This document shows, piece by piece, positions 1-64,000 of a stretch of DNA of 64,000 bases. Each line of letters opens with the position of its first letter. The stretch's first letter is position 1. The stretch covers positions 1-64,000 of the forward strand of contig ONCP01000002.1 in assembly GCA_900316385.1 (NCBI GenBank), in the 5' to 3' direction. A program made the position numbers and the translations under genes. The DNA comes from an uncultured Eubacteriales bacterium. Its GTDB lineage: Bacteria; Bacillota; Clostridia; Oscillospirales; Acutalibacteraceae. The notes beneath the pieces were generated by a model that was not told the origin of the DNA, made no database searches, and saw nothing but the letters and a program-made list of their open reading frames with translations.

Positions 1-92
1 ACCCCTTGAAGACTACGAGGTTGATAGGCTGCGTGTGTAAGTGCGGTGACGTATTTAGCTTGGCAGTACTAATAGGTCGAGGGCTTGACCAC
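1..92 (+). rRNA. 23S ribosomal RNA, 3' end (partial)
   Basis: The first ~90 bases match the conserved 3' end of bacterial 23S rRNA: the GAAGACTACGAGGTTGATAGG-type block, then GGCAGTACTAATAGGTCGAGGGC, ending near CTTGACC. The gene enters from the left edge. The exact 3' end is estimated. No 5S rRNA follows before the terminator at 202-230, so 5S is not linked downstream here. Confidence 0.93.
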
Positions 93-201
93 AATTATCA
101 TTGGTCTCTTTAATATTTCTCCTTATCCAATCTTTATTCAGTTTTTAGGGTGTTATTTGATCGCCGAGGATTTTCCAAGGCTTTATATCAGACGAAAATA
201 T

Positions 202-230
202 GACGGCTGTTGTGCCGTCGTTTTTCTTTT
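202..230 (+). terminator. Rho-independent terminator after 23S rRNA
   Basis: GACGGC at 202-207 pairs with GCCGTC at 214-219 and is followed by a T-rich run at 221-230. It closes the rRNA operon. The ~110 bases between the 23S end and this stem show no 5S or tRNA. Confidence 0.8.
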
Positions 231-232
231 TA

Positions 233-260
233 TTGACAAATTTCTATAATGAGGTATAAT
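233..260 (+). promoter_or_regulatory. Sigma-A promoter for the small membrane protein gene
   Basis: Consensus -35 TTGACA at 233-238, 16-base spacer, perfect -10 TATAAT at 255-260, 29 bases before the ATG at 290. Confidence 0.75.
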
Positions 261-289
261 AGTTATATCTTTGAAAGGGAAGTAAGACT

Positions 290-796
290 ATGAGGAATAA
301 AGCAATTCTTATCGGGATCGGTATCGGATTAATTGTGATGTTTGTTGTACTGGGTATTTTCTTTGGCAGACACCCTTCCAAGATGGAAAATCTTTTTAAC
401 GACACCATAACCGCTCTCGACAACGAGGAAGGCTTGAAGGAGCTCTTTAACGATTACGCCATAGAAGAGAGCCCCGAGCTTGATAAGGATATCAAGGCTA
501 TCAACGAGTTTTATGAAGGTAAAAGCGTTGAGGTCAAGAAGCTCAAGGTCTATCATGAGAGCTCTAACGTTTACCGTATGCACGCGACCGTTGTCACCGA
601 TAAGGGTAAGTATTTTGTTTGTATAGGCGCCACTGGCTCGAGAATCGTTGATAATTACGGTATCAGCCAGCTGATTATCGAAAAGAGCAAGGAGTTCCAG
701 AAAAAGAAAATATTTAAGAAGGACGAGTTTGCAAAATACATCAGTCACGCTAAGCCCTACGGTGTTACGATCCGAGTTAAGGGAGACACAAAATAA
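290..796 (+). CDS. Small membrane-anchored protein of unknown function
   Basis: A 168-residue protein that I do not recognise. Residues about 5-26 form one strong hydrophobic helix with a basic N-terminus and no obvious signal-peptidase site, so it is probably an N-terminally anchored protein with the remaining ~140 charged residues outside the membrane. The soluble part alternates short strands and helices; no catalytic motif is visible. It has its own promoter (233-260), a GGGAAG ribosome-binding site and its own terminator (805-834), so it is monocistronic. Function is open. Confidence 0.75.
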   Translation: MRNKAILIGIGIGLIVMFVVLGIFFGRHPSKMENLFNDTITALDNEEGLKELFNDYAIEESPELDKDIKAINEFYEGKSVEVKKLKVYHESSNVYRMHATVVTDKGKYFVCIGATGSRIVDNYGISQLIIEKSKEFQKKKIFKKDEFAKYISHAKPYGVTIRVKGDTK

Positions 797-804
797 TATT
801 TTTA

Positions 805-834
805 CCGCCGTGAAACATCACGGCGGATTTTTTT
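805..834 (+). terminator. Rho-independent terminator
   Basis: Perfect 8-bp stem CCGCCGTG (805-812) / CACGGCGG (819-826) with a 6-base loop, followed by a T run at 828-834. Confidence 0.9.
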
Positions 835-845
835 GCGAAAAACTA

Positions 846-874
846 TTGACAAATCCATTACTTTGTATTATATT
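846..874 (+). promoter_or_regulatory. Promoter of the GntR-ABC transporter operon
   Basis: TTGACA at 846-851, 17-base spacer, TATATT at 869-874. The -10 overlaps the left arm of the dyad at 863-899, as expected for repression by the first gene of the operon. Confidence 0.65.
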
Positions 875-899
875 AATTGTACTAGTTGAAATAATACAA
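863..899. promoter_or_regulatory. Probable GntR (YtrA-type) operator
   Basis: TTGTATTAT at 863-871 and its exact inverted copy ATAATACAA at 891-899 flank an AT-rich centre. The dyad sits on the -10 box and ends 36 bases before the start of the GntR gene, suggesting autoregulation (inference). Confidence 0.55.
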
Positions 900-935
900 T
901 TATAACAAATGTTGAAATATGAAAGGAGTGGACAA

Positions 936-1292
936 ATGTTTTCGATCGATTTAAGCTCGCGAGTGCCGATTTTCGAGCAGCTTTATAACAATGTTGTCAG
1001 GCTGATCTCGCTTGGGGTGCTTGCTCCTAACGACAAGCTTCCGCCCGTCCGAACGCTCGCGACAAAGCTGTCAGTTAATCCGAACACCGTATCAAAGGCA
1101 TACAAGCTATTGGAAAGCGACGGTTATATATGCTCCGCCGTAGGGAAGGGTTCGTTTGTATCGCCAGATCTGAGCGTAAAAAACGCCGAGAAGGACGCTG
1201 CCTTAAAGGGGTTGGAAACTGAGCTGAAAAAATGTGCTTCTCTCGGAGCGACAAAGGACGAGGTTTTTGAGATCGTCGACAAGGTCTTTTGA
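936..1292 (+). CDS. GntR-family transcriptional regulator, YtrA/YhcF type
   Basis: A 118-residue DNA-binding repressor. Residues about 10-75 form the GntR winged helix-turn-helix (PIFEQLYNNV, then LPPVRTLATKLSVNPNTVSK), followed by only a short dimerisation tail of ~40 residues, the hallmark of the YtrA subfamily that controls ABC transporter operons. The ATG at 936 is chosen because AAGGAGTG lies 7 bases upstream; an in-frame TTG-like extension to 909 has no ribosome-binding site. It is followed 17 bases later by an ABC ATPase and permease. It likely binds the dyad at 863-899; the inducer is unknown, though cell-envelope-active drugs are typical for relatives. Confidence 0.93.
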   Translation: MFSIDLSSRVPIFEQLYNNVVRLISLGVLAPNDKLPPVRTLATKLSVNPNTVSKAYKLLESDGYICSAVGKGSFVSPDLSVKNAEKDAALKGLETELKKCASLGATKDEVFEIVDKVF

Positions 1293-1309
1293 CCTGATTG
1301 GAGGTAATT

Positions 1310-2206
1310 ATGATTGAAATAAAGAACGTTACAAAAATGTTTGGTGAACTGAAGGCGCTGGACAGTTTGAATTTCAATGTGTCCGACGGTTCGGTTTTCG
1401 GGCTGGTCGGCTCAAACGGCGCGGGAAAGTCAACTCTCCTGCGCGTGATAAACGGAGTGTTTGAGCCTGACGCAGGCGAGGTGCTTATTGAAGGGGAAAA
1501 TAGCTTTGAGAATCCCTCGGCAAAAGAAAAATGCTATTTTATTCCCGATTTTCCCTATTTTTATAATTCAAGCACGATACAGAACACAGCTTATCTTTAC
1601 AGAAAGCTTTATCCCGACTGGGACGAGGAATACTTTAACAAGCTTTGCGCGACATTCCCTATCAACACAAAATCAAATATAATCAATATGTCAAAGGGAA
1701 TGCAGCGTCAGGCCGCACTGATACTGGCGCTGTCAACGCGTCCGAAATATCTTTTCCTTGACGAGATCTTTGACGGACTTGATCCTGTCGTACGTCAGCT
1801 TGTAAAGAGAATAATCATCACAAACGTGACCGACAGAAATATGACAGTAATGATCGCGTCTCATAACCTCAGAGAGCTTGAGGACATCTGCGATCACATC
1901 GGACTGCTGCACAAGGGCGGCGTTGTTGAGGAGAAAGAGCTCGATAAGCTCAAGCTCGGTATCCACAGGGTCCAGATCGCGTTCAACAGACCTATTGACG
2001 AGAGCGTGTTTGAAGGCTTCGATGTAATCAACAAGAGCCGTCAGGGCTCGCTGTTCAGCCTTACGATCAGGGGCGAGTATGAAGAATTTATGCCGAGACT
2101 CGAGGCGCTCGAGCCCGCGTTCCTTGAAGCTCTGCCGCTGACGCTCGAGGAAGTATTTATAAACGAAATGGAGGGTGCGGGATATGACATCAACAACCTC
2201 GTATAA
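1310..2206 (+). CDS. ABC-2 transporter ATP-binding protein
   Basis: The cytoplasmic ATPase of an ABC-2 transporter, 298 residues. Walker A GSNGAGKST is at about 34-42, the signature is the variant NMSKGMQRQ, Walker B is YLFLDEIFDGLDP and the H-loop is IASHN. A ~90-residue C-terminal extension, common in exporter ATPases of this group, follows. ATG 1310 is preferred over TTG 1298 because GGAGGT lies 4 bases before it. It overlaps the permease gene by 23 bases and follows a YtrA-type regulator, so the three genes form one regulated transporter, comparable to ytr/bacitracin-type systems. The substrate is unknown. Confidence 0.93.
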   Translation: MIEIKNVTKMFGELKALDSLNFNVSDGSVFGLVGSNGAGKSTLLRVINGVFEPDAGEVLIEGENSFENPSAKEKCYFIPDFPYFYNSSTIQNTAYLYRKLYPDWDEEYFNKLCATFPINTKSNIINMSKGMQRQAALILALSTRPKYLFLDEIFDGLDPVVRQLVKRIIITNVTDRNMTVMIASHNLRELEDICDHIGLLHKGGVVEEKELDKLKLGIHRVQIAFNRPIDESVFEGFDVINKSRQGSLFSLTIRGEYEEFMPRLEALEPAFLEALPLTLEEVFINEMEGAGYDINNLV

Positions 2207-4007
2207 GAACGTAAAGCAGGGCGCTTCGATCCTCAAGTGGAATGTCAGAAGCAACCTGACGATAATAATTATTTACCTTTCTCTTATTCTGTTTTTCGGA
2301 ATAATTTATTTTGCGGGAGGACTTTCCGCTCAGACCTTCACAGCCGAAGCTGAGGTGGATTACAATCCGTGGATAGACGCTTCGATCGCGATGGCGTCGA
2401 TGACGACCTTCCTGTCGTTTGTGTTTATGATCGTGCTCTCGATCAAGGAGTTCTCTTATCTGCACAACAAGCGTAAAACGGATATGTTCGGTTCGCTTCC
2501 GATATCACGAAGAGCGCTGTTCATCACCAAATCGCTTTCGGTGTTTCTGATAAGCGCGGTTCCGATGACGGTTGTAATGCTGATATTGATGTTGGTTTCC
2601 GCAAACGCGAGCTCTGAAACTGTTATGCACGTCTTTGATCAGAGCCTGAATGTCGGCGACGTACTGCTGAGAACGCTTCTTAATCTTTCGGCGAACATAG
2701 CTTTTATCGGATTCCTTTCGGTCTGCTGCGGAAAAACCTCTGAAAAGGTACTGTCCTATATCATAATCAACGGAGCGTATCCTGTGGGAATGCTCCTGCT
2801 CCAGCTTCTTCCCTCGTGCTTCCTCTACGGATACACAATGGATTTCAACGAGTATATTTCCTTCGCGCTTTGTCCCGCAATGGCGGGCTTCGCGATAGGC
2901 AAGCTTTATTGGCTTGGATTTACCGCGGTGTTCTTTGCGTTTGCCGTGCTGCTTGTCAGAAAAAGAAAGGCAGAGAGCGCGCAGTCGCACTTCGCGTACA
3001 AGGCTCCTCAGCTCATCGTAAAGCTTATCATCAGCTTTTCGGTCGGTCTGGCTATGGCGTATCTGTTTGTCGCGCTTTTCAGCGATACAAGCCTCGATAT
3101 TTTCCGTTTCTGGCTCGGAATGATAATAGGCTCGTTCCTCAGCTTTTTTGTGGTTCAGCTTATCTTTGCGGGCGGCTTTAAAAGGTTCGGAAAAAGTCTG
3201 ATCCCATACGTTATAATGGTAGCGGCGTTCGCGGCGGTTTTTGCCGTGATCACGGCAGGCTGCTTTGGCTATAACAGTTATGTGCCGAAGGCTGACGAGA
3301 TCAAGAGCGTAAGCTTTATAAACGGAACGGAGAATATGAATCATAAAAACGAGCTTACGGACAAAAAGGATATCGAAGCGGCGATCAAGCTCCATAAAGA
3401 AATAATCGAAAAATATGAGTCATCCGACAAACAGTCTATGCGAGCCGGTACATTTAACGCGATCGGAAGCGCGATATTCTCCAGCGAGAACGGCTATTCG
3501 TACGAAATGAGGGGAGCAAGAAGCGAAGTATGGGATGATATGGGGGGATTCCAAAATTACAGTATTACCTACACCCTCAATAACGGAGCGACAGTCACGC
3601 GACGTTACGGCTATCTGAACGGCCACGACTTCTCAAAGGAGGCGCAGGAGGTTTATAACAAAGGCGCAAACCCGTTGTTTATGCTTGACGAAAGCGAAGC
3701 GAGTAAAGTAGAGATATATAACTGGGGTGAAGAAGCTGATGAGGCCGATGAGTTTTTGGGATATGACAACAGCTATTTTGAGCAGGCGGACAACAGGCTT
3801 GAGCTTATCAAAACCGTTAAGGAGGAATACGGGAAATACGGAATGAAGGGTGATCCGTCTGATATAGAGATCGATATCAGCTACGGAAAACCGCGTTATA
3901 ACAAAAGGTTCGATTATTATGAGGACGAGATAACAGTCAGTCTTTACGTTCCCGAAACCTACAAAAAAACACTCGCGCTGATAAAAAAGGGCGAGGAAAA
4001 AGAATGA
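2184..4007 (+). CDS. ABC-2 transporter permease with C-terminal extracytoplasmic domain
   Basis: Integral membrane partner of the preceding ATPase, 607 residues. About eight hydrophobic segments occupy residues ~20-390, ending with a helix near IMVAAFAAVFAVITAG. The last ~215 residues are hydrophilic (YNSYVPKADEIKSV onward) and contain no membrane segment, so a folded domain probably sits outside the cell. ATG 2184 is chosen because GGAGGG is 8 bases upstream, inside the end of the ATPase gene; GTG 2175 is less likely. A strong terminator follows 5 bases after the stop. A large sensor-like domain fused to an ABC-2 permease hints at substrate or peptide recognition (inference). Confidence 0.88.
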   Translation: MTSTTSYKNVKQGASILKWNVRSNLTIIIIYLSLILFFGIIYFAGGLSAQTFTAEAEVDYNPWIDASIAMASMTTFLSFVFMIVLSIKEFSYLHNKRKTDMFGSLPISRRALFITKSLSVFLISAVPMTVVMLILMLVSANASSETVMHVFDQSLNVGDVLLRTLLNLSANIAFIGFLSVCCGKTSEKVLSYIIINGAYPVGMLLLQLLPSCFLYGYTMDFNEYISFALCPAMAGFAIGKLYWLGFTAVFFAFAVLLVRKRKAESAQSHFAYKAPQLIVKLIISFSVGLAMAYLFVALFSDTSLDIFRFWLGMIIGSFLSFFVVQLIFAGGFKRFGKSLIPYVIMVAAFAAVFAVITAGCFGYNSYVPKADEIKSVSFINGTENMNHKNELTDKKDIEAAIKLHKEIIEKYESSDKQSMRAGTFNAIGSAIFSSENGYSYEMRGARSEVWDDMGGFQNYSITYTLNNGATVTRRYGYLNGHDFSKEAQEVYNKGANPLFMLDESEASKVEIYNWGEEADEADEFLGYDNSYFEQADNRLELIKTVKEEYGKYGMKGDPSDIEIDISYGKPRYNKRFDYYEDEITVSLYVPETYKKTLALIKKGEEKE

Positions 4008-4012
4008 CACGG

Positions 4013-4037
4013 CGGCTCCCGAAAGGGAGCCGTTTTT
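4013..4037 (+). terminator. Rho-independent terminator
   Basis: CGGCTCCC (4013-4020), GAAA tetraloop, GGGAGCCG (4025-4032), then TTTTT. It ends the GntR-ABC operon. Confidence 0.93.
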
Positions 4038-4093
4038 CCTCGTTGGCTGAAAGAGGTCATCCCCGTAAGACGAGAGGGACGACATCTTTTTAC

Positions 4094-4122
4094 TTGACCG
4101 AAGTCTCAGTTTGCGGTAAAAT
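4094..4122 (+). promoter_or_regulatory. Promoter of the heterodimeric ABC exporter operon
   Basis: TTGACC at 4094-4099, 17-base spacer, TAAAAT at 4117-4122, 35 bases before the ATG at 4158. Confidence 0.6.
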
Positions 4123-4157
4123 TAAAGGGATACAGATGACAGAAAGGAGAAATACCG

Positions 4158-6467
4158 ATGGGTAAGATTTTTAAAAATTTTCTGCCGTACTGGAAGTCGG
4201 TGCTGATAATAATCGTTCTGCTTGTTATCCAGGCTTGGTGTGATCTCGCGCTTCCGCAGTACACCTCCGAAATTATCGACACGGGGATCCAGAACAGCGG
4301 CATTGAACATATTCTGCCCGAGAAAATCACTCTCGGTGAATACAATACGGCGCTTGCCTTTATGACAGAAAAAGAACAAAAGGATTTTGAGAAAGCCTAC
4401 GGTAACGACGGAAAAAGCGACATCGGTCAGAAAACGGCGGCAGAGGGCGACAACACCTTTTACATCCTGAAGGAAACAGATCAGGAAAAGCTCGACGCGC
4501 TTGACGAGGAGCTGATCATTCCGATCGTAATGAATTACCAGTGCTCCAAGCTTCCCGTTGCGTCGCTCAAAAAAATATCGGGAAACGTTCCCGAGGCAGC
4601 TCTCGAGCAGTTGAAAAAAACAACGATCGAGCAGGAGGACGAAAACGGCAAAAAAACCAAGGTGGAGTGCGTTGACGCGCGTCCGCTGATCATCGGAATG
4701 AGAGCGCAGGGCTCGGGAGACGAGCAGCTTCTCGGGATGAGAAAGCAAATGAAAAAGCAGATCGACGCGCTCGGGACCGATACTATGATGAGCACGGGCA
4801 AGGCGTACGCCAAGGAAATGGACAAGCTGGCGGGAGTTGACCTCGACGAGCTCCAGACAAGCTATCTTTGGGCGGCAGGTCTGAGAATGACCGTTATCGC
4901 GCTCATCCTTACAGCGGCGGCGGTGATGGCAGGCTTCTTTGCCGCCAGAGTCGGCGCAGGAGTCGGAATGAGCCTGAGAACAAAGGTGTTCAAAAACGTT
5001 ATCGGCTTCTCAAACGCCGAGATAGACCGCTTTTCGACAGCTTCTTTGATAACACGCTCCACAAACGATATCCAGCAGATACAGTTTGTGTCCGTAATGC
5101 TGCTTAGAATGGTGCTCTACGCGCCGATTATCGGCATCGGCGGCGTGATCAAGGTCGCGGGCACGGGAGCCTCGATGGGATGGGTGATCGCGCTCGCTGT
5201 CGGTGTGATTATGGCTACCGTAGTATTGCTGATATTGATCGCAATGCCCAAATTCAAGCTTATGCAAAAGCTTGTTGACCGTATCAATCTTGTTTCGCGC
5301 GAAATACTCACGGGTATTCCCGTTATCAGAGCTTTTGTCAGAGAAAAGCGCGAGGAGGAAAGATTTGACGAGGCGAACATCGCCCTTACAAAGACAACGC
5401 TGTTCACAAACCGAGTTATGACGTTTATGATGCCGATAATGACGGTTTTTATGAACTTTGTTTCGGTGCTTATCGTCTGGGTAGCCTCGGGCAACATTAA
5501 CGACGGCAATATGCAGGTCGGCGAGATGACCGCCTTCATCACCTATTCGATGCAGATCATCATCAGCTTTTTGATGCTCACGATGATGTCGATCTTCCTC
5601 CCGAGAGCGGCAGTCGCTGCGGGCAGGATTGACGAGGTCATCAGAACGGAATCAACCGTTACCGACAGCAAAACCGCTCAAAAGCTTGAAACACGCGGCG
5701 GAGTAGTAGAATTTAAAAATGTTTCGTTCAGATATCCCGGAGCCGAGGAGGACGTGCTCAGCGGTATATCCTTTAAGGCGCTGCCCTCGCAGACGACTGC
5801 GATCATAGGCAGCACGGGCAGCGGAAAGTCGACTCTTGTCAACCTGATTCCGCGTCTTTATGACGTGACCGAGGGAGCGATCACGGTGGACGGTATCGAT
5901 ATCCGTGACCTTACAATGAAGTCGCTGAGAGATGAGATCGGTTACGTTCCCCAGAAGGGAATCCTATTCAGCGGAACCATCGCTTCCAACCTGCGCTTCG
6001 GCGATCCCGACGCGACCGACGCTCAAATCGAGAAAGCCGCCGAGATCGCGATGGCGACTGAGTTTATTGAGAACAAGCCTGACGGCTACCAAAGCGAGAT
6101 CGCGCAGGGCGGCACGAATGTTTCGGGAGGTCAGAAACAAAGGCTTTCTATTGCCCGAGCGATCGCGAAGAACCCTAAAATTTATATTTTTGACGACAGC
6201 TTCTCGGCTCTTGATATGAAAACCGACAAGCAGCTCAGGCGCGCGCTCGGCGAGAATGTCGCCGACAGCACGGTCATCATTGTGGCGCAGAGAATCTCAA
6301 CGATTCTCGACGCGGAGCAGATCATAGTCCTCGACGAGGGCAGGATCGCGGGAATCGGAACGCATAAGGAGCTTTTGAGAAGTTGTCCTGCATATGTCGA
6401 GATAGCAAAATCCCAGCTCTCGGAGAAGGAGCTCGGCTTGGGAGAGGAGGTTGAGCGTAATGGCTGA
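4158..6467 (+). CDS. ABC exporter subunit A (degenerate-site half of a heterodimer)
   Basis: A 769-residue exporter with fused membrane and nucleotide-binding domains, longer than the usual ~580. The extra length is a hydrophilic insert at residues ~50-232 between TM1 and TM2, predicted outside the membrane. The nucleotide-binding domain has Walker A GSTGSGKST (551-559) and a normal signature VSGGQKQR, but the catalytic Glu after Walker B is Asp (D680, FDDSFSALD) and the H-loop His is Gln (Q711, VAQRIS). These are hallmarks of the non-hydrolysing half of BmrC/BmrD- and TM287/288-type heterodimers. AAGGAG precedes the ATG. The partner gene overlaps its end by 8 bases. Confidence 0.93.
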   Translation: MGKIFKNFLPYWKSVLIIIVLLVIQAWCDLALPQYTSEIIDTGIQNSGIEHILPEKITLGEYNTALAFMTEKEQKDFEKAYGNDGKSDIGQKTAAEGDNTFYILKETDQEKLDALDEELIIPIVMNYQCSKLPVASLKKISGNVPEAALEQLKKTTIEQEDENGKKTKVECVDARPLIIGMRAQGSGDEQLLGMRKQMKKQIDALGTDTMMSTGKAYAKEMDKLAGVDLDELQTSYLWAAGLRMTVIALILTAAAVMAGFFAARVGAGVGMSLRTKVFKNVIGFSNAEIDRFSTASLITRSTNDIQQIQFVSVMLLRMVLYAPIIGIGGVIKVAGTGASMGWVIALAVGVIMATVVLLILIAMPKFKLMQKLVDRINLVSREILTGIPVIRAFVREKREEERFDEANIALTKTTLFTNRVMTFMMPIMTVFMNFVSVLIVWVASGNINDGNMQVGEMTAFITYSMQIIISFLMLTMMSIFLPRAAVAAGRIDEVIRTESTVTDSKTAQKLETRGGVVEFKNVSFRYPGAEEDVLSGISFKALPSQTTAIIGSTGSGKSTLVNLIPRLYDVTEGAITVDGIDIRDLTMKSLRDEIGYVPQKGILFSGTIASNLRFGDPDATDAQIEKAAEIAMATEFIENKPDGYQSEIAQGGTNVSGGQKQRLSIARAIAKNPKIYIFDDSFSALDMKTDKQLRRALGENVADSTVIIVAQRISTILDAEQIIVLDEGRIAGIGTHKELLRSCPAYVEIAKSQLSEKELGLGEEVERNG

Positions 6468-8283
6468 ACCTCGCAGAAGAGGCCACGGCGGCGGTCCCGG
6501 AATGGCTCCCGTCGAGAAGGCAAAGGACTTTAAGGGCTCCGTAAAGAAAATCGTCAAGTACATTGGACGATATAAATTCGCGGTGCTCATCGTAATGATC
6601 TGCGCGGCCGCCTCAACCGTTTTTTCGGTTGTCGGACCCAAGATACTCGGCGGCGCGACTACGGAGCTCGCCTCGGGTCTTATGAAAAAGATTCAGGGCA
6701 CGGGCGCGATCGATATGGACGCGATCGCCAATATCCTCGTGATCGTTATAGCGATTTACATTGTCAGCGCGGTGTTTATGTTCATTCAGGGCTGGCTGAT
6801 GACAGGGATCACTCAAAAAATCTGTTACCGACTGCGCAGAGAGATCTCCGAAAAAATCAACCGTATGCCGCTCAAATATTTTGAGAGCAGAACCTACGGC
6901 GAGGTGCTGTCGCGCATAACCAACGACGTCGACACGCTCGGAATGGGACTTAACCAGAGCGTCACCCAGATCATCACCTCTGTGTGCTCGGTGATCGGCA
7001 TTCTGATTATGATGCTCTCGATTTCGCCGCTTATGACGCTTATCGCGATAGTGATACTGCCCGTTTCGGCGTTTTTGCTGAGCTTTGTGGCTAAAATTTC
7101 TCAGAAGCACTTCCGCGACCAGCAAAAATACCTCGGCGAGATCAACGGAATAGTTGAGGAAAGCTACGGCGGACATCTTATTATCAAGGCGTATAACAAA
7201 GAGGACGAAACCGTTGAGGACTTTGAAAAAACAAATAAAAAGCTCTACGACTCCGCGTGGAAATCACAGTTCCTGTCGGGTATGATGATGCCGATAACGA
7301 TGTTTGTCGGCAACCTCGGGTACGCCGCGGTCGCGCTTTCGGGCGGTCTGCTCGCGATCCAAGGCGTTATCACCGTCGGAGATATTCAGGCGTTTATTCA
7401 ATATGTAAAGAACTTTACCCAGCCGATCCAGCAGATGTCACAGGTAATAAATCAGGTTCAGTCGATGGCTGCGGCGGCGGAAAGAGTTTTTGAGTTTCTC
7501 GAGGAGGAAGAGGAAGTCCAGATCGTCGATAATCCCGTCGATGTAAACACGATCAAGGGCGATGTTGAGTTTGACCACGTAAAATTCGGATATAATGAAA
7601 ATAAGATCATTATCAATGATTTTTCCGCGAAGGTAAAGCAGGGTCAGCGTATCGCCATCGTCGGACCCACGGGCGCGGGCAAGACCACAATGGTCAAGCT
7701 GTTGATGAGATTCTACGACGTGAACGGCGGAGCGATCAGGCTCGACGGACACGATCTGAGGGATTTCAACCGCCGCGAGCTTCGCGACGCGTTTGGAATG
7801 GTGCTTCAGGATACATGGCTCTTTAACGGCACCATTATGGAAAACATCCGCTACGGAAGGCTCGACGCTACCGACGAAGAGGTAAAGGCTGCCGCAAAGG
7901 CAGCTCACGCGGACAGGTTCATCCGAACTTTGCCCGAGGGCTATAAAATGGTGCTCAACGAGGACGCCTCGAACGTCAGTCAGGGACAGAAGCAGCTCCT
8001 CACGATCGCCAGAGCGATCCTCGCGGACAACCCGATCCTCATTCTCGATGAGGCTACCTCGTCTGTTGATACGCGAACCGAAAGCCGTATCCAGAGAGCC
8101 ATGAACAACCTTATGAAGGGCAGAACCAGCTTTATCATCGCTCACCGCCTTTCCACAATAAAGGACGCCGATATGATACTCGTTATGCGCGACGGCGACA
8201 TAGTTGAGCAGGGCACTCACGACGAGCTTCTCGCTCAAAACGGCTTCTACGCCGAGCTGTACAACAGCCAGTTTGAGGAGTAA
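6460..8283 (+). CDS. ABC exporter subunit B (catalytic half of a heterodimer)
   Basis: Second half of the exporter, 607 residues. A Gly/Arg-rich N-terminal tail precedes six membrane helices; the nucleotide-binding domain has Walker A GPTGAGKTT (402-410), an intact catalytic pair in LILDEATSSVD (E531) and H-loop His H562. Its signature is degenerate (VSQGQ instead of LSGGQ, 507-510). Together with subunit A this gives one complete ATP site (this Walker A/B/His plus A's signature) and one dead site, the known asymmetric arrangement. ATG 6460 has GGAGAGGAGG 9 bases upstream within the end of subunit A. Drug or lipid export is likely; the substrate is unknown. Confidence 0.94.
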   Translation: MAEPRRRGHGGGPGMAPVEKAKDFKGSVKKIVKYIGRYKFAVLIVMICAAASTVFSVVGPKILGGATTELASGLMKKIQGTGAIDMDAIANILVIVIAIYIVSAVFMFIQGWLMTGITQKICYRLRREISEKINRMPLKYFESRTYGEVLSRITNDVDTLGMGLNQSVTQIITSVCSVIGILIMMLSISPLMTLIAIVILPVSAFLLSFVAKISQKHFRDQQKYLGEINGIVEESYGGHLIIKAYNKEDETVEDFEKTNKKLYDSAWKSQFLSGMMMPITMFVGNLGYAAVALSGGLLAIQGVITVGDIQAFIQYVKNFTQPIQQMSQVINQVQSMAAAAERVFEFLEEEEEVQIVDNPVDVNTIKGDVEFDHVKFGYNENKIIINDFSAKVKQGQRIAIVGPTGAGKTTMVKLLMRFYDVNGGAIRLDGHDLRDFNRRELRDAFGMVLQDTWLFNGTIMENIRYGRLDATDEEVKAAAKAAHADRFIRTLPEGYKMVLNEDASNVSQGQKQLLTIARAILADNPILILDEATSSVDTRTESRIQRAMNNLMKGRTSFIIAHRLSTIKDADMILVMRDGDIVEQGTHDELLAQNGFYAELYNSQFEE

Positions 8284-8304
8284 AAGTTATTACATATTTA
8301 TAAC

Positions 8305-8333
8305 TTTACAATTGAGATAATTGGTAGTATAAT
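8305..8333 (+). promoter_or_regulatory. Promoter of the DegT aminotransferase gene
   Basis: TTTACA at 8305-8310, 17-base spacer, perfect TATAAT at 8328-8333, 61 bases before the ATG. Confidence 0.7.
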
Positions 8334-8394
8334 CATAGTGTGTAATTATGCAGGTAATAATCTGAAAATTCTGGATTTAAGGGGATTTTAAGAA

Positions 8395-9606
8395 ATGATG
8401 ACAATACCGTTCTCTCCTCCCGACATAGGGCAGGACGAGATTGACGCAGTTGCAGAGGTGCTAAGATCGGGTTGGATCACAACCGGACCCAAGACAAAGC
8501 TCCTTGAAAAACGAATCGGAGAATACTGCCACACGGGACAGGCTGTTTGCCTTTCCTCACAGACCTCCTGCGCAGAAATGACATTGAGGATCCTCGGCGT
8601 AGGCCCGGGAGACGAGGTTATCGTTCCCGCCTACACCTATACGGCGACCTGCTCAATCGTGTATCACGTCGGCGCAAAGGCGGTTATGATCGACTGCAAG
8701 CCGGGCACCTTTGAGATGGACTACGACAAGATGGAGGCTGCTATCAATGAGCGTACCAAGGTGATAATTCCCGTAGATCTGGCAGGCGTGGTCTGCGATT
8801 ATGACAGAATCTACGAGGCAGTCCGCAATCAGCGCGAGAAATTCCGCCCCAAGGGCAAGCTTCAGGAGCTTTTGGGCAGAGTTATCGTTATGGCGGACGC
8901 GGCTCATTCGCTCGGCGCCAGATGGCACGGTCAGATGTGCGGCGAGATCGCCGATTTCACTAACTTCTCGTTCCACGCAGTCAAGAATATGACGACCGCC
9001 GAGGGCGGCGCGGCAGTTCACAGACTTCGCGGAAGGATCGATGAGGAAAAAATCTATAAGCAGTATATGCTGTGGTCGCTTCACGGTCAGACCAAGGACG
9101 CTCTAGCAAAGAATCAGGGCGCCTCGTGGGAGTATGACGTTGTGAATACACAGTATAAGTGTAATATGCCCGATATCCTCGCGGCGGTCGGTCTGGCTCA
9201 GCTTGACCGATATGAGGGAATGCTTGCCCGACGTCACGAGCTTATCAAGAGATATGACGAGGCGTTCAAGGAGCTCGACATCCAGACTCTCCGCCACACA
9301 GGCGAGAATCACAGAAGCTCGGGACACCTTTACTTCGTACGTTTCCTCGGCAAGGACGCGGCATTCAGAAACGAGTTTTACAACCGTATGGCGGAAAAGG
9401 GCGTAATGTGCAACGTCCACTTTAAGCCTCTTCCCATGCTTTCGGCGTACAAGAACAAGGGCTTTGATATCAAGGACTATCCCTACGCCTATAATATGCA
9501 CAAGAACCAGCTTACTCTTCCGATGAATTCGACCATCACGGATGATGAAGCGCAATATGTAATAGATACCTTCAAAGAAGTCTACGACAGTATGATCAAC
9601 AGATAA
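8395..9606 (+). CDS. DegT/DnrJ/EryC1/StrS-family PLP aminotransferase
   Basis: A 403-residue pyridoxal-phosphate aminotransferase of the nucleotide-sugar (DegT/ArnB/WecE) family, cytoplasmic. The N-terminus has the family pattern IPFSPPDIGQDE with GWITTGPKTK; QTSCAEM, the Asp/His region VMADAAHSLG and the PLP lysine in FHAVKNMTTAEGG are present. Such enzymes make amino sugars for surface polysaccharides, but no nucleotide-sugar dehydratase lies beside it, so the substrate is undefined. Two adjacent ATG codons (8395, 8398) are possible starts behind AAGGGG. It has its own promoter, and the SleB-like gene follows after 29 bases, perhaps in the same transcript. Confidence 0.92.
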   Translation: MMTIPFSPPDIGQDEIDAVAEVLRSGWITTGPKTKLLEKRIGEYCHTGQAVCLSSQTSCAEMTLRILGVGPGDEVIVPAYTYTATCSIVYHVGAKAVMIDCKPGTFEMDYDKMEAAINERTKVIIPVDLAGVVCDYDRIYEAVRNQREKFRPKGKLQELLGRVIVMADAAHSLGARWHGQMCGEIADFTNFSFHAVKNMTTAEGGAAVHRLRGRIDEEKIYKQYMLWSLHGQTKDALAKNQGASWEYDVVNTQYKCNMPDILAAVGLAQLDRYEGMLARRHELIKRYDEAFKELDIQTLRHTGENHRSSGHLYFVRFLGKDAAFRNEFYNRMAEKGVMCNVHFKPLPMLSAYKNKGFDIKDYPYAYNMHKNQLTLPMNSTITDDEAQYVIDTFKEVYDSMINR

Positions 9607-9635
9607 CGCTCTTGATTTTGTAAAGGAATGAGATT

Positions 9636-10454
9636 GTGAAAGAGCTGTTAGAGAAACGGATGAACTTAATACTTTTGGCGGCGGTGCTGATAGTTGCCCT
9701 CGCGATCGGTATTCCGACGGGCTTCCGCAGCTGCTCGACCTCGACCTCGACCAGCGAGATCCCTACCACGGCTCCCGTCACCTCGTCTCCCGACGAGGAG
9801 GACACGACCTCACCCACCGAGAAGGCGACCGTTATCGAGGCGACCGTTAAGGTGGCAAAGAAAAAGGCAAACAAGCCTAAATCCGAAAAAGCCGAAAAAA
9901 CGACTAAAGCCTCCGAGGAAACTAAGGCAACGGAAGCCGAAACAACGACCGAGCCGACCGAAGAAACCACGGAGCCAAGGATTTTCGCGACAGCGGAGCC
10001 TGTTGAGTACGCGGCTTCCTACGATGATCAGTGGGACGCGGGCTTTTTGGTCGCGATAGATAATCCCGACGAAGATTACTACTGTCCTCACGTCGAGCTT
10101 ACCGACAAAAACCGCGATCTGCTTGAAAGACTTTGTATGGGAGAGTACGGCTCAGGCGGCTTTACGGGTGCGGCAATGATAGCTCAAGCGGTCAAAAACG
10201 CCATGTATTACTACGGCTATACCGACGTGGCTACGGTTATTTCGGAATTGCATTACACGGGCTCTACCTCGATCGAGGCGACAAAGAGCGTCAAAGACGC
10301 CGTTACCTATGTTTTTGATATGGACAAGGACGCGATCCAGCACCGTATACTCTATATGTATAACCCAAAGCTGATGAGCGAGGGCTTCTCCGATTTTCAT
10401 GAAACCCAGCGCTACATATGCAATTTCGGCGACGTAAGATTCTTTGACGATTAA
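9636..10454 (+). CDS. Membrane-anchored SleB-like cell-wall hydrolase
   Basis: A 272-residue exported protein. A basic N-terminus and hydrophobic helix (~9-28) are followed by a low-complexity linker of Thr, Ser, Glu, Pro and Lys (~30-117) that could span the cell wall. Residues ~150-270 resemble the SleB/CwlJ cell-wall hydrolase fold (hydrolase_2): DLLERLCMGEYGSGGFTGAAMIAQAV, with the family Glu-containing first motif, then LYMYNPKLMSEG and FGDVRFF near the end. Family membership is inferred from this pattern; the motif is GEYG rather than the usual AEARGE, so activity needs testing. GTG 9636 is the start, with AAGGAA upstream. It ends at a long bidirectional terminator. Confidence 0.6.
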   Translation: MKELLEKRMNLILLAAVLIVALAIGIPTGFRSCSTSTSTSEIPTTAPVTSSPDEEDTTSPTEKATVIEATVKVAKKKANKPKSEKAEKTTKASEETKATEAETTTEPTEETTEPRIFATAEPVEYAASYDDQWDAGFLVAIDNPDEDYYCPHVELTDKNRDLLERLCMGEYGSGGFTGAAMIAQAVKNAMYYYGYTDVATVISELHYTGSTSIEATKSVKDAVTYVFDMDKDAIQHRILYMYNPKLMSEGFSDFHETQRYICNFGDVRFFDD

Positions 10455-10470
10455 AACCAAAGCAAAAAAG

Positions 10471-10510
10471 ACGGCTCAAAACCCGTTACGGGTTTTGAGC
10501 CGTTGTTATA
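10471..10510. terminator. Bidirectional rho-independent terminator
   Basis: CGGCTCAAAACCCGT (10472-10486) is the exact inverse of 10488-10502, giving a near-uninterrupted stem between convergent genes. A T-rich stretch follows on the plus strand, and an A run at 10460-10470 supplies the tail for the minus strand. Confidence 0.9.
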
Positions 10511-10526
10511 TTTCAAAGCAGCTTTG

Positions 10527-11462
10527 TTATCTTCTTGAAAGTATTTCCTTCGCGATATATACAGGCCTTCCCTTGCTTTGGATATAAGTTTTGGCAAGGT
10601 ATGAGCCGATAATACCGATACAGAAAAGCTGTAATCCGCCGAAGAACAGGATCAGCGTAACAATGGTAGCGTAACCGCTGAACGCCTGATTGAAGAAAAT
10701 CCTCTGGATGATTACTACGATCAGGTAAACGATCGAAGCGAAGGTCGCCAAACCGCCGATGTAGGTCGCGATGCTGAGCGGCTTGGTGGAGAACGCCGAA
10801 ATTCCGCTCAGAGCGTATTTAACAAGCTTTCTGAAGCCCCACTTTGTTTCGCCCGCGTTGCGCTCCTGAACCTCGTAGGGGATAAACTTGGTATTGAAGC
10901 CGATCCAGCTGAAAATACCCTTTGAAAAGCGGTGATATTCGCTCATCTGGAGGATAGCTTCGGCGACGTTCCTTTTGAAGGTCCTGAAATCACTCGCGTC
11001 GGCGTGAAGCTCGACTTCGCTGAGCATATTGATAACCTTGTAGAAGCCCGTTTTAAAGCCTGTCATGATAGAGCTTTCCTTACGCTTGTCCTGATAAGCG
11101 GCGACGCAGTCGTACTCGGGCTCGGTTTCCAGAATATCAAGCATTTCAAGCACAACCTCTGGGCGCTGCTGCAGGTCTGCGTCGATCAGCGACACATAAT
11201 CGCCGACACAGTTCTTTAACCCGGCGTAAATCGCGCTTTCCTTGCCGAAGTTGCGGCTGAAGGAAACGACGGTAATGTTGCTCTCGGTTTTTTCGTTGTA
11301 AAGCTTTTTCAGACGGCTAAGCGTCTCGTCCTTACTACCGTCGTTAACAAAAACAAATTCGTAATCAAAGCCCTTGCCCGCGAAAGCCTTGACGCATTCC
11401 TCGTAAAAGAGCTCAACATTATCCTGCTCGTTGTAGCAGGGAACAACTAAAGAAAGTTTCAT
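10527..11462 (-). CDS. Family 2 glycosyltransferase, GtrB/CsbB-like (polyprenyl-phosphate sugar synthase)
   Basis: A 311-residue membrane glycosyltransferase. The N-terminal GT-A domain has LSLVVPCYNEQDN, the nucleotide-sugar DXD-type motif LIDADLQQRPE and RNFGKESAI; two C-terminal membrane helices (~230-255 and ~265-290) match the GtrB/CsbB/DPM1 group, which loads a sugar onto undecaprenyl phosphate at the inner membrane face. ATG 11462 is chosen because GAGGAGTG lies just upstream; a 12-codon longer frame lacks one. It stands alone here, but GtcA- and YfhO-like genes at 40-44 kb are the expected partners for lipid-linked sugar transfer to wall polymers (inference). Confidence 0.9.
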   Translation of the reverse strand: MKLSLVVPCYNEQDNVELFYEECVKAFAGKGFDYEFVFVNDGSKDETLSRLKKLYNEKTESNITVVSFSRNFGKESAIYAGLKNCVGDYVSLIDADLQQRPEVVLEMLDILETEPEYDCVAAYQDKRKESSIMTGFKTGFYKVINMLSEVELHADASDFRTFKRNVAEAILQMSEYHRFSKGIFSWIGFNTKFIPYEVQERNAGETKWGFRKLVKYALSGISAFSTKPLSIATYIGGLATFASIVYLIVVIIQRIFFNQAFSGYATIVTLILFFGGLQLFCIGIIGSYLAKTYIQSKGRPVYIAKEILSRR

Positions 11463-11502
11463 AACAGCACTCCTCTTTATTATCTCAAAATAATACATTA
11501 TA

Positions 11503-11530
11503 ATTTTATCACAAATTTATATAATGTCAA
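11503..11530 (-). promoter_or_regulatory. Promoter of the CsbB-like glycosyltransferase gene
   Basis: On the minus strand, TTGACA (11525-11530), 16-base spacer, TAAAAT (11503-11508). Confidence 0.65.
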
Positions 11531-11534
11531 CTTA

Positions 11535-11563
11535 TTGTTTTATTTAGTTTAGTGTGGTAGAAT
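11535..11563 (+). promoter_or_regulatory. Promoter of the metF-metH operon
   Basis: TTGTTT at 11535-11540, 17-base spacer, TAGAAT at 11558-11563. Only 36 bases remain before metF, so there is no room for a SAM riboswitch or T-box. Confidence 0.55.
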
Positions 11564-11599
11564 AGTAATACCAATCGACTGAATTATGAAGGTGATCAT

Positions 11600-12457
11600 A
11601 TGAATATTTCGGATATGTATAAAAGCGGCAAAACCGTGCTTTCGTTCGAGGTGTTTCCGCCCAAGAAAACCTCGCCGATCGAGTCGGTGTACGGCGCTCT
11701 TGACGAGCTTACTGCGCTGAACCCTGCCTATATCAGCGTTACCTACGGTGCGGGCGGTACCGCGGCGGACAATACTATCGCGATAGCGTCCAGGATACGC
11801 AACACCTACAATATTGAAACGATCGCTCACCTTACCTGTGTCAACAGCGACAGAAATCAGGTGAAGGATGTGCTCGAGAAGCTGAGAGAGAATAATATTG
11901 ACAACGTTCTTGCCTTGCGCGGCGACAGGATCCCCGACGTTGAGCCTAAAACCGATTTCAGATACGCAAGCGAGCTCACCGCGTTTATCAAGGAGCTCGG
12001 CGGCTTTCATATCGCAGGCGCGTGTTACCCTGAAACTCATCCCGAAGCCCCCGACGACGTAACGGATATCATAAACCTCAAAAAGAAGGTTGACGCGGGA
12101 GCGGAATTTCTGATTTCTCAGCTCTTTTTCGACAACGATATTTTTTATAAATTCCAAAAGCGCTGTCTGATCGCAGGGATAAACGTCCCGATCGAGGCGG
12201 GAATTATGCCTGTCATTAATAAAAACCAGATCCAGCGTATGGTTTCGCTTTGCGGCGCCTCTCTGCCCTCAAAGTTCTCGAAGATAATGACGCGCTTCGG
12301 CGACAATCCCGAGGCGCTACGCGACGCGGGTATCGCCTATGCGATCGATCAGTGCGTAGACCTGATATCCAGCGGAGTCAGCGGTATACACCTCTACACA
12401 ATGAACAACCCGTACGTCGCGCGAAAAATCACCGAGGCTATCGGCAAGCTGTTATGA
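11600..12457 (+). CDS. metF: 5,10-methylenetetrahydrofolate reductase
   Basis: MetF reduces 5,10-methylene-THF to 5-methyl-THF, the methyl donor for methionine synthase. The 285-residue length and TIM-barrel motifs fit: SFEVFPPKK near residue 14, SVTYGAGG, HLTCVNSDRNQV, NVLALRGDRIP, FHIAGACYPETHPEA and ISQLFFDND. FAD is the expected cofactor. AAGGTGATC precedes the ATG. The stop overlaps the next start in ATGA, so the reactivation protein and MetH downstream are translationally coupled, giving a compact methyl-THF-to-methionine operon. Confidence 0.97.
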   Translation: MNISDMYKSGKTVLSFEVFPPKKTSPIESVYGALDELTALNPAYISVTYGAGGTAADNTIAIASRIRNTYNIETIAHLTCVNSDRNQVKDVLEKLRENNIDNVLALRGDRIPDVEPKTDFRYASELTAFIKELGGFHIAGACYPETHPEAPDDVTDIINLKKKVDAGAEFLISQLFFDNDIFYKFQKRCLIAGINVPIEAGIMPVINKNQIQRMVSLCGASLPSKFSKIMTRFGDNPEALRDAGIAYAIDQCVDLISSGVSGIHLYTMNNPYVARKITEAIGKLL

Positions 12458-13098
12458 TAAAGCTGGAAAAGATCAACCGCGCAGAAACGCTCAGGTACCT
12501 TGGCAACTCATCCGCTTCCGTTGACGGGAGGATGACCGCGTTGCTTGACAAGTGCGAGGGCGAGCTGCTCGGAGCGCTGAATATAAAATATTTATACAAA
12601 ATCCTGCCCGCGAAGGACTGTCCGATCATTGTCGGCGAGTCCGCGCGGGCTCACCTTGAGGGCTGCGACAGGCTGTGCGCGGTCTGTCTGACGCTCGGCG
12701 CCGAGGTTGACAAGCTTATCCGTCAGGCAAGCGTCAGAGATATGGCGGAGGCGGTCGCGCTCGACGCTATGGCAAGCTCTGCTGTGGAGAGCGCTCTATG
12801 CGAGCTTGACGAGGTTATCGCCGCCGAAAGCCGCGGCAGTTTTCTTACGTGGCGTTTTTCCCCAGGCTACGGAGATTATCCTCTGGAGCTTCAGCGGGAG
12901 CTGTTAACAATGCTGGACGCTCAACGCAAAATCGGACTCTGCGCCGACGACAGCTCTGTTTTGACCCCGTCTAAGTCTGTTACCGCGATCATGGGCTTGA
13001 GCGGGACGCCCTTGGAAAAGCGGCGGCAGGGCTGCGCGGTCTGCAATATGAAAGAAAAATGTAAATTCCGAAAGGCGGGAACACGCTGTGAATTTTAA
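12454..13098 (+). CDS. Stand-alone methionine synthase reactivation (activation-domain) protein
   Basis: A 214-residue protein matching the C-terminal AdoMet-binding reactivation domain that is fused to MetH in Proteobacteria. Visible signs are RFSPGYGDYPLELQ, the family's R-x-x-PGYG AdoMet-binding motif, and TPSKSVTAIMGLSG; the C-terminus carries a Cys cluster GCAVCNMKEKC and a final Cys. It should restore the oxidised cob(II)alamin of MetH using AdoMet and an electron donor. ATG 12454 overlaps the metF stop by four bases and its own end overlaps metH by 11 bases, so the split domain is made together with its target. The Cys cluster might hold a metal (inference). Confidence 0.88.
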   Translation: MIKLEKINRAETLRYLGNSSASVDGRMTALLDKCEGELLGALNIKYLYKILPAKDCPIIVGESARAHLEGCDRLCAVCLTLGAEVDKLIRQASVRDMAEAVALDAMASSAVESALCELDEVIAAESRGSFLTWRFSPGYGDYPLELQRELLTMLDAQRKIGLCADDSSVLTPSKSVTAIMGLSGTPLEKRRQGCAVCNMKEKCKFRKAGTRCEF

Positions 13099-15460
13099 CG
13101 ATCTGATGAAAAACGAATATATACTTCTCGACGGAGCGATGGGCACAATGCTCCAAAAAAGCGGATTGAAGCTCGGCGAGATTCCCGAGACGTTAAACAT
13201 TGAGAGCCCCGATACGGTTATTGATATTCACAGGCAATATCTTGAAGCTGGCGCTAGCATTATAGCCGCTAACACCTTCGGAGCGAACGGATACAAGCTC
13301 AAGAACTGCCCGTATTCCGTAGATGAGATCATAAAGGCAGGGATAAAAAACGCGAAAGAGGCTGTCGGAGACAGGGCGCTTGTCGCGCTTGATATCGGTC
13401 CCGTCGGTCAGCTGCTTGAACCCGCGGGCAGTCTGAGCTTTGATAAGGCTTACGACTATTTTAAGGAAGAGATACTTGCGGGAAATGAAGCTGACGTTAT
13501 TTATTTCGAGACCTTTACCGATCTGCTTGAGGTAAAGGCGGGCGTGCTCGCCGCAAAGGAGAACAGCGACAAGCCCGTTATAGTGTCGATGACCTTTGAA
13601 AAAAACGGCAGGACCTTCGCGGGAGCCTCGGTCAGAAGCGCCGCGCTTACGCTTTCAGGCCTCGGTGTAGACGCGCTGGGCGTAAACTGCTCGCTCGGGC
13701 CCGAGGAGCTGGAGCCGATCGTCAGAGAATTTACCGCATGGACTCAGCTTCCGATCTTCGTTAAGCCGAACGCGGGACTGCCTGATCCTAACTCAAACGA
13801 ATACGACGTTTCGCCCGAGCAGTTCGCTGATTGTATGGACAGGCTCGCAGACCTCGGAACCGTCAAGCTTATCGGCGGCTGTTGCGGAACAACGCCCGAG
13901 TACATCAAAAAGCTCGGCGAGAAAATAAAGAATAAGACCAAATCAAACGGAGATCATATAAAAGCCTCGAAAAAGAAATTCGCTGTTTGCTCGGGCACTA
14001 CCGCCGTTGAGCTAAGCGAGCCGAGAATAATCGGAGAAAGGATCAACCCCACGGGCAAAAAGCTCTTTAAGGAAGCGCTCAAAAATAACGACATCGACTA
14101 TATCCTTTCTCAGGCGATAAGTCAGGTCGAGGCGGGAGCGGACATTCTTGACGTAAACGTCGGTTTGCCCGAAATCGACGAGACCGAAATGCTCGTCAGA
14201 GTTGTAAAGGCGCTCCAATCCGTCGTGGATGTTCCTCTCCAGCTTGATTCGACAAAGCCCGAAACGCTTGAGGCCGCGCTCAGGATATACAACGGAAAGC
14301 CGATCGTAAATTCCGTCAACGGCGAAGCAAAGTCGCTTGCCTCAATATTGCCGCTTGTTAAGAAGTACGGAGCGGCGGTCGTCGGGCTTACTTTAGACGA
14401 AAACGGTATCCCGAAAACCGCGGAGGGGCGTTTTGAGATCGCCGAAAGGATCGTAAACGCCGCGAAAGCGCACGGGATCGACCCCGAGGACGTTTATATC
14501 GACTGCCTCACGCTCACCGTTTCGGCAGAGCAGTCGGGCTGCCGTGAAACGCTCAAAGCGCTTCACAGGGTCAAAACCGAGCTTGGATGTAAAACCTGTC
14601 TCGGTGTTTCAAATATCAGCTTCGGTCTCCCGAACCGTCCGCTTGTCAACCATATTTTCCTTACTATGGCGCTTGAGGAGGGGCTTGACCTTCCGATCAT
14701 CAATCCAAACGACGAGGATATGACTGGCGCGGTCAGAGCCTACAAGGTGCTCGCCGATATTGACAAAAATTCAACCGAGTTCATCGCTCATTATAACGAC
14801 GTAAAAACCGAAAAACCTGTCATAAGATCCTCGCGGATCACGCTCGCAGACGCGGTGAGAAACGGGCTGAAAGGCGAGGCCGCCGCGATAACCGAGAAGG
14901 AGCTCGAAAAAACCGACGCTATGGAGCTTGTGAACAATGAGCTGATCCCCGCTCTGGACAAGGTGGGCGAGGATTTTGAGAAGGGAAAGATATTTCTTCC
15001 TCAGCTCATTCAAAGCGCGAACGTGGCTCAGCAGTGCTTCGAAGTCATCAAGAAAAACCTTGCAAAAACAGACGCACAGCCCGTCAGCAAGGGAAAAATC
15101 ATCCTTGCGACGGTCAAGGGCGATATCCATGATATCGGTAAGAATATCGTCAAGGTTTTGCTCGATAATTACGGCTACACCGTCGTTGACCTGGGCAGGG
15201 ACGTAGCTCCCGAGCTGGTCGTAAAGACAGCGTTGGAAATGGATATCAGGGCGATCGGACTTTCGGCGCTGATGACCACCACGCTCAAAAGTATGGAGGA
15301 GACCATAGCTCTCGTCAAAAGCACCAAGGGGCTTGAGGACTGCGTGTTCCTCGTGGGCGGAGCCGTGCTCACGCCCGAGTACGCCGCGAAGATCGGCGCG
15401 GATTACTATTGCCGAGACGCTAAGGAAAGCGTAGACGCCGCTAAAAAAATCTTCGGCTAG
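13088..15460 (+). CDS. metH: Cobalamin-dependent methionine synthase lacking the activation domain
   Basis: MetH transfers a methyl group from methyl-THF through cob(I)alamin to homocysteine. In order: homocysteine domain (~1-300) with GAMGTMLQ and zinc ligands at C201 and C265/C266 (GGCCGTTPEYI); methyl-THF domain (~305-570) starting IIGERINPTGKK; B12 cap and binding domains (~580-790) with DIHDIG at 679-684, whose His binds cobalt. The usual C-terminal reactivation domain is absent, making it ~790 rather than ~1220 residues; the gene immediately upstream supplies it. The start is GTG 13088, inside the upstream gene. A strong terminator follows. Confidence 0.97.
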   Translation: MNFNDLMKNEYILLDGAMGTMLQKSGLKLGEIPETLNIESPDTVIDIHRQYLEAGASIIAANTFGANGYKLKNCPYSVDEIIKAGIKNAKEAVGDRALVALDIGPVGQLLEPAGSLSFDKAYDYFKEEILAGNEADVIYFETFTDLLEVKAGVLAAKENSDKPVIVSMTFEKNGRTFAGASVRSAALTLSGLGVDALGVNCSLGPEELEPIVREFTAWTQLPIFVKPNAGLPDPNSNEYDVSPEQFADCMDRLADLGTVKLIGGCCGTTPEYIKKLGEKIKNKTKSNGDHIKASKKKFAVCSGTTAVELSEPRIIGERINPTGKKLFKEALKNNDIDYILSQAISQVEAGADILDVNVGLPEIDETEMLVRVVKALQSVVDVPLQLDSTKPETLEAALRIYNGKPIVNSVNGEAKSLASILPLVKKYGAAVVGLTLDENGIPKTAEGRFEIAERIVNAAKAHGIDPEDVYIDCLTLTVSAEQSGCRETLKALHRVKTELGCKTCLGVSNISFGLPNRPLVNHIFLTMALEEGLDLPIINPNDEDMTGAVRAYKVLADIDKNSTEFIAHYNDVKTEKPVIRSSRITLADAVRNGLKGEAAAITEKELEKTDAMELVNNELIPALDKVGEDFEKGKIFLPQLIQSANVAQQCFEVIKKNLAKTDAQPVSKGKIILATVKGDIHDIGKNIVKVLLDNYGYTVVDLGRDVAPELVVKTALEMDIRAIGLSALMTTTLKSMEETIALVKSTKGLEDCVFLVGGAVLTPEYAAKIGADYYCRDAKESVDAAKKIFG

Positions 15461-15490
15461 GAGCGTTTCGCAACCGAAGAATATGAAAAA

Positions 15491-15527
15491 AAATCAGCGC
15501 AATACAAACGATTGCGCTGATTTTTTT
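15491..15527 (+). terminator. Rho-independent terminator of the met operon
   Basis: AAATCAGCGCAAT (15491-15503) pairs perfectly with ATTGCGCTGATTT (15511-15523), followed by a T run to 15527. Confidence 0.95.
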
Positions 15528-15744
15528 GGATGAAATTGTGTGAACTGCTTATTGCAGTGTGTGCCGCGCCTCTTTAGCGCAATTATATTCTACAACAAAT
15601 CAACGGAAAAATCAACAAATCTACCATAATGTAATCGCGTAATGGATAATCTGTAAGAGTTAATTCTTTAATGAATAATAAGGGAACAAAAGGGTAACAT
15701 TTTGTTACGAACAATAGTTCGAGGTTAAAAAAGAATTACATATA
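15528..15744. other. AT-rich intergenic region between convergent genes, with two small hairpins
   Basis: No gene is visible. Near the ansA end are GTAACA-TTT-TGTTAC (15694-15708) and CGAAC-AATA-GTTCG (15709-15721). Read on the minus strand, the first is followed by CCCTTTTG, so it may act as a weak ansA terminator. The rest is AT-rich without clear structure. Confidence 0.4.
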
Positions 15745-16635
15745 TTATGCCGAATACTGTTGCCATAGACTGATATAGGCATAAACAGGGGAGCTTTTCG
15801 GAAGGATATTGAGCCCCAGCTCCGAATATACGGCGGTTGATTCGTATTGGATCCGCTCGTCAACGCCCGTTACATAGATCGGCAGCTGCGAATTTTTGCA
15901 AAAATCAATAAAAGCGGAGTTTTCTGTCGGGAGGGTCCCGCTGTGATATGTTTCGAGCAAGATCGCCTTGTAACCGTCCGCGCGCGGAGGAAGAATTGCG
16001 GGATAAGCCCTCATATACAAAACGGGCGAGCTTTTGCTGAAACCGATCCGACCGAGAGACGCGCGCCGTGACGGTTCCGAAACGCGCCTGAATACGCCGT
16101 TCTCAAAATATCCGAAGCACCCTTCGAGAGCTTCAAGCCTGTCGGAGTAGCTTTGGTGAGGAAGCAGACGATCTCCGAGATGTATCTCGGGCAGGCAGTT
16201 TTCGTTGCGGTAGCTGACAAACACGCCGCCGATTTTTTGTTTGATGAACTCGACCGCGTATTTTAGATTATCGCGTCCGTTCGATCTCGGATCGTCAAGC
16301 GTGTAGTTTCCCGAAACGAGCACAACGGGAGCGTCGGCGCCGCCGTAAGCGAGCGCGAGAGCCGCGGCGGAGTACTGGAGCGTGTCGGTGCCGTGAAGAA
16401 TTATTATTCCGTCGTAATCCTTTTCAAGCGCGTCGCCTGTGGCTTCGCATAGAGCGGTGAGCGTGCTTCCGTCAAGCTGCTCGGAAAGAATAGTGAACGG
16501 ATCGAACGTTTCAAGCTCCGCCTCGCCGCCTATCAGATCAAGAAGCTCGTCCCTGCGAGACTGTGAAAGAGATATATAGCCGTCCTTCGGAGCGCTCAGA
16601 ATAGTTCCGCCCGTGATAATGACAGCGAGCCTCAT
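15745..16635 (-). CDS. ansA: L-asparaginase, type I-like (cytoplasmic)
   Basis: A 296-residue asparaginase/glutaminase-family enzyme that hydrolyses L-asparagine to aspartate and ammonia. Both catalytic Thr regions are visible: VIITGGTI at residues 5-12 and IILHGTDTLQY at about 77-87; VLVSGNYTLDDPRSNGRDNL follows the family pattern. There is no signal peptide, pointing to a cytoplasmic enzyme. The ATG overlaps the stop of the upstream FN3-protein gene in a four-base ATGA, so it is probably translationally coupled to a secreted protein, an odd pairing. Glutaminase or other amidohydrolase specificity is possible. Confidence 0.88.
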   Translation of the reverse strand: MRLAVIITGGTILSAPKDGYISLSQSRRDELLDLIGGEAELETFDPFTILSEQLDGSTLTALCEATGDALEKDYDGIIILHGTDTLQYSAAALALAYGGADAPVVLVSGNYTLDDPRSNGRDNLKYAVEFIKQKIGGVFVSYRNENCLPEIHLGDRLLPHQSYSDRLEALEGCFGYFENGVFRRVSEPSRRASLGRIGFSKSSPVLYMRAYPAILPPRADGYKAILLETYHSGTLPTENSAFIDFCKNSQLPIYVTGVDERIQYESTAVYSELGLNILPKSSPVYAYISLWQQYSA

Positions 16636-17759
16636 TTTACAGTGACCTCGATCCTGATCTTATGCGCGGTTTTTGTGTAACCCTCGATCGGGTCAACGTC
16701 GACGATGACCATAGTTTTGCCCTTGCCTTTGGCTGTTATAACGCCAAGCTCGTCTACGGTGACGACGTCGGTATTCTGCGATTTAAAGCGGAAGTATGTT
16801 TGTACAAGAAGCTTGCCGCCCTTATCGATCAGCTTGTCGGAAACATCCGTATAGACCTCGCCTTTTTTGATTGTGAGGTAAAGCGGGTTTTCTGTGCCGT
16901 CGTAATAGCCGTACACATCGCCGTCGATGTTGCTTTTTGCGGAGGAGCAACCTGTGTTGAACGCCTTGACATAGTATTTGTAGGATTTGATGCTCTCAAC
17001 GTCCCTGTCCTTATAGCTTGTCGAAGCTGTTTTGGCGATACGCTTAAAGCTGTTTTTGTTCTTAAGAGAGCGGTAAATCAAGTAGCATTTCGCGTTTTTG
17101 ATCTTGCCCCATGTCAGAGTGATCCCGTCCATATCCATAAGCTCCTCAGCGGCGATTGTAGGACACTCAAGGAAAATATAAGATTTGACAGATGAATAAG
17201 CTCCGTCTGTTTTGCCGATCTTGGCCTTGACCTTAAATTCGTACTCGGCGCCCGAGGCGATGTTGTCGTGGTCAAAGCTTTTAGCTTTTCCGCGGTACAG
17301 TACGGTGTATTTTTTTGCGTTCTTCTTTTTTCCCAAAAGCACGTAGCAGGTCGCCTTCTTCACACCTGTCCAGCTTGCTTTTACGGAAAAGCGAGTGTTT
17401 GAGAGCTTCAGCGTGGGAACCGAAACTCGCAGGAGCGATTTTTGGTTGCTTGGCAAAGAGCGGCCTTTTTTGTTGAACGCCTTTATTTTGTAAGTGTGCT
17501 TTGTGCCCGAAACCGCGCTCTTGTGCGTGTAGGAGGTAGCCTTCACAGTGGCGATCACCTTGAAGGGCGCCTTATCGGTTTTTCTGAAAACATAGTACCC
17601 GTCGGCATTTTTAACGGCGCTCCATTTTATCAAAGCGCCTTGCGCGGCGTTTTTGACTGATAAAAGCTTCGGCGCGGCGGGCTTTGCCAACGCGGAAGCG
17701 GGAACGGCAAGGCTCAGGAGTAAGGCAAACAAAATAATTGCGGAAATAAACTTTTTCAT
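16632..17759 (-). CDS. Secreted protein with fibronectin type III repeats and a Big2-like domain
   Basis: A 375-residue exported protein. A classic signal peptide (KKFISAIILFALLLSLAVPASALA) ends near residue 25. Three FN3-like repeats follow, each with the LxW...A-GYYVFRK / YKIKAFNKKG pattern (~28-120, 120-210, 212-300). The last ~70 residues resemble a bacterial Ig-like group 2 domain (SQNTDVVTVDELGVITAKGKG). The ATG at 17759 is chosen for its signal peptide and the AAGGAT site; a 16-codon upstream extension is unlikely. It is very Lys-rich and probably binds wall or polysaccharide. It lies downstream of a paralogue and is coupled to ansA. Confidence 0.85.
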   Translation of the reverse strand: MKKFISAIILFALLLSLAVPASALAKPAAPKLLSVKNAAQGALIKWSAVKNADGYYVFRKTDKAPFKVIATVKATSYTHKSAVSGTKHTYKIKAFNKKGRSLPSNQKSLLRVSVPTLKLSNTRFSVKASWTGVKKATCYVLLGKKKNAKKYTVLYRGKAKSFDHDNIASGAEYEFKVKAKIGKTDGAYSSVKSYIFLECPTIAAEELMDMDGITLTWGKIKNAKCYLIYRSLKNKNSFKRIAKTASTSYKDRDVESIKSYKYYVKAFNTGCSSAKSNIDGDVYGYYDGTENPLYLTIKKGEVYTDVSDKLIDKGGKLLVQTYFRFKSQNTDVVTVDELGVITAKGKGKTMVIVDVDPIEGYTKTAHKIRIEVTVK

Positions 17760-17772
17760 ATGATCAATCCTT

Positions 17773-17805
17773 GAAAAGAAAAGCGGGTACCGAATTGGCA
17801 CCCGC
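17773..17805 (-). terminator. Terminator between the two FN3-protein genes
   Basis: GCGGGT (17783-17788) pairs with ACCCGC (17800-17805) around a short inner CC/GG pair. On the minus strand the stem is followed by TTCTTTTCTT. It should end the 17824-19005 transcript; some read-through into the next gene is possible since no clear promoter separates the two. Confidence 0.6.
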
Positions 17806-17823
17806 AATTTTTAATTTTGAATT

Positions 17824-19005
17824 TTACGCAACAGTGATTTCGAGAATTACGTCACGGTTGGTGAGTGTTGTGAGAAGGTCGTCCTTGATCTGGTTGTCAA
17901 CGATGGTCTTAACCGCGTCGGTTACGTGGATTGTAACCTTGGCTGTGCCTGCCTTCTTAGCGGTGATAACGTTATCGTCAATGCTGATCACGTCGGAGCC
18001 CTCTGTGATGATAACATCATAGTTGCCGCCGAAGCTGTAATAATCGGAGAGATACTTGCCCTCAGCATATGTATCGCCAACCTTGAAGCTGAGCGGAACG
18101 TGATAATTTCTCTGATCATCGAAGTATGCGGGTGTAGAACCGAAGGTCTGAACAAATCTGTCAGCGCTTAAAGCGGACTCGCTGTCGCCCTTAACGGCTG
18201 TTACCTTGTAGCGGTAAGCGGAAGGATTGGCAATGATGTCTGTATCAACGAAAGCAGCCGCTGTAACGTTGGCAATCTTTACATAATCCTCATCTGTGCA
18301 CTTCTGACGATAAACGTTGTAGGAAACAGCGCCTGTCGCGGCAGCCCACTTGAGGGAGATGTTGCGGGTGTCAAGAGTCTTAACAGCTGTGAAGCCTGTT
18401 ACAGCCTGGAGACGTGTGATGGACTCTACAACGGATACTGTGGAAGAAGCTTTGGTAGCGTTGTTGTAGCCTGTTACACGATAGGAATAAGTTGTTCCCG
18501 CTACGGCAGTCTTATCTGTATATTCAAGACCTGTAACGGTCGCGAGCTTGGTGAAGGAACCGGAAGTAGCGCGCTCAACAATGAAATTGTCCGCGCCTGT
18601 TCTCTTTACCCAAGTCAGCTTTACGCCGTTCTTCTGGTTTGTGAGAGAGGTGATAACAGTGAAGTTAACGCGGCAGCACTTAACGGTAGAGGAGAAAGCA
18701 CCCTTCTTTGTGCCGTTGATAGCTCTTACCTTGTAAGAGTAGGTATGTCCGCCTGTAACGCTGTAATCACGGATAGAGGTCTTGTTTGTGATCGCAAACT
18801 GTTTGCTGCCCTTGTAGATCTCGTAAGTTTTGGCGCCCGAAACCTTTTTGAAGGAAATAACGAGCGAATGGTTCTGGTTTACTACCTTAACGCCGGTGGG
18901 AGCCTTGAGGGTCGCAGCGGACGCTGAAACGGAGCAAACCGCGAACGCAGAGATTACTACGAGTACCGCAAGCAGTGTGCTTAAAAGTCTTTTTGATGTT
19001 TTCAT
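17824..19005 (-). CDS. Secreted protein with fibronectin type III repeats and a Big2-like domain (paralogue)
   Basis: A 393-residue exported protein with signal peptide residues 1-30 (LLSTLLAVLVVISAFAVCSVSASA). It carries three FN3-like repeats (from TLKAPTGVKVVNQNHSLVISF; repeats include YEIYKG, YSYRVTGYNN and YNVYRQK) and a C-terminal Big2-like domain (GSDVISIDDNVITAKKAG). The order matches the 16632-17759 protein, so the two look like an old tandem duplication. No sortase signal or membrane anchor is present, so it is probably secreted or held non-covalently. Codon use is notably regular and the AAGGAGGAT site is near perfect, suggesting good expression. The ligand is unknown. Confidence 0.86.
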   Translation of the reverse strand: MKTSKRLLSTLLAVLVVISAFAVCSVSASAATLKAPTGVKVVNQNHSLVISFKKVSGAKTYEIYKGSKQFAITNKTSIRDYSVTGGHTYSYKVRAINGTKKGAFSSTVKCCRVNFTVITSLTNQKNGVKLTWVKRTGADNFIVERATSGSFTKLATVTGLEYTDKTAVAGTTYSYRVTGYNNATKASSTVSVVESITRLQAVTGFTAVKTLDTRNISLKWAAATGAVSYNVYRQKCTDEDYVKIANVTAAAFVDTDIIANPSAYRYKVTAVKGDSESALSADRFVQTFGSTPAYFDDQRNYHVPLSFKVGDTYAEGKYLSDYYSFGGNYDVIITEGSDVISIDDNVITAKKAGTAKVTIHVTDAVKTIVDNQIKDDLLTTLTNRDVILEITVA

Positions 19006-19044
19006 TGAGATTATCCTCCTTGAGTTGATATCAATACACTTTAG

Positions 19045-19050
19045 ATTATA
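19045..19050 (-). promoter_or_regulatory. -10 box upstream of the FN3-protein gene
   Basis: Perfect TATAAT on the minus strand, 39 bases upstream of the start. The -35 region is poor. The remaining bases to 19181 show no gene and no convincing terminator for the sortase operon. Confidence 0.5.
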
Positions 19051-19181
19051 TCATTAATGTATTTAAAATGCCATTGACATTTTGCACAGAAAATAAAGGG
19101 TTGCTTTGGTGATTGTGCAATATAAACACATATAAAAGCAGATTCTCGTTATGGATTTTATCTAATCTTCCAAAACAAAAA

Positions 19182-20024
19182 TCAAATAGCGGACTTGCGC
19201 CGAATGTGATTATGAGCGATCCAGAGCGCCGCGGAAATCACGATAAATACGATACCGATAACCAAAATATCGTTCAAAAAGCCCTTGAGCATCGCGCCGT
19301 AAAGGTCGCTCAGGGAACGCGAAAGAACCGATAATCTTTTCAAAGCTCCCGAGATATAAACAATCAGCGGGAACGAGACAAGCAAAAGTCCCGACGACGC
19401 GGTCGCGGTATAGATATATCTTAACGACTTGTGCTTCCATTCGTTGGTCAAAAGCAAGACTACGACGATCCCCGCCGCGAGCAGAACCGAAACGATCAGA
19501 ACAGCGGTAAAGATCCCGTCGGCTTTTTTCAGAAGCTTTTGAAGCGAGTCAAGATAGGTGATCCTGACGCTTTTTGCGTAAATCTTGCACGCCTTGGAAA
19601 CAAAGTAGTCAATATTTTTTTCGTCGGTTATTTTGATGTTGTTTTTGTCGGTATAAACACGCAGCGCGTTCCTGAGATTATCCTCAAAATTAGAGGTGAT
19701 CACGGTGAGCTTCTTGCCGCGATAGAAATTGTCGATATAGGACTGAACATCTTTTCTGACAGTTACCTCGTCAACAAGGTTCTCAAAAAAGCTCCTGTCA
19801 AGTCCCGAGGCGTCTCCCAGATCGGTGAGCTCGTCTGTTATCTCAATACACAGGTCGTTGTAGTAGCTGGAAGAATTCAGAACGTCCGTCATAAAGCCTC
19901 GGCTCAAAAACGAAACCTTCATTACTATCGACAAAGAGCCCGCGATAATAAGCAGGGCGAGAATAAAAGTCAGCGCGGAATAGCAGATTTTTTTGGGAGA
20001 AAGCTTTTTCAAAAATTTTTTCAC
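19182..20024 (-). CDS. Membrane protein of the sortase operon, unknown function
   Basis: A 280-residue integral membrane protein I do not recognise. One helix near the N-terminus (~12-38) is followed by ~130 hydrophilic residues, predicted outside, rich in short helices (SSSYYNDLCIEITDEL, FEDNLRNALRVYTDK), then three helices (~175-200, 215-240, 250-275). GTG 20024 is chosen because AAAGGGGGAG precedes it; a longer frame would run into the sortase gene end. It is the last gene of a three-gene unit behind a class D-like sortase. A role in presenting or handling the sortase substrate is possible but unproven. Confidence 0.72.
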   Translation of the reverse strand: MKKFLKKLSPKKICYSALTFILALLIIAGSLSIVMKVSFLSRGFMTDVLNSSSYYNDLCIEITDELTDLGDASGLDRSFFENLVDEVTVRKDVQSYIDNFYRGKKLTVITSNFEDNLRNALRVYTDKNNIKITDEKNIDYFVSKACKIYAKSVRITYLDSLQKLLKKADGIFTAVLIVSVLLAAGIVVVLLLTNEWKHKSLRYIYTATASSGLLLVSFPLIVYISGALKRLSVLSRSLSDLYGAMLKGFLNDILVIGIVFIVISAALWIAHNHIRRKSAI

Positions 20025-20037
20025 GTTCTCTCCCCCT

Positions 20038-20736
20038 TTATTCGTAAATGCCGACAATGTCGGGACCCGATATTTTGTCGCCGTAAACAAAGAAGCGTTT
20101 GTCCGTCAGACCCAGCTCGTCAAAGGGATAGCAGGTGTAGAGTATAAGGTTTTCTCTGTCGGCGGAAAGGTCATATGCAGTTTTATCGGTCGCTTTTTTG
20201 ACCGCGGTTTCTTTGATTTTGTACTCATAGTTGCCGTAGCTTGTGTGGATCGAGACTATGTCGCCCTTCTTCACTTTTTTGAGGCCGTTAAAATAGGTGT
20301 TGTTATGGCCTGCGATGAGAATGGTCTTTCCGTAGCCGGGTATAAAGCTTCCCGCGTAAAGTCCGACGCCGTTGTGGAGAGGTATCGAGCCGTCGCCGAA
20401 GAAAAGCTTCGCCTCAATGTCGGCGGAGTCAATTTCAAGCTTGCCGAACTGCTTGTTTATTGACGGATAGGTTACCTCGGATGCGTCTACGGTATCGGAG
20501 GAGTTGTCGCTCGGAGTAAAAATGTTCTCATAAGAGCGCGAAAAGCTCTGACTGCCGTTTTGGAACAGCATTGAGCCGATCGAGACAAAGTCTGACAAAA
20601 AGGGATACCCGACCGCGGCGATCGCCGCGTAGAGCAGCAAACAAACGAGAACGGGCATGAGTATTGAGTGTTTAAGAGCCTTTTTTATTTTTTTTCTTTT
20701 TTTCGCGGCTCTGGTATTAGTGGTTTTCTTTTTCAT
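20038..20736 (-). CDS. Sortase (class D-like transpeptidase)
   Basis: A 232-residue membrane-anchored cysteine transpeptidase that attaches proteins to the cell wall. A very basic N-terminus precedes one helix (~27-48), then the sortase barrel. The catalytic triad is visible: H144 in IAGHNNTYF, C202 in LYTCYPFDE and R214 in TDKRFFVYG. The TCYPF context and short length suggest class D. Its 5' end overlaps the upstream secreted-protein gene by 20 bases, and a membrane protein follows 13 bases downstream. The operon's first gene encodes the obvious candidate substrate, with an unusual sorting motif. Confidence 0.93.
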   Translation of the reverse strand: MKKKTTNTRAAKKRKKIKKALKHSILMPVLVCLLLYAAIAAVGYPFLSDFVSIGSMLFQNGSQSFSRSYENIFTPSDNSSDTVDASEVTYPSINKQFGKLEIDSADIEAKLFFGDGSIPLHNGVGLYAGSFIPGYGKTILIAGHNNTYFNGLKKVKKGDIVSIHTSYGNYEYKIKETAVKKATDKTAYDLSADRENLILYTCYPFDELGLTDKRFFVYGDKISGPDIVGIYE

Positions 20737-21292
20737 ATTGTCGCTGTCTTTTCCTTAAAGTAATAAGTAACGCAGTTGACGAAAGGAGCAGAATTCCGCC
20801 GAGACCGAGAGAAATAAAAACGGGAGAAAAGTCGCCGAAGCCCGTTGTTTTGATGATCTCCTCGGTTTCGTCCATAACGATGTCGCCGTCGGCGGTTATT
20901 ATTTTGACTCTGTCGCCGTCTACTCCCGCGGGAGTAACAAGGTCAAGAACATTTGCCGCGGCGCTGGCGTAGGAGAGTAAGGTTTGCTTCTCGGAGGAGG
21001 AAAGCTCTTTTATCGAGCTCTTGCCCGTGCCCTCAAGAAAAGCTCTGCCGGCGTTGATGTTGGAATTGATCGCGTCGGCCTGTTCCTCGGTCATATCTAT
21101 TGTATTGAAATGAGCTTCCGCCTGATTGACGTAAGCGTCGGGGACATAAACCTTTTTTCCGTTCAAATCGGCGGGAGTACGCATATTCGCCAGAACGCTT
21201 TGCTCGGCGGTGTTGATACCCGCGGCAAAAGCCTGAACGCTGAACAAAAAAGCGAAAGAGACCGCGATAAAAACCGTTAAGAGCTTTTTCAA
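20717..21292 (-). CDS. Exported protein with a degenerate sorting signal, probable sortase substrate
   Basis: A 191-residue protein with a signal peptide (KKLLTVFIAVSFAFLFSVQAFA, cleavage after ~24), an ~120-residue helical, acidic outer domain and a C-terminal cell-wall sorting region: IKTTG at 147-151, hydrophobic helix ~158-178, and the tail RKRQRQ. IKTTG stands where LPXTG normally lies, and the spacing to the helix is right. The start is TTG 21292 behind AAAGGGGG. It is co-transcribed and overlaps with the sortase gene. I do not recognise the outer domain. Confidence 0.75.
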   Translation of the reverse strand: MKKLLTVFIAVSFAFLFSVQAFAAGINTAEQSVLANMRTPADLNGKKVYVPDAYVNQAEAHFNTIDMTEEQADAINSNINAGRAFLEGTGKSSIKELSSSEKQTLLSYASAAANVLDLVTPAGVDGDRVKIITADGDIVMDETEEIIKTTGFGDFSPVFISLGLGGILLLSSTALLITLRKRQRQYEKENH

Positions 21293-21324
21293 ATAAAAAC
21301 CCCCTTTTTTGCTCGAATAAAGCT

Positions 21325-21353
21325 ATTATATCACAGAGAAATAGAATTGTAAA
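21325..21353 (-). promoter_or_regulatory. Promoter of the sortase operon
   Basis: On the minus strand, TTTACA (21348-21353), 17-base spacer, perfect TATAAT (21325-21330). Confidence 0.7.
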
Positions 21354-21428
21354 TAGAAAAAACAAGGAGAGACAATTGCCCGAAACTGCCGAAAAACAAT
21401 GGCAAAACCCGCCAAAATAAAAATATTG

Positions 21429-21457
21429 TTGCATTCAAACACATTTTGTAGTAAAAT
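21429..21457 (+). promoter_or_regulatory. Promoter of the capsule/exopolysaccharide operon
   Basis: TTGCAT at 21429-21434, 17-base spacer, TAAAAT at 21452-21457, 47 bases before the first gene. Confidence 0.6.
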
Positions 21458-21503
21458 TAATCAGTATGACTATCGCATTTGAAAAAACGAGGTGTTACTA
21501 TTT

Positions 21504-22265
21504 ATGGAAAATGCAGAAAACAGAGAAAGCTATGAGATTTCCTTTAAGGATCTGTTTCAGATTTTTAAGCAGGGCTTGTGGCTGATGGTTATCGCGGGAG
21601 TACTTTTTGGCTCGATCGCCTTTGTGTACTCAAAGTTTTTTATCACAAAAACTTATACGGCGTCCGTTAAGCTGTACGTTGAAACAACAATAAAGGGAGA
21701 AAGCTCCTACAACGACCTCAGCTCCTACAATCTCGCCACATCTCTTGTAAACGACTACATCGAAATGCTGGAGACAAACAAGTTCTACGAAAAGCTTTCC
21801 CGCAACCTTGACGACAAGTACACGGCGGGTCAGCTCAGCCAGATGGTTCGTTTCAAGGGAAGCGACAAGGAAACACAGGTGTTCTCCTCGATCGTTACCG
21901 CGAGCTCTCCGACAGAATCAAAGCTGATCGCGGACGCGGTCGCCGACGTAGCCCCGGGAGTTATTTCGGACATCAAGGACAATAACGAGCTCAAGATAGT
22001 TGACAGCGCTACGATCCCCACCTATCCCTCATCTCCGAACGTAACGCGCAACACTATCCTCGCGGCGGCGGTCGGATTCCTCATCGCGCTTGTGTTTGTG
22101 TTCGCGAAGGAAGCTCTCGACAATAAGATTAAGTACAATCCCGATATGACGGAGATCAATAACATGCCGATCCTTTCCGCCATTCCCGATTTCGCGGGAC
22201 AGAGAATAATAATCGACGAAACCGACGAGTCAGAAAGCGAGGCAGAAGATGGCAAAGAAGACTAA
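21504..22265 (+). CDS. Wzz/YveK-family polysaccharide chain-length and kinase-modulator protein
   Basis: A 253-residue membrane protein of the Wzz family. TM1 lies at about residues 23-45 and TM2 at about 175-195 (NTILAAAVGFLIALVFVFAKEAL), with an outer domain between. The pattern after TM1 (TKTYTASVKLYVET) and the Pro-rich TIPTYPSSPNV before TM2 are typical of Firmicute CpsC/YveK/CapA proteins, which set polymer length and activate the partner tyrosine kinase. ATG 21504 is preferred, with GAGGTG 9 bases upstream; GTG 21492 is less likely. It overlaps the kinase gene by 17 bases and opens the capsule operon. Confidence 0.93.
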   Translation: MENAENRESYEISFKDLFQIFKQGLWLMVIAGVLFGSIAFVYSKFFITKTYTASVKLYVETTIKGESSYNDLSSYNLATSLVNDYIEMLETNKFYEKLSRNLDDKYTAGQLSQMVRFKGSDKETQVFSSIVTASSPTESKLIADAVADVAPGVISDIKDNNELKIVDSATIPTYPSSPNVTRNTILAAAVGFLIALVFVFAKEALDNKIKYNPDMTEINNMPILSAIPDFAGQRIIIDETDESESEAEDGKED

Positions 22266-22959
22266 CGAAAAACGCAGCCGAGCGCTCAGGTTCCAGGTTA
22301 CCGAGGCTTACAAAAAGGCGCGTACCAATCTTGTATATTCCATTATCAAAAAGGGCTGCCGCAAGATCATTGTTACAAGCCCCTATAAGAGCGAGGGCAA
22401 AACCACGACGGTCGTTAACCTTGCGATCGCTCTTTCTCAGCAGGTCGACACTAAGGTCCTTGTTATTGACTGTGACCTTCGCCGTCCCACGACCCATACG
22501 CTTTTAAACGTTAAAAACGAAAACGGACTCGCGAATTTTCTTTCGGGCGAGTGCGAGCTCGGCGATATTATTACCGAGACCGAAAAGCCCAATCTTGATA
22601 TGATCACCTACGGAGCCATTCCGCCTAACCCCTCGGAGCTTTTGTCCAGCGACGTTATGTCAGAAATGGTCAAAGAGCTTGAGAGCAGCTATGATTTCAT
22701 TATTTTTGATACGCCTCCCGTAAATATGGTTGTAGACGTTATCCCGCTCATCGGGCTTTCCAACGGTGTTGTTATCGTTACCAAGCACAAGGACACAACA
22801 TATCCCGAACTCAACAAAGCTGTCGATACGTTAAAGCGTAACAACGCCAAGATTCTCGGCGTTATTATTAATCAGATCCCCACTCTTGAAACCGCGAAGG
22901 GCGGCTACTACCTGTACCGCGCAAGACGCTCGGGCTATTACAGATCGCAGGTTTATTAA
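22249..22959 (+). CDS. CpsD/CapB-family bacterial tyrosine kinase
   Basis: A 236-residue cytoplasmic BY-kinase that autophosphorylates and controls capsule assembly with the preceding membrane partner. Walker A is SPYKSEGKTT (~43-52), Walker A' VLVIDCDLRRP (~74-84) and Walker B FIIFDTPPV. The C-terminal Tyr cluster (GGYYLYRARRSGYYRSQVY), the autophosphorylation site of this family, is intact with six tyrosines. The gene overlaps the YveK-like gene by 17 bases. No CpsB/YwqE-type phosphatase lies in the operon, so the counteracting phosphatase must be elsewhere. Confidence 0.95.
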   Translation: MAKKTNEKRSRALRFQVTEAYKKARTNLVYSIIKKGCRKIIVTSPYKSEGKTTTVVNLAIALSQQVDTKVLVIDCDLRRPTTHTLLNVKNENGLANFLSGECELGDIITETEKPNLDMITYGAIPPNPSELLSSDVMSEMVKELESSYDFIIFDTPPVNMVVDVIPLIGLSNGVVIVTKHKDTTYPELNKAVDTLKRNNAKILGVIINQIPTLETAKGGYYLYRARRSGYYRSQVY

Positions 22960-22978
22960 TTTATAAGGCGGTGCTTGC

Positions 22979-24436
22979 ATGTACCAAAAAGGAACAAGAG
23001 GCTTTGTAACAAAGCTTTATTTCCTGATAGCGGATATCATTTGTATCAATATATCCTTTGTGATCACATACCTGATCGCCCGTAATTTTCTTTCCTATAA
23101 TATGCCGGGCAAGGATTATTACAAGTTAATAATCATTCTGAACGTGACCGCTGTTTTGGTATCGATCTTTTCAAAGGCGTACAAAAACATCCTTGAGCGA
23201 GGCTACTGGCAAGAAGCTGTCAGCCTGGTTACCTTTGCCGTATTGGCGTTTTTGGTCGCCTTGTTCTTTTATTATGTATTAGGCGAACGCTTTATTATGG
23301 GTATCCGAAACCGTTCGCTGATCACGCTGTTTATTTTTATTTTCCTCAGCTATATCACCAGAACTGTTTTAAAGCGCGTGATAAAAACAAGCCTGAAAAA
23401 CAAGAAAACGCGTTCGATCCTTGTCGTAACAACAAAAGCGAACGCGGAAAAGACCGTTTCCAAGCTTATCAGCGAGGATACCGAGGGCTTTAAAATCGCG
23501 GGTCTTATTATTTCCGATGAAGATATGACAGGAGAGAAAATAAACGGCATAGAGGTCGTCGCCACCGAGAGAACCGCGGCGGATTATGTGTGCAGAAGAT
23601 GGGTCGACGAGGTGTTCATCGACTTTCAGCGCGACGAGTATTACCCCGCCAAGCTGATAAAGGAATTTGAAACGATGGGTCTCGCTATCCACACGCGCAT
23701 CTTCGACGCCGAGGAGGTAAGCGAAAAGACCCGAATGGTCGAAACGATCGGCGGATACGTCGTGCTGACAACCAGTATCAATTATGCCTCTCTCTGGCAG
23801 CGCGTCGTCAAAAGGACGTTCGACATTATCGGCGGAATATTCGGATGTATATTTACGGGCATTATTTTTGTTTTCGTCGCGCCGATGATTTACATAAAAT
23901 CTCCCGGTCCCATATTTTTCAAGCAGACCCGAGTGGGCAAGAACGGAAAGAATTTCAAGCTCTACAAGTTCCGCACAATGGTTATTGACGCGGAGGAACG
24001 CAAAAAAGATCTTATGGAACAGAACCGCGTCAAAGATGGAATGATGTTCAAGATCGAGAACGACGACAGAATCATCGGCAGCAGAACGCTTCCCAACGGA
24101 ACCGTTAAGAAGGGGATCGGCGGATGGCTTCGAGCGCTGTCCATCGATGAGTTCCCGCAGTTTTTGAATGTATTGAAGGGTGATATGAGCCTTGTGGGAA
24201 CGCGCCCGCCGACGCTCGACGAATGGGAAAAATACGAGCTCCATCACCGCGCGAGGCTTGCCGTCAAGCCCGGAATCACGGGAATGTGGCAGGTCAGCGG
24301 ACGAAGCGAGATCACCGATTTTGAGGAGGTCGTGCGTCTTGACACGCAGTATATCCGCGAATGGCGAATTTCTCTGGATATAAAGATCCTCTGCAAAACC
24401 GTGGTTTCGGTTTTCAAAAGAGAGGGATCGATGTAA
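22979..24436 (+). CDS. Polyprenyl-phosphate sugar phosphotransferase (priming transferase)
   Basis: A 485-residue membrane enzyme that starts each repeat unit by moving a sugar-1-phosphate onto undecaprenyl phosphate. Four to five N-terminal helices (~12-130) and a CoA-binding-like cytoplasmic domain (~140-265) precede a hairpin helix (~285-310) and the catalytic bacterial sugar transferase domain, with SPGPIFFKQTRVGKNGK, LYKFRTM, LSIDEFPQFLNVLKGDMSLVG, GTRPP and KPGITGMWQVSGR. This is the WbaP/CpsE/EpsL architecture. AAGGCGGTG precedes the ATG. The sugar cannot be deduced. It sits between the kinase pair and the glycosyltransferases. Confidence 0.95.
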   Translation: MYQKGTRGFVTKLYFLIADIICINISFVITYLIARNFLSYNMPGKDYYKLIIILNVTAVLVSIFSKAYKNILERGYWQEAVSLVTFAVLAFLVALFFYYVLGERFIMGIRNRSLITLFIFIFLSYITRTVLKRVIKTSLKNKKTRSILVVTTKANAEKTVSKLISEDTEGFKIAGLIISDEDMTGEKINGIEVVATERTAADYVCRRWVDEVFIDFQRDEYYPAKLIKEFETMGLAIHTRIFDAEEVSEKTRMVETIGGYVVLTTSINYASLWQRVVKRTFDIIGGIFGCIFTGIIFVFVAPMIYIKSPGPIFFKQTRVGKNGKNFKLYKFRTMVIDAEERKKDLMEQNRVKDGMMFKIENDDRIIGSRTLPNGTVKKGIGGWLRALSIDEFPQFLNVLKGDMSLVGTRPPTLDEWEKYELHHRARLAVKPGITGMWQVSGRSEITDFEEVVRLDTQYIREWRISLDIKILCKTVVSVFKREGSM

Positions 24437-24472
24437 CCCCCTGACGATCTAACGAATAAAGAAGTGAGCTTT

Positions 24473-24946
24473 GTGAAAAAAAAAGACAAAAAGGTATGCC
24501 TGATATCCTCCTCGGGAGGCCATTTTGAGGAGCTTTTAACACTTGCTCCGTTATCGGAGTATTACAAAACCTTTATTGTAACAGAAAAGACAAAATACAA
24601 TAAAAAAGACACTCGGATCGATTATTTTACGCTTCAGGTAAACAGAAAGCAGCTTTCGTTTATTCCGAGATTTATCTGTATATTTTTTAAATCGCTTTTA
24701 GTATATATAAAGGAAAGACCCGACGTTATTATCAGTACGGGTGTTTTAGCGGCTATCCCGATGATGATGATAGGTCATTTTTTTAAGAAGAAAATAATTT
24801 TTATCGAATCCTTCGCCAAAATTACCAGTCCTACGCAAACGGGAGCGTTCGTATATAAAAAGAAAATCGCGGATCGTTTCTATGTACAATGGGAATCTAT
24901 GAAGGAGTTTTATCCCGACGCGCTGTTTTTGGGAGGGGTTTTCTGA
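24473..24946 (+). CDS. PssD/Alg14-like glycosyltransferase subunit
   Basis: A ~157-residue protein of the PssD/CpsF/Alg14 family, the membrane-bound partner that recruits the catalytic PssE/Alg13-like subunit. VCLISSSGGHFEELLTL near the N-terminus is the diagnostic motif, followed by a hydrophobic hairpin around IPRFICIFFKSLLVYI and RPDVIISTG. Two GTG codons are possible starts; 24473 is favoured because GAAGTGAG lies just upstream, 24464 being the alternative. The stop overlaps the next ATG in TGATG, so the two subunits are made in a 1:1 pair. They add the second sugar in pneumococcal relatives. Confidence 0.92.
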   Translation: MKKKDKKVCLISSSGGHFEELLTLAPLSEYYKTFIVTEKTKYNKKDTRIDYFTLQVNRKQLSFIPRFICIFFKSLLVYIKERPDVIISTGVLAAIPMMMIGHFFKKKIIFIESFAKITSPTQTGAFVYKKKIADRFYVQWESMKEFYPDALFLGGVF

Positions 24947-25431
24947 TGATTACGGTTACGGTAGGATCCCAGAAATTTCCGTTTGACAGGCTGATCGAAA
25001 AGGTTGACGCGCTTGTTCAAAGCGGAGCTATCAAAGACAAGGTGTTCGCTCAGATCGGAGCAGGCACTTACAGACCAAAAAGCTTTGAATATAAGGATTT
25101 TGTAAGCTCCGAGGAGCTCAGCCAAAGGCTTGCGCGAAGCGATATAGTGATAACGCACGGCGGGATCGGAATAATCGTGACCGCGCTGAAATGCGGAAAG
25201 AAGGTCATCGCCATTCCGCGACTGGAAAAATTCGGGGAGCATGTTGACGACCACCAAATACAGATAATCAAAAAATACGACAAGCTGAATTATATCGAAC
25301 CGTGCTATGATATTGAGGATCTGGAAAAAAGCCTTGAAAATATCAAAACAAAAAAGTACGCCGATTACAACAACTACACCTCCGGCGCTGAAAACATCAT
25401 TCAGAGCATCAGGGAATTTATAGGTGACTGA
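24946..25431 (+). CDS. PssE/Alg13-like catalytic glycosyltransferase subunit
   Basis: A 161-residue GT28 C-terminal-like domain, catalytic half of the PssD/PssE pair. MITVTVGSQKFPFDRL at the N-terminus, SDIVITHGGIGII near residue 65 (the UDP-sugar-binding region) and KVIAIPRLEKFGEHVDDHQ are typical of Alg13/CpsG/PssE. The ATG overlaps the previous stop by one base; longer in-frame starts inside the upstream gene are unlikely. The donor sugar is unknown; relatives use UDP-galactose or UDP-GlcNAc. Confidence 0.93.
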   Translation: MITVTVGSQKFPFDRLIEKVDALVQSGAIKDKVFAQIGAGTYRPKSFEYKDFVSSEELSQRLARSDIVITHGGIGIIVTALKCGKKVIAIPRLEKFGEHVDDHQIQIIKKYDKLNYIEPCYDIEDLEKSLENIKTKKYADYNNYTSGAENIIQSIREFIGD

Positions 25432-25449
25432 GCCTTAAAGGGTGATTAT

Positions 25450-26520
25450 TTGGAAAAGATAAAAGTATTGATGGTCGGGCCCGACCTCAGCGTAAAGGGC
25501 GGAATGACAACCGTTGTAAACGGTTATTATGAATGCGGCTTGGATAAGCTCGTAGATATGAGATTCATCGGAACAACTAACGATAAAAATATGGTCAGCA
25601 AGGCTTTTAAAATGCTGAAGGGCTTTATGTCGTTTCTGTTTTCCGTAAAAAAATACGAAATAGTCCATATCCATATGGCGTCGGAATTCAGCGTTTTCAG
25701 AAAGGGACTGTACATCAGGATCTCCAAAAAACGCGGAAAAAAGGTAATTCTTCATTTGCACGGCGCGGAGTACGATCATTTTTATAACGTTGAATGCAAC
25801 GAGAAAAGAAAAAAGTATTTCAGACGTAATCTTGAGCTGGCTGATAGGATCATCGTGCTGTCGGAGGAATGGAAGGACTACTTTAAATCGTTTGTTGACG
25901 GCAAAAAAATAACGGTTTTGCACAACGCCATTAAGCTTCCGCCTGATTTTGAGAAGAACACCGACACAAAGCGTTTACTGTTTCTCGGAAGGATCGGCGA
26001 CCGAAAGGGCGTTTTTGATCTTATTGAGGCGGTCGGGCGTTTGGTAAAGGACTATCCCGAGCTTCATCTCTGCGTCGGAGGTGACGGAGAGGTAGAAAAG
26101 CTGAAAACTGTTATCAGAGAGAAAAACCTTGAGAACTATGTTGAGTACATTGGCTGGACGGGCGGAGAAAAGAAGGATAAATATCTCCGCGAGGCGTCTT
26201 ACTACATTCTTCCGTCCTACAACGAGGGAATGCCGATGTCGGTTCTCGAAGGTATGGGATATAAAAACATTACGATTTCTACGGATGTGGGCGGAATCCC
26301 GCAGGTCATCCAAAACGGGGAAAACGGCGTAATTATCAAACCGGGCGATACGGACAGGCTCGAAGCGGAGCTGCGCGGACTGTTTGAGGATCCCGTTCTT
26401 CGCGGGAAGCTTTCCTCTAATGCAAGAAAGACCATAGAGGAAAAATTTGATCTAGACAAAAACGTGAAAAAAGTAGCAGAAATTTATGAGACGGAGCTAA
26501 GCGGTTATGAAGAAAATTAA
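25450..26520 (+). CDS. Family 4 glycosyltransferase
   Basis: A 356-residue cytoplasmic GT-B glycosyltransferase that extends the polysaccharide repeat unit. The N-terminal VLMVGPDLSVKGGMTTVV acceptor-side motif is followed by the C-terminal donor domain with LLFLGRIGDRKGVFDLI and the GT4 E-x7-E motif in NEGMPMSVLEGMG. The start is TTG 25450, supported by AAAGGGTGA upstream. Its 3' end overlaps the polymerase gene by 14 bases. Donor and linkage cannot be read from the sequence. Confidence 0.93.
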   Translation: MEKIKVLMVGPDLSVKGGMTTVVNGYYECGLDKLVDMRFIGTTNDKNMVSKAFKMLKGFMSFLFSVKKYEIVHIHMASEFSVFRKGLYIRISKKRGKKVILHLHGAEYDHFYNVECNEKRKKYFRRNLELADRIIVLSEEWKDYFKSFVDGKKITVLHNAIKLPPDFEKNTDTKRLLFLGRIGDRKGVFDLIEAVGRLVKDYPELHLCVGGDGEVEKLKTVIREKNLENYVEYIGWTGGEKKDKYLREASYYILPSYNEGMPMSVLEGMGYKNITISTDVGGIPQVIQNGENGVIIKPGDTDRLEAELRGLFEDPVLRGKLSSNARKTIEEKFDLDKNVKKVAEIYETELSGYEEN

Positions 26521-27721
26521 CATAAATATATATGATATATTTGTATTGTTAATAATCCTTTATACTTTTTCTACCTTTTTCTATCAGCTCGCCCCGTCGC
26601 TGAACGCGATACTGGGCTTGGTGTTTAGCTTTATTGTTTTTTTGATTTACTCTACCTGTCTGAGAAAAAGGGACGTTTTTATTATCGTTCCGATAGTTTT
26701 TTATCTTCTGGTTTCGGTGTTGGAGGGGGAGAAACCCGGAATATTCTTCTCCCATACCGTTCATCTGGTAACTACCGTTTTGTTTTTGTGGAAGTTGACC
26801 GACAGAGTTGTTCTGAAAAAGCTTGACAACAGCCTTACAAAGCTGAGAACCTTTATCGTCGGCGCGATCACTTTCATCTCCGTTACCAATATAGTGATGC
26901 TGATTTCGGGAAGATTCAACTCGACAAACCTCGGCAGTGTTGTTTTTTTGGGAATGTCCAGCAGCAGCCACACTCTTGCGAGTATAAGCTGTATGGCGCT
27001 TATTTTCCTTTTAAACGCGTTCAAACACAGAAAAATGACGGCGGCCTTTATATTTAATTCGATTTCGCTGATAGCGATCATTATCGCCAGCGGAGCGCGA
27101 AGCTATCTGGCGGTTCTGTTGGTTGTCATTTACTGCTACTATAACCAAAAGATCAGGTATCTGAGGTATTACAAGCTTATTACGATCGGTCTGATAATCG
27201 TCGGAGTGATATTGTTCATCAATTCGAATATGTATGAACGGTTTATCGCGACGTATAACAACGAATATATAGCGAGCAACCGTCTGGCGGCGATGAGCAG
27301 CGGACGTCTTTCGTGGTGGGAGCTTGACCTGAGGCATTTTGGCTCTTATTCGCTGATCAACAAGCTGTTCGGCAGAGGAAACGAGTACGTGTTCCAATTT
27401 AACAAGAGCGCTTACGGTCTTTACATATGGGCTCATAACGATTTTATTCAGTTGCTTATGGCTTACGGAATCTTTGGTTTCCTGCTTTATATTATCGTTC
27501 TGGGTCAGTCTATCAGGAATTTCTACACGCGCGAAAACAGAGCTTTCGCGATCATCGTATTGCTCACGATAATATCAATCGCTTTTTTGAACGGATTCTT
27601 TACACAGCAGCATATGGTATTCTTTATCGTGCTGATGATCCTGCTTCAGGAGAAACCCTATGAGGGCGCCGACACCGGAACGCGGCGGCTGGCGCCGCGC
27701 GGCAAGAGCCTGACAACATAG
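26507..27721 (+). CDS. O-antigen ligase/Wzy-like polysaccharide polymerase
   Basis: A 404-residue membrane protein with about ten to twelve hydrophobic helices and a large extracytoplasmic loop (~235-315, MYERFIATYNNEYIASNR...) before the last helices, including GLYIWAHNDFIQLLMAYGIFGF. This H-N-D-x-x-Q pattern in the loop after the central helices is characteristic of the O-antigen ligase/Wzy family, which polymerises repeat units outside the membrane. Low sequence conservation is normal. It overlaps the GT4 gene by 14 bases. The Arg/Gly-rich C-terminus (TRRLAPRGK) is unusual in base composition. Confidence 0.88.
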   Translation: MKKININIYDIFVLLIILYTFSTFFYQLAPSLNAILGLVFSFIVFLIYSTCLRKRDVFIIVPIVFYLLVSVLEGEKPGIFFSHTVHLVTTVLFLWKLTDRVVLKKLDNSLTKLRTFIVGAITFISVTNIVMLISGRFNSTNLGSVVFLGMSSSSHTLASISCMALIFLLNAFKHRKMTAAFIFNSISLIAIIIASGARSYLAVLLVVIYCYYNQKIRYLRYYKLITIGLIIVGVILFINSNMYERFIATYNNEYIASNRLAAMSSGRLSWWELDLRHFGSYSLINKLFGRGNEYVFQFNKSAYGLYIWAHNDFIQLLMAYGIFGFLLYIIVLGQSIRNFYTRENRAFAIIVLLTIISIAFLNGFFTQQHMVFFIVLMILLQEKPYEGADTGTRRLAPRGKSLTT

Positions 27722-27738
27722 CAAAGGGGTGTATCGCT

Positions 27739-28905
27739 ATCAACAAGAACAAGTTAAAAAGAAGAGTTCATCATCTCAAGACGGCTCTTCTCTATTATCT
27801 GGTATATTTTTGGAGTATAATTTACAGAAAGCGTCCCCGACTCTGGCTTATTGCCGAGCGAGGGATCGACGCGCGTGACAACGGTTATGTTTTTTACCGT
27901 TATATGAAGGAGAACCATAAGGAAATACCGATAAAATTCGTTATCTCCGACAATTCTCCCGACCGTCATCGCGTTGATGACGAGGATGTGATCAGATTCG
28001 GCAGCTTAAAGCATTATTTTCTGTATGTTACTTCTCCGATACTCATTTCGACCCATTGTCAGGGCTATTCGCCCAATATGCAGCTTTTTACTCAGCTCGA
28101 CAGAAAAAGACTGGTAAAGCTCAGAGGAAAAAGGGTGCTTGTGGACCATTGCGTCCGCAGGGGCAAGGCTTCGATCTCGCCAAAGGGCTCATGGGTAGAC
28201 CTGATGGCGGTCGGTATCAAGAAGCAGTATGACGCTATGGTTGAAAACACGGGCTTTGAGGAAGGCGTTCTCAGACTTATCGGTCTCGCGCGCTTTGATA
28301 ATCTTTATAAAAATCTCGGAAAGCCGACAAAGCCGTGGATCCTGTTTATGCCGACATGGAGAATAAAGCATACCGATACGACCGAAAAGCAGTTTTTGGA
28401 TAGCGAGTATTACAAGCAATGTATGAAGCTTATCAACAATAAAAAGCTCCATAGATTTCTTGAGGAAAACGGGCTGAAATTCGTTTTTTACACTCATATC
28501 GAAATGCAGAAATTCATTCATCTGTTTAAAACCGATAGCGAGAATGTTATGATACTTGACGCGGGCAGCGCCGTGGTCGAGGATCTGCTTATAGAGAGCA
28601 GAGTTATGATCACAGACTATTCCAGCGTATTTTTTGATTTCAGCTATCTTGAAAAGCCCGTGATTTATTTCCTGTTTGATAATGACGAAAACGAAGCGGC
28701 TAAGGACAGTATGTGGTTCGAATACGAAAAGGACGCGCTCGGACCCGACTTTAATGACGCGGAGAAGCTGGTAGATTACATCTTGACAATGGATATGTCA
28801 AAGCCCGAGGAGCTTTATTCCCGCAGGATCGCCGAAACCTTCACGCTTAGGGACGACAAAAACTGCGAACGAAATTACGAGGCAATATTATCTTTATTGA
28901 AGTAA
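27739..28905 (+). CDS. CDP-glycerol:polyol glycerophosphotransferase-like protein (TagB/TagF family), AUC start proposed
   Basis: A TagB/TagF-type transferase that would move glycerol-phosphate (or a similar polyol phosphate) from a CDP donor onto the polymer. Family motifs: WLIAERGIDARDNGYVFYRY at the N-terminus, STHCQGYSP, GKRVLVDHCVRRG, ILFMPTWR, MITDYSSVFFDFSYLEKP and IYFLFDND. The first standard start codon is ATG 27904, which would delete the conserved N-terminal motif; the frame stays coding upstream to about 27739 but contains no ATG, GTG or TTG. AAAGGGGTG (27723-27731) points to ATC at 27739 as start (388 residues). The membrane-associated hydrophobic stretch TALLYYLVYFWSIIY also lies in this extension. 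Confidence 0.87.
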   Translation: MNKNKLKRRVHHLKTALLYYLVYFWSIIYRKRPRLWLIAERGIDARDNGYVFYRYMKENHKEIPIKFVISDNSPDRHRVDDEDVIRFGSLKHYFLYVTSPILISTHCQGYSPNMQLFTQLDRKRLVKLRGKRVLVDHCVRRGKASISPKGSWVDLMAVGIKKQYDAMVENTGFEEGVLRLIGLARFDNLYKNLGKPTKPWILFMPTWRIKHTDTTEKQFLDSEYYKQCMKLINNKKLHRFLEENGLKFVFYTHIEMQKFIHLFKTDSENVMILDAGSAVVEDLLIESRVMITDYSSVFFDFSYLEKPVIYFLFDNDENEAAKDSMWFEYEKDALGPDFNDAEKLVDYILTMDMSKPEELYSRRIAETFTLRDDKNCERNYEAILSLLK

Positions 28906-28948
28906 GCGGGATCGCGCTTACCGAAAACGAGGAGCGGATTCTGTACAA

Positions 28949-30379
28949 ATGGAATCAAATCTGAAAAAAAATTATTTTTTTAATCTTTTTTATAAAATCG
29001 TCACGCTTTTGACCCCGCTGATAACCGCGCCGTTTATTTCGCGAGTTCTCGGCTCCGGCGGTATCGGCGAATACAGCTATACCTTTTCGATCGCTCATTT
29101 CTTCCTGATTTTCGCCGCGCTCGGCGTCTCCGATTACGGAAGCAGGAGCATCGCGAGAGTAAAGGACGACGAGGAGGAAAAGAACAAGGTCTTCAGCGAG
29201 ATTTTTGTTATGCAGTTTTCGCTGGGGATAATTCTGGTCGCGCTGTATCTCGGTTACAGCTTTATCTTCGCCGAGGACAGAAATCTGTCGCTTATTCAGG
29301 GAATGAATCTTTTGGCGACGATGTTTGATATAACATGGTTCCTGTTCGGAATGGAGCTTTTTGTCGTAACGACTATCAGAAACGTTATCATCAAGCTTTT
29401 GGGCGTAGCGGCGATACTGGTGTTTGTAAGGACCGAAAACGACGTGTGGCTTTACGCGGTCATTATGGCGGGCAGCACGCTGGCGGGACAGCTTTCGGTT
29501 TGGCCGATTCTCGGCAAATACGTTAAGTTTCGCAAGCCCTCGGTCAAGGGCGTTTTCAGTCACTTAAAGCCCAACCTGATCTTGTTTTTGCCTGTTATAG
29601 CCAACAATCTGCTGGGATATTTCGACAAGGTAATGATAGGGTCGATGATCGCAAAGACCGAACTCGGATGGTATGATAACGCCGAGAAAATGCTGAGTAT
29701 GCCCAACAGCCTTGTAACGGCGCTCGGCGCGGTAATGCTCCCGCGTGTGACCAATTCGATCGCCCGCGGAAAAGCAAAGGAAGTAAAAAAGATGACCGAT
29801 ATGTCAATGCTTTTTACCTCGTTTATGGTATTGGCGCTGGCGTTCGGAATAGCGGCGGTAGCCAAGGAATTCACCCCGATCTTCTTCGGAGAGGGATTTG
29901 ATCCCGTAACGCCGATGATCTATATCCTCGCGCCGTATATGGTGAGCGTAAGCTGGGCGAGCGTTCTGAAAACGCAGTGTCTGCTCCCGAATAACAAAGA
30001 CAAAACCTTTGTCGCCTGTCTTATCGCGGGCGCGGTGCTCAATGTAGTTATGAACTATTTCCTGATCCCCGTTTGGGGAGCCTTCGGCGCGGCGGCGGCA
30101 ACGACGATCGCCGAAACGCTTATCTGCGTGCTTGAGGTCATAGCGTTGAGAAGGATGATCGATTATAAAAAGTATATCCTCGACGCGCTTCCGTTCTTGC
30201 TGTTCGGAGCCTTGATGGCGCTCGGCATCTGGTTTATAGATACGGGCAATATGTTTGTGACTCTGTTTGTGAAAATGGCGGTCGGCGCTGTGATTTATCT
30301 TGTGCTTTCGGGAATATATATCTACAAATTCCATAACGAGGCATTCAGAATTATTTTCAAGAAAAAAAAGAGGAATTAA
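28949..30379 (+). CDS. Wzx-type polysaccharide flippase (MOP superfamily)
   Basis: A 476-residue integral membrane protein with about 12-14 helices that flips lipid-linked repeat units across the membrane. The start NYFFNLFYKIVTLLTPLITAPFISRVLG is the classic polysaccharide_synt family opening, followed by GSGGIGEYSYTFSIA and LGVSDYGSRSIARVKDDEE. Its place between the transferases and the sulfotransferase fits a Wzx/Wzy-dependent pathway with the upstream polymerase. GAGGAG lies 14 bases before the ATG, a rather long spacing. It ends two bases before the sulfotransferase gene. Confidence 0.95.
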   Translation: MESNLKKNYFFNLFYKIVTLLTPLITAPFISRVLGSGGIGEYSYTFSIAHFFLIFAALGVSDYGSRSIARVKDDEEEKNKVFSEIFVMQFSLGIILVALYLGYSFIFAEDRNLSLIQGMNLLATMFDITWFLFGMELFVVTTIRNVIIKLLGVAAILVFVRTENDVWLYAVIMAGSTLAGQLSVWPILGKYVKFRKPSVKGVFSHLKPNLILFLPVIANNLLGYFDKVMIGSMIAKTELGWYDNAEKMLSMPNSLVTALGAVMLPRVTNSIARGKAKEVKKMTDMSMLFTSFMVLALAFGIAAVAKEFTPIFFGEGFDPVTPMIYILAPYMVSVSWASVLKTQCLLPNNKDKTFVACLIAGAVLNVVMNYFLIPVWGAFGAAAATTIAETLICVLEVIALRRMIDYKKYILDALPFLLFGALMALGIWFIDTGNMFVTLFVKMAVGAVIYLVLSGIYIYKFHNEAFRIIFKKKKRN

Positions 30380-30381
30380 TC

Positions 30382-31380
30382 GTGAAAAAAATAACCTGTA
30401 TCAGTTATCACAATTCGGGCTCGGGCGCGGTCGACGATCTCTTAAAGGAATTCAAGGGTATTCAGCCCACCCCCGACGGTGTAGAGTGCCGCTTTTTGCA
30501 GGATCCCGACGGTGTTTCGGATCTTGAGTTCAACCTTGTCGACAACTGGCACAGACTCAACAGCGGCTTCGCGATAAAAAGATTCGCGGTGTTCTCTCGG
30601 TTCTACAATCATACATATAGTCTGGTGTTCGGAAAAAACTGGAAAAAGTATTCCGAAGAATATGCGGATTCTTTGATTGATTTTCGTTACAAGGGCTATT
30701 GGCACGGCGATATAAGGCTTTTGCCCTTATATAAAAGAGCGATCTACAAGGGACGCAGAGGCTTCTCAAAGATTATGCCTAAAAAATATCGCAAAAGCAC
30801 TGACTACAACTATTTCCCGAATATCGATTACATTCATTCCAAACCGACAAGGGAAGAGTTCTACGAGAAAACACAGACGTTTGTTGAAAACCTATGCAAC
30901 TCAATTTGGGACGACAAAAATGAATTTCTTCTGCTGGAGCAGATGATATCTACGGGGAATGTTTCGCGTTATCTTAATTATGTTTCGGACCTCAAGGTTA
31001 TTCTGGTAGACAGGGATCCGAGAGATCTGTATGTGCTCGGCACATGGGGAAAAACCCACGTTCTTCCTCACGATGTGGAGCTGTTTATCAAGCAGTATCT
31101 TGATTTCAGACAGACGGCGGCGGAAGAAAGAAAAAATAAAAATCTTCTGTATGTGCAGTTTGAGGATCTTATATACAAGTATGACGAAACAGTTGACCGT
31201 ATAACGGAGTTTCTCGGACTTGATAAAAGTAAGCATATTGCGAAGAAAACCATATTCAAGCCCGAGGTATCGATCAAAAACACTCAGTCGTGGAAAAGGA
31301 TCGACGGTTTCTCCGAGCAGCTTAAAATACTTGACAAGCACCTTTCGGCTTATTACTACGATTTCCCCGAGGAAGGGTGA
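30382..31380 (+). CDS. Sulfotransferase-family protein
   Basis: A 332-residue protein with the hallmarks of PAPS-dependent sulfotransferases: a phosphate-binding loop at the N-terminus (SYHNSGSGAVDDLLKEF, residues ~7-23) and the 3'-phosphate motif VILVDRDPRDLYVLG (~211-225), with a helical C-terminus ending in the family-like LYVQFEDLIYKYDETV and a trailing SWKRI. It would sulfate the capsular sugar. The start is GTG 30382, two bases after the flippase stop. It is the last clear gene of the operon. Sulfated capsules are rare in Firmicutes, so other acceptors are possible. Confidence 0.82.
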   Translation: MKKITCISYHNSGSGAVDDLLKEFKGIQPTPDGVECRFLQDPDGVSDLEFNLVDNWHRLNSGFAIKRFAVFSRFYNHTYSLVFGKNWKKYSEEYADSLIDFRYKGYWHGDIRLLPLYKRAIYKGRRGFSKIMPKKYRKSTDYNYFPNIDYIHSKPTREEFYEKTQTFVENLCNSIWDDKNEFLLLEQMISTGNVSRYLNYVSDLKVILVDRDPRDLYVLGTWGKTHVLPHDVELFIKQYLDFRQTAAEERKNKNLLYVQFEDLIYKYDETVDRITEFLGLDKSKHIAKKTIFKPEVSIKNTQSWKRIDGFSEQLKILDKHLSAYYYDFPEEG

Positions 31381-31484
31381 TCTCTGAAATATTTTTCGAT
31401 TGCCTCGTCCTCTCTTTTTCCTATGACAAGGCATGAATACAACACAATCAGAAGAACCGACAGAATAATAATTAAAAATACCAT
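31356..31484 (-). CDS. Putative 42-residue single-pass membrane protein, antisense to the capsule operon end
   Basis: The minus strand encodes a hydrophobic helix (FLIIILSVLLIVLYSCLVI, residues 3-21) followed by a charged tail GKREDEAIEKYFRDH, an arrangement typical of real small membrane proteins. The stop lies 25 bases inside the 3' end of the sulfotransferase gene, on the opposite strand. A TATAAT on the minus strand (31510-31515) could drive it, but no ribosome-binding site is evident, so expression is uncertain. No family assignment is possible. Confidence 0.4.
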   Translation of the reverse strand: MVFLIIILSVLLIVLYSCLVIGKREDEAIEKYFRDHPSSGKS

Positions 31485-31529
31485 ATTATTATTGTGGTTC
31501 AAAAAATATATTATATACAGGAGGTAAGT

Positions 31530-32507
31530 ATGATCAAAATAGGAATTTTAGGCTACGGAAATCTCGGCAGAGGCGTAGAAGCGGCTATCAAGCAGAGCCC
31601 CGACATGGTCCTCACAGGCGTTTATACCCGCAGAAGTCCCGACAGTCTTAAAATCAATACCGAGGGCGTTGAGGTACGTCACGTCAGCGAGCTTGAAAAA
31701 AAGCGCGACGATATCGACGTGCTCGTTATCTGCGGAGGCTCGGCGACCGATCTTCCCGAAATGACTCCGAAATACGCTAAGCTTTATAACGTTATCGACA
31801 GCTTTGATACTCACGCGCGTATCCCCGAGCATTTCGCGAACGTTGACGCCGCCGCGAAGGACGGCAAAACCGTAGGCGTCATTTCCTGCGGATGGGATCC
31901 CGGAATGTTCTCGGTCAACAGGCTCTATTCCACCTCTATTCTCCCCGTCGGTTCAGCGTACACCTTCTGGGGCAAGGGCGTAAGTCAGGGTCATTCCGAC
32001 GCGGTGCGCCGTATCGAGGGCGTGCTCGACGCTCGCCAGTACACGATCCCCGTGGAGAAAGCGCTTGATTCGGTTCGCGCGGGCGAGAACCCCGAGCTCA
32101 CCACCCGTGAAAAGCACACAAGAGAGTGCTTTGTTGTAGCGGATGAGGGCGCGGACAAGGCGAGAATAGAAAACGAAATAAAAACCATGCCAAACTATTT
32201 TTCCGATTACGATACAACGGTTCACTTTATTTCCGCCGAGGAAATGAAGCGCGATCATTCCAGTCTGCCCCACGGAGGCTCCGTTATCTATTCGGGCCAG
32301 ACAGCGGGCGGCAATAATCACGTTGTCGAGTATTCTCTCAAGCTTGACTCAAACCCCGAGTTCACGGGCGCGGTGCTGATCGCTTACGCGAGAGCGGCTT
32401 ACAGGCTCGGCTGCGAGGGCGCCTTCGGCGCGAAAACAGTGTTTGATATCGCTCCTGCTTATCTCAGCCCTCTGTCAGGCGAGGAGCTCAGGGCACATTA
32501 CTTATGA
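31530..32507 (+). CDS. ddh: meso-Diaminopimelate D-dehydrogenase
   Basis: A 325-residue NADPH-dependent enzyme that forms meso-diaminopimelate from tetrahydrodipicolinate in one step, feeding lysine and peptidoglycan synthesis. The Rossmann motif IGILGYGNLGRGVEAAI opens the protein; VISCGWDPGMFSVNRLY, FWGKGVSQGHSDAVRRIEG and HGGSVIYSGQTAGGNNHVVEY are characteristic Ddh segments covering the active site. ATG 31530 is chosen because AGGAGG lies 5 bases upstream; a GTG 36 bases earlier is unlikely. It stands alone after the capsule operon. It indicates a meso-DAP cell wall. Confidence 0.97.
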   Translation: MIKIGILGYGNLGRGVEAAIKQSPDMVLTGVYTRRSPDSLKINTEGVEVRHVSELEKKRDDIDVLVICGGSATDLPEMTPKYAKLYNVIDSFDTHARIPEHFANVDAAAKDGKTVGVISCGWDPGMFSVNRLYSTSILPVGSAYTFWGKGVSQGHSDAVRRIEGVLDARQYTIPVEKALDSVRAGENPELTTREKHTRECFVVADEGADKARIENEIKTMPNYFSDYDTTVHFISAEEMKRDHSSLPHGGSVIYSGQTAGGNNHVVEYSLKLDSNPEFTGAVLIAYARAAYRLGCEGAFGAKTVFDIAPAYLSPLSGEELRAHYL

Positions 32508-32583
32508 AAAAGCTTTGAATTTTGTTGACTTTTTACAGTTTTTTTGCTAAAGTATATCTATACTGTACATTGAGGTGAAACAA

Positions 32584-33171
32584 ATGCCAAAAACCAAAGA
32601 AAAGGAAACTGAACAGCGCCATTCGCATAAGCACGAATTCGTTGACCGAAAAGACAAAGTAGCATGGTATCTTGATGAGATAGACAGCTACAAGGAGGAT
32701 ATGGGCAAGTGGTACACGGTGTTTATCCGCCGCATACTTCCCGCGCTCGTGTTTTTCTTCCCGATCAACAACCTCGCGTTCTTCTTTTGCGAGATCATCG
32801 TTCAGAATTTTCTTGGCGGAATGATCAGCTTTAAGGACACCGCGTTCCCGCACGTTGTTTTTCTGGTAGCGGAGCTTCTGTTTATCGCGATCCTGATTTT
32901 CCTGCCGCGTTTTGCGACGTTCTGCGAGTTTGTCATTGCGATAGGCTTCTTCTCGCTTGTCGTTATCAGGATAAATCAGTTTAACGCTGGTCTTGTCAGC
33001 AAGCCGCTGATCACGAACGCGCTCGGTTATTTCATAGCTATCGCGCTCGGAATCTTCATGTTTATGAAGCTGGTATTCCTCGTTATCGAGATCATATATA
33101 TGATAACCTTCAGAGGCGAGCACGAGCCCAGAGTTTATAAGGAAGACAGCGACAACGACGTTGTTTTCTAG
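32584..33171 (+). CDS. Four-helix membrane protein of unknown function
   Basis: A 195-residue protein I do not recognise. A charged, His-rich N-terminal segment (~1-40, KETEQRHSHKHEF) is followed by four hydrophobic helices (~50-80, 85-115, 118-140, 145-165) and an acidic C-terminal tail (EPRVYKEDSDNDVVF). ATG 32584 is preferred, with GAGGTG 6 bases upstream; GTG 32575 is an alternative. It precedes the rimP promoter and is transcribed alone. No motif suggests a function. Confidence 0.72.
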   Translation: MPKTKEKETEQRHSHKHEFVDRKDKVAWYLDEIDSYKEDMGKWYTVFIRRILPALVFFFPINNLAFFFCEIIVQNFLGGMISFKDTAFPHVVFLVAELLFIAILIFLPRFATFCEFVIAIGFFSLVVIRINQFNAGLVSKPLITNALGYFIAIALGIFMFMKLVFLVIEIIYMITFRGEHEPRVYKEDSDNDVVF

Positions 33172-33189
33172 AAAAATTGAGCAAAACAC

Positions 33190-33218
33190 TTGCTTTTTTC
33201 CAAAAGCGGTGTTATAAT
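33190..33218 (+). promoter_or_regulatory. Promoter of the rimP-nusA-infB operon
   Basis: TTGCTT at 33190-33195, 17-base spacer, perfect TATAAT at 33213-33218, leaving a ~70-base leader before rimP. Confidence 0.7.
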
Positions 33219-33246
33219 ATCAAAAGTTGAATAGGTTAAAGAAAAG

Positions 33247-33269
33247 GGAGTGAGCGAACAGCTTGCTCC
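33247..33269 (+). promoter_or_regulatory. Leader hairpin before rimP
   Basis: GGAG-T-GAGC (33247-33255) folds back on GCTT-G-CTCC (33261-33269) with a GAACA loop. There is no T run, so it is not a simple terminator. A hairpin just before rimP is common and may affect translation or RNA stability (inference). Confidence 0.4.
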
Positions 33270-33295
33270 TTTGCTTTATGGTAAGGAGTGATCAA

Positions 33296-33772
33296 ATGGC
33301 AAAAAAAGGCGGCAATACCGTACAGCGCGTATGGGAGCTTGTCGAGCCGATCATCAATGATATGGGACTCAGTCTTTGGGACGTGCGTTTCGTCAAGGAA
33401 GGCGCGGATATGTTTCTGAGGATCATAATCGACAGCGAGAACGGCGTCGGGATCAACGACTGCGAGGCTGTCTCGCGCGCGATCGATAAGCCTCTCGACG
33501 ACGAAGACCCGATCCCTCAGGCGTATACGCTCGAGGTCTGTTCACCCGGGCTGGAACGTCGGCTTGTCCGCGACGAGCACTTTGAGCAGTTTATCGGCGC
33601 CGACGTTATGGTCAAGCTGCTCAAACCGATCGGAGGGATAGGCAAGGAATTTAAGGGAGTTCTATCCGATTACAGCGACGGCGAGATCACGGTAAGAGAT
33701 CACGGCGGCGAAAACGAAGTGACCTTCGGCATAAAAGACGCGGCTTATGTTAAGCTCGACGATTTTGATTAA
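33296..33772 (+). CDS. rimP: Ribosome maturation factor RimP
   Basis: RimP (158 residues) assists maturation of the 30S subunit. The N-terminal alpha/beta domain (VWELVEPIINDMGLSLWDVRFVKEGADMFLRIIID), the conserved NDCEAVSRAIDKPLDDEDPI and YTLEVCSPGLERRL, and the C-terminal Sm-like barrel (KEFKGVLSDYSDGEITV) are all present. ATG 33296 has AAGGAGTG 5 bases upstream; longer frames are unlikely. It leads the eight-gene translation operon through truB, the conserved Firmicute order. Confidence 0.97.
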   Translation: MAKKGGNTVQRVWELVEPIINDMGLSLWDVRFVKEGADMFLRIIIDSENGVGINDCEAVSRAIDKPLDDEDPIPQAYTLEVCSPGLERRLVRDEHFEQFIGADVMVKLLKPIGGIGKEFKGVLSDYSDGEITVRDHGGENEVTFGIKDAAYVKLDDFD

Positions 33773-33805
33773 GATATTCAGTAAGGAAAGGAATGGTTAG
33801 AAAAG

Positions 33806-34909
33806 ATGAACAACAAGGAATTATTCACAGCGTTGACCCTTCTTGAAAAGGAAAAGGGCATTCCCATGGACTATATGATAGAGCAGATCGAACGCGCTAT
33901 CCGTGTAGCCTGCAAGAACTTCTACGGCGGCAATGAAAACGTAGTGTTCAAAATCAATCCCGAAAAAAACACCTTCGACGTAAAGCTTGTAAAGACGGTG
34001 GTCGAGGATGTATTTGACGACAATTTTGAAATCAGTCTTGAGGACGCTAACAAAAAGCGTAAAAAGTATAACGTCGGCGACGAGTACGAGGTAGCGCTTG
34101 ACCCCAAGCAGCTCGGACGAATCGCTGTTCAGACAGCGCGAAACGTTATCCGTCAGGGTATCCGCGACGGCGAGAAGGATCAGATGCTCCAGGAGTTCAA
34201 GTCAAGACTCGGCGAGCTTGCGACCGCTACCGTCGAGAGGGTCGATCCTCAGAGCGGAGTCGCGATCATCAAGATCGGCAAGGCTGTCGCTACTCTCCCC
34301 AGATCCGAGCAGGTCGGCGAGAGAGTTCTCCGCGAGGGCGACAAGGTCAAGGTTCTTGTCGCAGGTATACGCGACCTTGACAATCCCGAAAGCGAGCAGC
34401 GCCGCGGCGGTCCCAAGGCTATGATCAGCCGCACGAGCCCCGAGCTTGTGAAGCGCCTGTTCGAGCAGGAGGTTCCCGAGATCTACGACGGTACCGTTGA
34501 GATCAAGGCGATCGCGCGTGAGGCAGGCAACCGCACTAAGATGGCGGTTTATTCCAACGACGAGAATATCGACGCGATCGGTTCCTGTATCGGTACGCGC
34601 GGCGACCGTGTAAACGAAATCGTAAACGAGCTCGGCAACGAGAAAATAGATATCATCGAGTACAGCGAGAATCCCGTTGAGTATGTAGCGGCGGCGCTTT
34701 CTCCCGCGAAGGTAGTCAAGGTAGATATCCTCGACGAAGGTGCGAAGAAGTGCAAGGTGACAGTTCCCGACGGCCAGCTTTCGCTCGCTATCGGCAACGG
34801 CGGACAGAACGTTCGTCTTGCGGCTCATCTTACGGGGTGGAAAATCGACATCCGTCCCGAGTCAGGCTTCTACGGCGAGGATGAAGAGGAAACTGCCGAA
34901 GCGGAATAA
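33806..34909 (+). CDS. nusA: Transcription termination/antitermination protein NusA
   Basis: NusA (367 residues) binds RNA polymerase and nascent RNA to control pausing, termination and antitermination. The N-terminal polymerase-binding domain (~1-120) is followed by S1 (~130-200, GELATATVERVDPQSGVAIIKIG), KH1 (~225-300, SRTSPELVKRLFEQEVPEI) and KH2 (~300-350, with AIGNGGQNVRLAAHLTGWKIDI). The Gram-negative acidic C-terminal repeats are absent, normal for Firmicutes; only a short acidic tail ends it. AAGGAAAGG precedes the ATG. Confidence 0.98.
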   Translation: MNNKELFTALTLLEKEKGIPMDYMIEQIERAIRVACKNFYGGNENVVFKINPEKNTFDVKLVKTVVEDVFDDNFEISLEDANKKRKKYNVGDEYEVALDPKQLGRIAVQTARNVIRQGIRDGEKDQMLQEFKSRLGELATATVERVDPQSGVAIIKIGKAVATLPRSEQVGERVLREGDKVKVLVAGIRDLDNPESEQRRGGPKAMISRTSPELVKRLFEQEVPEIYDGTVEIKAIAREAGNRTKMAVYSNDENIDAIGSCIGTRGDRVNEIVNELGNEKIDIIEYSENPVEYVAAALSPAKVVKVDILDEGAKKCKVTVPDGQLSLAIGNGGQNVRLAAHLTGWKIDIRPESGFYGEDEEETAEAE

Positions 34910-34932
34910 TAAACGGATTTGGAGGAATTTTT

Positions 34933-35235
34933 GTGAAGCAGAAGAAGATTCCCATGAGGAAATGTACGGGCTGCGGTGAGATGAAGCCTAAGCGCGAGCT
35001 GATTCGCGTGGTCAAGGCTCCCGACGTTAAAAACGAGAACGGCGAGATAACCGCCAAGGGAGAGATATCCCTTGACTTAGCCGGAAAGAAGCCCGGCAGA
35101 GGAGCGTATATTTGCCCGTGTTCCGACTGCTTCGAAAAAGCCGTCAAGGCGAAGCGCCTCGAAAGAGCGTTTCAGACGGCGATCCCCCGTGAGGTTTTTG
35201 ACAGCATAAAAAGGGAGCTTGAGGTCAATGGATAA
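34933..35235 (+). CDS. rnpM: RNase P modulator RnpM (YlxR, DUF448)
   Basis: A 100-residue YlxR-family RNA-binding protein; the Bacillus homologue binds RNase P RNA and lowers its activity. MRKCTGCGEMKPKRELIRVV near the N-terminus and KPGRGAYICPCSDCFEKAVK with RLERAF are diagnostic, including four Cys residues. The start is GTG 34933 after GGAGGAAT. Its stop lies inside the ylxQ gene (8-base overlap). Its position between nusA and ylxQ is universal in Firmicutes. Confidence 0.96.
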   Translation: MKQKKIPMRKCTGCGEMKPKRELIRVVKAPDVKNENGEITAKGEISLDLAGKKPGRGAYICPCSDCFEKAVKAKRLERAFQTAIPREVFDSIKRELEVNG

Positions 35236-35548
35236 GCTTTTGAATTTTCTCGGGATCTGCCGCAGAGCGGGCAAGCTCGCGGTCGGAAACGACGTCGTTA
35301 TAGACGCGGTCCGCGGCGGCGAGGCAAAGCTTGTGATGCTTTGCTCCGATATTTCTCCCAATACGGAGAAAAAGCTCAGAAAGACCATTGACGAAAGCGG
35401 CGTCAGAATCCTAAGGCTCAACAGAAGCAAGGAGGAGCTCGGGTTCGCGATCGGAAAATTCGCCGCGGTAACGGCGGCGACGGACAAAGGCTTTGCCGAT
35501 AAGCTCTGTGAGCTAATAAACAACGAAACAGGAGGTATCAGTGTATGA
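35228..35548 (+). CDS. ylxQ: L7Ae-family RNA-binding protein YlxQ
   Basis: A 106-residue L7Ae/L30e-like protein that recognises kink-turn [31 protein letters not shown] and [18 protein letters not shown] match the family, ending [20 protein letters not shown] 35228 overlaps the rnpM end by 8 bases, and its stop overlaps the infB start in ATGA, showing tight coupling. The RNA target is not known. Confidence 0.95.
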
Positions 35549-37917
35549 TCAAGTACAAGGTTAAAGAAGTTGCAGATGATTTTAACGTAAAAAGCAAGAA
35601 AATTACCGATATTCTTTCCGACAAGCTCGGAGTAAATAAAAAATCCATGACAGCGCTGGAGCCCGACGAGCTCAACGTTATCTTTGACGTAATTACAACG
35701 GAAAACGCTCTCGACAGCTTTAAGGATTACTTTGCCGTCAGAGACAAGGCGGTCGAGGAGTACGAGAAGCAGGCTCAGGAGCAGGAGAAGAAGGAAAAGG
35801 AAGAGAAGAGCAAGCGCAAGGCGATCCCTGTCGAAAAAACAGAGAAAAAGCCTGAGAAGGCTGACAAAAAGGGCAAAAAGCCCGCCAAAAACCAGCAGAA
35901 GGTCGAGGTCGTCAACACGATCGAGGAGGAGCGCAGCGATCACCGCTCCAACAGACGCGTTATCGACACCCGCCAGAGCGTTGTGGATGTAGAGCGCTAT
36001 AACCAGAAATACGACGATATGGCTAACGATAAGCTCCGCCGTAATCAGGATACAAGCAAAAAGCAGAAGTTCACGAACCGCGCCCAGAAGCAGCGCGCGC
36101 GCAGAGGCGGCAAGCGCGAGACAGAGGCTCAGCGTCTGGCTCGTATCGAGAAGCAGCGCAAGGAACGCTCGATCACTATCACGATCCCCGAGGAGATCGT
36201 GGTTTCCGAGCTCGCCTCCCGACTCAAGGCGACCGTTGCCGAGGTTGTTAAAAAAGCTTTCTTAATGGGTTCTATGATCACTGCCAACGATACCGTTGAC
36301 TTCGACACCGCCGAGCTCATAGCCATGGAGTTCAACGCCAAGGTCGAGAAGGAGGTCGTAGTTACGATCGAGGAGCAGATCATCGACGACAGCGAGGACG
36401 ACGACGCCAACCTCGTCGGCAGAGCGCCCGTTGTAGTTGTTATGGGTCACGTTGACCACGGTAAGACGTCCATCCTCGACGCGATCCGTCACGCGAATGT
36501 AACAGAGGGCGAAGCGGGCGGTATCACCCAGCATATCGGCGCGTACCGTACAATGGTCAACGGCCAGCCCATCACCTTCCTTGACACCCCTGGCCACGAG
36601 GCGTTCACAACAATGAGAGCCAGAGGCGCGATGGCTACGGATATAGCCATTCTCGTAGTAGCCGCCGACGACGGTATTATGCCGCAGACTATCGAAGCTA
36701 TCAACCACGCCAAGGCGGCGGGAGTAACCGTCATCGTGGCTATCAATAAAATGGATAAAGAGGGAGCCAACCCCGACCTCGTCAAGCAGCAGCTCACAGA
36801 GTATGAGCTCATTCCCGAGGAATGGGGCGGCGACGTTATCTGCGTGCCCGTATCGGCAAAGACAAAGATGGGTCTTGACGACCTTCTTGAAAGCGTTCTG
36901 CTCGTTGCCGAGATGAAGGAGCTCAAGGCTAATCCCGACAGAGCCGCCAAGGGTATCGTTATCGAGGCGCGTCTTGATAAGGGCAGAGGTCCCATCGCGA
37001 CAGTCCTTGTTCAGAACGGTACTCTCCACGCGGGCGACATCGTTGTTGCGGGCACCTGCCTCGGTCGTGTAAGAGCTATGACGAACGACAAGGGCGAAAA
37101 GGTCAGGGACGCGGGTCCCTCGGTTCCCGTAGAGATCATCGGTCTCGACGAGGTCCCCGTAGGCGGAGATATCTTCAACTCCGTTACAAACGAGCACCTT
37201 GCGCGTCAGCTTGTAAATCAGCGTAAGAACGAGCGCAAGGAGGAGATCTTCAACGCTCAGACAAAGGTAACTCTCGACAACCTCTTCGATCAGATGAAGC
37301 AGGGCGAGATGAAGGAGCTCAAGATCATCGTCAAGGCTGACGTTCAGGGCTCCGTTGAGGCTGTCCGCCAGTCTCTGGAGAAGCTCACAAACGAGGAAGT
37401 CAGAGTCAACGTTATCCACGGCGCGGTAGGCGCGGTCAACGAGAGCGATGTAATGCTCGCCAACGCTTCCAACGCGATCATCGTCGGATTCAACGTTCGC
37501 CCCGAGCCGAGCGCCGCCAACAACGCGGAGCGCGACGGCGTGGATATGCGCCTTTACCGCGTTATCTACGACTGTATCGAGGAGATAGAGAGCGCTATGA
37601 AGGGTATGCTCGCGCCCAAGACGCGCGAGGTCGACCTTGGTACCGCCGAGGTCAGAAACGTTATCAAGATCAAGAGCGTCGGCACCGTTGCGGGTTCCTA
37701 TGTCACAAAGGGCAAGATCACGCGTGACGGCCTTGTAAGAGTTGTTCGCGACGGTATCATTATCGCCGACGACAAAATCGGCTCGCTCCAGCGCTTTAAG
37801 GACAGCGTCAAGGAAGTCGCCGAGGGCTATGAGTGCGGTATCTGTCTTGAGAAGTTCAGCGACCTCAAGGAAGGCGACGTTTTCGAGGTTTACGCTATCG
37901 AGGAATACAGAGATTGA
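35545..37917 (+). CDS. infB: Translation initiation factor IF-2
   Basis: IF-2 (790 residues) is the GTPase that places initiator tRNA on the 30S subunit and drives subunit joining. An N-terminal IF2_N domain ([16 protein letters not shown]) is followed by a charged Lys/Glu/Gln-rich linker (~70-200) and a second IF2_N (~215-265). The G domain starts at GHVDHGKT (301-308), with DTPGHEAF and NKMD intact; domains II, III and the initiator-tRNA-binding IV follow, ending [24 protein letters not shown] precedes the ATG. The N-terminal linker is short compared with Proteobacteria. Confidence 0.98.
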
Positions 37918-37944
37918 TCCGTACGGCTTTTTCAGGAGTAAAAA

Positions 37945-38313
37945 ATGGCAAGTCATAAAATAGAAAGAACAACCGAGGATATCAAGCGCGAGCTCACGGC
38001 GATTTTTCGCGAGCTCAAGGATCCGCGCGTCAGCGGCGCGTTTGTGTCGATAATCCGCGTCGACCTCACCAACGATCTTTCCTACTGCACTGTTTATGTC
38101 AGCGCGATGGAAGGACTTGAAAGGTGCAGGCTCGCCTGCAAGGGTCTCGACAGCGCGTCGGGCTTCATCCGACGTGAGCTCGGAATGAGGCTCAAGCTCA
38201 GACACGTTCCGACCCTGATCTTTACGGCGACGGACAGCATTGAGTACAGCGCTAATATTTCCCGAATATTGAACGACCTTGATATAAAGAAGGACAACGA
38301 CGATGACAATTAA
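37945..38313 (+). CDS. rbfA: Ribosome-binding factor A
   Basis: RbfA (122 residues), a KH-like cold-shock 30S maturation factor. RTTEDIKRELTAIFRELKDPRVSGAFVSIIRVDLTNDLSYC at the N-terminus and FIRRELGMRLKLRHVPTLIFTATDSIEYSANISRIL at the end are typical. It follows infB by 27 bases and overlaps the nrnA gene by 11 bases. Confidence 0.97.
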   Translation: MASHKIERTTEDIKRELTAIFRELKDPRVSGAFVSIIRVDLTNDLSYCTVYVSAMEGLERCRLACKGLDSASGFIRRELGMRLKLRHVPTLIFTATDSIEYSANISRILNDLDIKKDNDDDN

Positions 38314-39232
38314 AGAAATTGCCGTAGTTTTAAAAGAAAACAACGATTTTGAGATTTTGACCCACAACTATCCCGACGGCGACTGCCTCGGGTGCGGTTA
38401 CGCGCTGGCGCTCGCGCTGAGACAGCTCGGCAAACGCGCCAACGTTATCACCACCGACAAGCCCAAGACCTTCAAAATCATTACCTCGACGGTTGAAAAC
38501 GAGGCTTTTGAGCCGAAGTTTATCATATCGGTCGATGTTGCCGATGAGAAGCTTCTCGGCGCGAACGAGGATAAGTACAGGGGCAGGATCGACCTTTGTA
38601 TCGACCATCACGGCTCGAACGTGGTCGACGCTCCCTTGAAATACGTTGACAGCAAAGCCGCCGCCGCGGGCGAGATCATCTTTGAGCTTATCAAAGAGCT
38701 CGGAGCCGAGGTAAGCAGAGATATCGCGAACTGTCTTTACACCGCGATCTCAACGGATACGGGCTGCTTCCGCTATGTCAACACCACCTCAAGAACCTTC
38801 AGATATGCCGCGGAGCTGCTGGATATCGGCTGCGACAGCGAGCTGATCAACAAGCTTATGTTTGATACCAAGACCAAGCGCAGAGTGGAGCTTGAGCGCG
38901 ACGTGCTCGACAAGATGATTTTCTGCGCGGATGACAAGTGCGCGATCATCTATACCACGCTCGAAATGGTCAAGGGCATGGGCGACGACGAGACCGAGGG
39001 TATCGCCTCGATCCCTCGCCAGATAGAGGGCGTTAAGCTAGGCATAACTATCCGCGAGAAGCCCGATGATACCTACAAGGTTTCCGCGCGCTCCAACGGC
39101 GACGTCGACGCGTGCGCGTTCTGCAAGCGATTCGGCGGCGGCGGTCACATAGGCGCCGCGGGATGTACGCTTACGGGCACGCTCGACAGCGTGATCGAAC
39201 AGCTCAAGGCAGCGGCGGCCGAAACGTTATGA
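38303..39232 (+). CDS. nrnA: DHH/DHHA1-family nanoRNase / pAp phosphatase
   Basis: A 309-residue DHH-superfamily phosphoesterase, in Firmicutes a NrnA-type enzyme that degrades 2-5-base RNAs and dephosphorylates pAp. ILTHNYPDGDCLGCGYAL gives the first Asp/His metal ligands, IISVDVADE the second and CIDHHGSN the DHH motif; the C-terminal DHHA1 domain has GGGGHIGAAG. If the upstream sulfotransferase uses PAPS, this enzyme could also clear the pAp product (inference). Its stop overlaps the truB start in ATGA. Confidence 0.94.
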   Translation: MTIKEIAVVLKENNDFEILTHNYPDGDCLGCGYALALALRQLGKRANVITTDKPKTFKIITSTVENEAFEPKFIISVDVADEKLLGANEDKYRGRIDLCIDHHGSNVVDAPLKYVDSKAAAAGEIIFELIKELGAEVSRDIANCLYTAISTDTGCFRYVNTTSRTFRYAAELLDIGCDSELINKLMFDTKTKRRVELERDVLDKMIFCADDKCAIIYTTLEMVKGMGDDETEGIASIPRQIEGVKLGITIREKPDDTYKVSARSNGDVDACAFCKRFGGGGHIGAAGCTLTGTLDSVIEQLKAAAAETL

Positions 39233-40119
39233 ACGGCGTTTTAGTTGTCGATAAGCCCGCGGGCTTTACCTCGTTCGACGTCGTAGCGGTCATCAGAAGG
39301 CTCAGCGGTCAGAGGAAAATCGGACATACGGGCACTCTTGACCCGAACGCGACGGGAGTTCTGCCGCTTTTGCTCGGAAATACGACAAAGGCGCAGGATA
39401 TCGTCCCAAATCACGACAAGGAGTATGTCGCGGACTTTCGGCTCGGGCTGAAAACCGACACGCTCGATATATGGGGTAAGGTCGTTTGCGAAAAGCAAAG
39501 CAATGCGTCGGGTGAGGAAATCAAAAAAATAATAAAAAAATACAAGGGCGAAATCGAACAGATCCCGCCTATGTTTTCGGCTGTATCGGTCAACGGACAG
39601 CGGCTTTACGATTTGGCGCGACAAGGCAAAGAGATCGAACGCAAGGCGCGCAAAGTCACGATCTATGAGCTGGAGCTTTTGAGCTTTGACGAAGAAAAGC
39701 AGAGCGGAACGCTCAGGGTAAAATGCTCCAGAGGCACGTATATCCGCACGTTGATCGACGATATCGGAGCCGAGCTCGGCACGGGCGCGGTTATGACCGC
39801 GTTAAACCGCACAATGGCTTGCGGCTTTATGCTCGGGGACTCGCTCGGCTTGGACGAAATAAAAAAGCTCGCCGAAAAAGGAGAGCTTGAGCAAAGTCTG
39901 CTGAGCACGGAAAGTATATTTACCGCGTATCCCGAGCTTTATGTCAGCGAGGCGCAGTCAAAGCGCTTCAAAAACGGCGGCGCGCTTGATATCGAAAGAA
40001 CGAGCCTGAGAGGAAAAAGCGTTACGGACGGCGGATTGCTCCGCGTAAAAGGCGGCGCGGACTTTCTCGGACTTGGAATAATTAAATGCGGTGAAATAAA
40101 GATCTATAAAATGTTTTAA
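39229..40119 (+). CDS. truB: tRNA pseudouridine-55 synthase
   Basis: TruB (296 residues) converts U55 in the T-arm of tRNAs to pseudouridine. GVLVVDKPAGFTSFDVV at the N-terminus, GHTGTLDPNATGVLPLLLG with catalytic D38, and CSRGTYIRTLIDDIG are intact; a short C-terminal PUA-like domain follows. ATG 39229 overlaps the nrnA stop by four bases; a 39-codon longer frame would lie inside nrnA. It ends the translation operon; ribF and rpsO, which often follow, are not here. Confidence 0.97.
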   Translation: MNGVLVVDKPAGFTSFDVVAVIRRLSGQRKIGHTGTLDPNATGVLPLLLGNTTKAQDIVPNHDKEYVADFRLGLKTDTLDIWGKVVCEKQSNASGEEIKKIIKKYKGEIEQIPPMFSAVSVNGQRLYDLARQGKEIERKARKVTIYELELLSFDEEKQSGTLRVKCSRGTYIRTLIDDIGAELGTGAVMTALNRTMACGFMLGDSLGLDEIKKLAEKGELEQSLLSTESIFTAYPELYVSEAQSKRFKNGGALDIERTSLRGKSVTDGGLLRVKGGADFLGLGIIKCGEIKIYKMF

Positions 40120-40150
40120 GCCTTCCCAAGCTCGGGAAGGCTTAATTGTT
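40118..40150. terminator. Bidirectional hairpin terminator between truB and yfhO
   Basis: AAGCCTTCCC (40118-40127) pairs with GGGAAGGCTT (40134-40143). The T tail is weak on the plus strand and moderate on the minus strand (TTAAAACATTTT). The genes converge here. Confidence 0.75.
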
Positions 40151-43131
40151 TAAAGGATAGTGTATTCTTTTTCGGTTCTCTCGGGAAGCTTATCCAGAAG
40201 CTTCTTCGGGAGCTTTTTCTTTCTCCACAGGAACAGGAACAAGGTGTACAGTACAAACAGCAGCAGAGCCGTTACCGTTATTATCGCACCCTTGATAAAG
40301 CCCTTTGGAATGTATCTAAGTTCGATTTTGTGCGCGCCCTTTTTGAGCTTGAACGCCACAAGCGCGTTGGCAATGGGAGTAATATCTGTTTTCTTGCCGT
40401 CAACATACGCCTGCCAGCCCTCGCTGTCGCTTCCGAAAAGCTTGCCGATGAGCTTGTCGTCCTCTGTTTTGCCCTTTTCATAGGGGATAGAGGTGTAGAA
40501 CAAGCCGTCCTCCTCGGCGTTGATCGTGCCTTCCATCGAGGAGCCCGTGAGCTTGGTGGTTGTCATCGTGCTCTTGGAGAGTATACGCAGACCCTCCTCA
40601 AAAACATCTCGGTTGAGATAATTTACATAGATCTGAGCGCTGCCGCTGGCGTTTTTCTCAAGCTCGCAGTGAACGGAAATGGTATCGCCCTTGTCATAGT
40701 AGCCGATAGACATAATATACGGGCGCTTTACATAGAAGCTGCTTGTGCCGTCGCGGGGAGAATTATTGCGCTGGATCGATACGTTATCGCCGTTGGTGAT
40801 GCTGGTGTAGGCGTAGTAGTAGCCCGACTTAGGAGCCTCATAGTTCCAGTGCAGGTGAGGAGTTACGTTAGCGTCGGAGCAGTAGAAGCTGTAATTGCCG
40901 TAGGCTCCCGCGTAGGGAAGATTGACCTTGAACTGCTCGTAATCGGTGTGGGATTGGTTGACGACCTGGAGCTTTTCGTAAACGTCCTTGTTGAGACCCG
41001 TCGCGAGCCTGAAGAAGGAGTTTTGCTTTTCAAAGGGATTGTAGGTGTCCTCTTCGTCCTCGCCCTTGTAGTTGAGGAGCCTTTCGTTGACCATCATTCC
41101 CATCGGGATATAGGCGTTGCTCTTGAGCAGCTTTACGCTGTACTGAGAAACGACCTCCGCGAGGTAATCCTTATTGTTATAGTTGCCGTCGCGCGAAATG
41201 ATGTATTTAAGGTTCATAAACATATCGGTGACGGGAGAGCTTTCGGCGTAGGTGTAGCGGTTGCCCGACAGCCAGCCCATAAGACCGAAGTTCTCGGCAA
41301 AGCGTGTGATGTTTTCGTTGGTCATTGAGTTGAACATCGAAACGCCGTTGAAGCCGTTGAGCGAGGAATCGCAGAGGGTCTGGGTGCTGGTAAATTCCGC
41401 GCGCCACAGCTCGGGTGTTTTTTCCTCGAGATTCTTCATATAATTTACGATTTTCTCGGTGTTTTCTCCGCCGCGGGGATATTCGTAGGTGGTCGTTACG
41501 TTTGTAACGTCAACGCCGATAAACGCCGTAGCCGCGCTTGTTACGATCACAAGAACCGCGAGCACGAGCGACATAACCGTTTTATTCAGCCAGAAGCGCG
41601 AGTACATGACAAGCAGCAGGATAACGATTCCCGCGAGAATGGCCGAGTACAGTACGATCCTGATCGTTACCTCGTTATCGCCGCCCTCGTGAAGCTTGTA
41701 GTCGGGGTTGAGATCGTAGGACAGCATAAACACGCCAAGCGTCAGCAGAGCCGTGATAAGCACGTCAAAGATATTGATGTGTTCAATGACCGTGAACGCC
41801 CTGAACGCCATTACTACCACAACAAAGCTTACAAGATAGCTGAAACGGTAGGGGATCATATTTGTAAAATGGAAGCCGTGCCAGATATAGTCGAGCTGAC
41901 GGATAACGAAGCTCAGTCCGAGAAATACCAGAAGTCCGCCGCAGAAGAGCTTTTCTCTGAGCTTTATCTTTCTCGAAACAAAGAAGAACAGCGCCAGAAC
42001 CAGCGAAACGATACCGCAGGCAACGTTAGGCATATCGGTGCTTTCCTTGACAGAGGGCTTAATGAACGCGAGCGAATTTGCCAGAACGTGGCGCAGTCCG
42101 TCCATAGTTGTCCAGAAGCCGTCGCCGAAGCTCTTGAAGCTCGAGGCGTAGGTGAGAGACGGAAGGTTGATCGCGTACATACTCGGGAACGAGCTGCCTG
42201 CCGCGTGCGTGTTTTGCAGTCCGAAGAACGCCGGAAGCATCATGAACAACGTCAGCATTATCGCGACAGTCGAGCAAACCGCGATGCGGAGCAGGTTTTT
42301 GAACATTTTCTTAAAGCCGTCAAATTCAATGATGGTGTAGCCGATGAAGCACAGCATCATAAATATGCAGGTGAAAAGTCCGATGTAGTAGTTAGCCAGG
42401 ATCGAAACCGCCAGCGAAATAATGTACAGTCGGTATTTTCGCTCCCTCATAAGCGCCACAAAGCCCGCGACGACAAGCGGAGTCAGAGCCGCGGTGTCGA
42501 GCCAGATATAGCACCAATAGTATCCCATAAAGAACGCGCTGAACGCGAAGCAGCATGAGAAGAACACAAGCGAGAAGTCGTTGCGCTTGTACACATAGCG
42601 GGCAAAAATCGCGAAGAAACCGCCCGCGCAGCCGATACGGACAGCAACGGAGAAGGTGAGGAACATATCCATGACCTCGATACGGTTGAAGTCGAACAGC
42701 TGCGACGGCAGGAATACCGTCAAAAAGTTCAGCGGACTTCCCAGATAGTACGACATCAGCGAGAAGTAGTTGGTGCCTCCGCCCTGAGTCCAAGACCATA
42801 AAAGCGATTCGCCGTGCTTCAGCTTGTCCTGAAAGTCGACAAGGAAGGGGAAGTACTGGTGCCACGAGTCAACGACCAAAATCTGCTGGTCACCGAAGGG
42901 TTGGCATTTGTGGAACGCGAAGGAAAGATACATCAGCAAAAACGGCACGATGAACGAAAGAATAACGAAAAGGTTTTTGTTTCTGTTCTTTTCGTTGCCG
43001 AGCCTGTTTTCGTTAGGGATCTCCAGAATCGACAGCCTGAAGCCGTCGCGCTTTTGGATTTTTATTTCCTGTTCGGTGGGATTCTTCCGAACCTTGTCGG
43101 GAGAAGCCTTTTTCTTTTTCTTTACAGCCAT
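40150..43131 (-). CDS. YfhO-family membrane protein (GT-C-like sugar transferase)
   Basis: A 993-residue membrane protein of the YfhO family. A basic N-terminus (KKKKKASPDK) leads to about 12-13 helices in the first ~560 residues, then a large extracytoplasmic domain (~570-960) and one last helix (ITVTALLLFVLYTLFLFLW). The catalytic-type outer loop with DSWHQYFPF and the GGTNYFSL region lie between TM1 and TM2 as in GT-C enzymes. In Bacillus YfhO uses a lipid-linked sugar made by CsbB to decorate lipoteichoic acid. AAAGGAG precedes the ATG. It is divergent from gtrA, a partner in the same pathway. Confidence 0.93.
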   Translation of the reverse strand: MAVKKKKKASPDKVRKNPTEQEIKIQKRDGFRLSILEIPNENRLGNEKNRNKNLFVILSFIVPFLLMYLSFAFHKCQPFGDQQILVVDSWHQYFPFLVDFQDKLKHGESLLWSWTQGGGTNYFSLMSYYLGSPLNFLTVFLPSQLFDFNRIEVMDMFLTFSVAVRIGCAGGFFAIFARYVYKRNDFSLVFFSCCFAFSAFFMGYYWCYIWLDTAALTPLVVAGFVALMRERKYRLYIISLAVSILANYYIGLFTCIFMMLCFIGYTIIEFDGFKKMFKNLLRIAVCSTVAIMLTLFMMLPAFFGLQNTHAAGSSFPSMYAINLPSLTYASSFKSFGDGFWTTMDGLRHVLANSLAFIKPSVKESTDMPNVACGIVSLVLALFFFVSRKIKLREKLFCGGLLVFLGLSFVIRQLDYIWHGFHFTNMIPYRFSYLVSFVVVVMAFRAFTVIEHINIFDVLITALLTLGVFMLSYDLNPDYKLHEGGDNEVTIRIVLYSAILAGIVILLLVMYSRFWLNKTVMSLVLAVLVIVTSAATAFIGVDVTNVTTTYEYPRGGENTEKIVNYMKNLEEKTPELWRAEFTSTQTLCDSSLNGFNGVSMFNSMTNENITRFAENFGLMGWLSGNRYTYAESSPVTDMFMNLKYIISRDGNYNNKDYLAEVVSQYSVKLLKSNAYIPMGMMVNERLLNYKGEDEEDTYNPFEKQNSFFRLATGLNKDVYEKLQVVNQSHTDYEQFKVNLPYAGAYGNYSFYCSDANVTPHLHWNYEAPKSGYYYAYTSITNGDNVSIQRNNSPRDGTSSFYVKRPYIMSIGYYDKGDTISVHCELEKNASGSAQIYVNYLNRDVFEEGLRILSKSTMTTTKLTGSSMEGTINAEEDGLFYTSIPYEKGKTEDDKLIGKLFGSDSEGWQAYVDGKKTDITPIANALVAFKLKKGAHKIELRYIPKGFIKGAIITVTALLLFVLYTLFLFLWRKKKLPKKLLDKLPERTEKEYTIL

Positions 43132-43162
43132 CAGAAGTCTCCTTTAAAAAACTCTAACTTAT

Positions 43163-43191
43163 ATAATACCACAAAAATTTAACTCAGTAAA
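43163..43191 (-). promoter_or_regulatory. Promoter of yfhO
   Basis: On the minus strand, TTTACT (43186-43191), 17-base spacer, TATTAT (43163-43168). The stretch between this and the gtrA promoter (43192-43338) shows no gene. Confidence 0.6.
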
Positions 43192-43338
43192 CAATAATTT
43201 TTAACAAATCAGCCGTTTTTATCGAAACTTTGATTCTGCGCAGGCGGTCTGTTCTCAAAAAAGCGCGAAAAATGAGGGTAAACGGCGCCGAGGGCTTTAA
43301 ATTTTCGCGGTAATGGAAATTAAATTGCGATAAAAATA

Positions 43339-43367
43339 TGGACATTTTCGGGGTTTGCTGTTATAAT
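43339..43367 (+). promoter_or_regulatory. Promoter of gtrA
   Basis: TGGACA at 43339-43344, 17-base spacer, perfect TATAAT at 43362-43367, 21 bases before the start. Confidence 0.65.
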
Positions 43368-43388
43368 CTACCTCGGGAAGTGAAAAAA

Positions 43389-43853
43389 ATGAAAGAGTTC
43401 TTAAAAAACTTCTTTGATATCAAATTCTGGAAGTTCATTTTGGTAGGAATCATCAACACTATTATAGGTATGGGTCTGCAGTTCGTTTTTTACAACTGCT
43501 TTGGCTGGGACAAGTACGACTGGGGCGTAATTCTCGCGTCCTTCCTCGGCAACTTTATCGGAAGCGTAGTCAGCTACTTCCTTAACAAGTACTTCACCTT
43601 CAAAAACACGGAGAAGGGCTGGAAGCCGGTGTTCCGCTTCGCGCTTAACATCGCCGTGTGCTATACGATAGCGTATGTTGTCGTTTCTCCGCTTGTGACC
43701 TGGATCTGTACCGCAAACGGCTTCACCATGTTCGGGTGGGGCGTCAAGAAGTTCGCGGGCAACGCCGCTCTCGCGATCGGCGCGTGCACATTTGTAGCCT
43801 GCAACTACATCGGTCAGCGTTTCTTCGCGTTCAGAGAAAAGAAAGAAAAGTAA
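43389..43853 (+). CDS. GtrA/GtcA-family membrane protein (lipid-linked sugar flippase)
   Basis: A 154-residue protein with four membrane helices and the GtrA signature: FWKFILVGIINTIIGMGLQF at the start, GNFIGSVVSYFLNKYFTFK in the middle and CNYIGQRFFAF at the end. GtrA/GtcA proteins are thought to flip undecaprenyl-phosphate sugars across the membrane. ATG 43389 is chosen with GGGAAGTG upstream. It lies next to the divergent yfhO, and a CsbB-like synthase is at 10.5 kb, so all three steps of wall-polymer glycosylation are encoded in this window. Confidence 0.93.
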   Translation: MKEFLKNFFDIKFWKFILVGIINTIIGMGLQFVFYNCFGWDKYDWGVILASFLGNFIGSVVSYFLNKYFTFKNTEKGWKPVFRFALNIAVCYTIAYVVVSPLVTWICTANGFTMFGWGVKKFAGNAALAIGACTFVACNYIGQRFFAFREKKEK

Positions 43854-43857
43854 AAAA

Positions 43858-43890
43858 GCAAAAAGAACCGCCGCGATTTTCGCGGCGGTT
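43858..43890 (-). terminator. Rho-independent terminator of ilvB
   Basis: AACCGCCGCGA (43866-43876) pairs with TCGCGGCGGTT (43880-43890). On the minus strand the stem is followed by CTTTTTGC. Confidence 0.8.
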
Positions 43891-43900
43891 TCCGTTAGAA

Positions 43901-43930
43901 ACAGCTCCCCAAGAGGGGAGCTGTCTTTTA
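43901..43930 (+). terminator. Rho-independent terminator of gtrA
   Basis: ACAGCTCCCC (43901-43910), AAGA loop, GGGGAGCTGT (43915-43924), then CTTTT. The stem resembles the terminator after glgP. Confidence 0.75.
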
Positions 43931-45595
43931 CATTTCGGTAACTATTTCGTTTACGGTTTTTCCCGGAGGGATCATCGGGAGAACGTTGGCGTCGGGGCTG
44001 ATCACGCAATCGATCACCGCGGGACCGCCGAGACCCAGAGCCTTGTCGAAAACCTCCTCGACATCCTCCGCCTTGTCAAGTCTGAAGCCGGGGATACCGA
44101 ACGCCTCGGCAACCTTAACGAAATCGGTCGCTCTTTTGGGATCGGTCTGCGAGAAACGGCTTCCGTAAAACAGCTTCTGCCATTGTCTTACCATTCCGAG
44201 TACCTGATTGTTGAACACAAGCACGATCACGGGCAGGTTGTAGGATTTGAGAGTAACGAGCTCGTTTAAGTTCATATGGAAGCTTCCGTCGCCTGTAACG
44301 AGGAAAACTCTTCTTTTCGGCATTCCGCACTGCGCGCCGATCGCGGCGCCCATGCCGAAGCCCATCGTGCCCATACCGCCCGAGGTGAGCAGTGTGCGCG
44401 GACGCTCGATCTCGGAGTACTGGGCTACCCACATCTGGTGCTGACCGACGTCGGTCGCGATGATATCCTCGGGAGCCTTCTTCTTGTTGATCATAAGAAG
44501 CACGTCGAGCGCCGACATATAATCGCCGAGCTTTTCTCTGTGGGCAACGTGCTCGCCCTTCCAGATCTCAAGTTGAACGAGCCATTGGGTATGATTTTGC
44601 TTTTCAACGTGGTTGTTAAGTATCTCAAGAACAGCTTTCATATCGCCGACGATGTGGTTGTCGGTCTTGACGTTCTTGTCTATTTCATTTTTGTCGATAT
44701 CAATGTGAATGATAGTCGCCTGACTGCCGAACTTCTTGGGATCGCCCGCAACACGGTCGGAGAATCTGGCTCCGCAGGCGATGATAAGGTCGCATTTTTC
44801 GGTCGCCATACCTGTCGCGTAGGTTCCGTGCATACCGAGATTGCCCATATTCAGTCTGTGGGTAGCGGGGATACATCCGAGACCCATCAGGGAACAGCAT
44901 ACGGGAGCGTCGATTTTCTCGGCGAACTCAATGAGCTCGGGCGAAGCGTCGGCGCTTATAACGCCTCCGCCCGCGTAGATGATCGGGAATTTTGCGTTAT
45001 TGATAAGCTCAACAGCCTTAGCGATGTCCTCCGCGCCCGAAACCTCGCGCGATGCTTTTTCGGGAGGAGTGAGAGGCTTGTAGTCGGTGAGCTGAGCCGT
45101 GATGTCCTTGGGAACGTCGATGAGCACGGGACCTTTTCTGCCGTCGGTCGCGAGGGCGAACGCCGTGCGGATCGCGGGAGCAAGGTCCTCGATCCTTTTT
45201 ACAAGGTAGCTGCCCTTTGTGATCGGCTTAACGATATCGACGATATCGACCTCCTGGAAGCTGTCGCGTCCAAGCAGAGAGGTGTTTACGTTGCCCGTGA
45301 TAACGACCATCGGAATACTGTCGATGTTGGCGGTAGCGATACCTGTTACGGTGTTTGTCGCTCCGGGACCCGAGGTGGTGATGCACACTCCGACCTTACC
45401 CGTAGCTCTGGCGTAGCCGTCGGCGGCGTGAGCCGCGCCCTGCTCGTGAGCTGTAAGAATATGTTTGATCTTGTCACTGTATTTGTATAAAGCGTCATAA
45501 GTATTGAGCGCCGCGCCTCCGGGATAGCCGAAAACGGTGTCAACGCCCTGTTCAATTAAACATTCGCAAATGATTTCAGCGCCTGTTAACTGCAT
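43928..45595 (-). CDS. ilvB: Acetolactate synthase large subunit
   Basis: The ThDP/FAD-dependent enzyme (555 residues) that condenses two pyruvates, or pyruvate with 2-oxobutyrate, as the first common step of valine, leucine and isoleucine synthesis. The three domains are clear: ThDP-pyrimidine domain with GYPGGAALNTYDAL and the catalytic Glu in LTAHEQGAAHAADGY; central FAD-type domain; ThDP-PP domain with GDGSFHMNLNELVTL. GGGAGTGA supports ATG 45595; a 23-codon longer frame is unlikely. No ilvN regulatory subunit lies next to it. Confidence 0.95.
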   Translation of the reverse strand: MQLTGAEIICECLIEQGVDTVFGYPGGAALNTYDALYKYSDKIKHILTAHEQGAAHAADGYARATGKVGVCITTSGPGATNTVTGIATANIDSIPMVVITGNVNTSLLGRDSFQEVDIVDIVKPITKGSYLVKRIEDLAPAIRTAFALATDGRKGPVLIDVPKDITAQLTDYKPLTPPEKASREVSGAEDIAKAVELINNAKFPIIYAGGGVISADASPELIEFAEKIDAPVCCSLMGLGCIPATHRLNMGNLGMHGTYATGMATEKCDLIIACGARFSDRVAGDPKKFGSQATIIHIDIDKNEIDKNVKTDNHIVGDMKAVLEILNNHVEKQNHTQWLVQLEIWKGEHVAHREKLGDYMSALDVLLMINKKKAPEDIIATDVGQHQMWVAQYSEIERPRTLLTSGGMGTMGFGMGAAIGAQCGMPKRRVFLVTGDGSFHMNLNELVTLKSYNLPVIVLVFNNQVLGMVRQWQKLFYGSRFSQTDPKRATDFVKVAEAFGIPGFRLDKAEDVEEVFDKALGLGGPAVIDCVISPDANVLPMIPPGKTVNEIVTEM

Positions 45596-45635
45596 TAGGA
45601 AAGTCACTCCCTTAAATATTTTTCCACAAATAGTT

Positions 45636-45664
45636 ATTTTAACTGAAAAAGTATACGTTGTCAA
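45636..45664 (-). promoter_or_regulatory. Promoter of ilvB
   Basis: On the minus strand, perfect TTGACA (45659-45664), 17-base spacer, TAAAAT (45636-45641). The 40-base leader is too short for a T-box or attenuator. Confidence 0.75.
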
Positions 45665-45678
45665 GCCTTTGAAAGGCG

Positions 45679-45716
45679 GAAAAAAGCGCGGCGTCCCAAG
45701 TCCGCGGACGCCGCGC
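45679..45716 (-). terminator. Rho-independent terminator of the rsmE-mtnN operon
   Basis: GCGCGGCGTCC (45686-45696) pairs with GGACGCCGCGC (45706-45716). The minus-strand tail is TTTTTTCC. Confidence 0.93.
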
Positions 45717-45731
45717 GTAAGATCGTTGCGA

Positions 45732-46427
45732 TCATAAGCTCTTGATAAAGTCGGAAATAACGAGGATCGACCTTGTGCCCGCGATCCCGCAAAAGTCCTT
45801 GAAGTCCATTCCCTGATTCTTGTTCAGGTCGTCGGAGATAACGCGGAAAACGCAGAACGGAACGTTGTTTCTGAAGCATACGTGACCGATCGCGCCGCCC
45901 TCCATCTCGCAGGCGATCGCGTCAAAGCGAATATTTATCCGCGCGCGCTTGCTTCGTCTGGAAACGAACAGGTCGCCCGAGGCGATCCTGCCCATAAAGG
46001 CGTGAGCGTCTTCGATTCCTTCGCAAAGCTTGAATATTTTTTTAGCGATAGCTTCGTCGCAGGGGAAGTAGATACGGTTCGCGTCGGGGAAGGTGATTTC
46101 TCCGATCGGATCTCCGAGCGCGGAAGCGTTCATATCGTGCTGAAGGACCTCGGTCCCGACTACCATATCGCAGATTCTGAGGTCGTCCACCAGCGCGCCC
46201 GCTACGCCGCTGTTTATGATGAAATCAGGCTTGTATTTGTCGATCATAAGCTGAGCGCACATCGCGGCGTTTACCTTGCCGACGCCGCACTCGGCGGCTA
46301 CAACGCTCTTTCCCTCGATGGTTCCCATAGAGAACTTGATGTTGGCGTACTCCATATCAAGTCTGTTGTCCATCATTGATTTTAGTCCGTCAACCTCCAA
46401 GGCCAACGCGCAGATAATACCAATCAT
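45732..46427 (-). CDS. mtnN: 5'-methylthioadenosine/S-adenosylhomocysteine nucleosidase
   Basis: A 231-residue nucleosidase that releases adenine from methylthioadenosine and S-adenosylhomocysteine, recycling the products of methyltransferases. IGIICALALEVDGL at the start, INSGVAGALVDDLRICDMVVGTEVLQHDMNA, and the catalytic regions CEMEGGAIGHVC and FRVISDDLN fit the MTAN family. ATG 46427 is supported by TAAGGAGGA. It lies 10 bases behind rsmE, a methyltransferase that itself makes SAH. Confidence 0.94.
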   Translation of the reverse strand: MIGIICALALEVDGLKSMMDNRLDMEYANIKFSMGTIEGKSVVAAECGVGKVNAAMCAQLMIDKYKPDFIINSGVAGALVDDLRICDMVVGTEVLQHDMNASALGDPIGEITFPDANRIYFPCDEAIAKKIFKLCEGIEDAHAFMGRIASGDLFVSRRSKRARINIRFDAIACEMEGGAIGHVCFRNNVPFCVFRVISDDLNKNQGMDFKDFCGIAGTRSILVISDFIKSL

Positions 46428-46437
46428 AATTTCCTCC

Positions 46438-47166
46438 TTAATCAAAGTTGCCCGTTTGATACATTATAATCGAAAGCGCCGCCAGCGGAGCTGTTTCCGC
46501 TCGGAGGATACGCCTGCCGAGCGTAGCCCTCAAGCCGCCGTTTTCAAGAACGAAATCGACCTCGTTCTGTTCAAAGCCGCCTTCGCTTCCGATGAATATT
46601 CCGATTTTTTCGGGGCTGTCGGGCAAAAGTGACCGTACGCTTTCGCCGCCCAGCTCGTAAAAAATAATGTTTTTATCGTTAGCTTCACTCTGCTTTACCG
46701 CCTGTTTGAAGCTCACCGCCTCACAAACCTCGGGGATTATCCCTCGCCTTGACTGCTGAGCGGCTTCCTTGGCGATCTTCTGCCACCTTTGACGCTTTTT
46801 GCCGAGCGATTTTTCGTCGGGACGCGACACGCACCTCGCCGATATCATCGGCACGATCCTGCTGACGCCGAGCTCGACGCATTTCTGAATAATATAATCC
46901 ATTTTATCGCCCTTGGGCAGCGCCTGATAGAGCGTGATTTTGACGTCTGGCTCGTTTGGACACAGAGAACGGGCTGTGACCTTGACCTCCGCGCTGTCGC
47001 CGACAGCCGAAACAAGCTCGCAGTCAAGCTGTTGTCCCGACGGCGTGACGAGAGTAAGTTTTTCGCCCGATTTCATTCTCAGACTTTTGAGCATATGGCG
47101 GGCGGTTTCGCCCTCGATGATGTATCTGTCCGCGTCGATTTCGCGGTCGGTAAAAAACCAAGCCAT
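46438..47166 (-). CDS. rsmE: 16S rRNA (uracil-1498-N3)-methyltransferase
   Basis: RsmE (242 residues), an AdoMet-dependent SPOUT methyltransferase that modifies U1498 in 16S rRNA. The N-terminal PUA-like domain (~1-75, GETARHMLKSLRMKSGEKL) is followed by the knotted domain with LYQALPKGDKMDYIIQKCVELGV, RWQKIAKEAAQQSRRG and the AdoMet-binding IFIGSEGGFEQNEVDF and GRRILRAETA. The ATG has AAAGGGAT upstream. It shares a divergent promoter region with pncC and is followed by mtnN. Confidence 0.97.
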   Translation of the reverse strand: MAWFFTDREIDADRYIIEGETARHMLKSLRMKSGEKLTLVTPSGQQLDCELVSAVGDSAEVKVTARSLCPNEPDVKITLYQALPKGDKMDYIIQKCVELGVSRIVPMISARCVSRPDEKSLGKKRQRWQKIAKEAAQQSRRGIIPEVCEAVSFKQAVKQSEANDKNIIFYELGGESVRSLLPDSPEKIGIFIGSEGGFEQNEVDFVLENGGLRATLGRRILRAETAPLAALSIIMYQTGNFD

Positions 47167-47212
47167 ATTATCCCTTTCCTGTTACGGTTTTATAAAACCG
47201 TTTCTGCTTATT

Positions 47213-47265
47213 ATTCTACCAAATATTTTTACGGATTGCAATAACTATATTGTTTGTGGTAGAAT
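47213..47265. promoter_or_regulatory. Divergent promoters sharing one palindromic -35 box
   Basis: TTGCAA at 47236-47241 is its own reverse complement. To the left (minus strand) a 17-base spacer leads to TAGAAT (47213-47218) for rsmE; to the right an 18-base spacer leads to TAGAAT (47260-47265) for pncC. Both -10 boxes are preceded by GG. Confidence 0.55.
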
Positions 47266-47284
47266 ATAAATCGAGGTGATGGAA

Positions 47285-47824
47285 ATGTTCGAAATAAATG
47301 CGGAAAAATTCATTAATTTACTGGCAAAAGAAGGAATCAATCCCAAAAAGCTCCAGGATCTGGTGGTCAGGAGACTTTCCGAGCTCAGCAAGACCGTAGC
47401 GACGGCGGAAAGCTGCACGGGCGGCCTTATCAGCAAGCGGATCACTGAGGTCAGCGGAGCCTCAAACGTTTTTGAATGCGGAGTTTGTTCCTATTCCAAC
47501 GGCATCAAACGCAGACTGCTTGGCGTCAAGGGCGAAACCCTCGCCGCCGTCGGCGCGGTGTCGCCTGCCGTGGCGGCTCAGATGGCGGAGGGAGTCAGGG
47601 AGATTTCGAACGCTGATTTCGGTCTTTCGACTACGGGCATAGCCGGTCCCACAGGCGGAACAAAGGAAAAACCCGTCGGTCTTGTTTACATAGCGCTCAG
47701 CTACGGCGGAGCGACCGAGATCGTCAAGGCTTCTCTTTCGGACGTGAAACCCCTTGACAGGGAGAACGTCCGCCGGGAGGCGAGCGATATAGCCTTGTGG
47801 CTTTTGCTTAATAAAATCAGATAA
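47285..47824 (+). CDS. pncC: CinA C-terminal domain protein, nicotinamide-nucleotide amidase
   Basis: A 179-residue single-domain CinA-C protein that deamidates NMN to nicotinate mononucleotide in pyridine nucleotide recycling. SKTVATAESCTGGLISKRITEV contains the catalytic Ser-Cys-Thr region, FECGVCSYSNGIKRRLLGV follows, and STTGIAGPTGGTKEKPVGLVYIAL is the other active-site stretch. ATG 47285 is favoured with GAGGTG 6 bases upstream; GTG 47276 and ATG 47279 are alternatives. The N-terminal ADP-ribose pyrophosphatase-like domain of full CinA is absent. Confidence 0.92.
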   Translation: MFEINAEKFINLLAKEGINPKKLQDLVVRRLSELSKTVATAESCTGGLISKRITEVSGASNVFECGVCSYSNGIKRRLLGVKGETLAAVGAVSPAVAAQMAEGVREISNADFGLSTTGIAGPTGGTKEKPVGLVYIALSYGGATEIVKASLSDVKPLDRENVRREASDIALWLLLNKIR

Positions 47825-47870
47825 TTACTAACTTTTATATTATTTTTGGTTGAAAATTACAAACAAGGTA

Positions 47871-47899
47871 TTGCTAAATTCCGATTTGTATGTTAAAAT
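47871..47899 (+). promoter_or_regulatory. Promoter of malQ-glgP
   Basis: TTGCTA at 47871-47876, 17-base spacer, TAAAAT at 47894-47899. The ~80-base leader contains a GC-rich run (47921-47945) but no clear operator. Confidence 0.6.
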
Positions 47900-47983
47900 T
47901 ATACCAACTATTGTGGGAAAGAGCCCCGAAGGGCGCCCGCGAGAGAAAATTTAATATCATATCATCTGAAGGGAGATGAATTT

Positions 47984-49477
47984 ATGGCAAGAGTGGCAGG
48001 AATTCTGATGCCGATCACCTCTTTACCCTCGCCGTACGGAATCGGAACGATAGGTAAGGAGGCGCGCGAGTTCGCCGACTTTTTATCAGAGGCAGGTCAG
48101 AAAATCTGGCAGATTCTTCCCGCAGGCCCGACGAGCTACGGCGATTCGCCCTATCAGTCGTTTTCGACTTACGCGGGAAACCCGTATCTGATCGACCTTG
48201 ACACACTGGTTGAGGAGGAGCTTATTTCCAAGGAACAGCTCGACGCCATTGACTGGGGAGACAATCCCAACGAGGTAGACTACGAAAAGATTTACAACAA
48301 CCGTTTTGTTGTGCTGAAAAAGGCGTACGACACCTATATCGAGGATTATGAGCTCGACGTTTTCGAGGAGTTTAAGAAGGACAACGCTCACTGGCTCGAC
48401 GATTACGCTCTTTATATGGCGGTCAAGAAGAGCTTTGATATGGTCGCATGGCCCGAATGGCCTGACGAAGCGATCAAAATGCGCCGACCCGCCGCCATAA
48501 GAAAGTACAAAAAGAAATTAGAGGACGATATCGATTTCTGGAAATGGATCCAGTTCAAGTTCTATGAGCAGTGGTACGAGTTCCGCGAGTATGTCAACGA
48601 CCTCGGGATCAAGATCCTCGGCGATATGCCCATCTATGTCGCTATGGACAGCGCGGACACGTGGGCAAATCCCGATGTGTTCTGGCTTGACGAGGACAAT
48701 ATGCCCGTATGCGTGGCGGGATGTCCTCCCGATTATTTCTCCGAGACAGGCCAGCTCTGGGGCAATCCGCTCTATGACTGGGAGTACCTCAAGCAGACAG
48801 ACTATGTCTGGTGGTTCAACCGCATCGCGGCTGCCGCCAACCTTTACGATATCACAAGAATCGACCATTTCCGCGCGTTCAACGATTATTACGCGATTCC
48901 TTATCCTTCCGAAAACGCCATCAACGGTGAGTGGATGGACGGCCCCGGAATGGATTTCTTCAATAAGATGAAGGACGCGCTCGGAGATATTCCGATCGTA
49001 GCCGAGGATCTGGGCGATCTCAGCCCGGGAGTTGAAAAGCTCCTTAAGGACAGCGGTTATCCGGGAATGAAGGTTCTGGAGTTTGCCTTTGACGGCGATG
49101 ACGAGAACGACTTCCTTCCCCATAACTATCCCGACAGCAACTGCGTTGTATACACGGGAACCCATGATAACGATACTATTATGGGCTGGTACAGTCAGGC
49201 TGAACCCGAAGAAATCAAATGCGCCGTAGACTACTGCCATATCGCAAACGGCGAGGAGTTTAACTGGGGTCTTATCCGCACGGCTTATGAGAGCAAGGCG
49301 GATTACGCTGTTATTCAAATGCAGGATATACTTGGTCTCGGTTCAGAGGCGAGAATGAACGTACCCTCTACCCTAGGCGGTAACTGGGTATGGAGAATGG
49401 ACGCCGACGCGCTGACCGAGGAGCTTGCTCAAAGACTATCATGGATGTCCGATACATACGGACGACTGGAGGACTAA
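47984..49477 (+). CDS. malQ: 4-alpha-glucanotransferase (amylomaltase)
   Basis: A 497-residue GH77 enzyme that disproportionates malto-oligosaccharides by moving glucan segments, giving longer chains for the phosphorylase. The family start ARVAGILMPITSLPSPYGIG, then QKIWQILPAGPTSYGDSPYQSFSTYAGNP, ILGDMPIYVAMDSADTWANP, TRIDHFRAFNDYYAIP (nucleophile Asp), VAEDLGDLSPGVEKLL (acid/base Glu) and YTGTHDNDTIMGW are all intact. AAGGGAGATG precedes the ATG. The glgP gene follows after 3 bases. Confidence 0.97.
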   Translation: MARVAGILMPITSLPSPYGIGTIGKEAREFADFLSEAGQKIWQILPAGPTSYGDSPYQSFSTYAGNPYLIDLDTLVEEELISKEQLDAIDWGDNPNEVDYEKIYNNRFVVLKKAYDTYIEDYELDVFEEFKKDNAHWLDDYALYMAVKKSFDMVAWPEWPDEAIKMRRPAAIRKYKKKLEDDIDFWKWIQFKFYEQWYEFREYVNDLGIKILGDMPIYVAMDSADTWANPDVFWLDEDNMPVCVAGCPPDYFSETGQLWGNPLYDWEYLKQTDYVWWFNRIAAAANLYDITRIDHFRAFNDYYAIPYPSENAINGEWMDGPGMDFFNKMKDALGDIPIVAEDLGDLSPGVEKLLKDSGYPGMKVLEFAFDGDDENDFLPHNYPDSNCVVYTGTHDNDTIMGWYSQAEPEEIKCAVDYCHIANGEEFNWGLIRTAYESKADYAVIQMQDILGLGSEARMNVPSTLGGNWVWRMDADALTEELAQRLSWMSDTYGRLED

Positions 49478-49480
49478 AAT

Positions 49481-51853
49481 ATGGGTAAATTAATTATGGA
49501 CGAGATTAAAAAGAGTTCCAAGGCTCTCTATTGCGCGAAGCCCGAGGAACTCACTCCCGCTCAGCTTCACTACCTTCTCGGAAGATATGTACAGTCCGAG
49601 ATCGCGGATAACTGGGTAAAGAGCAAGAGAAAGCACGCAGAGGGCAGAAGAGCCTTCTACTTCTCCGCCGAGTTCCTTATGGGCCGTATGATCTACAACA
49701 ATCTTTACTGCCTCGGACTTCTCGACGAAGCAAAAACTCTGCTCAAGAAGAAGGGCATCGACATCAACGTTTTCGAAGAGGTTGACGACGCGGCTCTCGG
49801 TAACGGCGGTCTCGGTCGTCTTGCGGCTTGCTACCTTGACTCAGCGGCTACTCAGGAGGTTCCGCTCGACGGTTACGGTATCCGCTATAAGTACGGTCTT
49901 TTCAAGCAGCTTATCGAGAACGGCTATCAGGTCGAGGTTGCCGACGATTGGCAGAAGTACGGCGATCCCTGGTGCGTAAGACGCGAGGACAGAGCCGTTC
50001 TGGTTGACTTCAAGGGTCAGACAGTCAAGGCTGTTCCCTATGATATGGCTATCATCGGCTACGGCACAAACAATATCAACACTCTCCGCCTCTGGCAGGC
50101 TGAGGCATTGCAGGATTTCGACTTCCAGGAATTCAACAACTGCCACTATGACAGCTCCGTAAAGGCTAAGAACGACGCCGAGAATATCTCCCGCGTTCTT
50201 TATCCCAACGATAACACCTACGACGGTAAGGTTCTCCGACTCAAGCAGCAGTATTTCTTCTGCTCGGCTTCCTTACAGGATATTATGAAGGATTACAAGG
50301 AGAAGTACGGCAGTGATTACAGCCACTTCGCCGAGGATTATGTATTCCAGCTCAACGATACTCATCCCGTATCCGCTATCCCCGAGCTCGTAAGACTTCT
50401 TATGCTCGACGGACTTTCCTTCGACGAGGCGTTCGACATCGCCCGCAGAACCTGCTCCTACACCAACCACACGGTTCTCGGCGAGGCTCTTGAGAAATGG
50501 CACGCCGACCTTATGATGGATGTTATCCCCGAGATCTATCACATCATCTGCCTCATCGCCAACAAGCTCCAGGAGGAGCTCGCCGCCAAGGGCGTCAACG
50601 ATGAGCAGAAGGCGAGAATGAGAATCGTTGACAACAACACCGTTCATATGGCTCGTCTCGCTACTTATGTTTCCACATACGTTAACGGCGTTGCTCAGAT
50701 CCACACCGAGATCCTCAAGAACGACGTTCTCAAGGATTGGTACGACGTATATCCCGAGCGCTTCCAGAACAAGACAAACGGTATCACTCAGCGTCGTTGG
50801 CTCGGCCTTTGCAATCCCGAGCTTTCCGAGTTCATCACCGAGCGCGTAGGCAACGGCTGGCTCAAGGATCTCTCCAAGCTCAGCAAGCTCAACAAAACGA
50901 TGGACGACGCCACGATCAAGGAATTCAACAAGATCAAGGCAAAGAAGAAGAAGGATCTCGCCGATTACATCAAGAAGATGGACGGCGTGGACGTTGACCC
51001 GACAATGATCTTCGACGTTCAGGTAAAGCGTCTCCACGAGTACAAGAGACAGCTCATCAACGCCTTCTCGATCATGCTCATCTACAAGAGACTCAAGAAG
51101 GGCGAGCTCAAGAACTGGAACCCCACCTGCTTCATCTTCGGAGCTAAGGCGGCTCCCGGTTACGCAAGAGCCAAGGCTATCATCAAGTATATCAACGAGC
51201 TTGCGAACCTCGTTAATAACGATCCCGACACCAAGGATAAGCTTCAGGTCGTTTATTGCTCCAACTACAATGTAAGCTACGCCGAGAGGATCGTAACCGC
51301 TGCCGATATCTCCGAGCAGACCTCGCTCGCGGGCACAGAGGCTTCGGGAACAGGTAATATGAAGTTTATGGTCAACGGCGCAGTTACCCTCGGAACATGG
51401 GACGGCGCGAACATCGAGATCGCCGAGGCAGCGGGAGTAGAGAACGAGTACATCTTCGGCGCGAGAGTTGAGGATGTTGAGGCTATCAAGGATACTTACA
51501 GCTCACGTTCGATCTACAACAGCAACCCCGAAATCAAGTCCGTTATCGATACCCTCATCGACGGTACCGTTTCCGATGGCAACGCTCAGGGCGAAGGCAG
51601 CTTCGCTGAGCTCCACAAGGCTCTCCTCGACGGCGCTTCATGGCATAAGCCCGACCACTACTATGTTCTCTATGATCTGATGAGCTACGTAGAGGCGAAG
51701 ATCAAGGCGAACACCGACTATTCCGACAGGATCGCTTTCGGCAGAAAGTGCCTTATGAATGTTGCCAACTCAGGTAAGTTCAGCTCCGACAGAGCTATCC
51801 TTGAATACGCTAAGGATCTCTGGCACGTTGATTACAGAGGCAAGAAGGACTGA
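49481..51853 (+). CDS. glgP: Alpha-glucan (glycogen/maltodextrin) phosphorylase
   Basis: A 790-residue GT35 phosphorylase that releases glucose-1-phosphate from alpha-1,4-glucans. AFYFSAEFLMGRMIYNNL, ALGNGGLGRLAACYLDSAAT, the central WLGLCNPELSEF and KRLHEYKRQLINAF match the family, and the PLP lysine lies in EASGTGNMKFMVNGAVTLGTWDGANIEI. It starts three bases after malQ; together they degrade malto-oligosaccharides or glycogen. Codon use is strongly biased to favoured codons, suggesting high expression. A strong terminator follows. Confidence 0.97.
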   Translation: MGKLIMDEIKKSSKALYCAKPEELTPAQLHYLLGRYVQSEIADNWVKSKRKHAEGRRAFYFSAEFLMGRMIYNNLYCLGLLDEAKTLLKKKGIDINVFEEVDDAALGNGGLGRLAACYLDSAATQEVPLDGYGIRYKYGLFKQLIENGYQVEVADDWQKYGDPWCVRREDRAVLVDFKGQTVKAVPYDMAIIGYGTNNINTLRLWQAEALQDFDFQEFNNCHYDSSVKAKNDAENISRVLYPNDNTYDGKVLRLKQQYFFCSASLQDIMKDYKEKYGSDYSHFAEDYVFQLNDTHPVSAIPELVRLLMLDGLSFDEAFDIARRTCSYTNHTVLGEALEKWHADLMMDVIPEIYHIICLIANKLQEELAAKGVNDEQKARMRIVDNNTVHMARLATYVSTYVNGVAQIHTEILKNDVLKDWYDVYPERFQNKTNGITQRRWLGLCNPELSEFITERVGNGWLKDLSKLSKLNKTMDDATIKEFNKIKAKKKKDLADYIKKMDGVDVDPTMIFDVQVKRLHEYKRQLINAFSIMLIYKRLKKGELKNWNPTCFIFGAKAAPGYARAKAIIKYINELANLVNNDPDTKDKLQVVYCSNYNVSYAERIVTAADISEQTSLAGTEASGTGNMKFMVNGAVTLGTWDGANIEIAEAAGVENEYIFGARVEDVEAIKDTYSSRSIYNSNPEIKSVIDTLIDGTVSDGNAQGEGSFAELHKALLDGASWHKPDHYYVLYDLMSYVEAKIKANTDYSDRIAFGRKCLMNVANSGKFSSDRAILEYAKDLWHVDYRGKKD

Positions 51854-51869
51854 TAAAGGTCTTATAAAC

Positions 51870-51900
51870 AACAGCTCCCGAGCTATCGGGAGCTGTTTTT
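51870..51900 (+). terminator. Rho-independent terminator of malQ-glgP
   Basis: ACAGCTCCCGA (51871-51881) pairs with TCGGGAGCTGT (51886-51896) around GCTA, followed by TTTTT. Confidence 0.95.
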
Positions 51901-51925
51901 GACATTTCCTTGGAAGAAGGCTGTT

Positions 51926-52546
51926 TTATTGATTTTTCAGTCTGTCGGGATCGAGGATCCTTATCCTGCCGTACTCTGTCCGCAAAAGCCCGTTGTCCCT
52001 GAATCCTTTCAGGATCTTGCTGACAGTCACTCTGGTGACGCCCGTTTGCGCCGCGATATCCTCGTGAGTGAGCTTTACCTCTGAGTGCTCGTCGGCGTTT
52101 TGCAGCAGGACGTCGGATATCCTTTGGTCAGCCTTCATAAAAGTCATAGCGTCAAGCTTGTTTGAGAGCTGCCGAACTCTTGCCGCCTGCAAGCCAAGCA
52201 GTTCAAGCGCCAGGCGAGGGTGGTTGCGTGTCAGGTTGAGCAGAGTCTCCTCGTTTATCACCGCGACTTCGATATTGGTCAGAGCCTTTGCCGAGCTGAT
52301 CCTCGGCATTCTGTCAAAGAACGCCGCCTCGCCGAGGATCTCGCCGCGTCCCGCGGACGACAGCGTGTGTTCTACCCCGTCGGGAGAGGTCATGTATACG
52401 CGGACCTTGCCTGTTTTAAGGTAATAAAAGCTCTCCGCGCGGTCGCCCTGATAATAGATTATGCTCCCCTTCGAGAACCTTCTCGTGTAGCTGAGCCTGC
52501 CGAATACGGCGCTTATTTCGTTTTCGCTGTTTATAGGGCTGTTCAT
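51926..52546 (-). CDS. Crp/Fnr-family transcriptional regulator
   Basis: A 206-residue regulator with an N-terminal cyclic-nucleotide-like sensor barrel (~15-120: FSKGSIIYYQGDRAESFYYLKTGKVRVY, GEILGEAAFFDRMPR), a dimer helix (~125-150) and a C-terminal winged helix-turn-helix (LTHEDIAAQTGVTRVTVSKILKGFRDNG). No Cys cluster for an iron-sulfur centre is present, so it is not a classic oxygen-sensing Fnr; cAMP contacts are not conserved enough to call it Crp. It is divergent from leuCD. A perfect dyad overlaps its own -10 box, suggesting autorepression. Confidence 0.93.
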   Translation of the reverse strand: MNSPINSENEISAVFGRLSYTRRFSKGSIIYYQGDRAESFYYLKTGKVRVYMTSPDGVEHTLSSAGRGEILGEAAFFDRMPRISSAKALTNIEVAVINEETLLNLTRNHPRLALELLGLQAARVRQLSNKLDAMTFMKADQRISDVLLQNADEHSEVKLTHEDIAAQTGVTRVTVSKILKGFRDNGLLRTEYGRIRILDPDRLKNQ

Positions 52547-52574
52547 AACATCACGCTTTCAATTATTTCTTTGT

Positions 52575-52606
52575 AGATTGTATCATACTTTACAATCTTT
52601 TGGCAA
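52575..52606 (-). promoter_or_regulatory. Promoter of the Crp/Fnr gene with overlapping operator-like dyad
   Basis: On the minus strand, TTGCCA (52601-52606), 18-base spacer, TACAAT (52577-52582). AGATTGTA (52575-52582) and TACAATCT (52591-52598) form a perfect 8-bp inverted repeat with an 8-base centre, covering the -10 and spacer. The symmetry and size suit a Crp/Fnr dimer. It also lies ~60 bases before leuC, so it could control both genes. Confidence 0.55.
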
Positions 52607-52653
52607 GCATATGTGTAATAATATTTCTAATGAATTTTAAAGGATGTGTTTAT

Positions 52654-53919
52654 ATGGGAATGACAATGTCTCAGAAGATCCTCGCGGCTCACGCGGGTCT
52701 TGCCGAGGTCAAAGCGGGTCAGCTTATTGAGGCAAAGCTTGACCTTGTTCTGGGCAACGACGTTACCACGCCCGTAGCCATCAATGTTTTTGAGGCTAAC
52801 GGCGCTGATTCGGTTTTTGATAACACAAAAATCGCGATGATCATGGATCATTTTACGCCTAACAAGGATATCAAAGCGGCTACGCTCGTTAAACAGACGC
52901 GCGAATTTGCCGCGAAATATGATATCAAGAATTTCCGCGACGTCGGTAAAATGGGGATCGAGCACGCGCTTCTTCCCGAGATGGGTCTTGTCGGCCCCGG
53001 CTGTTTGTGTATCGGCGCGGATTCGCACACCTGCACCTACGGCGCTCTCGGAGCGTTTTCAACAGGCGTCGGTTCCACGGATATGTGCGCGGGTATGATA
53101 AGCGGCAAGGCTTGGTTCAAGGTTCCTGCCGCGATCAGGTTCAATCTTGTAGGCAAGCCGCAGGGCTTTGTTTCGGGCAAGGACGTTATCCTTCACATAA
53201 TCGGTAAAATCGGCGTGGACGGCGCTCTGTACAAGTCGATGGAATTTGTCGGCGAGGGCGTTAAATATCTCAATATCGACGACAGGCTTTGTATCGCGAA
53301 TATGGCGATCGAGGCGGGCGCCAAAAACGGAATTTTCCCCGTTGACGACATTACACGCGAGTACTGCGAAGGCCGTTATCAGGGAACTCCCGTTGAGTAT
53401 ACCGCCGACGAGGACGCCGTGTACGACGAAGAATACACCATCGACCTCTCTCAGCTCAGACCTACCGTTTCCTTCCCGCATCTCCCCGAGAACACAAGAA
53501 CGATCGACGAGATCGGCGAGACCGAGGTGAAAATCGATCAGGTAGTTATCGGCTCGTGCACAAACGGCCGTATATCCGACCTCAGAGCGGCCGCGGAGGT
53601 GCTCAAGGGCAAAACGATCGCCGACGGCGTGCGCTGTATCGTTATCCCCGGTACTCAGAACATCTGGAAGCAGGCGATGCACGAGGGCCTTTTCGATATC
53701 TTTATTGACGCGGGCGCGGTAGTATCGACCCCGACCTGCGGCCCCTGTCTCGGCGGACATATGGGAATCCTCGCCGCGGGCGAAAGAGCCGTTTCGACCA
53801 CCAACCGCAACTTTGTCGGACGTATGGGTCACGTTGACAGCGAGGTTTATCTCGCAAGCCCCGCGGTAGCGGCGGCGAGCGCTGTCACGGGTTACATCAC
53901 CGATCCCGAGAAGGTTTAA
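52654..53919 (+). CDS. leuC: 3-Isopropylmalate dehydratase large subunit
   Basis: The iron-sulfur aconitase-family subunit (421 residues) that isomerises 2- to 3-isopropylmalate in leucine synthesis with Leu[32 protein letters not shown], the first cluster Cys in [15 protein letters not shown] and the Cys pair in [13 protein letters not shown] are present. The ~420-residue length marks the LeuC2 type, common in Clostridia and archaea; the related homoaconitase cannot be excluded. AAAGGATG supports ATG 52654. leuD follows after 12 bases; leuA and leuB are not nearby. Confidence 0.95.
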
Positions 53920-53931
53920 GGAGGTATAGTA

Positions 53932-54414
53932 ATGATCAACGCAAAAGGTAAGGTACATAAATTCGGAGATAACGTGGATACGGATGTAATCATCCCCGCG
54001 CGTTACCTCAACACAGCCTCTCACAAGGAGCTGGCGGCTCATTGTATGGAGGATATCGACAAGGAGTTTGTCAACAACGTCAGTGAAGGCGATATTATGG
54101 TCGCGACAAAGAACTTCGGCTGCGGCTCCTCGCGCGAGCACGCTCCGATCGCGATCAAGGCGAGCGGTATCAGCTGCGTTATCGCGTCGAGCTTCGCGAG
54201 GATATTCTACCGCAACGCTATCAATATCGGACTTCCGATCCTCGAATGTCCCGAGGCGGCAGAGGCGATCAACAACGGCGATATCGTCAGCGTGGACTAT
54301 GACACGGGCGTGATCACCGACGAAACCACGGGCAAAACCTTTCAGGGCGAGCCTTTCCCCGAGTTTATCCAGAACATTATCCAAAAGGGCGGACTCATCA
54401 ACTCGATCAAATAA
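53932..54414 (+). CDS. leuD: 3-Isopropylmalate dehydratase small subunit
   Basis: LeuD (160 residues), the swivelling domain that completes the active site of Leu[18 protein letters not shown] at the start, [23 protein letters not shown] and the substrate-recognition region [18 protein letters not shown] are diagnostic. AAGGAGGT precedes the ATG. It forms a two-gene operon with leuC and ends at a terminator. Confidence 0.97.
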
Positions 54415-54422
54415 AAATGTGT

Positions 54423-54454
54423 ATCGGCGGATTTATTTCCGCCGATTTTCTTTA
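54423..54454 (+). terminator. Rho-independent terminator of leuCD
   Basis: ATCGGCGG (54423-54430) pairs with CCGCCGAT (54439-54446), followed by TTTCTTT. Confidence 0.85.
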
Positions 54455-54459
54455 TTCGG

Positions 54460-54488
54460 TTGAAAAACGCGCGTTAATGGAGTATAAT
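54460..54488 (+). promoter_or_regulatory. Promoter of the tautomerase gene
   Basis: TTGAAA at 54460-54465, 17-base spacer, perfect TATAAT at 54483-54488, 27 bases before the start. Confidence 0.7.
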
Positions 54489-54515
54489 GAAACGAGATTA
54501 TTTTGGAGGGATATT

Positions 54516-54857
54516 ATGCCTTTTGTAAACGTAAAGACCTCGGTCAGGGTTGACGAGGCGAAGAAAACCGTAATTGAAGCGAAAATCACCAAGGCTATCA
54601 CGATCTTGCCCGGTAAGTCCGAGAGCCATCTTATGTGCGCTGTCGAGGACGGCGTGAGTATGATGTTCCACGGCGACAAGGAGAACACCGCTTTTGTCGA
54701 GGTCAAGATACTCGGCAAATCAACACGCGAGGCGTACGAGAAGCTGACCGCCGCGATTTGCGATATCCTTGAGGAGGAAATCGGCGTAAGCCCCGAGTAT
54801 TGCTACGTAAAATTCGAGGAGATAGTGAACTGGGGCTATAACAAATATCTGTTCTGA
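54516..54857 (+). CDS. MIF-like tautomerase-superfamily protein
   Basis: A 113-residue protein resembling macrophage migration inhibitory factor. MPFVNVKTSV provides the Pro that becomes the N-terminal catalytic base once Met is removed; FVEVKILGKSTREAYEKL and the C-terminal GVSPEYCYVKFEEIVNWGYN parallel the MIF core and its ISPDRVYI strand. A trimeric keto-enol tautomerase is expected; the physiological substrate is unknown, and D-dopachrome or phenylpyruvate is used only as an assay compound. GGAGGG supports ATG 54516. The YjbQ gene follows 12 bases later. Confidence 0.88.
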   Translation: MPFVNVKTSVRVDEAKKTVIEAKITKAITILPGKSESHLMCAVEDGVSMMFHGDKENTAFVEVKILGKSTREAYEKLTAAICDILEEEIGVSPEYCYVKFEEIVNWGYNKYLF

Positions 54858-54869
54858 TTGGAGTAGGAT

Positions 54870-55286
54870 ATGAAAAGTTACAGAAAAGAGCTGTGGTTCA
54901 ATATTCCCGCGCGCAGAAAAATAGTCAGGATCACCGAGGATGTACAGCGCGCGATCGACGAGAGCGGCGTCAAAGAAGGTCTGGTTCTGGTCAACGCCAT
55001 GAATATCACGGCGTCCGTCTTTATCAACGACGACGAAAGCGGACTTCACTCCGACTACGAAAGGTGGCTTGAAAAGCTCGCCCCCGAAAAGCCGTACAGT
55101 CAGTATGATCACAACGGCTTTGAGGATAACGCCGACGCTCACCTCAAGCGAACCGTTATGGGCAGAGAGGTCGTCTGCGCGATTACCGACGGCAGACTTG
55201 ACTTTGGCACATGGGAGCAGATTTTTTACTATGAGCTCGACGGAAAGCGCAACAAGCACGCGCTGATCAAGATTATAGGAGAATAG
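54870..55286 (+). CDS. YjbQ/UPF0047-family protein
   Basis: A 138-residue protein of the YjbQ (UPF0047) family. [45 protein letters not shown] covers the conserved core, and [17 protein letters not shown] with [29 protein letters not shown] gives the family His-Lys and Trp-Glu regions. Some members have weak thiamine-phosphate synthase activity, but the true role is unsettled. It is co-transcribed with the tautomerase. A structured region of ~190 bases follows. Confidence 0.9.
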
Positions 55287-55287
55287 T

Positions 55288-55475
55288 GTGAACAACACTG
55301 ATCCAAGCAATATTGCCCGCTCATTCTGCCGCGTACGGCAGTGAGCGGAGGCGCCGTCCGATTTTGTTTTGGGTAACAAACCCATACAACGGGGACGGCT
55401 CGATCGGCAGCTACACCTTATCAGCCCACGGTAAGGTCGTAGGGATCATCAATGAATCTTGTGGGCTGAAAGGCT
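55288..55475 (+). ncRNA. Structured intergenic RNA candidate with H-type pseudoknot before ddl
   Basis: Nearly all of this gap can fold. Hairpin 1: CCGCTCA + CTGCCG (55317-55331), loop CGTA, CGGCAG + TGAGCGG (55336-55348). Hairpin 2: GCCGTCC/GGACGGC (55353-55359/55393-55399) with inner TTGT/ACAA and TGGGT/ACCCA. Helix S1: 55411-55420 with 55432-55442, 10 pairs and one bulge. CAGCCCAC in the S1 loop (55422-55429) is complementary to GTGGGCTG (55461-55468), giving an 8-bp S2 and a geometrically reasonable pseudoknot (linkers 1, 2 and 18 bases). S2 ends one base before the ddl AAAGG site. It matches no riboswitch class I know. Regulation of ddl is inferred. Confidence 0.5.
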
Positions 55476-56525
55476 ATGGCGATTATTATGAATATAGCAG
55501 TTATTACGGGCGGACTCAGCACCGAGCGCGACGTCGCGATCAGCTCGGGCGGAAAGATTGCCGCCGCGCTCAGAAGCAAGGGTCACAACGTTGTTTTGAT
55601 TGACGTATATATGGGTTATGACGGCGAGATAGACCCGAAGCACCTTTTTGAGAACAACGCGGATCTGCTTCAGGCAAAGGGCGTAGGAGAGATCGTTCCC
55701 GATCTGAAGGCGGTCAGGGAGAGCCGCCGAGGAGACAGCCCGTGCTTCCTCGGAAGAAATGTTGAGAAGATATGCCGCTATGCCGACATCACCTTTTTCG
55801 CGCTTCACGGCGGCGAGGGTGAGAACGGTCAGCTTCAGGCGGCGTTTGATATACTCGGAATAAAATACACGGGCGCAAGCTACCTTGCCGCGGCGCTCGC
55901 TATGGACAAGGGGATCTCACGCGCGCTTTTTGCCCAGCAGAAGGTCAGGATTGCCGCGGGCGACCTCTTTGACAGAACCGAGGATATCAACGAATGGGAT
56001 ATTTTCCCCTGCGTGATCAAGCCCTGCTCGGGCGGCAGCAGCGTCGGAATAACGAAGGCGGAGAACCGCGAGCAGTTCAACGCGGCGGTCAAAGAAGCCT
56101 TCTCCTACGAGGACGAGGTGGTTGTGGAGCAGTTTATCGAGGGCAGAGAGTTTTCTGTCGGAGTGCTCGGCGACGAAGTTCTGCCTCCGATCGAGATCAT
56201 CCCGACAACAGGCTTCTATGATTACAAGAGCAAGTATCAGGCGGGTCTTACGGTTGAGGAGTGTCCCGCTAAGATCACCGAGGCGGAGGACAAGGAGCTT
56301 CGCGAGGCGGCTTACAGAGCTTATAAAACGCTCCACCTCAGCGCCTACGCCAGAATGGACTTTATACTTACCTCCGACGGCAAGGCGTACTGCCTTGAGG
56401 CGAACACTCTCCCGGGTATGACACCCACAAGCCTGCTTCCTCAGGAGGCGGCTGCGATCGGAATGGATTATCCGACGCTATGTGAGAAGATCGTTGAGCT
56501 CTCGCTCGAAAAATACAATAAATAA
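55476..56525 (+). CDS. ddl: D-alanine--D-alanine ligase
   Basis: Ddl (349 residues) is an ATP-grasp ligase making D-Ala-D-Ala for peptidoglycan. NIAVITGGLSTERDVAISSGG opens the protein; FALHGGEGENGQLQ, PCVIKPCSGGSSVGI, VVEQFIEGREFSVGVL and YCLEANTLPGMTPTSLLPQ are the ATP and metal regions. The omega loop reads FYDYKSKYQAG, with the Tyr typical of D-Ala-D-Ala rather than D-Ala-D-lactate enzymes. ATG 55476 follows AAAGG closely; ATG 55488 fits the usual family start and is a real alternative. murF lies 14 bases downstream. Confidence 0.96.
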   Translation: MAIIMNIAVITGGLSTERDVAISSGGKIAAALRSKGHNVVLIDVYMGYDGEIDPKHLFENNADLLQAKGVGEIVPDLKAVRESRRGDSPCFLGRNVEKICRYADITFFALHGGEGENGQLQAAFDILGIKYTGASYLAAALAMDKGISRALFAQQKVRIAAGDLFDRTEDINEWDIFPCVIKPCSGGSSVGITKAENREQFNAAVKEAFSYEDEVVVEQFIEGREFSVGVLGDEVLPPIEIIPTTGFYDYKSKYQAGLTVEECPAKITEAEDKELREAAYRAYKTLHLSAYARMDFILTSDGKAYCLEANTLPGMTPTSLLPQEAAAIGMDYPTLCEKIVELSLEKYNK

Positions 56526-56539
56526 TTAAGGATCACGTT

Positions 56540-57883
56540 ATGAAAAGCTTCACTCTTAACGAAATCGCTCTCGCCTGCGGCGGACAGTACGTCGGCGACG
56601 AGAGCTTCAAAAATACCGAAATCAGCTCTGTTGAGCGCGACAGCCGCAACATCAAAGAGAACTCGCTTTTTCTCGCGATAAAGGGCGAGCGCGTCGACGG
56701 TCATGATTTCATCGAAAAATGCTTTGAAAGCGGCGCGCTCTGCGCTCTGTGCGAGAAGGCGCCCGAGAATCCCTCAAAGCCCTGTATCGTAGTTGACAGC
56801 ACGCTCGACGCGGTCAAAAAGGTCGCGAGGGCATATCGTGAGAAATTTGATATCCCGATCGTCGGGATCAGCGGAAGCGTCGGCAAAACCTCCACCAAGG
56901 AGATGATAGCCGCCGTGCTTTCCTCGCGCTTTAACGTTCACAAGACCGCGGGCAACCTCAACAACGAGCTCGGCGTACCTCTCACTCTTTTCGGAATGAA
57001 CGAGAACACAGAGGCAGCTGTTATCGAAATGGGCATTTCGGGATTCGGAGAAATGACGAGGATCTCCGAGATGGTTCAGCCTACGATCGAGGTCATAACC
57101 ATTATCGGCGAGTGTCATCTTGAAAATCTCGGCGACCGCGACGGCGTTTTCAAGGCAAAGACCGAGATGTTCAAAAACCTCAGAGAGGGCGGCAGGGTCG
57201 TTCTCAACGGCGACGACGACAAGCTTTCGCAGGTGACTGAGGTAAAAGGCGAAAGACCGATTTTCTACGGATTGAACGGCGAGGCATATACCGCCGAAAA
57301 CATAAAAAACAACGGCGCGCTCGGAGTGGACGCCGATCTTATCCTCAAAGGGAAAAGGGTAAAGGTGACTGTCCCCGCGATAGGCACCTATATGGTCGCG
57401 AACGCTCTCGCGGGAGCTGCCGTGGGCGAGCTTCTCGGACTTGATACGGAAGAGATCAAGAAGGGCGTTGAGAGCTACCGCACCGTCGGCAGCCGCGCTA
57501 ACCTTGTTGATACAGGATATATCAGGATCGTTGACGACTGCTACAACGCCAACCCGACCTCGGTCAAGGCGTCGATCGACACGCTTTTGAATCTCGGCGG
57601 AAGAAGCGTCGCGCTCCTCGGCGATATGAAGGAGCTCGGCAAAAACGAGCTTGCGCTCCACCGCGAGGTCGGCGAGTATGCCCGTAAATGCGACCTTGTG
57701 ATCGCTGTCGGACCTCTCGCTCAGGCTCTGGCAGAGGGCGCGGGCGGCGTTCATTTCGTGACCAAAGAGGACGCGATGGAATCGCTCCCGAGACTTATTC
57801 ACGAGGGCGACACCGTGCTTGTAAAGGCGAGCCACAGTATGCAGTTTGAGAAGCTGGTAGAGTTTTTGAAGGAATTGAAATGA
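56540..57883 (+). CDS. murF: UDP-MurNAc-tripeptide--D-alanyl-D-alanine ligase
   Basis: MurF (447 residues) adds the D-Ala-D-Ala made by the upstream Ddl to UDP-MurNAc-tripeptide, completing the cytoplasmic peptidoglycan precursor. The N-terminal UDP-binding domain (SVERDSRNIKENSLFLAIKGERVDGHDFI), the P-loop GSVGKTS (112-118), NLNNELGVPLTLF, and the C-terminal DDCYNANPTSVKASI and LGDMKELG are all intact. Ddl-MurF adjacency is a common arrangement. The end overlaps the HAD gene by four bases. Confidence 0.97.
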   Translation: MKSFTLNEIALACGGQYVGDESFKNTEISSVERDSRNIKENSLFLAIKGERVDGHDFIEKCFESGALCALCEKAPENPSKPCIVVDSTLDAVKKVARAYREKFDIPIVGISGSVGKTSTKEMIAAVLSSRFNVHKTAGNLNNELGVPLTLFGMNENTEAAVIEMGISGFGEMTRISEMVQPTIEVITIIGECHLENLGDRDGVFKAKTEMFKNLREGGRVVLNGDDDKLSQVTEVKGERPIFYGLNGEAYTAENIKNNGALGVDADLILKGKRVKVTVPAIGTYMVANALAGAAVGELLGLDTEEIKKGVESYRTVGSRANLVDTGYIRIVDDCYNANPTSVKASIDTLLNLGGRSVALLGDMKELGKNELALHREVGEYARKCDLVIAVGPLAQALAEGAGGVHFVTKEDAMESLPRLIHEGDTVLVKASHSMQFEKLVEFLKELK

Positions 57884-58557
57884 GATTTTCGGGCGTGATC
57901 TTCGATATGGACGGTCTGATGTTCGATACCGAAACGCTGACCTACAAGCTCCAGAAGGAGATTTTTGATAAAAAAGGAATAGTTTATACGCTTGACTGGT
58001 ACAAGCAGACGGTAGGCAAGCGCTCGGAGGATATACTTGCGCTGTTCAAGGAGCTCTGCGGAGAGGACTTTGACTACGAGGCGTTCCGCGCCGAGTGCCG
58101 CGAAGCGTACATTGACTATACCGACAGATACGGAGTGCCGATCAAGAACGGACTTTTTGAGCTGCTCCGTTATCTTAGGGAGAAGGGCATAAAAACAGCG
58201 CTCGCAACCTCGACCACGAGGCGGAGCGCCGAAAGGACCCTGCGTGTTTCGGAAACCTTGCCGTATTTTGACGAGCTTGTTTGCGCCGAGGATGTCAGCC
58301 GAGGCAAGCCGTTTCCCGATCCGTTTTTAAAGGCGGCTGAGAAGCTCGGCGTAAAGCCCGAAAGCTGTCTTTCTCTTGAGGACAGCCTGAACGGGATCCG
58401 TTCCGCCTATGACGCGGGTACGATCGCCGTGATGATCCCCGACCTGATCCCTCCGACGGAGGAAATCAAGTCGCTCTGCTTTAAGGTGCTCAACAGCTTA
58501 ACAGACGTGATACCGTTGATAGAACAAGAAAGCGCGCGCAACGTGCAACTGAGATGA
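57880..58557 (+). CDS. HAD-superfamily phosphatase/phosphomutase
   Basis: A 225-residue HAD subfamily IA hydrolase resembling beta-phosphoglucomutase. Motif I is GVIFDMDGLMFDTE (nucleophile Asp, with the following DxD acid/base), motif II LATSTTR, motif III Lys near RGKPFPDPF and motif IV LSLEDSLNGIRSA. An alpha-helical cap lies at ~18-85. The ATG overlaps murF by four bases, so it is in the wall-precursor operon; the substrate could be a sugar phosphate. Substrate prediction for this family is unreliable. Confidence 0.9.
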   Translation: MRFSGVIFDMDGLMFDTETLTYKLQKEIFDKKGIVYTLDWYKQTVGKRSEDILALFKELCGEDFDYEAFRAECREAYIDYTDRYGVPIKNGLFELLRYLREKGIKTALATSTTRRSAERTLRVSETLPYFDELVCAEDVSRGKPFPDPFLKAAEKLGVKPESCLSLEDSLNGIRSAYDAGTIAVMIPDLIPPTEEIKSLCFKVLNSLTDVIPLIEQESARNVQLR

Positions 58558-58643
58558 AAATACAAATTTTTTATGATTGGAATCAGTCGGTATTATGCGC
58601 CGCTGAATTATACGACTTTTGAGTAATTACCTGTCACATAAAC

Positions 58644-58668
58644 AAGGACGCGCCCGAGGCGCGTCCTT
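58644..58668. terminator. Bidirectional hairpin terminator
   Basis: AAGGACGCGCC (58644-58654) pairs with GGCGCGTCCTT (58658-58668) between convergent genes; T-containing tails lie on both sides. The ~85 bases before it (58558-58643) show nothing else. Confidence 0.8.
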
Positions 58669-59216
58669 TACTCTTTGTTGTATTTTTTCGGCTCGGTTTC
58701 GTAAACGTTGTTGCCCTCGCTGTCGATCGCGACAACGCAGGGGAAATCTTCAACATAATATCTTCTCACCGACTCGGTCCCCAGATCCTCGTAGCAGATC
58801 GGCTCGGTTTTTTTGATGCTTTTCGCGATCAGCGCCGCAGCGCCGCCTATCGCCGCGAAATACACGGCGTTGTTTCTGACGATCGCGTCGATCACCTCCG
58901 GGCTTCTCGCGCCCTTGCCGACCATTCCCTTAAGTCCCATATCAAGCAGAGTAGGCGCGTATTTGTCCATTCTGTAACTCGAGGTGGGGCCAGCGGGTCC
59001 TACGGCGTAGCCGGGCTTAGCGGGAGCGGGACCGACATAATAGATAGTCTCGCCCTTTACGTCAACAGGGAGCTCGTACCCTTTTTCGGCAAGCTCAAAA
59101 AGCCGCTTGTGAGCAGCGTCTCTGCCTGTTATCATAGTTCCCGTCAGCAGAACGCTGTCGCCTGCCTTCAGTGTTTTGATTTGTTCATCCGTCAAAGGAA
59201 GCGTTATTCTTTTCAT
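58668..59216 (-). CDS. Class I fumarate hydratase, beta subunit
   Basis: A 182-residue beta (C-terminal-like) subunit of an oxygen-sensitive class I fumarase or L(+)-tartrate dehydratase. LLTGTMITGRDAAHKRL, YYVGPAPAKPGYAVGPAGPTSSYRMDKYAPTLL and MVGKGARSPEVIDAI are the conserved segments, with VYFAAIGGAAALIAKSI. It lies 12 bases behind the alpha-subunit gene. The pair reversibly hydrates fumarate to malate, here perhaps in an incomplete TCA branch. Malate and tartrate enzymes cannot be told apart by sequence alone. Confidence 0.93.
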   Translation of the reverse strand: MKRITLPLTDEQIKTLKAGDSVLLTGTMITGRDAAHKRLFELAEKGYELPVDVKGETIYYVGPAPAKPGYAVGPAGPTSSYRMDKYAPTLLDMGLKGMVGKGARSPEVIDAIVRNNAVYFAAIGGAAALIAKSIKKTEPICYEDLGTESVRRYYVEDFPCVVAIDSEGNNVYETEPKKYNKE

Positions 59217-59228
59217 TTTTTACCTCCC

Positions 59229-60077
59229 TCAGATCTCGGCGCTTTTGTGTCTGGCGGCGTGACAGCAAATGTTGACCGCCACAGGCATACCCGCGATGTG
59301 CGTCGGCGAGGTCTCTATGTTCACGCCGATCGCGGTAGTGTTTCCGCCGAGTCCCGCGGGGCCGAAGCCCATAAGGTTGATTTTGTTCAGCAGCTCGCGC
59401 TCAAGCTCGGCATAGCGCGGATCGGGGTTTTCCGTATTGATCGCTCGGAAGGTAGCCTTCTTTGCCAGCTGGGCGCAGCGCTCAAAGGTTCCGCCGATCC
59501 CCACGCCCACAACTATCGGCGGACAGGGGTTGGGTCCCGCGTTCCTGACCGTGTCGAGCACAAAGCTCTTGACGCCCTCAACGCCGTAGGACGGAGTGAG
59601 CATTTTTACGGCGGACATATTCTCGCTTCCAAAGCCCTTGCCGCCCGCGGTTATCCTGATTTTGTCGCCCGAAACGATCCTTGTGTGAATGATCGCGGGA
59701 GTGTTGTCCTTGGTGTTGATTCTGTCAAAGACAGGGTCGTCTACCACGCTTTTGCGAAGGTATCCGTCAATATAAGCGCGCCGCACGCCCTCCTGAACGG
59801 CTTCCTCAAAGTCGCCTTCGATCGCGACCTTGTCGCCGTATTCAACGAACAAAACAGCCATACCCGTGTCCTGACAAAGCGGGATCTCCTCTTTAGCGGC
59901 AAGCTCGTCGTTTTCGATTATCTGCGAGAGCACCGCCCTTCCGACCTCGCTTTCCTCGTTTTCGCGCGCGTTTTTCAGCGCGTCGAGGACGTCGGAGCCG
60001 ATAAAGTAGTTGCAGTCCGTAAACAGGCTTTTAACGGTCTCGGTAACCGTTTCCGCCCTGATAATTCTTGTTTCCAT
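59229..60077 (-). CDS. Class I fumarate hydratase, alpha subunit
   Basis: A ~282-residue iron-sulfur subunit of the two-part fumarase. Three Cys positions typical of the family are visible: EEIPLCQDTGMAVLF, GPNPCPPIVVGVGIGGTFERCAQLAKKA, and the C-terminal AVNICCHAARHK. The cluster makes the enzyme oxygen-sensitive, fitting an anaerobe. ATG 60077 is preferred because GGTGATG lies just upstream; GTG 60086 and ATG 60083 are alternatives. It has a good promoter and is followed by the beta subunit. Confidence 0.93.
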   Translation of the reverse strand: METRIIRAETVTETVKSLFTDCNYFIGSDVLDALKNARENEESEVGRAVLSQIIENDELAAKEEIPLCQDTGMAVLFVEYGDKVAIEGDFEEAVQEGVRRAYIDGYLRKSVVDDPVFDRINTKDNTPAIIHTRIVSGDKIRITAGGKGFGSENMSAVKMLTPSYGVEGVKSFVLDTVRNAGPNPCPPIVVGVGIGGTFERCAQLAKKATFRAINTENPDPRYAELERELLNKINLMGFGPAGLGGNTTAIGVNIETSPTHIAGMPVAVNICCHAARHKSAEI

Positions 60078-60094
60078 TTTCATCACCGCTTTCC

Positions 60095-60123
60095 ATTATA
60101 AAATAAAACGACATATAAATCAA
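60095..60123 (-). promoter_or_regulatory. Promoter of the fumarase operon
   Basis: On the minus strand, TTGATT (60118-60123), 17-base spacer, perfect TATAAT (60095-60100). Confidence 0.7.
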
Positions 60124-60187
60124 CAAGCTCTTTTATTTTTGCGAAAGATATGGTATATTTAAAATATCATAATTATCAAAAAATTTT

Positions 60188-60230
60188 TAATCGTTCAACA
60201 TATAATCGTCACACGATCGGGATATAATCG
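60188..60230 (+). promoter_or_regulatory. Three TAATCG repeats upstream of the response regulator
   Basis: TAATCG occurs at 60188-60193, 60203-60208 and 60225-60230; the last two are part of ATATAATCG copies exactly 22 bases (two helix turns) apart. OmpR-type regulators bind direct repeats, so these may be autoregulatory boxes. One TATAAT (60223-60228) may also be the -10. Confidence 0.4.
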
Positions 60231-60260
60231 AACGGAAGAATTCTAAAAGGAGCGGTATAT

Positions 60261-60938
60261 ATGAGCAAAATATTGGTAGTAGACGACGAGTTTCGGATTC
60301 GTCAGATAATCCGCAAATACGCCGAGTTTGAGGGTCACACGGTCGAGGAGGCCGTGGACGGTATGCAGGCGATCGAGGTTTGCAGAAAGAACAAGTACGA
60401 CCTCATCATTATGGATGTTATGATGCCCGAGCTCGACGGCTTCTCGGCTTGTCGGGAAATCAGAAAATTCTCCCAAACTCCCGTGATCATGCTCTCGGCG
60501 CGAGGCGAGGAGTATGACAAGATCCACGGCTTTGAGCTCGGCTCCGACGACTACGTTGTAAAGCCGTTCTCTCCCAAGGAGCTGATGATGCGCGTCAACG
60601 CCGTTATCAAGCGTTCGGGCGGGAACTCGGGCGAAGATAAAAAGGACGTGTTCACCTACAAGGGTCTGACTGTCGATTTCTCCGCAAGGATCGTTACGAT
60701 CGACGGCGAACGCGTCGAGATGACCCCCAAGGAGTACGAGCTGTTCTTCTATATGGTCAAGAACAAGGGTCTGGCGCTCACTCGTGAAAAGCTTATTTCC
60801 GAGGTTTGGGGTTACGATTTCTTCGGCGACGAGCGTACGCTCGATACCCACATCAAGCTGCTGAGAAAATCTCTCGGCGAATACAGCAAGTGCATCGTTA
60901 CGCTTCGAGGGGTGGGTTATCGCTTTGAAACAAACTAA
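60261..60938 (+). CDS. OmpR/PhoB-family response regulator
   Basis: A 225-residue two-component regulator. The receiver domain (~1-115) has the acidic pair DDE at 8-10, phospho-acceptor D52 in LIIMDVMMPELDG, the Ser in IMLSARGE and the Lys in VVKPFSP. The DNA-binding winged helix (~130-225) reads EMTPKEYELFFYMVKNKG, LTREKLISEVWGYDFFGDERTLDTHIKLLRKSLG and GVGYRFE. AAAGGAGCGG precedes the ATG. Its kinase overlaps its end by 14 bases. The target genes are unknown. Confidence 0.97.
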   Translation: MSKILVVDDEFRIRQIIRKYAEFEGHTVEEAVDGMQAIEVCRKNKYDLIIMDVMMPELDGFSACREIRKFSQTPVIMLSARGEEYDKIHGFELGSDDYVVKPFSPKELMMRVNAVIKRSGGNSGEDKKDVFTYKGLTVDFSARIVTIDGERVEMTPKEYELFFYMVKNKGLALTREKLISEVWGYDFFGDERTLDTHIKLLRKSLGEYSKCIVTLRGVGYRFETN

Positions 60939-62460
60939 ACCGCTCGGCAGGTGGCGCCTGCTTCCGCTGAGGTACAAGCTGGCGATTTATTTTATCGCGT
61001 TTTCGGCGATAATGCTTATCTTCCTGTGGATCTTTCAGACAGTTTTTCTTGAAACCTGTTATACCTTTATAAAGCAATATCAGGTCAAAAAATGCGCCTC
61101 GGAGATCATCGGGAGTATCGAAAGCGGAAAGAACACCTCGGAAACGATCAAAACGATCTCCCGACAGAACGAAATGAGCGTTTTTGTCTATGACTCGACC
61201 GACGAGCTGCTCGTCAAGCGTTACTCGACGGAATTCAACAACCCCTCGGGTCTCAGGGAAATCAATATGCGCAGCGTGTACAGCTACTATAAGCTTGCCA
61301 AGGAAAACAACGGCAAATACACCTCCACCTCGGCAAACAATGAGGAGGAAATGCGCATTGACATTAAGAGCAGATATAAAAGAAACACGGCGACGGACGA
61401 CGAGCAAGCGTTCTCCGAGGCATCAAACCGCAGGAACAGAGTCGAGAATATGGTCTTTGCCGAGATAATGAGCCTCGGCGACGACACGGAGTGCTTTGTT
61501 CTGATCACCGCGATGATAACGCCCGTCAGCTCTGTCATCAGTACGCTCCATATGCAGCTTGCGATAGTGAGTATGGTGTTCATTGTATTCTCGCTTGTGC
61601 TGTCGTTCATCGTATCAAGGCGTATTTCGCGTCCGCTCGGCGAGATTACCGATAATGTAAAGCTTCTGGCGCGTCAGAATTATGATGTGGAGTTCAACTC
61701 AAGCGGATATCTTGAGGCAAAGGAGCTCAGCGATACGCTGAATGTGACCAGACAAGAGCTGAAGAAGGCGGACAACCTCCGTCAGGAGCTTATCGCGAAT
61801 ATTTCGCACGACCTTAGAACGCCCTTGACGATGATCACGGGCTACGCCGAGGTTATGCGAGATCTGCCCGGAGAAAATACCCCCGAGAACGTTCAGGTTA
61901 TTATCGACGAGGCGAACCGACTTACAAGTCTCGTTAACGATATGCTTGATCTGTCAAAGCTCCGTTCGGGCTCGATAGAGATAGAAAGCGAGGAATTCTC
62001 CCTTACCGACGCTATCGGCGATATTTTCCAGCGTTATGCCAAGCTCAGGGAGCAGGAGGGCTACGATATCGAGTTCGTGCCCGACAAGAACGCCTATGTC
62101 TACGCTGATCAGATCAAGATCGGTCAGGTCGTGTATAATTTCATCAACAACGCAATAAACCACTGCGGCGACGATAAGAAGGTTATTGTGACCCAAAAGG
62201 CGACCGACAAGCGCGTAAGAGTAGAGGTCACCGATCACGGCGCGGGGATAGACCCCGAAAAGCTCAGCTATATCTGGGACAGATACTACAAGGTCGACAA
62301 AACCCACAAGCGCGGAGTTATCGGCACGGGACTGGGGCTGTCCATTGTAAAAAATATTCTCGACCTTCACGGCGCTCGCTACGGAGTAAAGAGCAAGCTC
62401 GGCAGCGGCTCCACCTTCTGGTTTGAGCTTGAGGTCACGAGAGTTGAAAAAATAAAGTAA
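60925..62460 (+). CDS. Sensor histidine kinase
   Basis: A 511-residue membrane kinase paired with the regulator upstream. TM1 (~17-40) and TM2 (~205-232) enclose a ~165-residue extracytoplasmic sensor domain; a HAMP linker (RRISRPLGEITDNVKLLARQNYDV), the dimer/phospho-acceptor domain with H295 in ANISHDLRTPLTMITGYAEVM, and the ATPase domain with NFINNAINHCG, DHGAGIDPEKL and GTGLGLSIVKNIL follow. The start is TTG 60925 with GAGGGGTGGG upstream. The sensor resembles no domain I can name. A terminator follows. Confidence 0.95.
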   Translation: MKQTKPLGRWRLLPLRYKLAIYFIAFSAIMLIFLWIFQTVFLETCYTFIKQYQVKKCASEIIGSIESGKNTSETIKTISRQNEMSVFVYDSTDELLVKRYSTEFNNPSGLREINMRSVYSYYKLAKENNGKYTSTSANNEEEMRIDIKSRYKRNTATDDEQAFSEASNRRNRVENMVFAEIMSLGDDTECFVLITAMITPVSSVISTLHMQLAIVSMVFIVFSLVLSFIVSRRISRPLGEITDNVKLLARQNYDVEFNSSGYLEAKELSDTLNVTRQELKKADNLRQELIANISHDLRTPLTMITGYAEVMRDLPGENTPENVQVIIDEANRLTSLVNDMLDLSKLRSGSIEIESEEFSLTDAIGDIFQRYAKLREQEGYDIEFVPDKNAYVYADQIKIGQVVYNFINNAINHCGDDKKVIVTQKATDKRVRVEVTDHGAGIDPEKLSYIWDRYYKVDKTHKRGVIGTGLGLSIVKNILDLHGARYGVKSKLGSGSTFWFELEVTRVEKIK

Positions 62461-62473
62461 AAAACCAAGTAAA

Positions 62474-62505
62474 AAAACTTCCTTCGGATTTCCGAAGGAA
62501 GTTTT
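62474..62505. terminator. Bidirectional rho-independent terminator
   Basis: AAAACTTCCTTCGG (62474-62487), ATTT loop, CCGAAGGAAGTTTT (62492-62505), with A and T runs serving both strands between convergent genes. Confidence 0.92.
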
Positions 62506-62522
62506 AATATAGCTTATAACTC

Positions 62523-63521
62523 TCAGAAATTAAGACCCTTTACAAGGGATTCAAGTCCGCGCATAACTACGATCGGCGACGATATAACGAGAGCGATAAT
62601 CATCGAGCCGAGGAAAGCGCAGGTCATCATCAAAAAGAAGCTCCAGAAAGGTCTTTTCCCGCCGAGAGCCCTGCTGATGCCGAGGTAAAGCAGGATCCCG
62701 AACGCCATAGTTCCGAAGGTCGTGATCAGCGAATACTCGCTCATAAAGTAGCCGATCGTGATGATGTTGATCAGGTTGACTACCGCGACGGAAATGTAAG
62801 AGCTTGTGACCAGATTCGCGACGGGCTTGAACTTGGCGGGCTGCTTGAGCGATTTGAAAAATATCATTACAGCAAAGCTGAACGCGAACTGAGTCGCGAT
62901 CGAAACCGCGAACGAAACAAGAAATATCTCAAAGTAGCTGAGCGTCATTCCCGTGAACAAATTGCCCACGCCCACAGACAAGCCCCGTGAGGAATCGTAG
63001 CTGAGGGTGGAGCTTACAGCCGAGATGAGCGCGCACAACGGCAGGATTATCGCCCATACGGGCAAAGATTCGTTAAACTGTGCCGTTACGGCGTCGACGG
63101 TGTGACGCGAGAAAAAGTGCTTTATTATGTTGCCGAACTGACGGAAGGTGAAGTAAAACTTCGACGGCTGAGCGTTAGGCTCGGAAAAAACAGGCTGAGT
63201 CGGCTGAGCCTCGGGTATGCTGTACGCGGGCTCGGAGTCGGGCTCGTAAATAACCTCTGCCTCGTCTATCTGACGCGTTCCCGATCTCAGCTCCTCCTTG
63301 ATGTCCTCAAGGATCTCGTCAACGGTTTCTTCTTCCAGCTCTTTTTTTTCTTCCGTCGTTTCCTCAACCGCTTCGTCGGCGGGTTCCGCTGTTTCTGTCG
63401 GAGCGGTCTCGGGTTCGGTATTTTCTGTTACTTCGGGAGCCGTTTCCTCTGCTTCGGCGCAGCTGGGGCAAACGCCGTTTTCGTCGAGCTCGGCTCCGCA
63501 TTTAGCGCAATATCTATCCAT
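62523..63521 (-). CDS. Zinc-ribbon membrane protein, Yip1-like layout, unknown function
   Basis: A 332-residue protein. An N-terminal zinc ribbon (CAKCGAELDENGVCPSC, residues ~5-21) is followed by a long acidic, Glu/Thr/Pro-rich linker (~22-115) and five hydrophobic helices (~150-325). The ribbon plus five-helix Yip1-like arrangement occurs in many Firmicutes, with no known role. ATG 63521 is supported by GGAGGT 6-8 bases upstream. Its own promoter is at 63542-63570. The linker sequence is low-complexity. Confidence 0.82.
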   Translation of the reverse strand: MDRYCAKCGAELDENGVCPSCAEAEETAPEVTENTEPETAPTETAEPADEAVEETTEEKKELEEETVDEILEDIKEELRSGTRQIDEAEVIYEPDSEPAYSIPEAQPTQPVFSEPNAQPSKFYFTFRQFGNIIKHFFSRHTVDAVTAQFNESLPVWAIILPLCALISAVSSTLSYDSSRGLSVGVGNLFTGMTLSYFEIFLVSFAVSIATQFAFSFAVMIFFKSLKQPAKFKPVANLVTSSYISVAVVNLINIITIGYFMSEYSLITTFGTMAFGILLYLGISRALGGKRPFWSFFLMMTCAFLGSMIIALVISSPIVVMRGLESLVKGLNF

Positions 63522-63541
63522 ACATAAACCTCCGTAAGCAC

Positions 63542-63570
63542 ATTGTATCATCACAACAGATCAAATACAA
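63542..63570 (-). promoter_or_regulatory. Promoter of the zinc-ribbon membrane protein gene
   Basis: On the minus strand, TTGTAT (63565-63570), 17-base spacer, TACAAT (63542-63547). Confidence 0.6.
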
Positions 63571-63613
63571 CGGACTTAACGAACTTTTCAGCTAATTTTC
63601 ATATATTGTTCAC

Positions 63614-64000
63614 TCAGTAATTCCTTACAAGCGAAATGACCTTTCCGAGAAGCGCTACCTCGTCGACGATGATCGGGTCAAAATCGTCGTTCTCGGGCTG
63701 AAGGCGGAAGTGGCCGTCCTCCTTGTAGAAGCGTTTGACGGTTGCGCTGTCGTCAACAAGCGCGACAACGATCTCGCCGTTTTCGGCGACGGGAGTGCGG
63801 TTAACGATAAGAATGTCGCCGGGAAGTATCCCCGCGTTGATCATACTTTCACCCTGAACTTTGAGGGCAAAGAGCGACCTGCCTCTGCCGAGAGTCTTGT
63901 CAACTGTGACATAACCCTCGATATCCTCGATCGCGACGATCGGATTGCCCGCGGCTACCTTGCCCAGAACGGGAACGCTTTTGGCGTTTGTCTCGCCGAC
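63614..64000 (-). CDS. lexA: LexA repressor, C-terminal part (5' end beyond the window)
   Basis: The C-terminal ~128 residues of LexA, the SOS repressor; the DNA-binding domain lies outside the window. The Ala-Gly self-cleavage site is seen in VPVLGKVAAGNPI, the catalytic Ser in LKVQGESMINAG and the catalytic Lys in DDSATVKRFYKEDG, followed by FRLQPENDDFDPI and LLGKVISLVR. All residues for RecA-stimulated self-cleavage are intact. A start at the internal ATG 63844 would remove the catalytic Ser region and is not real; the frame continues to the right edge. Confidence 0.95.
   Translation of the reverse strand, partial: VGETNAKSVPVLGKVAAGNPIVAIEDIEGYVTVDKTLGRGRSLFALKVQGESMINAGILPGDILIVNRTPVAENGEIVVALVDDSATVKRFYKEDGHFRLQPENDDFDPIIVDEVALLGKVISLVRNY

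Follow-up and report, generated by a model that had tools for sequence, protein, structure and literature searches.

A dispersed structured RNA element with covarying crossing helices at the start codons of ddl and other genes of Clostridia

The preQ1, SAM-II and SAM/SAH riboswitches place an H-type pseudoknot beside the Shine-Dalgarno (SD) sequence, exclusive folds are possible in them, and they precede genes of one pathway. The element described in this work resembles these riboswitches in its H-type pseudoknot beside the SD and in its possible exclusive folds, but it differs from them in that it stands before arbitrary genes, is dispersed and has no match in Rfam. A review of the preQ1 riboswitch is available (PMC11625349).

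MITEs, Correia elements, RPEs and CIR are short, non-autonomous and palindromic repeats with many copies per genome, and an RNA structure has been proposed for some of them; Correia elements often lie just upstream of genes, while RPEs are tolerated in genes, often in frame (PMC10969869, PMC2229807). Our element is like MITEs, Correia elements and RPEs in copy number and small size, and the ddl segment is MITE-like in having many copies per genome and no coding gene of its own; no terminal inverted repeats were seen in the element. Neither review describes a confinement to the gap between SD and start codon together with a substitute SD, and the terms Shine-Dalgarno, ribosome binding and start codon are absent from both (PMC10969869, PMC2229807). 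In the IS200/IS605 family, IS608 has subterminal hairpins and guide-flank base pairing (PMC5934647). The element shares the subterminal hairpins and can pair with its own flank; however, unlike that family, it is tied to start codons, its crossing helices are conserved, and several copy-rich genomes have no Y1 gene. The element resembles IStrons and group I or II introns (PMC4227781) in being a structured RNA inserted in expressed genes and rendered harmless to the host, but it is far smaller, has no catalytic core recognised by Rfam and carries its own SD.

The locus lies in the window, i.e. the whole stretch of 64,000 nucleotides of DNA that was analysed. Elsewhere in the window, the contig edge carries the 3'-terminal part of a 23S rRNA (positions 1-92), and a reading frame resembling a Crp/Fnr-type regulator lies at 51926-52546 on the minus strand. 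The features at the locus are as follows.

54870-55286, plus strand: yjbQ (TIGR00149), the gene upstream of ddl; its last codons contain the native SD
55278-55281, plus strand: native Shine-Dalgarno GGAG, within the last yjbQ codons; left flank of the element; orthologues that lack the element have their SD at this place or nearby
55285-55299, plus strand: H0 hairpin, a worn remnant AGTGT-GAACA-ACACT, with which the element begins on the left, close behind the native SD
55317-55348, plus strand: H1 hairpin, with an equivalent hairpin in other full-length copies
55353-55399, plus strand: H2, an extra hairpin of the ddl copy, with a similar insert in the copy L204
55402-55409, plus strand: P3 5' strand, consensus AATNNCCA, 7/8 pairs here; covariation
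55411-55420, plus strand: S1 5' strand; direct reading and covariation
55422-55429, plus strand: S2 5' strand, which is the S1 loop; direct reading and covariation
55432-55442, plus strand: S1 3' strand; direct reading and covariation
55461-55468, plus strand: S2 3' strand; direct reading and covariation
55468-55473, plus strand: GAAAGG, the putative substitute SD borne by the element; invariant in 57 aligned copies and complementary to CCTTTC of the 16S 3' tail
55476-55478, plus strand: inner ATG of the element, which in this copy shares the ddl frame and would add MAII
55477-55484, plus strand: P3 3' strand with the consensus TGGNNATT, where the element ends on the right; covariation
55488-56525, plus strand: ddl, D-alanine--D-alanine ligase (TIGR01205 and NF002378 above cut-off), with its start ATG 55488 taken from orthologues

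A sequence-only reading of this segment had proposed two hairpins and two further helices, S1 and S2, and all four can be read directly. The first hairpin pairs CCGCTCA (55317-55323) with TGAGCGG (55342-55348) around an inner CTGCCG/CGGCAG, and the second pairs GCCGTCC (55353-55359) with GGACGGC (55393-55399). S1 has 10 pairs, with A55415-U55437 paired and C55438 bulged, and S2 joins CAGCCCAC to GTGGGCTG with 8/8 pairs. The last base of S2 had been placed one or two bases ahead of AAAGG, which is wrong, as G55468 abuts AAAGG at 55469-55473. Three things escaped that reading: the helix P3, the dispersed copies, and a short hairpin of AGTGT with ACACT at 55285-55299. The region 55288-55490 folds at -82.2 kcal/mol, compared with -59.4 +/- 4.3 for 200 shuffles (z of -5.35, with 0/200 as low). 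The minimum free energy structure of the ddl leader is a long hairpin, in which S2 is extended by CCTT/AAGG, in place of the pseudoknot; pseudoknots are outside the structures that the program used can represent.

When the ddl segment was compared with its own genome, more copies of its last 64 bases were found before other genes, and its first 35 bases gave one copy. Two covariance models were used for wider searches, namely R1, built from eight copies, and R2, a second model used for the class- and phylum-wide samples. With R1 there are nine strong copies in the own genome (1.83 Mb) and 0 to 21 matches per genome among the genus relatives, with 18 in G005 and 21 in G018, although weak matches can be lost from the counts in relatives. 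The mean identity of copies within a genome is 0.685, against 0.648 +/- 0.007 under shuffled labels, and the nearest neighbour comes from the same genome for 52 of 84 copies; identity is as low as 60% between the two ddl copies, in G000 and G015. R2 detected the element in 40 of the 391 Clostridia genomes sampled and in 29 of their 221 genera, and the phylum-wide sample of 398 genomes held no carrier besides the window's own genome (0/397 others). The sequence GTGGGCNGAAAGGCTATGG occurs in at least 118 stretches of named genome contigs; the matches listed are mostly Clostridia MAGs and include Ruminococcus sp., Oscillospiraceae and Eubacterium sp., and one is in Ructibacterium gallinarum. Only 1 exact match was found in 2.9 million viral contigs, so the element is not typical of phages.

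There is no conserved reading frame within the element. Protein-coding conservation had been named beforehand as a possible refutation of the RNA reading, and it was not observed, since stops are scattered and neither frames nor peptides are conserved. The statement that no described class was known here also held: at the gathering score, Rfam 15 gave no family over the element in the window and seven further copy loci, at E up to 1 or 10 the matches over the element were sub-threshold ones of miRNA type and to the Na+ riboswitch, and no published description of such an element was found in the open-access literature. The ddl leader is a member of a widespread class of dispersed, structured RNA leaders associated with start codons, and this repeat, of up to about 165 bases, is an apparently undescribed class of structured RNA.

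An ORF, counted as an open frame of at least 50 codons, starts 7-17 nt past GAAAGG in 141 of 149 copies, and at exactly 14 nt in 85. Five of the other eight copies are cut by contig ends; L095 seems to begin at the inner ATG, L109 has a short frame only, and for L131 the gene lies 41 nt on with its own SD. Copies are always in sense orientation to the gene, and the host genes seen show no functional theme (gyrB, ddl, ispF, asparagine synthase, a ThiF-like protein, a phosphatase and a PcsB-like coiled coil). Copies in distant families of the class also lie at gene starts, before frames resembling fabD, pgk and murA; these three names, alaS and some other host-gene names were assigned from the N-terminal sequence alone. 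Among 136 copies, the inner ATG shares the frame of the gene in 96 but not in the other 40, and it is therefore dispensable as a start. For ddl, we judge from the orthologues that the native start is ATG 55488, rather than the in-frame ATG 55476 within the element.

Comparison within the genus revealed empty sites for ddl and 17 further gene starts. The element occupies the same place before ddl in G015 as in the window. On the other hand, in G005, G033, G031, G029, G030 and G011, yjbQ is followed by the SD and then the ddl ATG with nothing between them, as in GGAGAGTAACAGTT-ATG of G033. Most ddl orthologues of the genus whose upstream region was read are without the element, with one present in G015 and a degraded one in G006. 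At the 18 gene starts, most orthologues without the element have the native SD directly before the start codon, which means that the element fills the gap between native SD and start codon. For argC the empty site is AAGGATTGATTAAT-ATG and the filled one is AAGGATTGAGAGTGTGA...GGCGATTAAT-TTG; for dtd they are AAGAGGCTATAATT-ATG and AAGAGGTTATAGTGTGA...GGCAATTAATA-ATG. At trpS, which has a worn copy, no native SD remains on the left side. Of the 62 copies that have H0, 42 show an SD motif in their left flank, compared with 7% of background windows. The ends of the element are ambiguous by a few bases in these comparisons, in which neither a clear target-site duplication nor terminal inverted repeats were seen. 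No near-identical strain pair with a filled and an empty site was found, and movement was not sighted directly.

A full-length copy begins after the native SD with H0 and H1, followed by AATNNCCAT and by S1 with the first strand of S2 in its loop; then come the second S2 strand GTGGGCNG, AAAGG, CTATGGNNATT and, some three bases further on, the start codon of the gene. The palindrome H0 is built around GTGTGA....TCACAC, in other subfamilies around ACGTGA....TCACGT, and its full-length consensus in relatives is AGTGTGAAAATTCACACT. It resembles the palindrome TGTGA-N4-TCACA, which is probably a chance likeness. Shorter copies are frequent, some without H0 and some without H1. The copy L014 / L005 (G000:C22:22729-22812) is an internal-deletion derivative, with a plain hairpin ahead of GAAAGGCTATGGCGATCAATATG, and it is still at a gene start. 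L080 and L113 of G031 show tandem copies, with a second element directly 3' of GAAAGGCTATGG of a first one, as if inserted behind the SD of the element itself. A G005 subfamily (L101, L104, L107, L122 and L123; also L224 and L249) has a rearranged S1, pairing TTTACGC with GCGTAAG, possibly through a helix shift. In the subfamily of L181, L198, L202, L240 and L414, H0 is followed by GCCTCCGGCGG, whose anti-SD-like CCTCC could pair with the native SD. L294 (G031:C34:33314-33784) has a T-box leader upstream of the element, before alaS; the match of 82 bits is just below the gathering score of 93 and is cut by the end of the stretch, with E 7e-17. In this leader the element thus follows another regulatory RNA.

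The sequence-only reading had set covariation of S1 and S2 as its own check, and both helices covary across copies. S1 and S2 were proposed beforehand from one sequence, while P3 was noticed on the same data as those used here. In an unsupervised scan of about 5,000 column pairs in an alignment of 143 copies, which was built without structure, the top four pairs belonged to P3, P3, S1 and S2 in that order. Under a tree-simulated null, only the top P3 pair is significant by itself. The helix sums of S1, S2 and P3 each lie above those of the same columns in all 60 tree-simulated alignments, but this null ignores column composition and is therefore too easy to beat. In 57 diverse copies, changes on both sides were found at 15 of 26 pairs, in 90 cells against 34 +/- 7 after shuffling (0/500 as high); since most of these copies were found by a pattern that fixes the S2 3' strand, the sample works against detecting changes in S2. 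The two helices cross and both covary, and S2 abuts GAAAGG, which describes an H-type pseudoknot beside the SD. The S1 5' strand GCCTT has an alternative partner in the AAGGC of the SD, with which it can prolong S2 to a single long hairpin, and the two pairings are mutually exclusive. The long-hairpin pairing is possible in 97.4% of cells and hardly varies, with one cell changed on both sides, whereas S1 forms in 81.9% of cells with covariation. A fold made of the hairpin only was rejected, as the long hairpin is almost without covariation whereas S1 covaries, and it is retained as a possible alternative state. Of the two states, we infer, it is the pseudoknot in which GAAAGG remains free. Finally, complementarity of the H0 3' arm is 3.61 to its own left flank, compared with 2.67 +/- 0.14 to flanks taken from the other copies of its genome group (0/2000 permutations).

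The motif GAAAGG is invariant across the 57 aligned copies. The 16S 3' tail is CACCTCCTTTCTA in three related genomes, one of them of the same genus, and is complementary to AGAAAGG; the search for the 16S tail in the own assembly gave no match. Sequence comparison alone gives the position of the element, its dispersal, a conserved S1/S2 pseudoknot that P3 closes, and immediately 3' of S2 a GAAAGG that can pair with the 16S tail. We consider it rather probable that the element is a dispersed, presumably mobile non-coding element that sits between SD and start codon, where it takes the place of the translation-initiation region. It would enter the short native gap of arbitrary genes in the sense orientation only. 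The 3' arm of H0 matches the left flank of the same copy, and H0 may mask the misplaced native SD; the host gene would then be translated from GAAAGG at its native ATG. The S1/S2 pseudoknot would hold GAAAGG away from the competing long hairpin, formed by GCCUU of the S1 5' strand with AAGGC, and with GAAAGG kept free even essential genes such as gyrB, ddl and alaS could bear the insertion. The compact 3' domain may be what makes the insertion tolerable.

Several observations count against this explanation. GAAAGG stands unusually far from the gene ATG, in most copies 14 nt, and at 2 nt it is too close to the inner ATG. P3 and S2 lie on both sides of the SD, an arrangement that looks repressive rather than permissive. 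L014 keeps only one hairpin before GAAAGG and no pseudoknot, and the copies without H0 and H1 weigh in the same direction. As to the origin of the copies, no transposase, intron or parent element was found. When the H0 palindrome was searched alone in the genus genomes scanned with R1, as a sign of an autonomous parent, nearly every match was a known copy; the copies read have no gene between H0 and the 3' domain, with a few H0 matches, at contig ends or in contigs without a known copy, that could not be checked. Our further proposal, held tentatively and perhaps wrong, is that a mobile element recognises the SD region by pairing of the H0 arm with the flank, or through the anti-SD CCTCC in some subfamilies, and inserts before the start codon together with a replacement initiation site, so that the insertion would be survivable in almost any gene, including essential ones.

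Other explanations fit parts of these data. The segment had been suggested as a pseudoknot cis-regulator of ddl. The part that stood is a real, covarying H-type pseudoknot RNA before the ribosome-binding site; a regulator of D-Ala-D-Ala ligase did not. A metabolite riboswitch specific to ddl is extremely improbable, even though an H-type pseudoknot immediately precedes the ribosome-binding site: copies of the element also stand before dozens of unrelated genes, and no copy precedes most of the ddl orthologues examined upstream, so that the ddl-regulator reading is unsupported. A dispersed repeat unrelated to ddl, which had been named as the finding that would speak against such a regulator, is what the copies turned out to be. 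The expectation that riboswitches stand before genes of one pathway failed in the same way, the host genes being arbitrary. The copies might instead form the regulon of one global factor or ligand acting in trans, with GAAAGG opened and closed by the S1/S2 pseudoknot against the long hairpin and P3. The two exclusive states of the S1 5' strand, and the position of P3 and S2 on both sides of the SD, would suit such a translational switch, but host genes without a functional theme, match numbers from none to 21 within one genus, and orthologues that manage without the element make it a doubtful account, though one to keep in view.

A non-autonomous DNA transposon of the IS200/IS605 type, in which the hairpins serve single-strand DNA transposition and the RNA fold is incidental, appears unlikely to us. 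In that case AATNN/NNATT would be the right guide and cleavage site and the flank-matching H0 arm the left guide. The subterminal hairpins, the lack of a clear target-site duplication and the match of the H0 arm to its own left flank agree with it. However, the Y1 transposase (PF01797) is absent from the copy-rich G000, G005, G018, G089 and G119, and an IS200/605 transposase was rejected as the mover because it does not track copy number. The crossing helices S1 and S2 both covary, and the targets of this family leave the confinement to the SD-to-ATG gap unexplained, as selection alone would leave some copies elsewhere in intergenic regions. An RNA of intron type, leaving the mRNA by excision so that the native SD-ATG spacing returns, would explain why the element lies exactly where excision is harmless and always in sense orientation; it is very unlikely, given a length of at most about 165 nt, no Rfam intron match and hence no catalytic core recognised, and a conserved GAAAGG of its own that would be needless if the element were spliced. 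Many copies have a GTG or ATG inside H0 after the native SD, from which a translated leader peptide could couple the native SD to the downstream gene. Yet the stops of that frame are scattered, in most copies over a range from about 120 nt upstream of GAAAGG to 50 nt downstream, the start is itself paired within H0, and the first ORF after the native SD is conserved neither in frame nor in peptide, which makes such coupling highly improbable.

The class is widespread, being present in 29 of 221 sampled Clostridia genera, and housekeeping genes of gut and rumen bacteria have copies at their start codons. The inner ATG can yield false N-termini, MAII or MEII, so the annotation of start codons is affected. 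The distribution raises the question of which machinery finds the SD-to-ATG gap. If the preferred reading of a mobile element with a replacement initiation region is true, a repeat can swap the ribosome-binding site of a gene wholesale, and the element would be a portable natural initiation module for studying how a pseudoknot beside the SD affects 30S binding.
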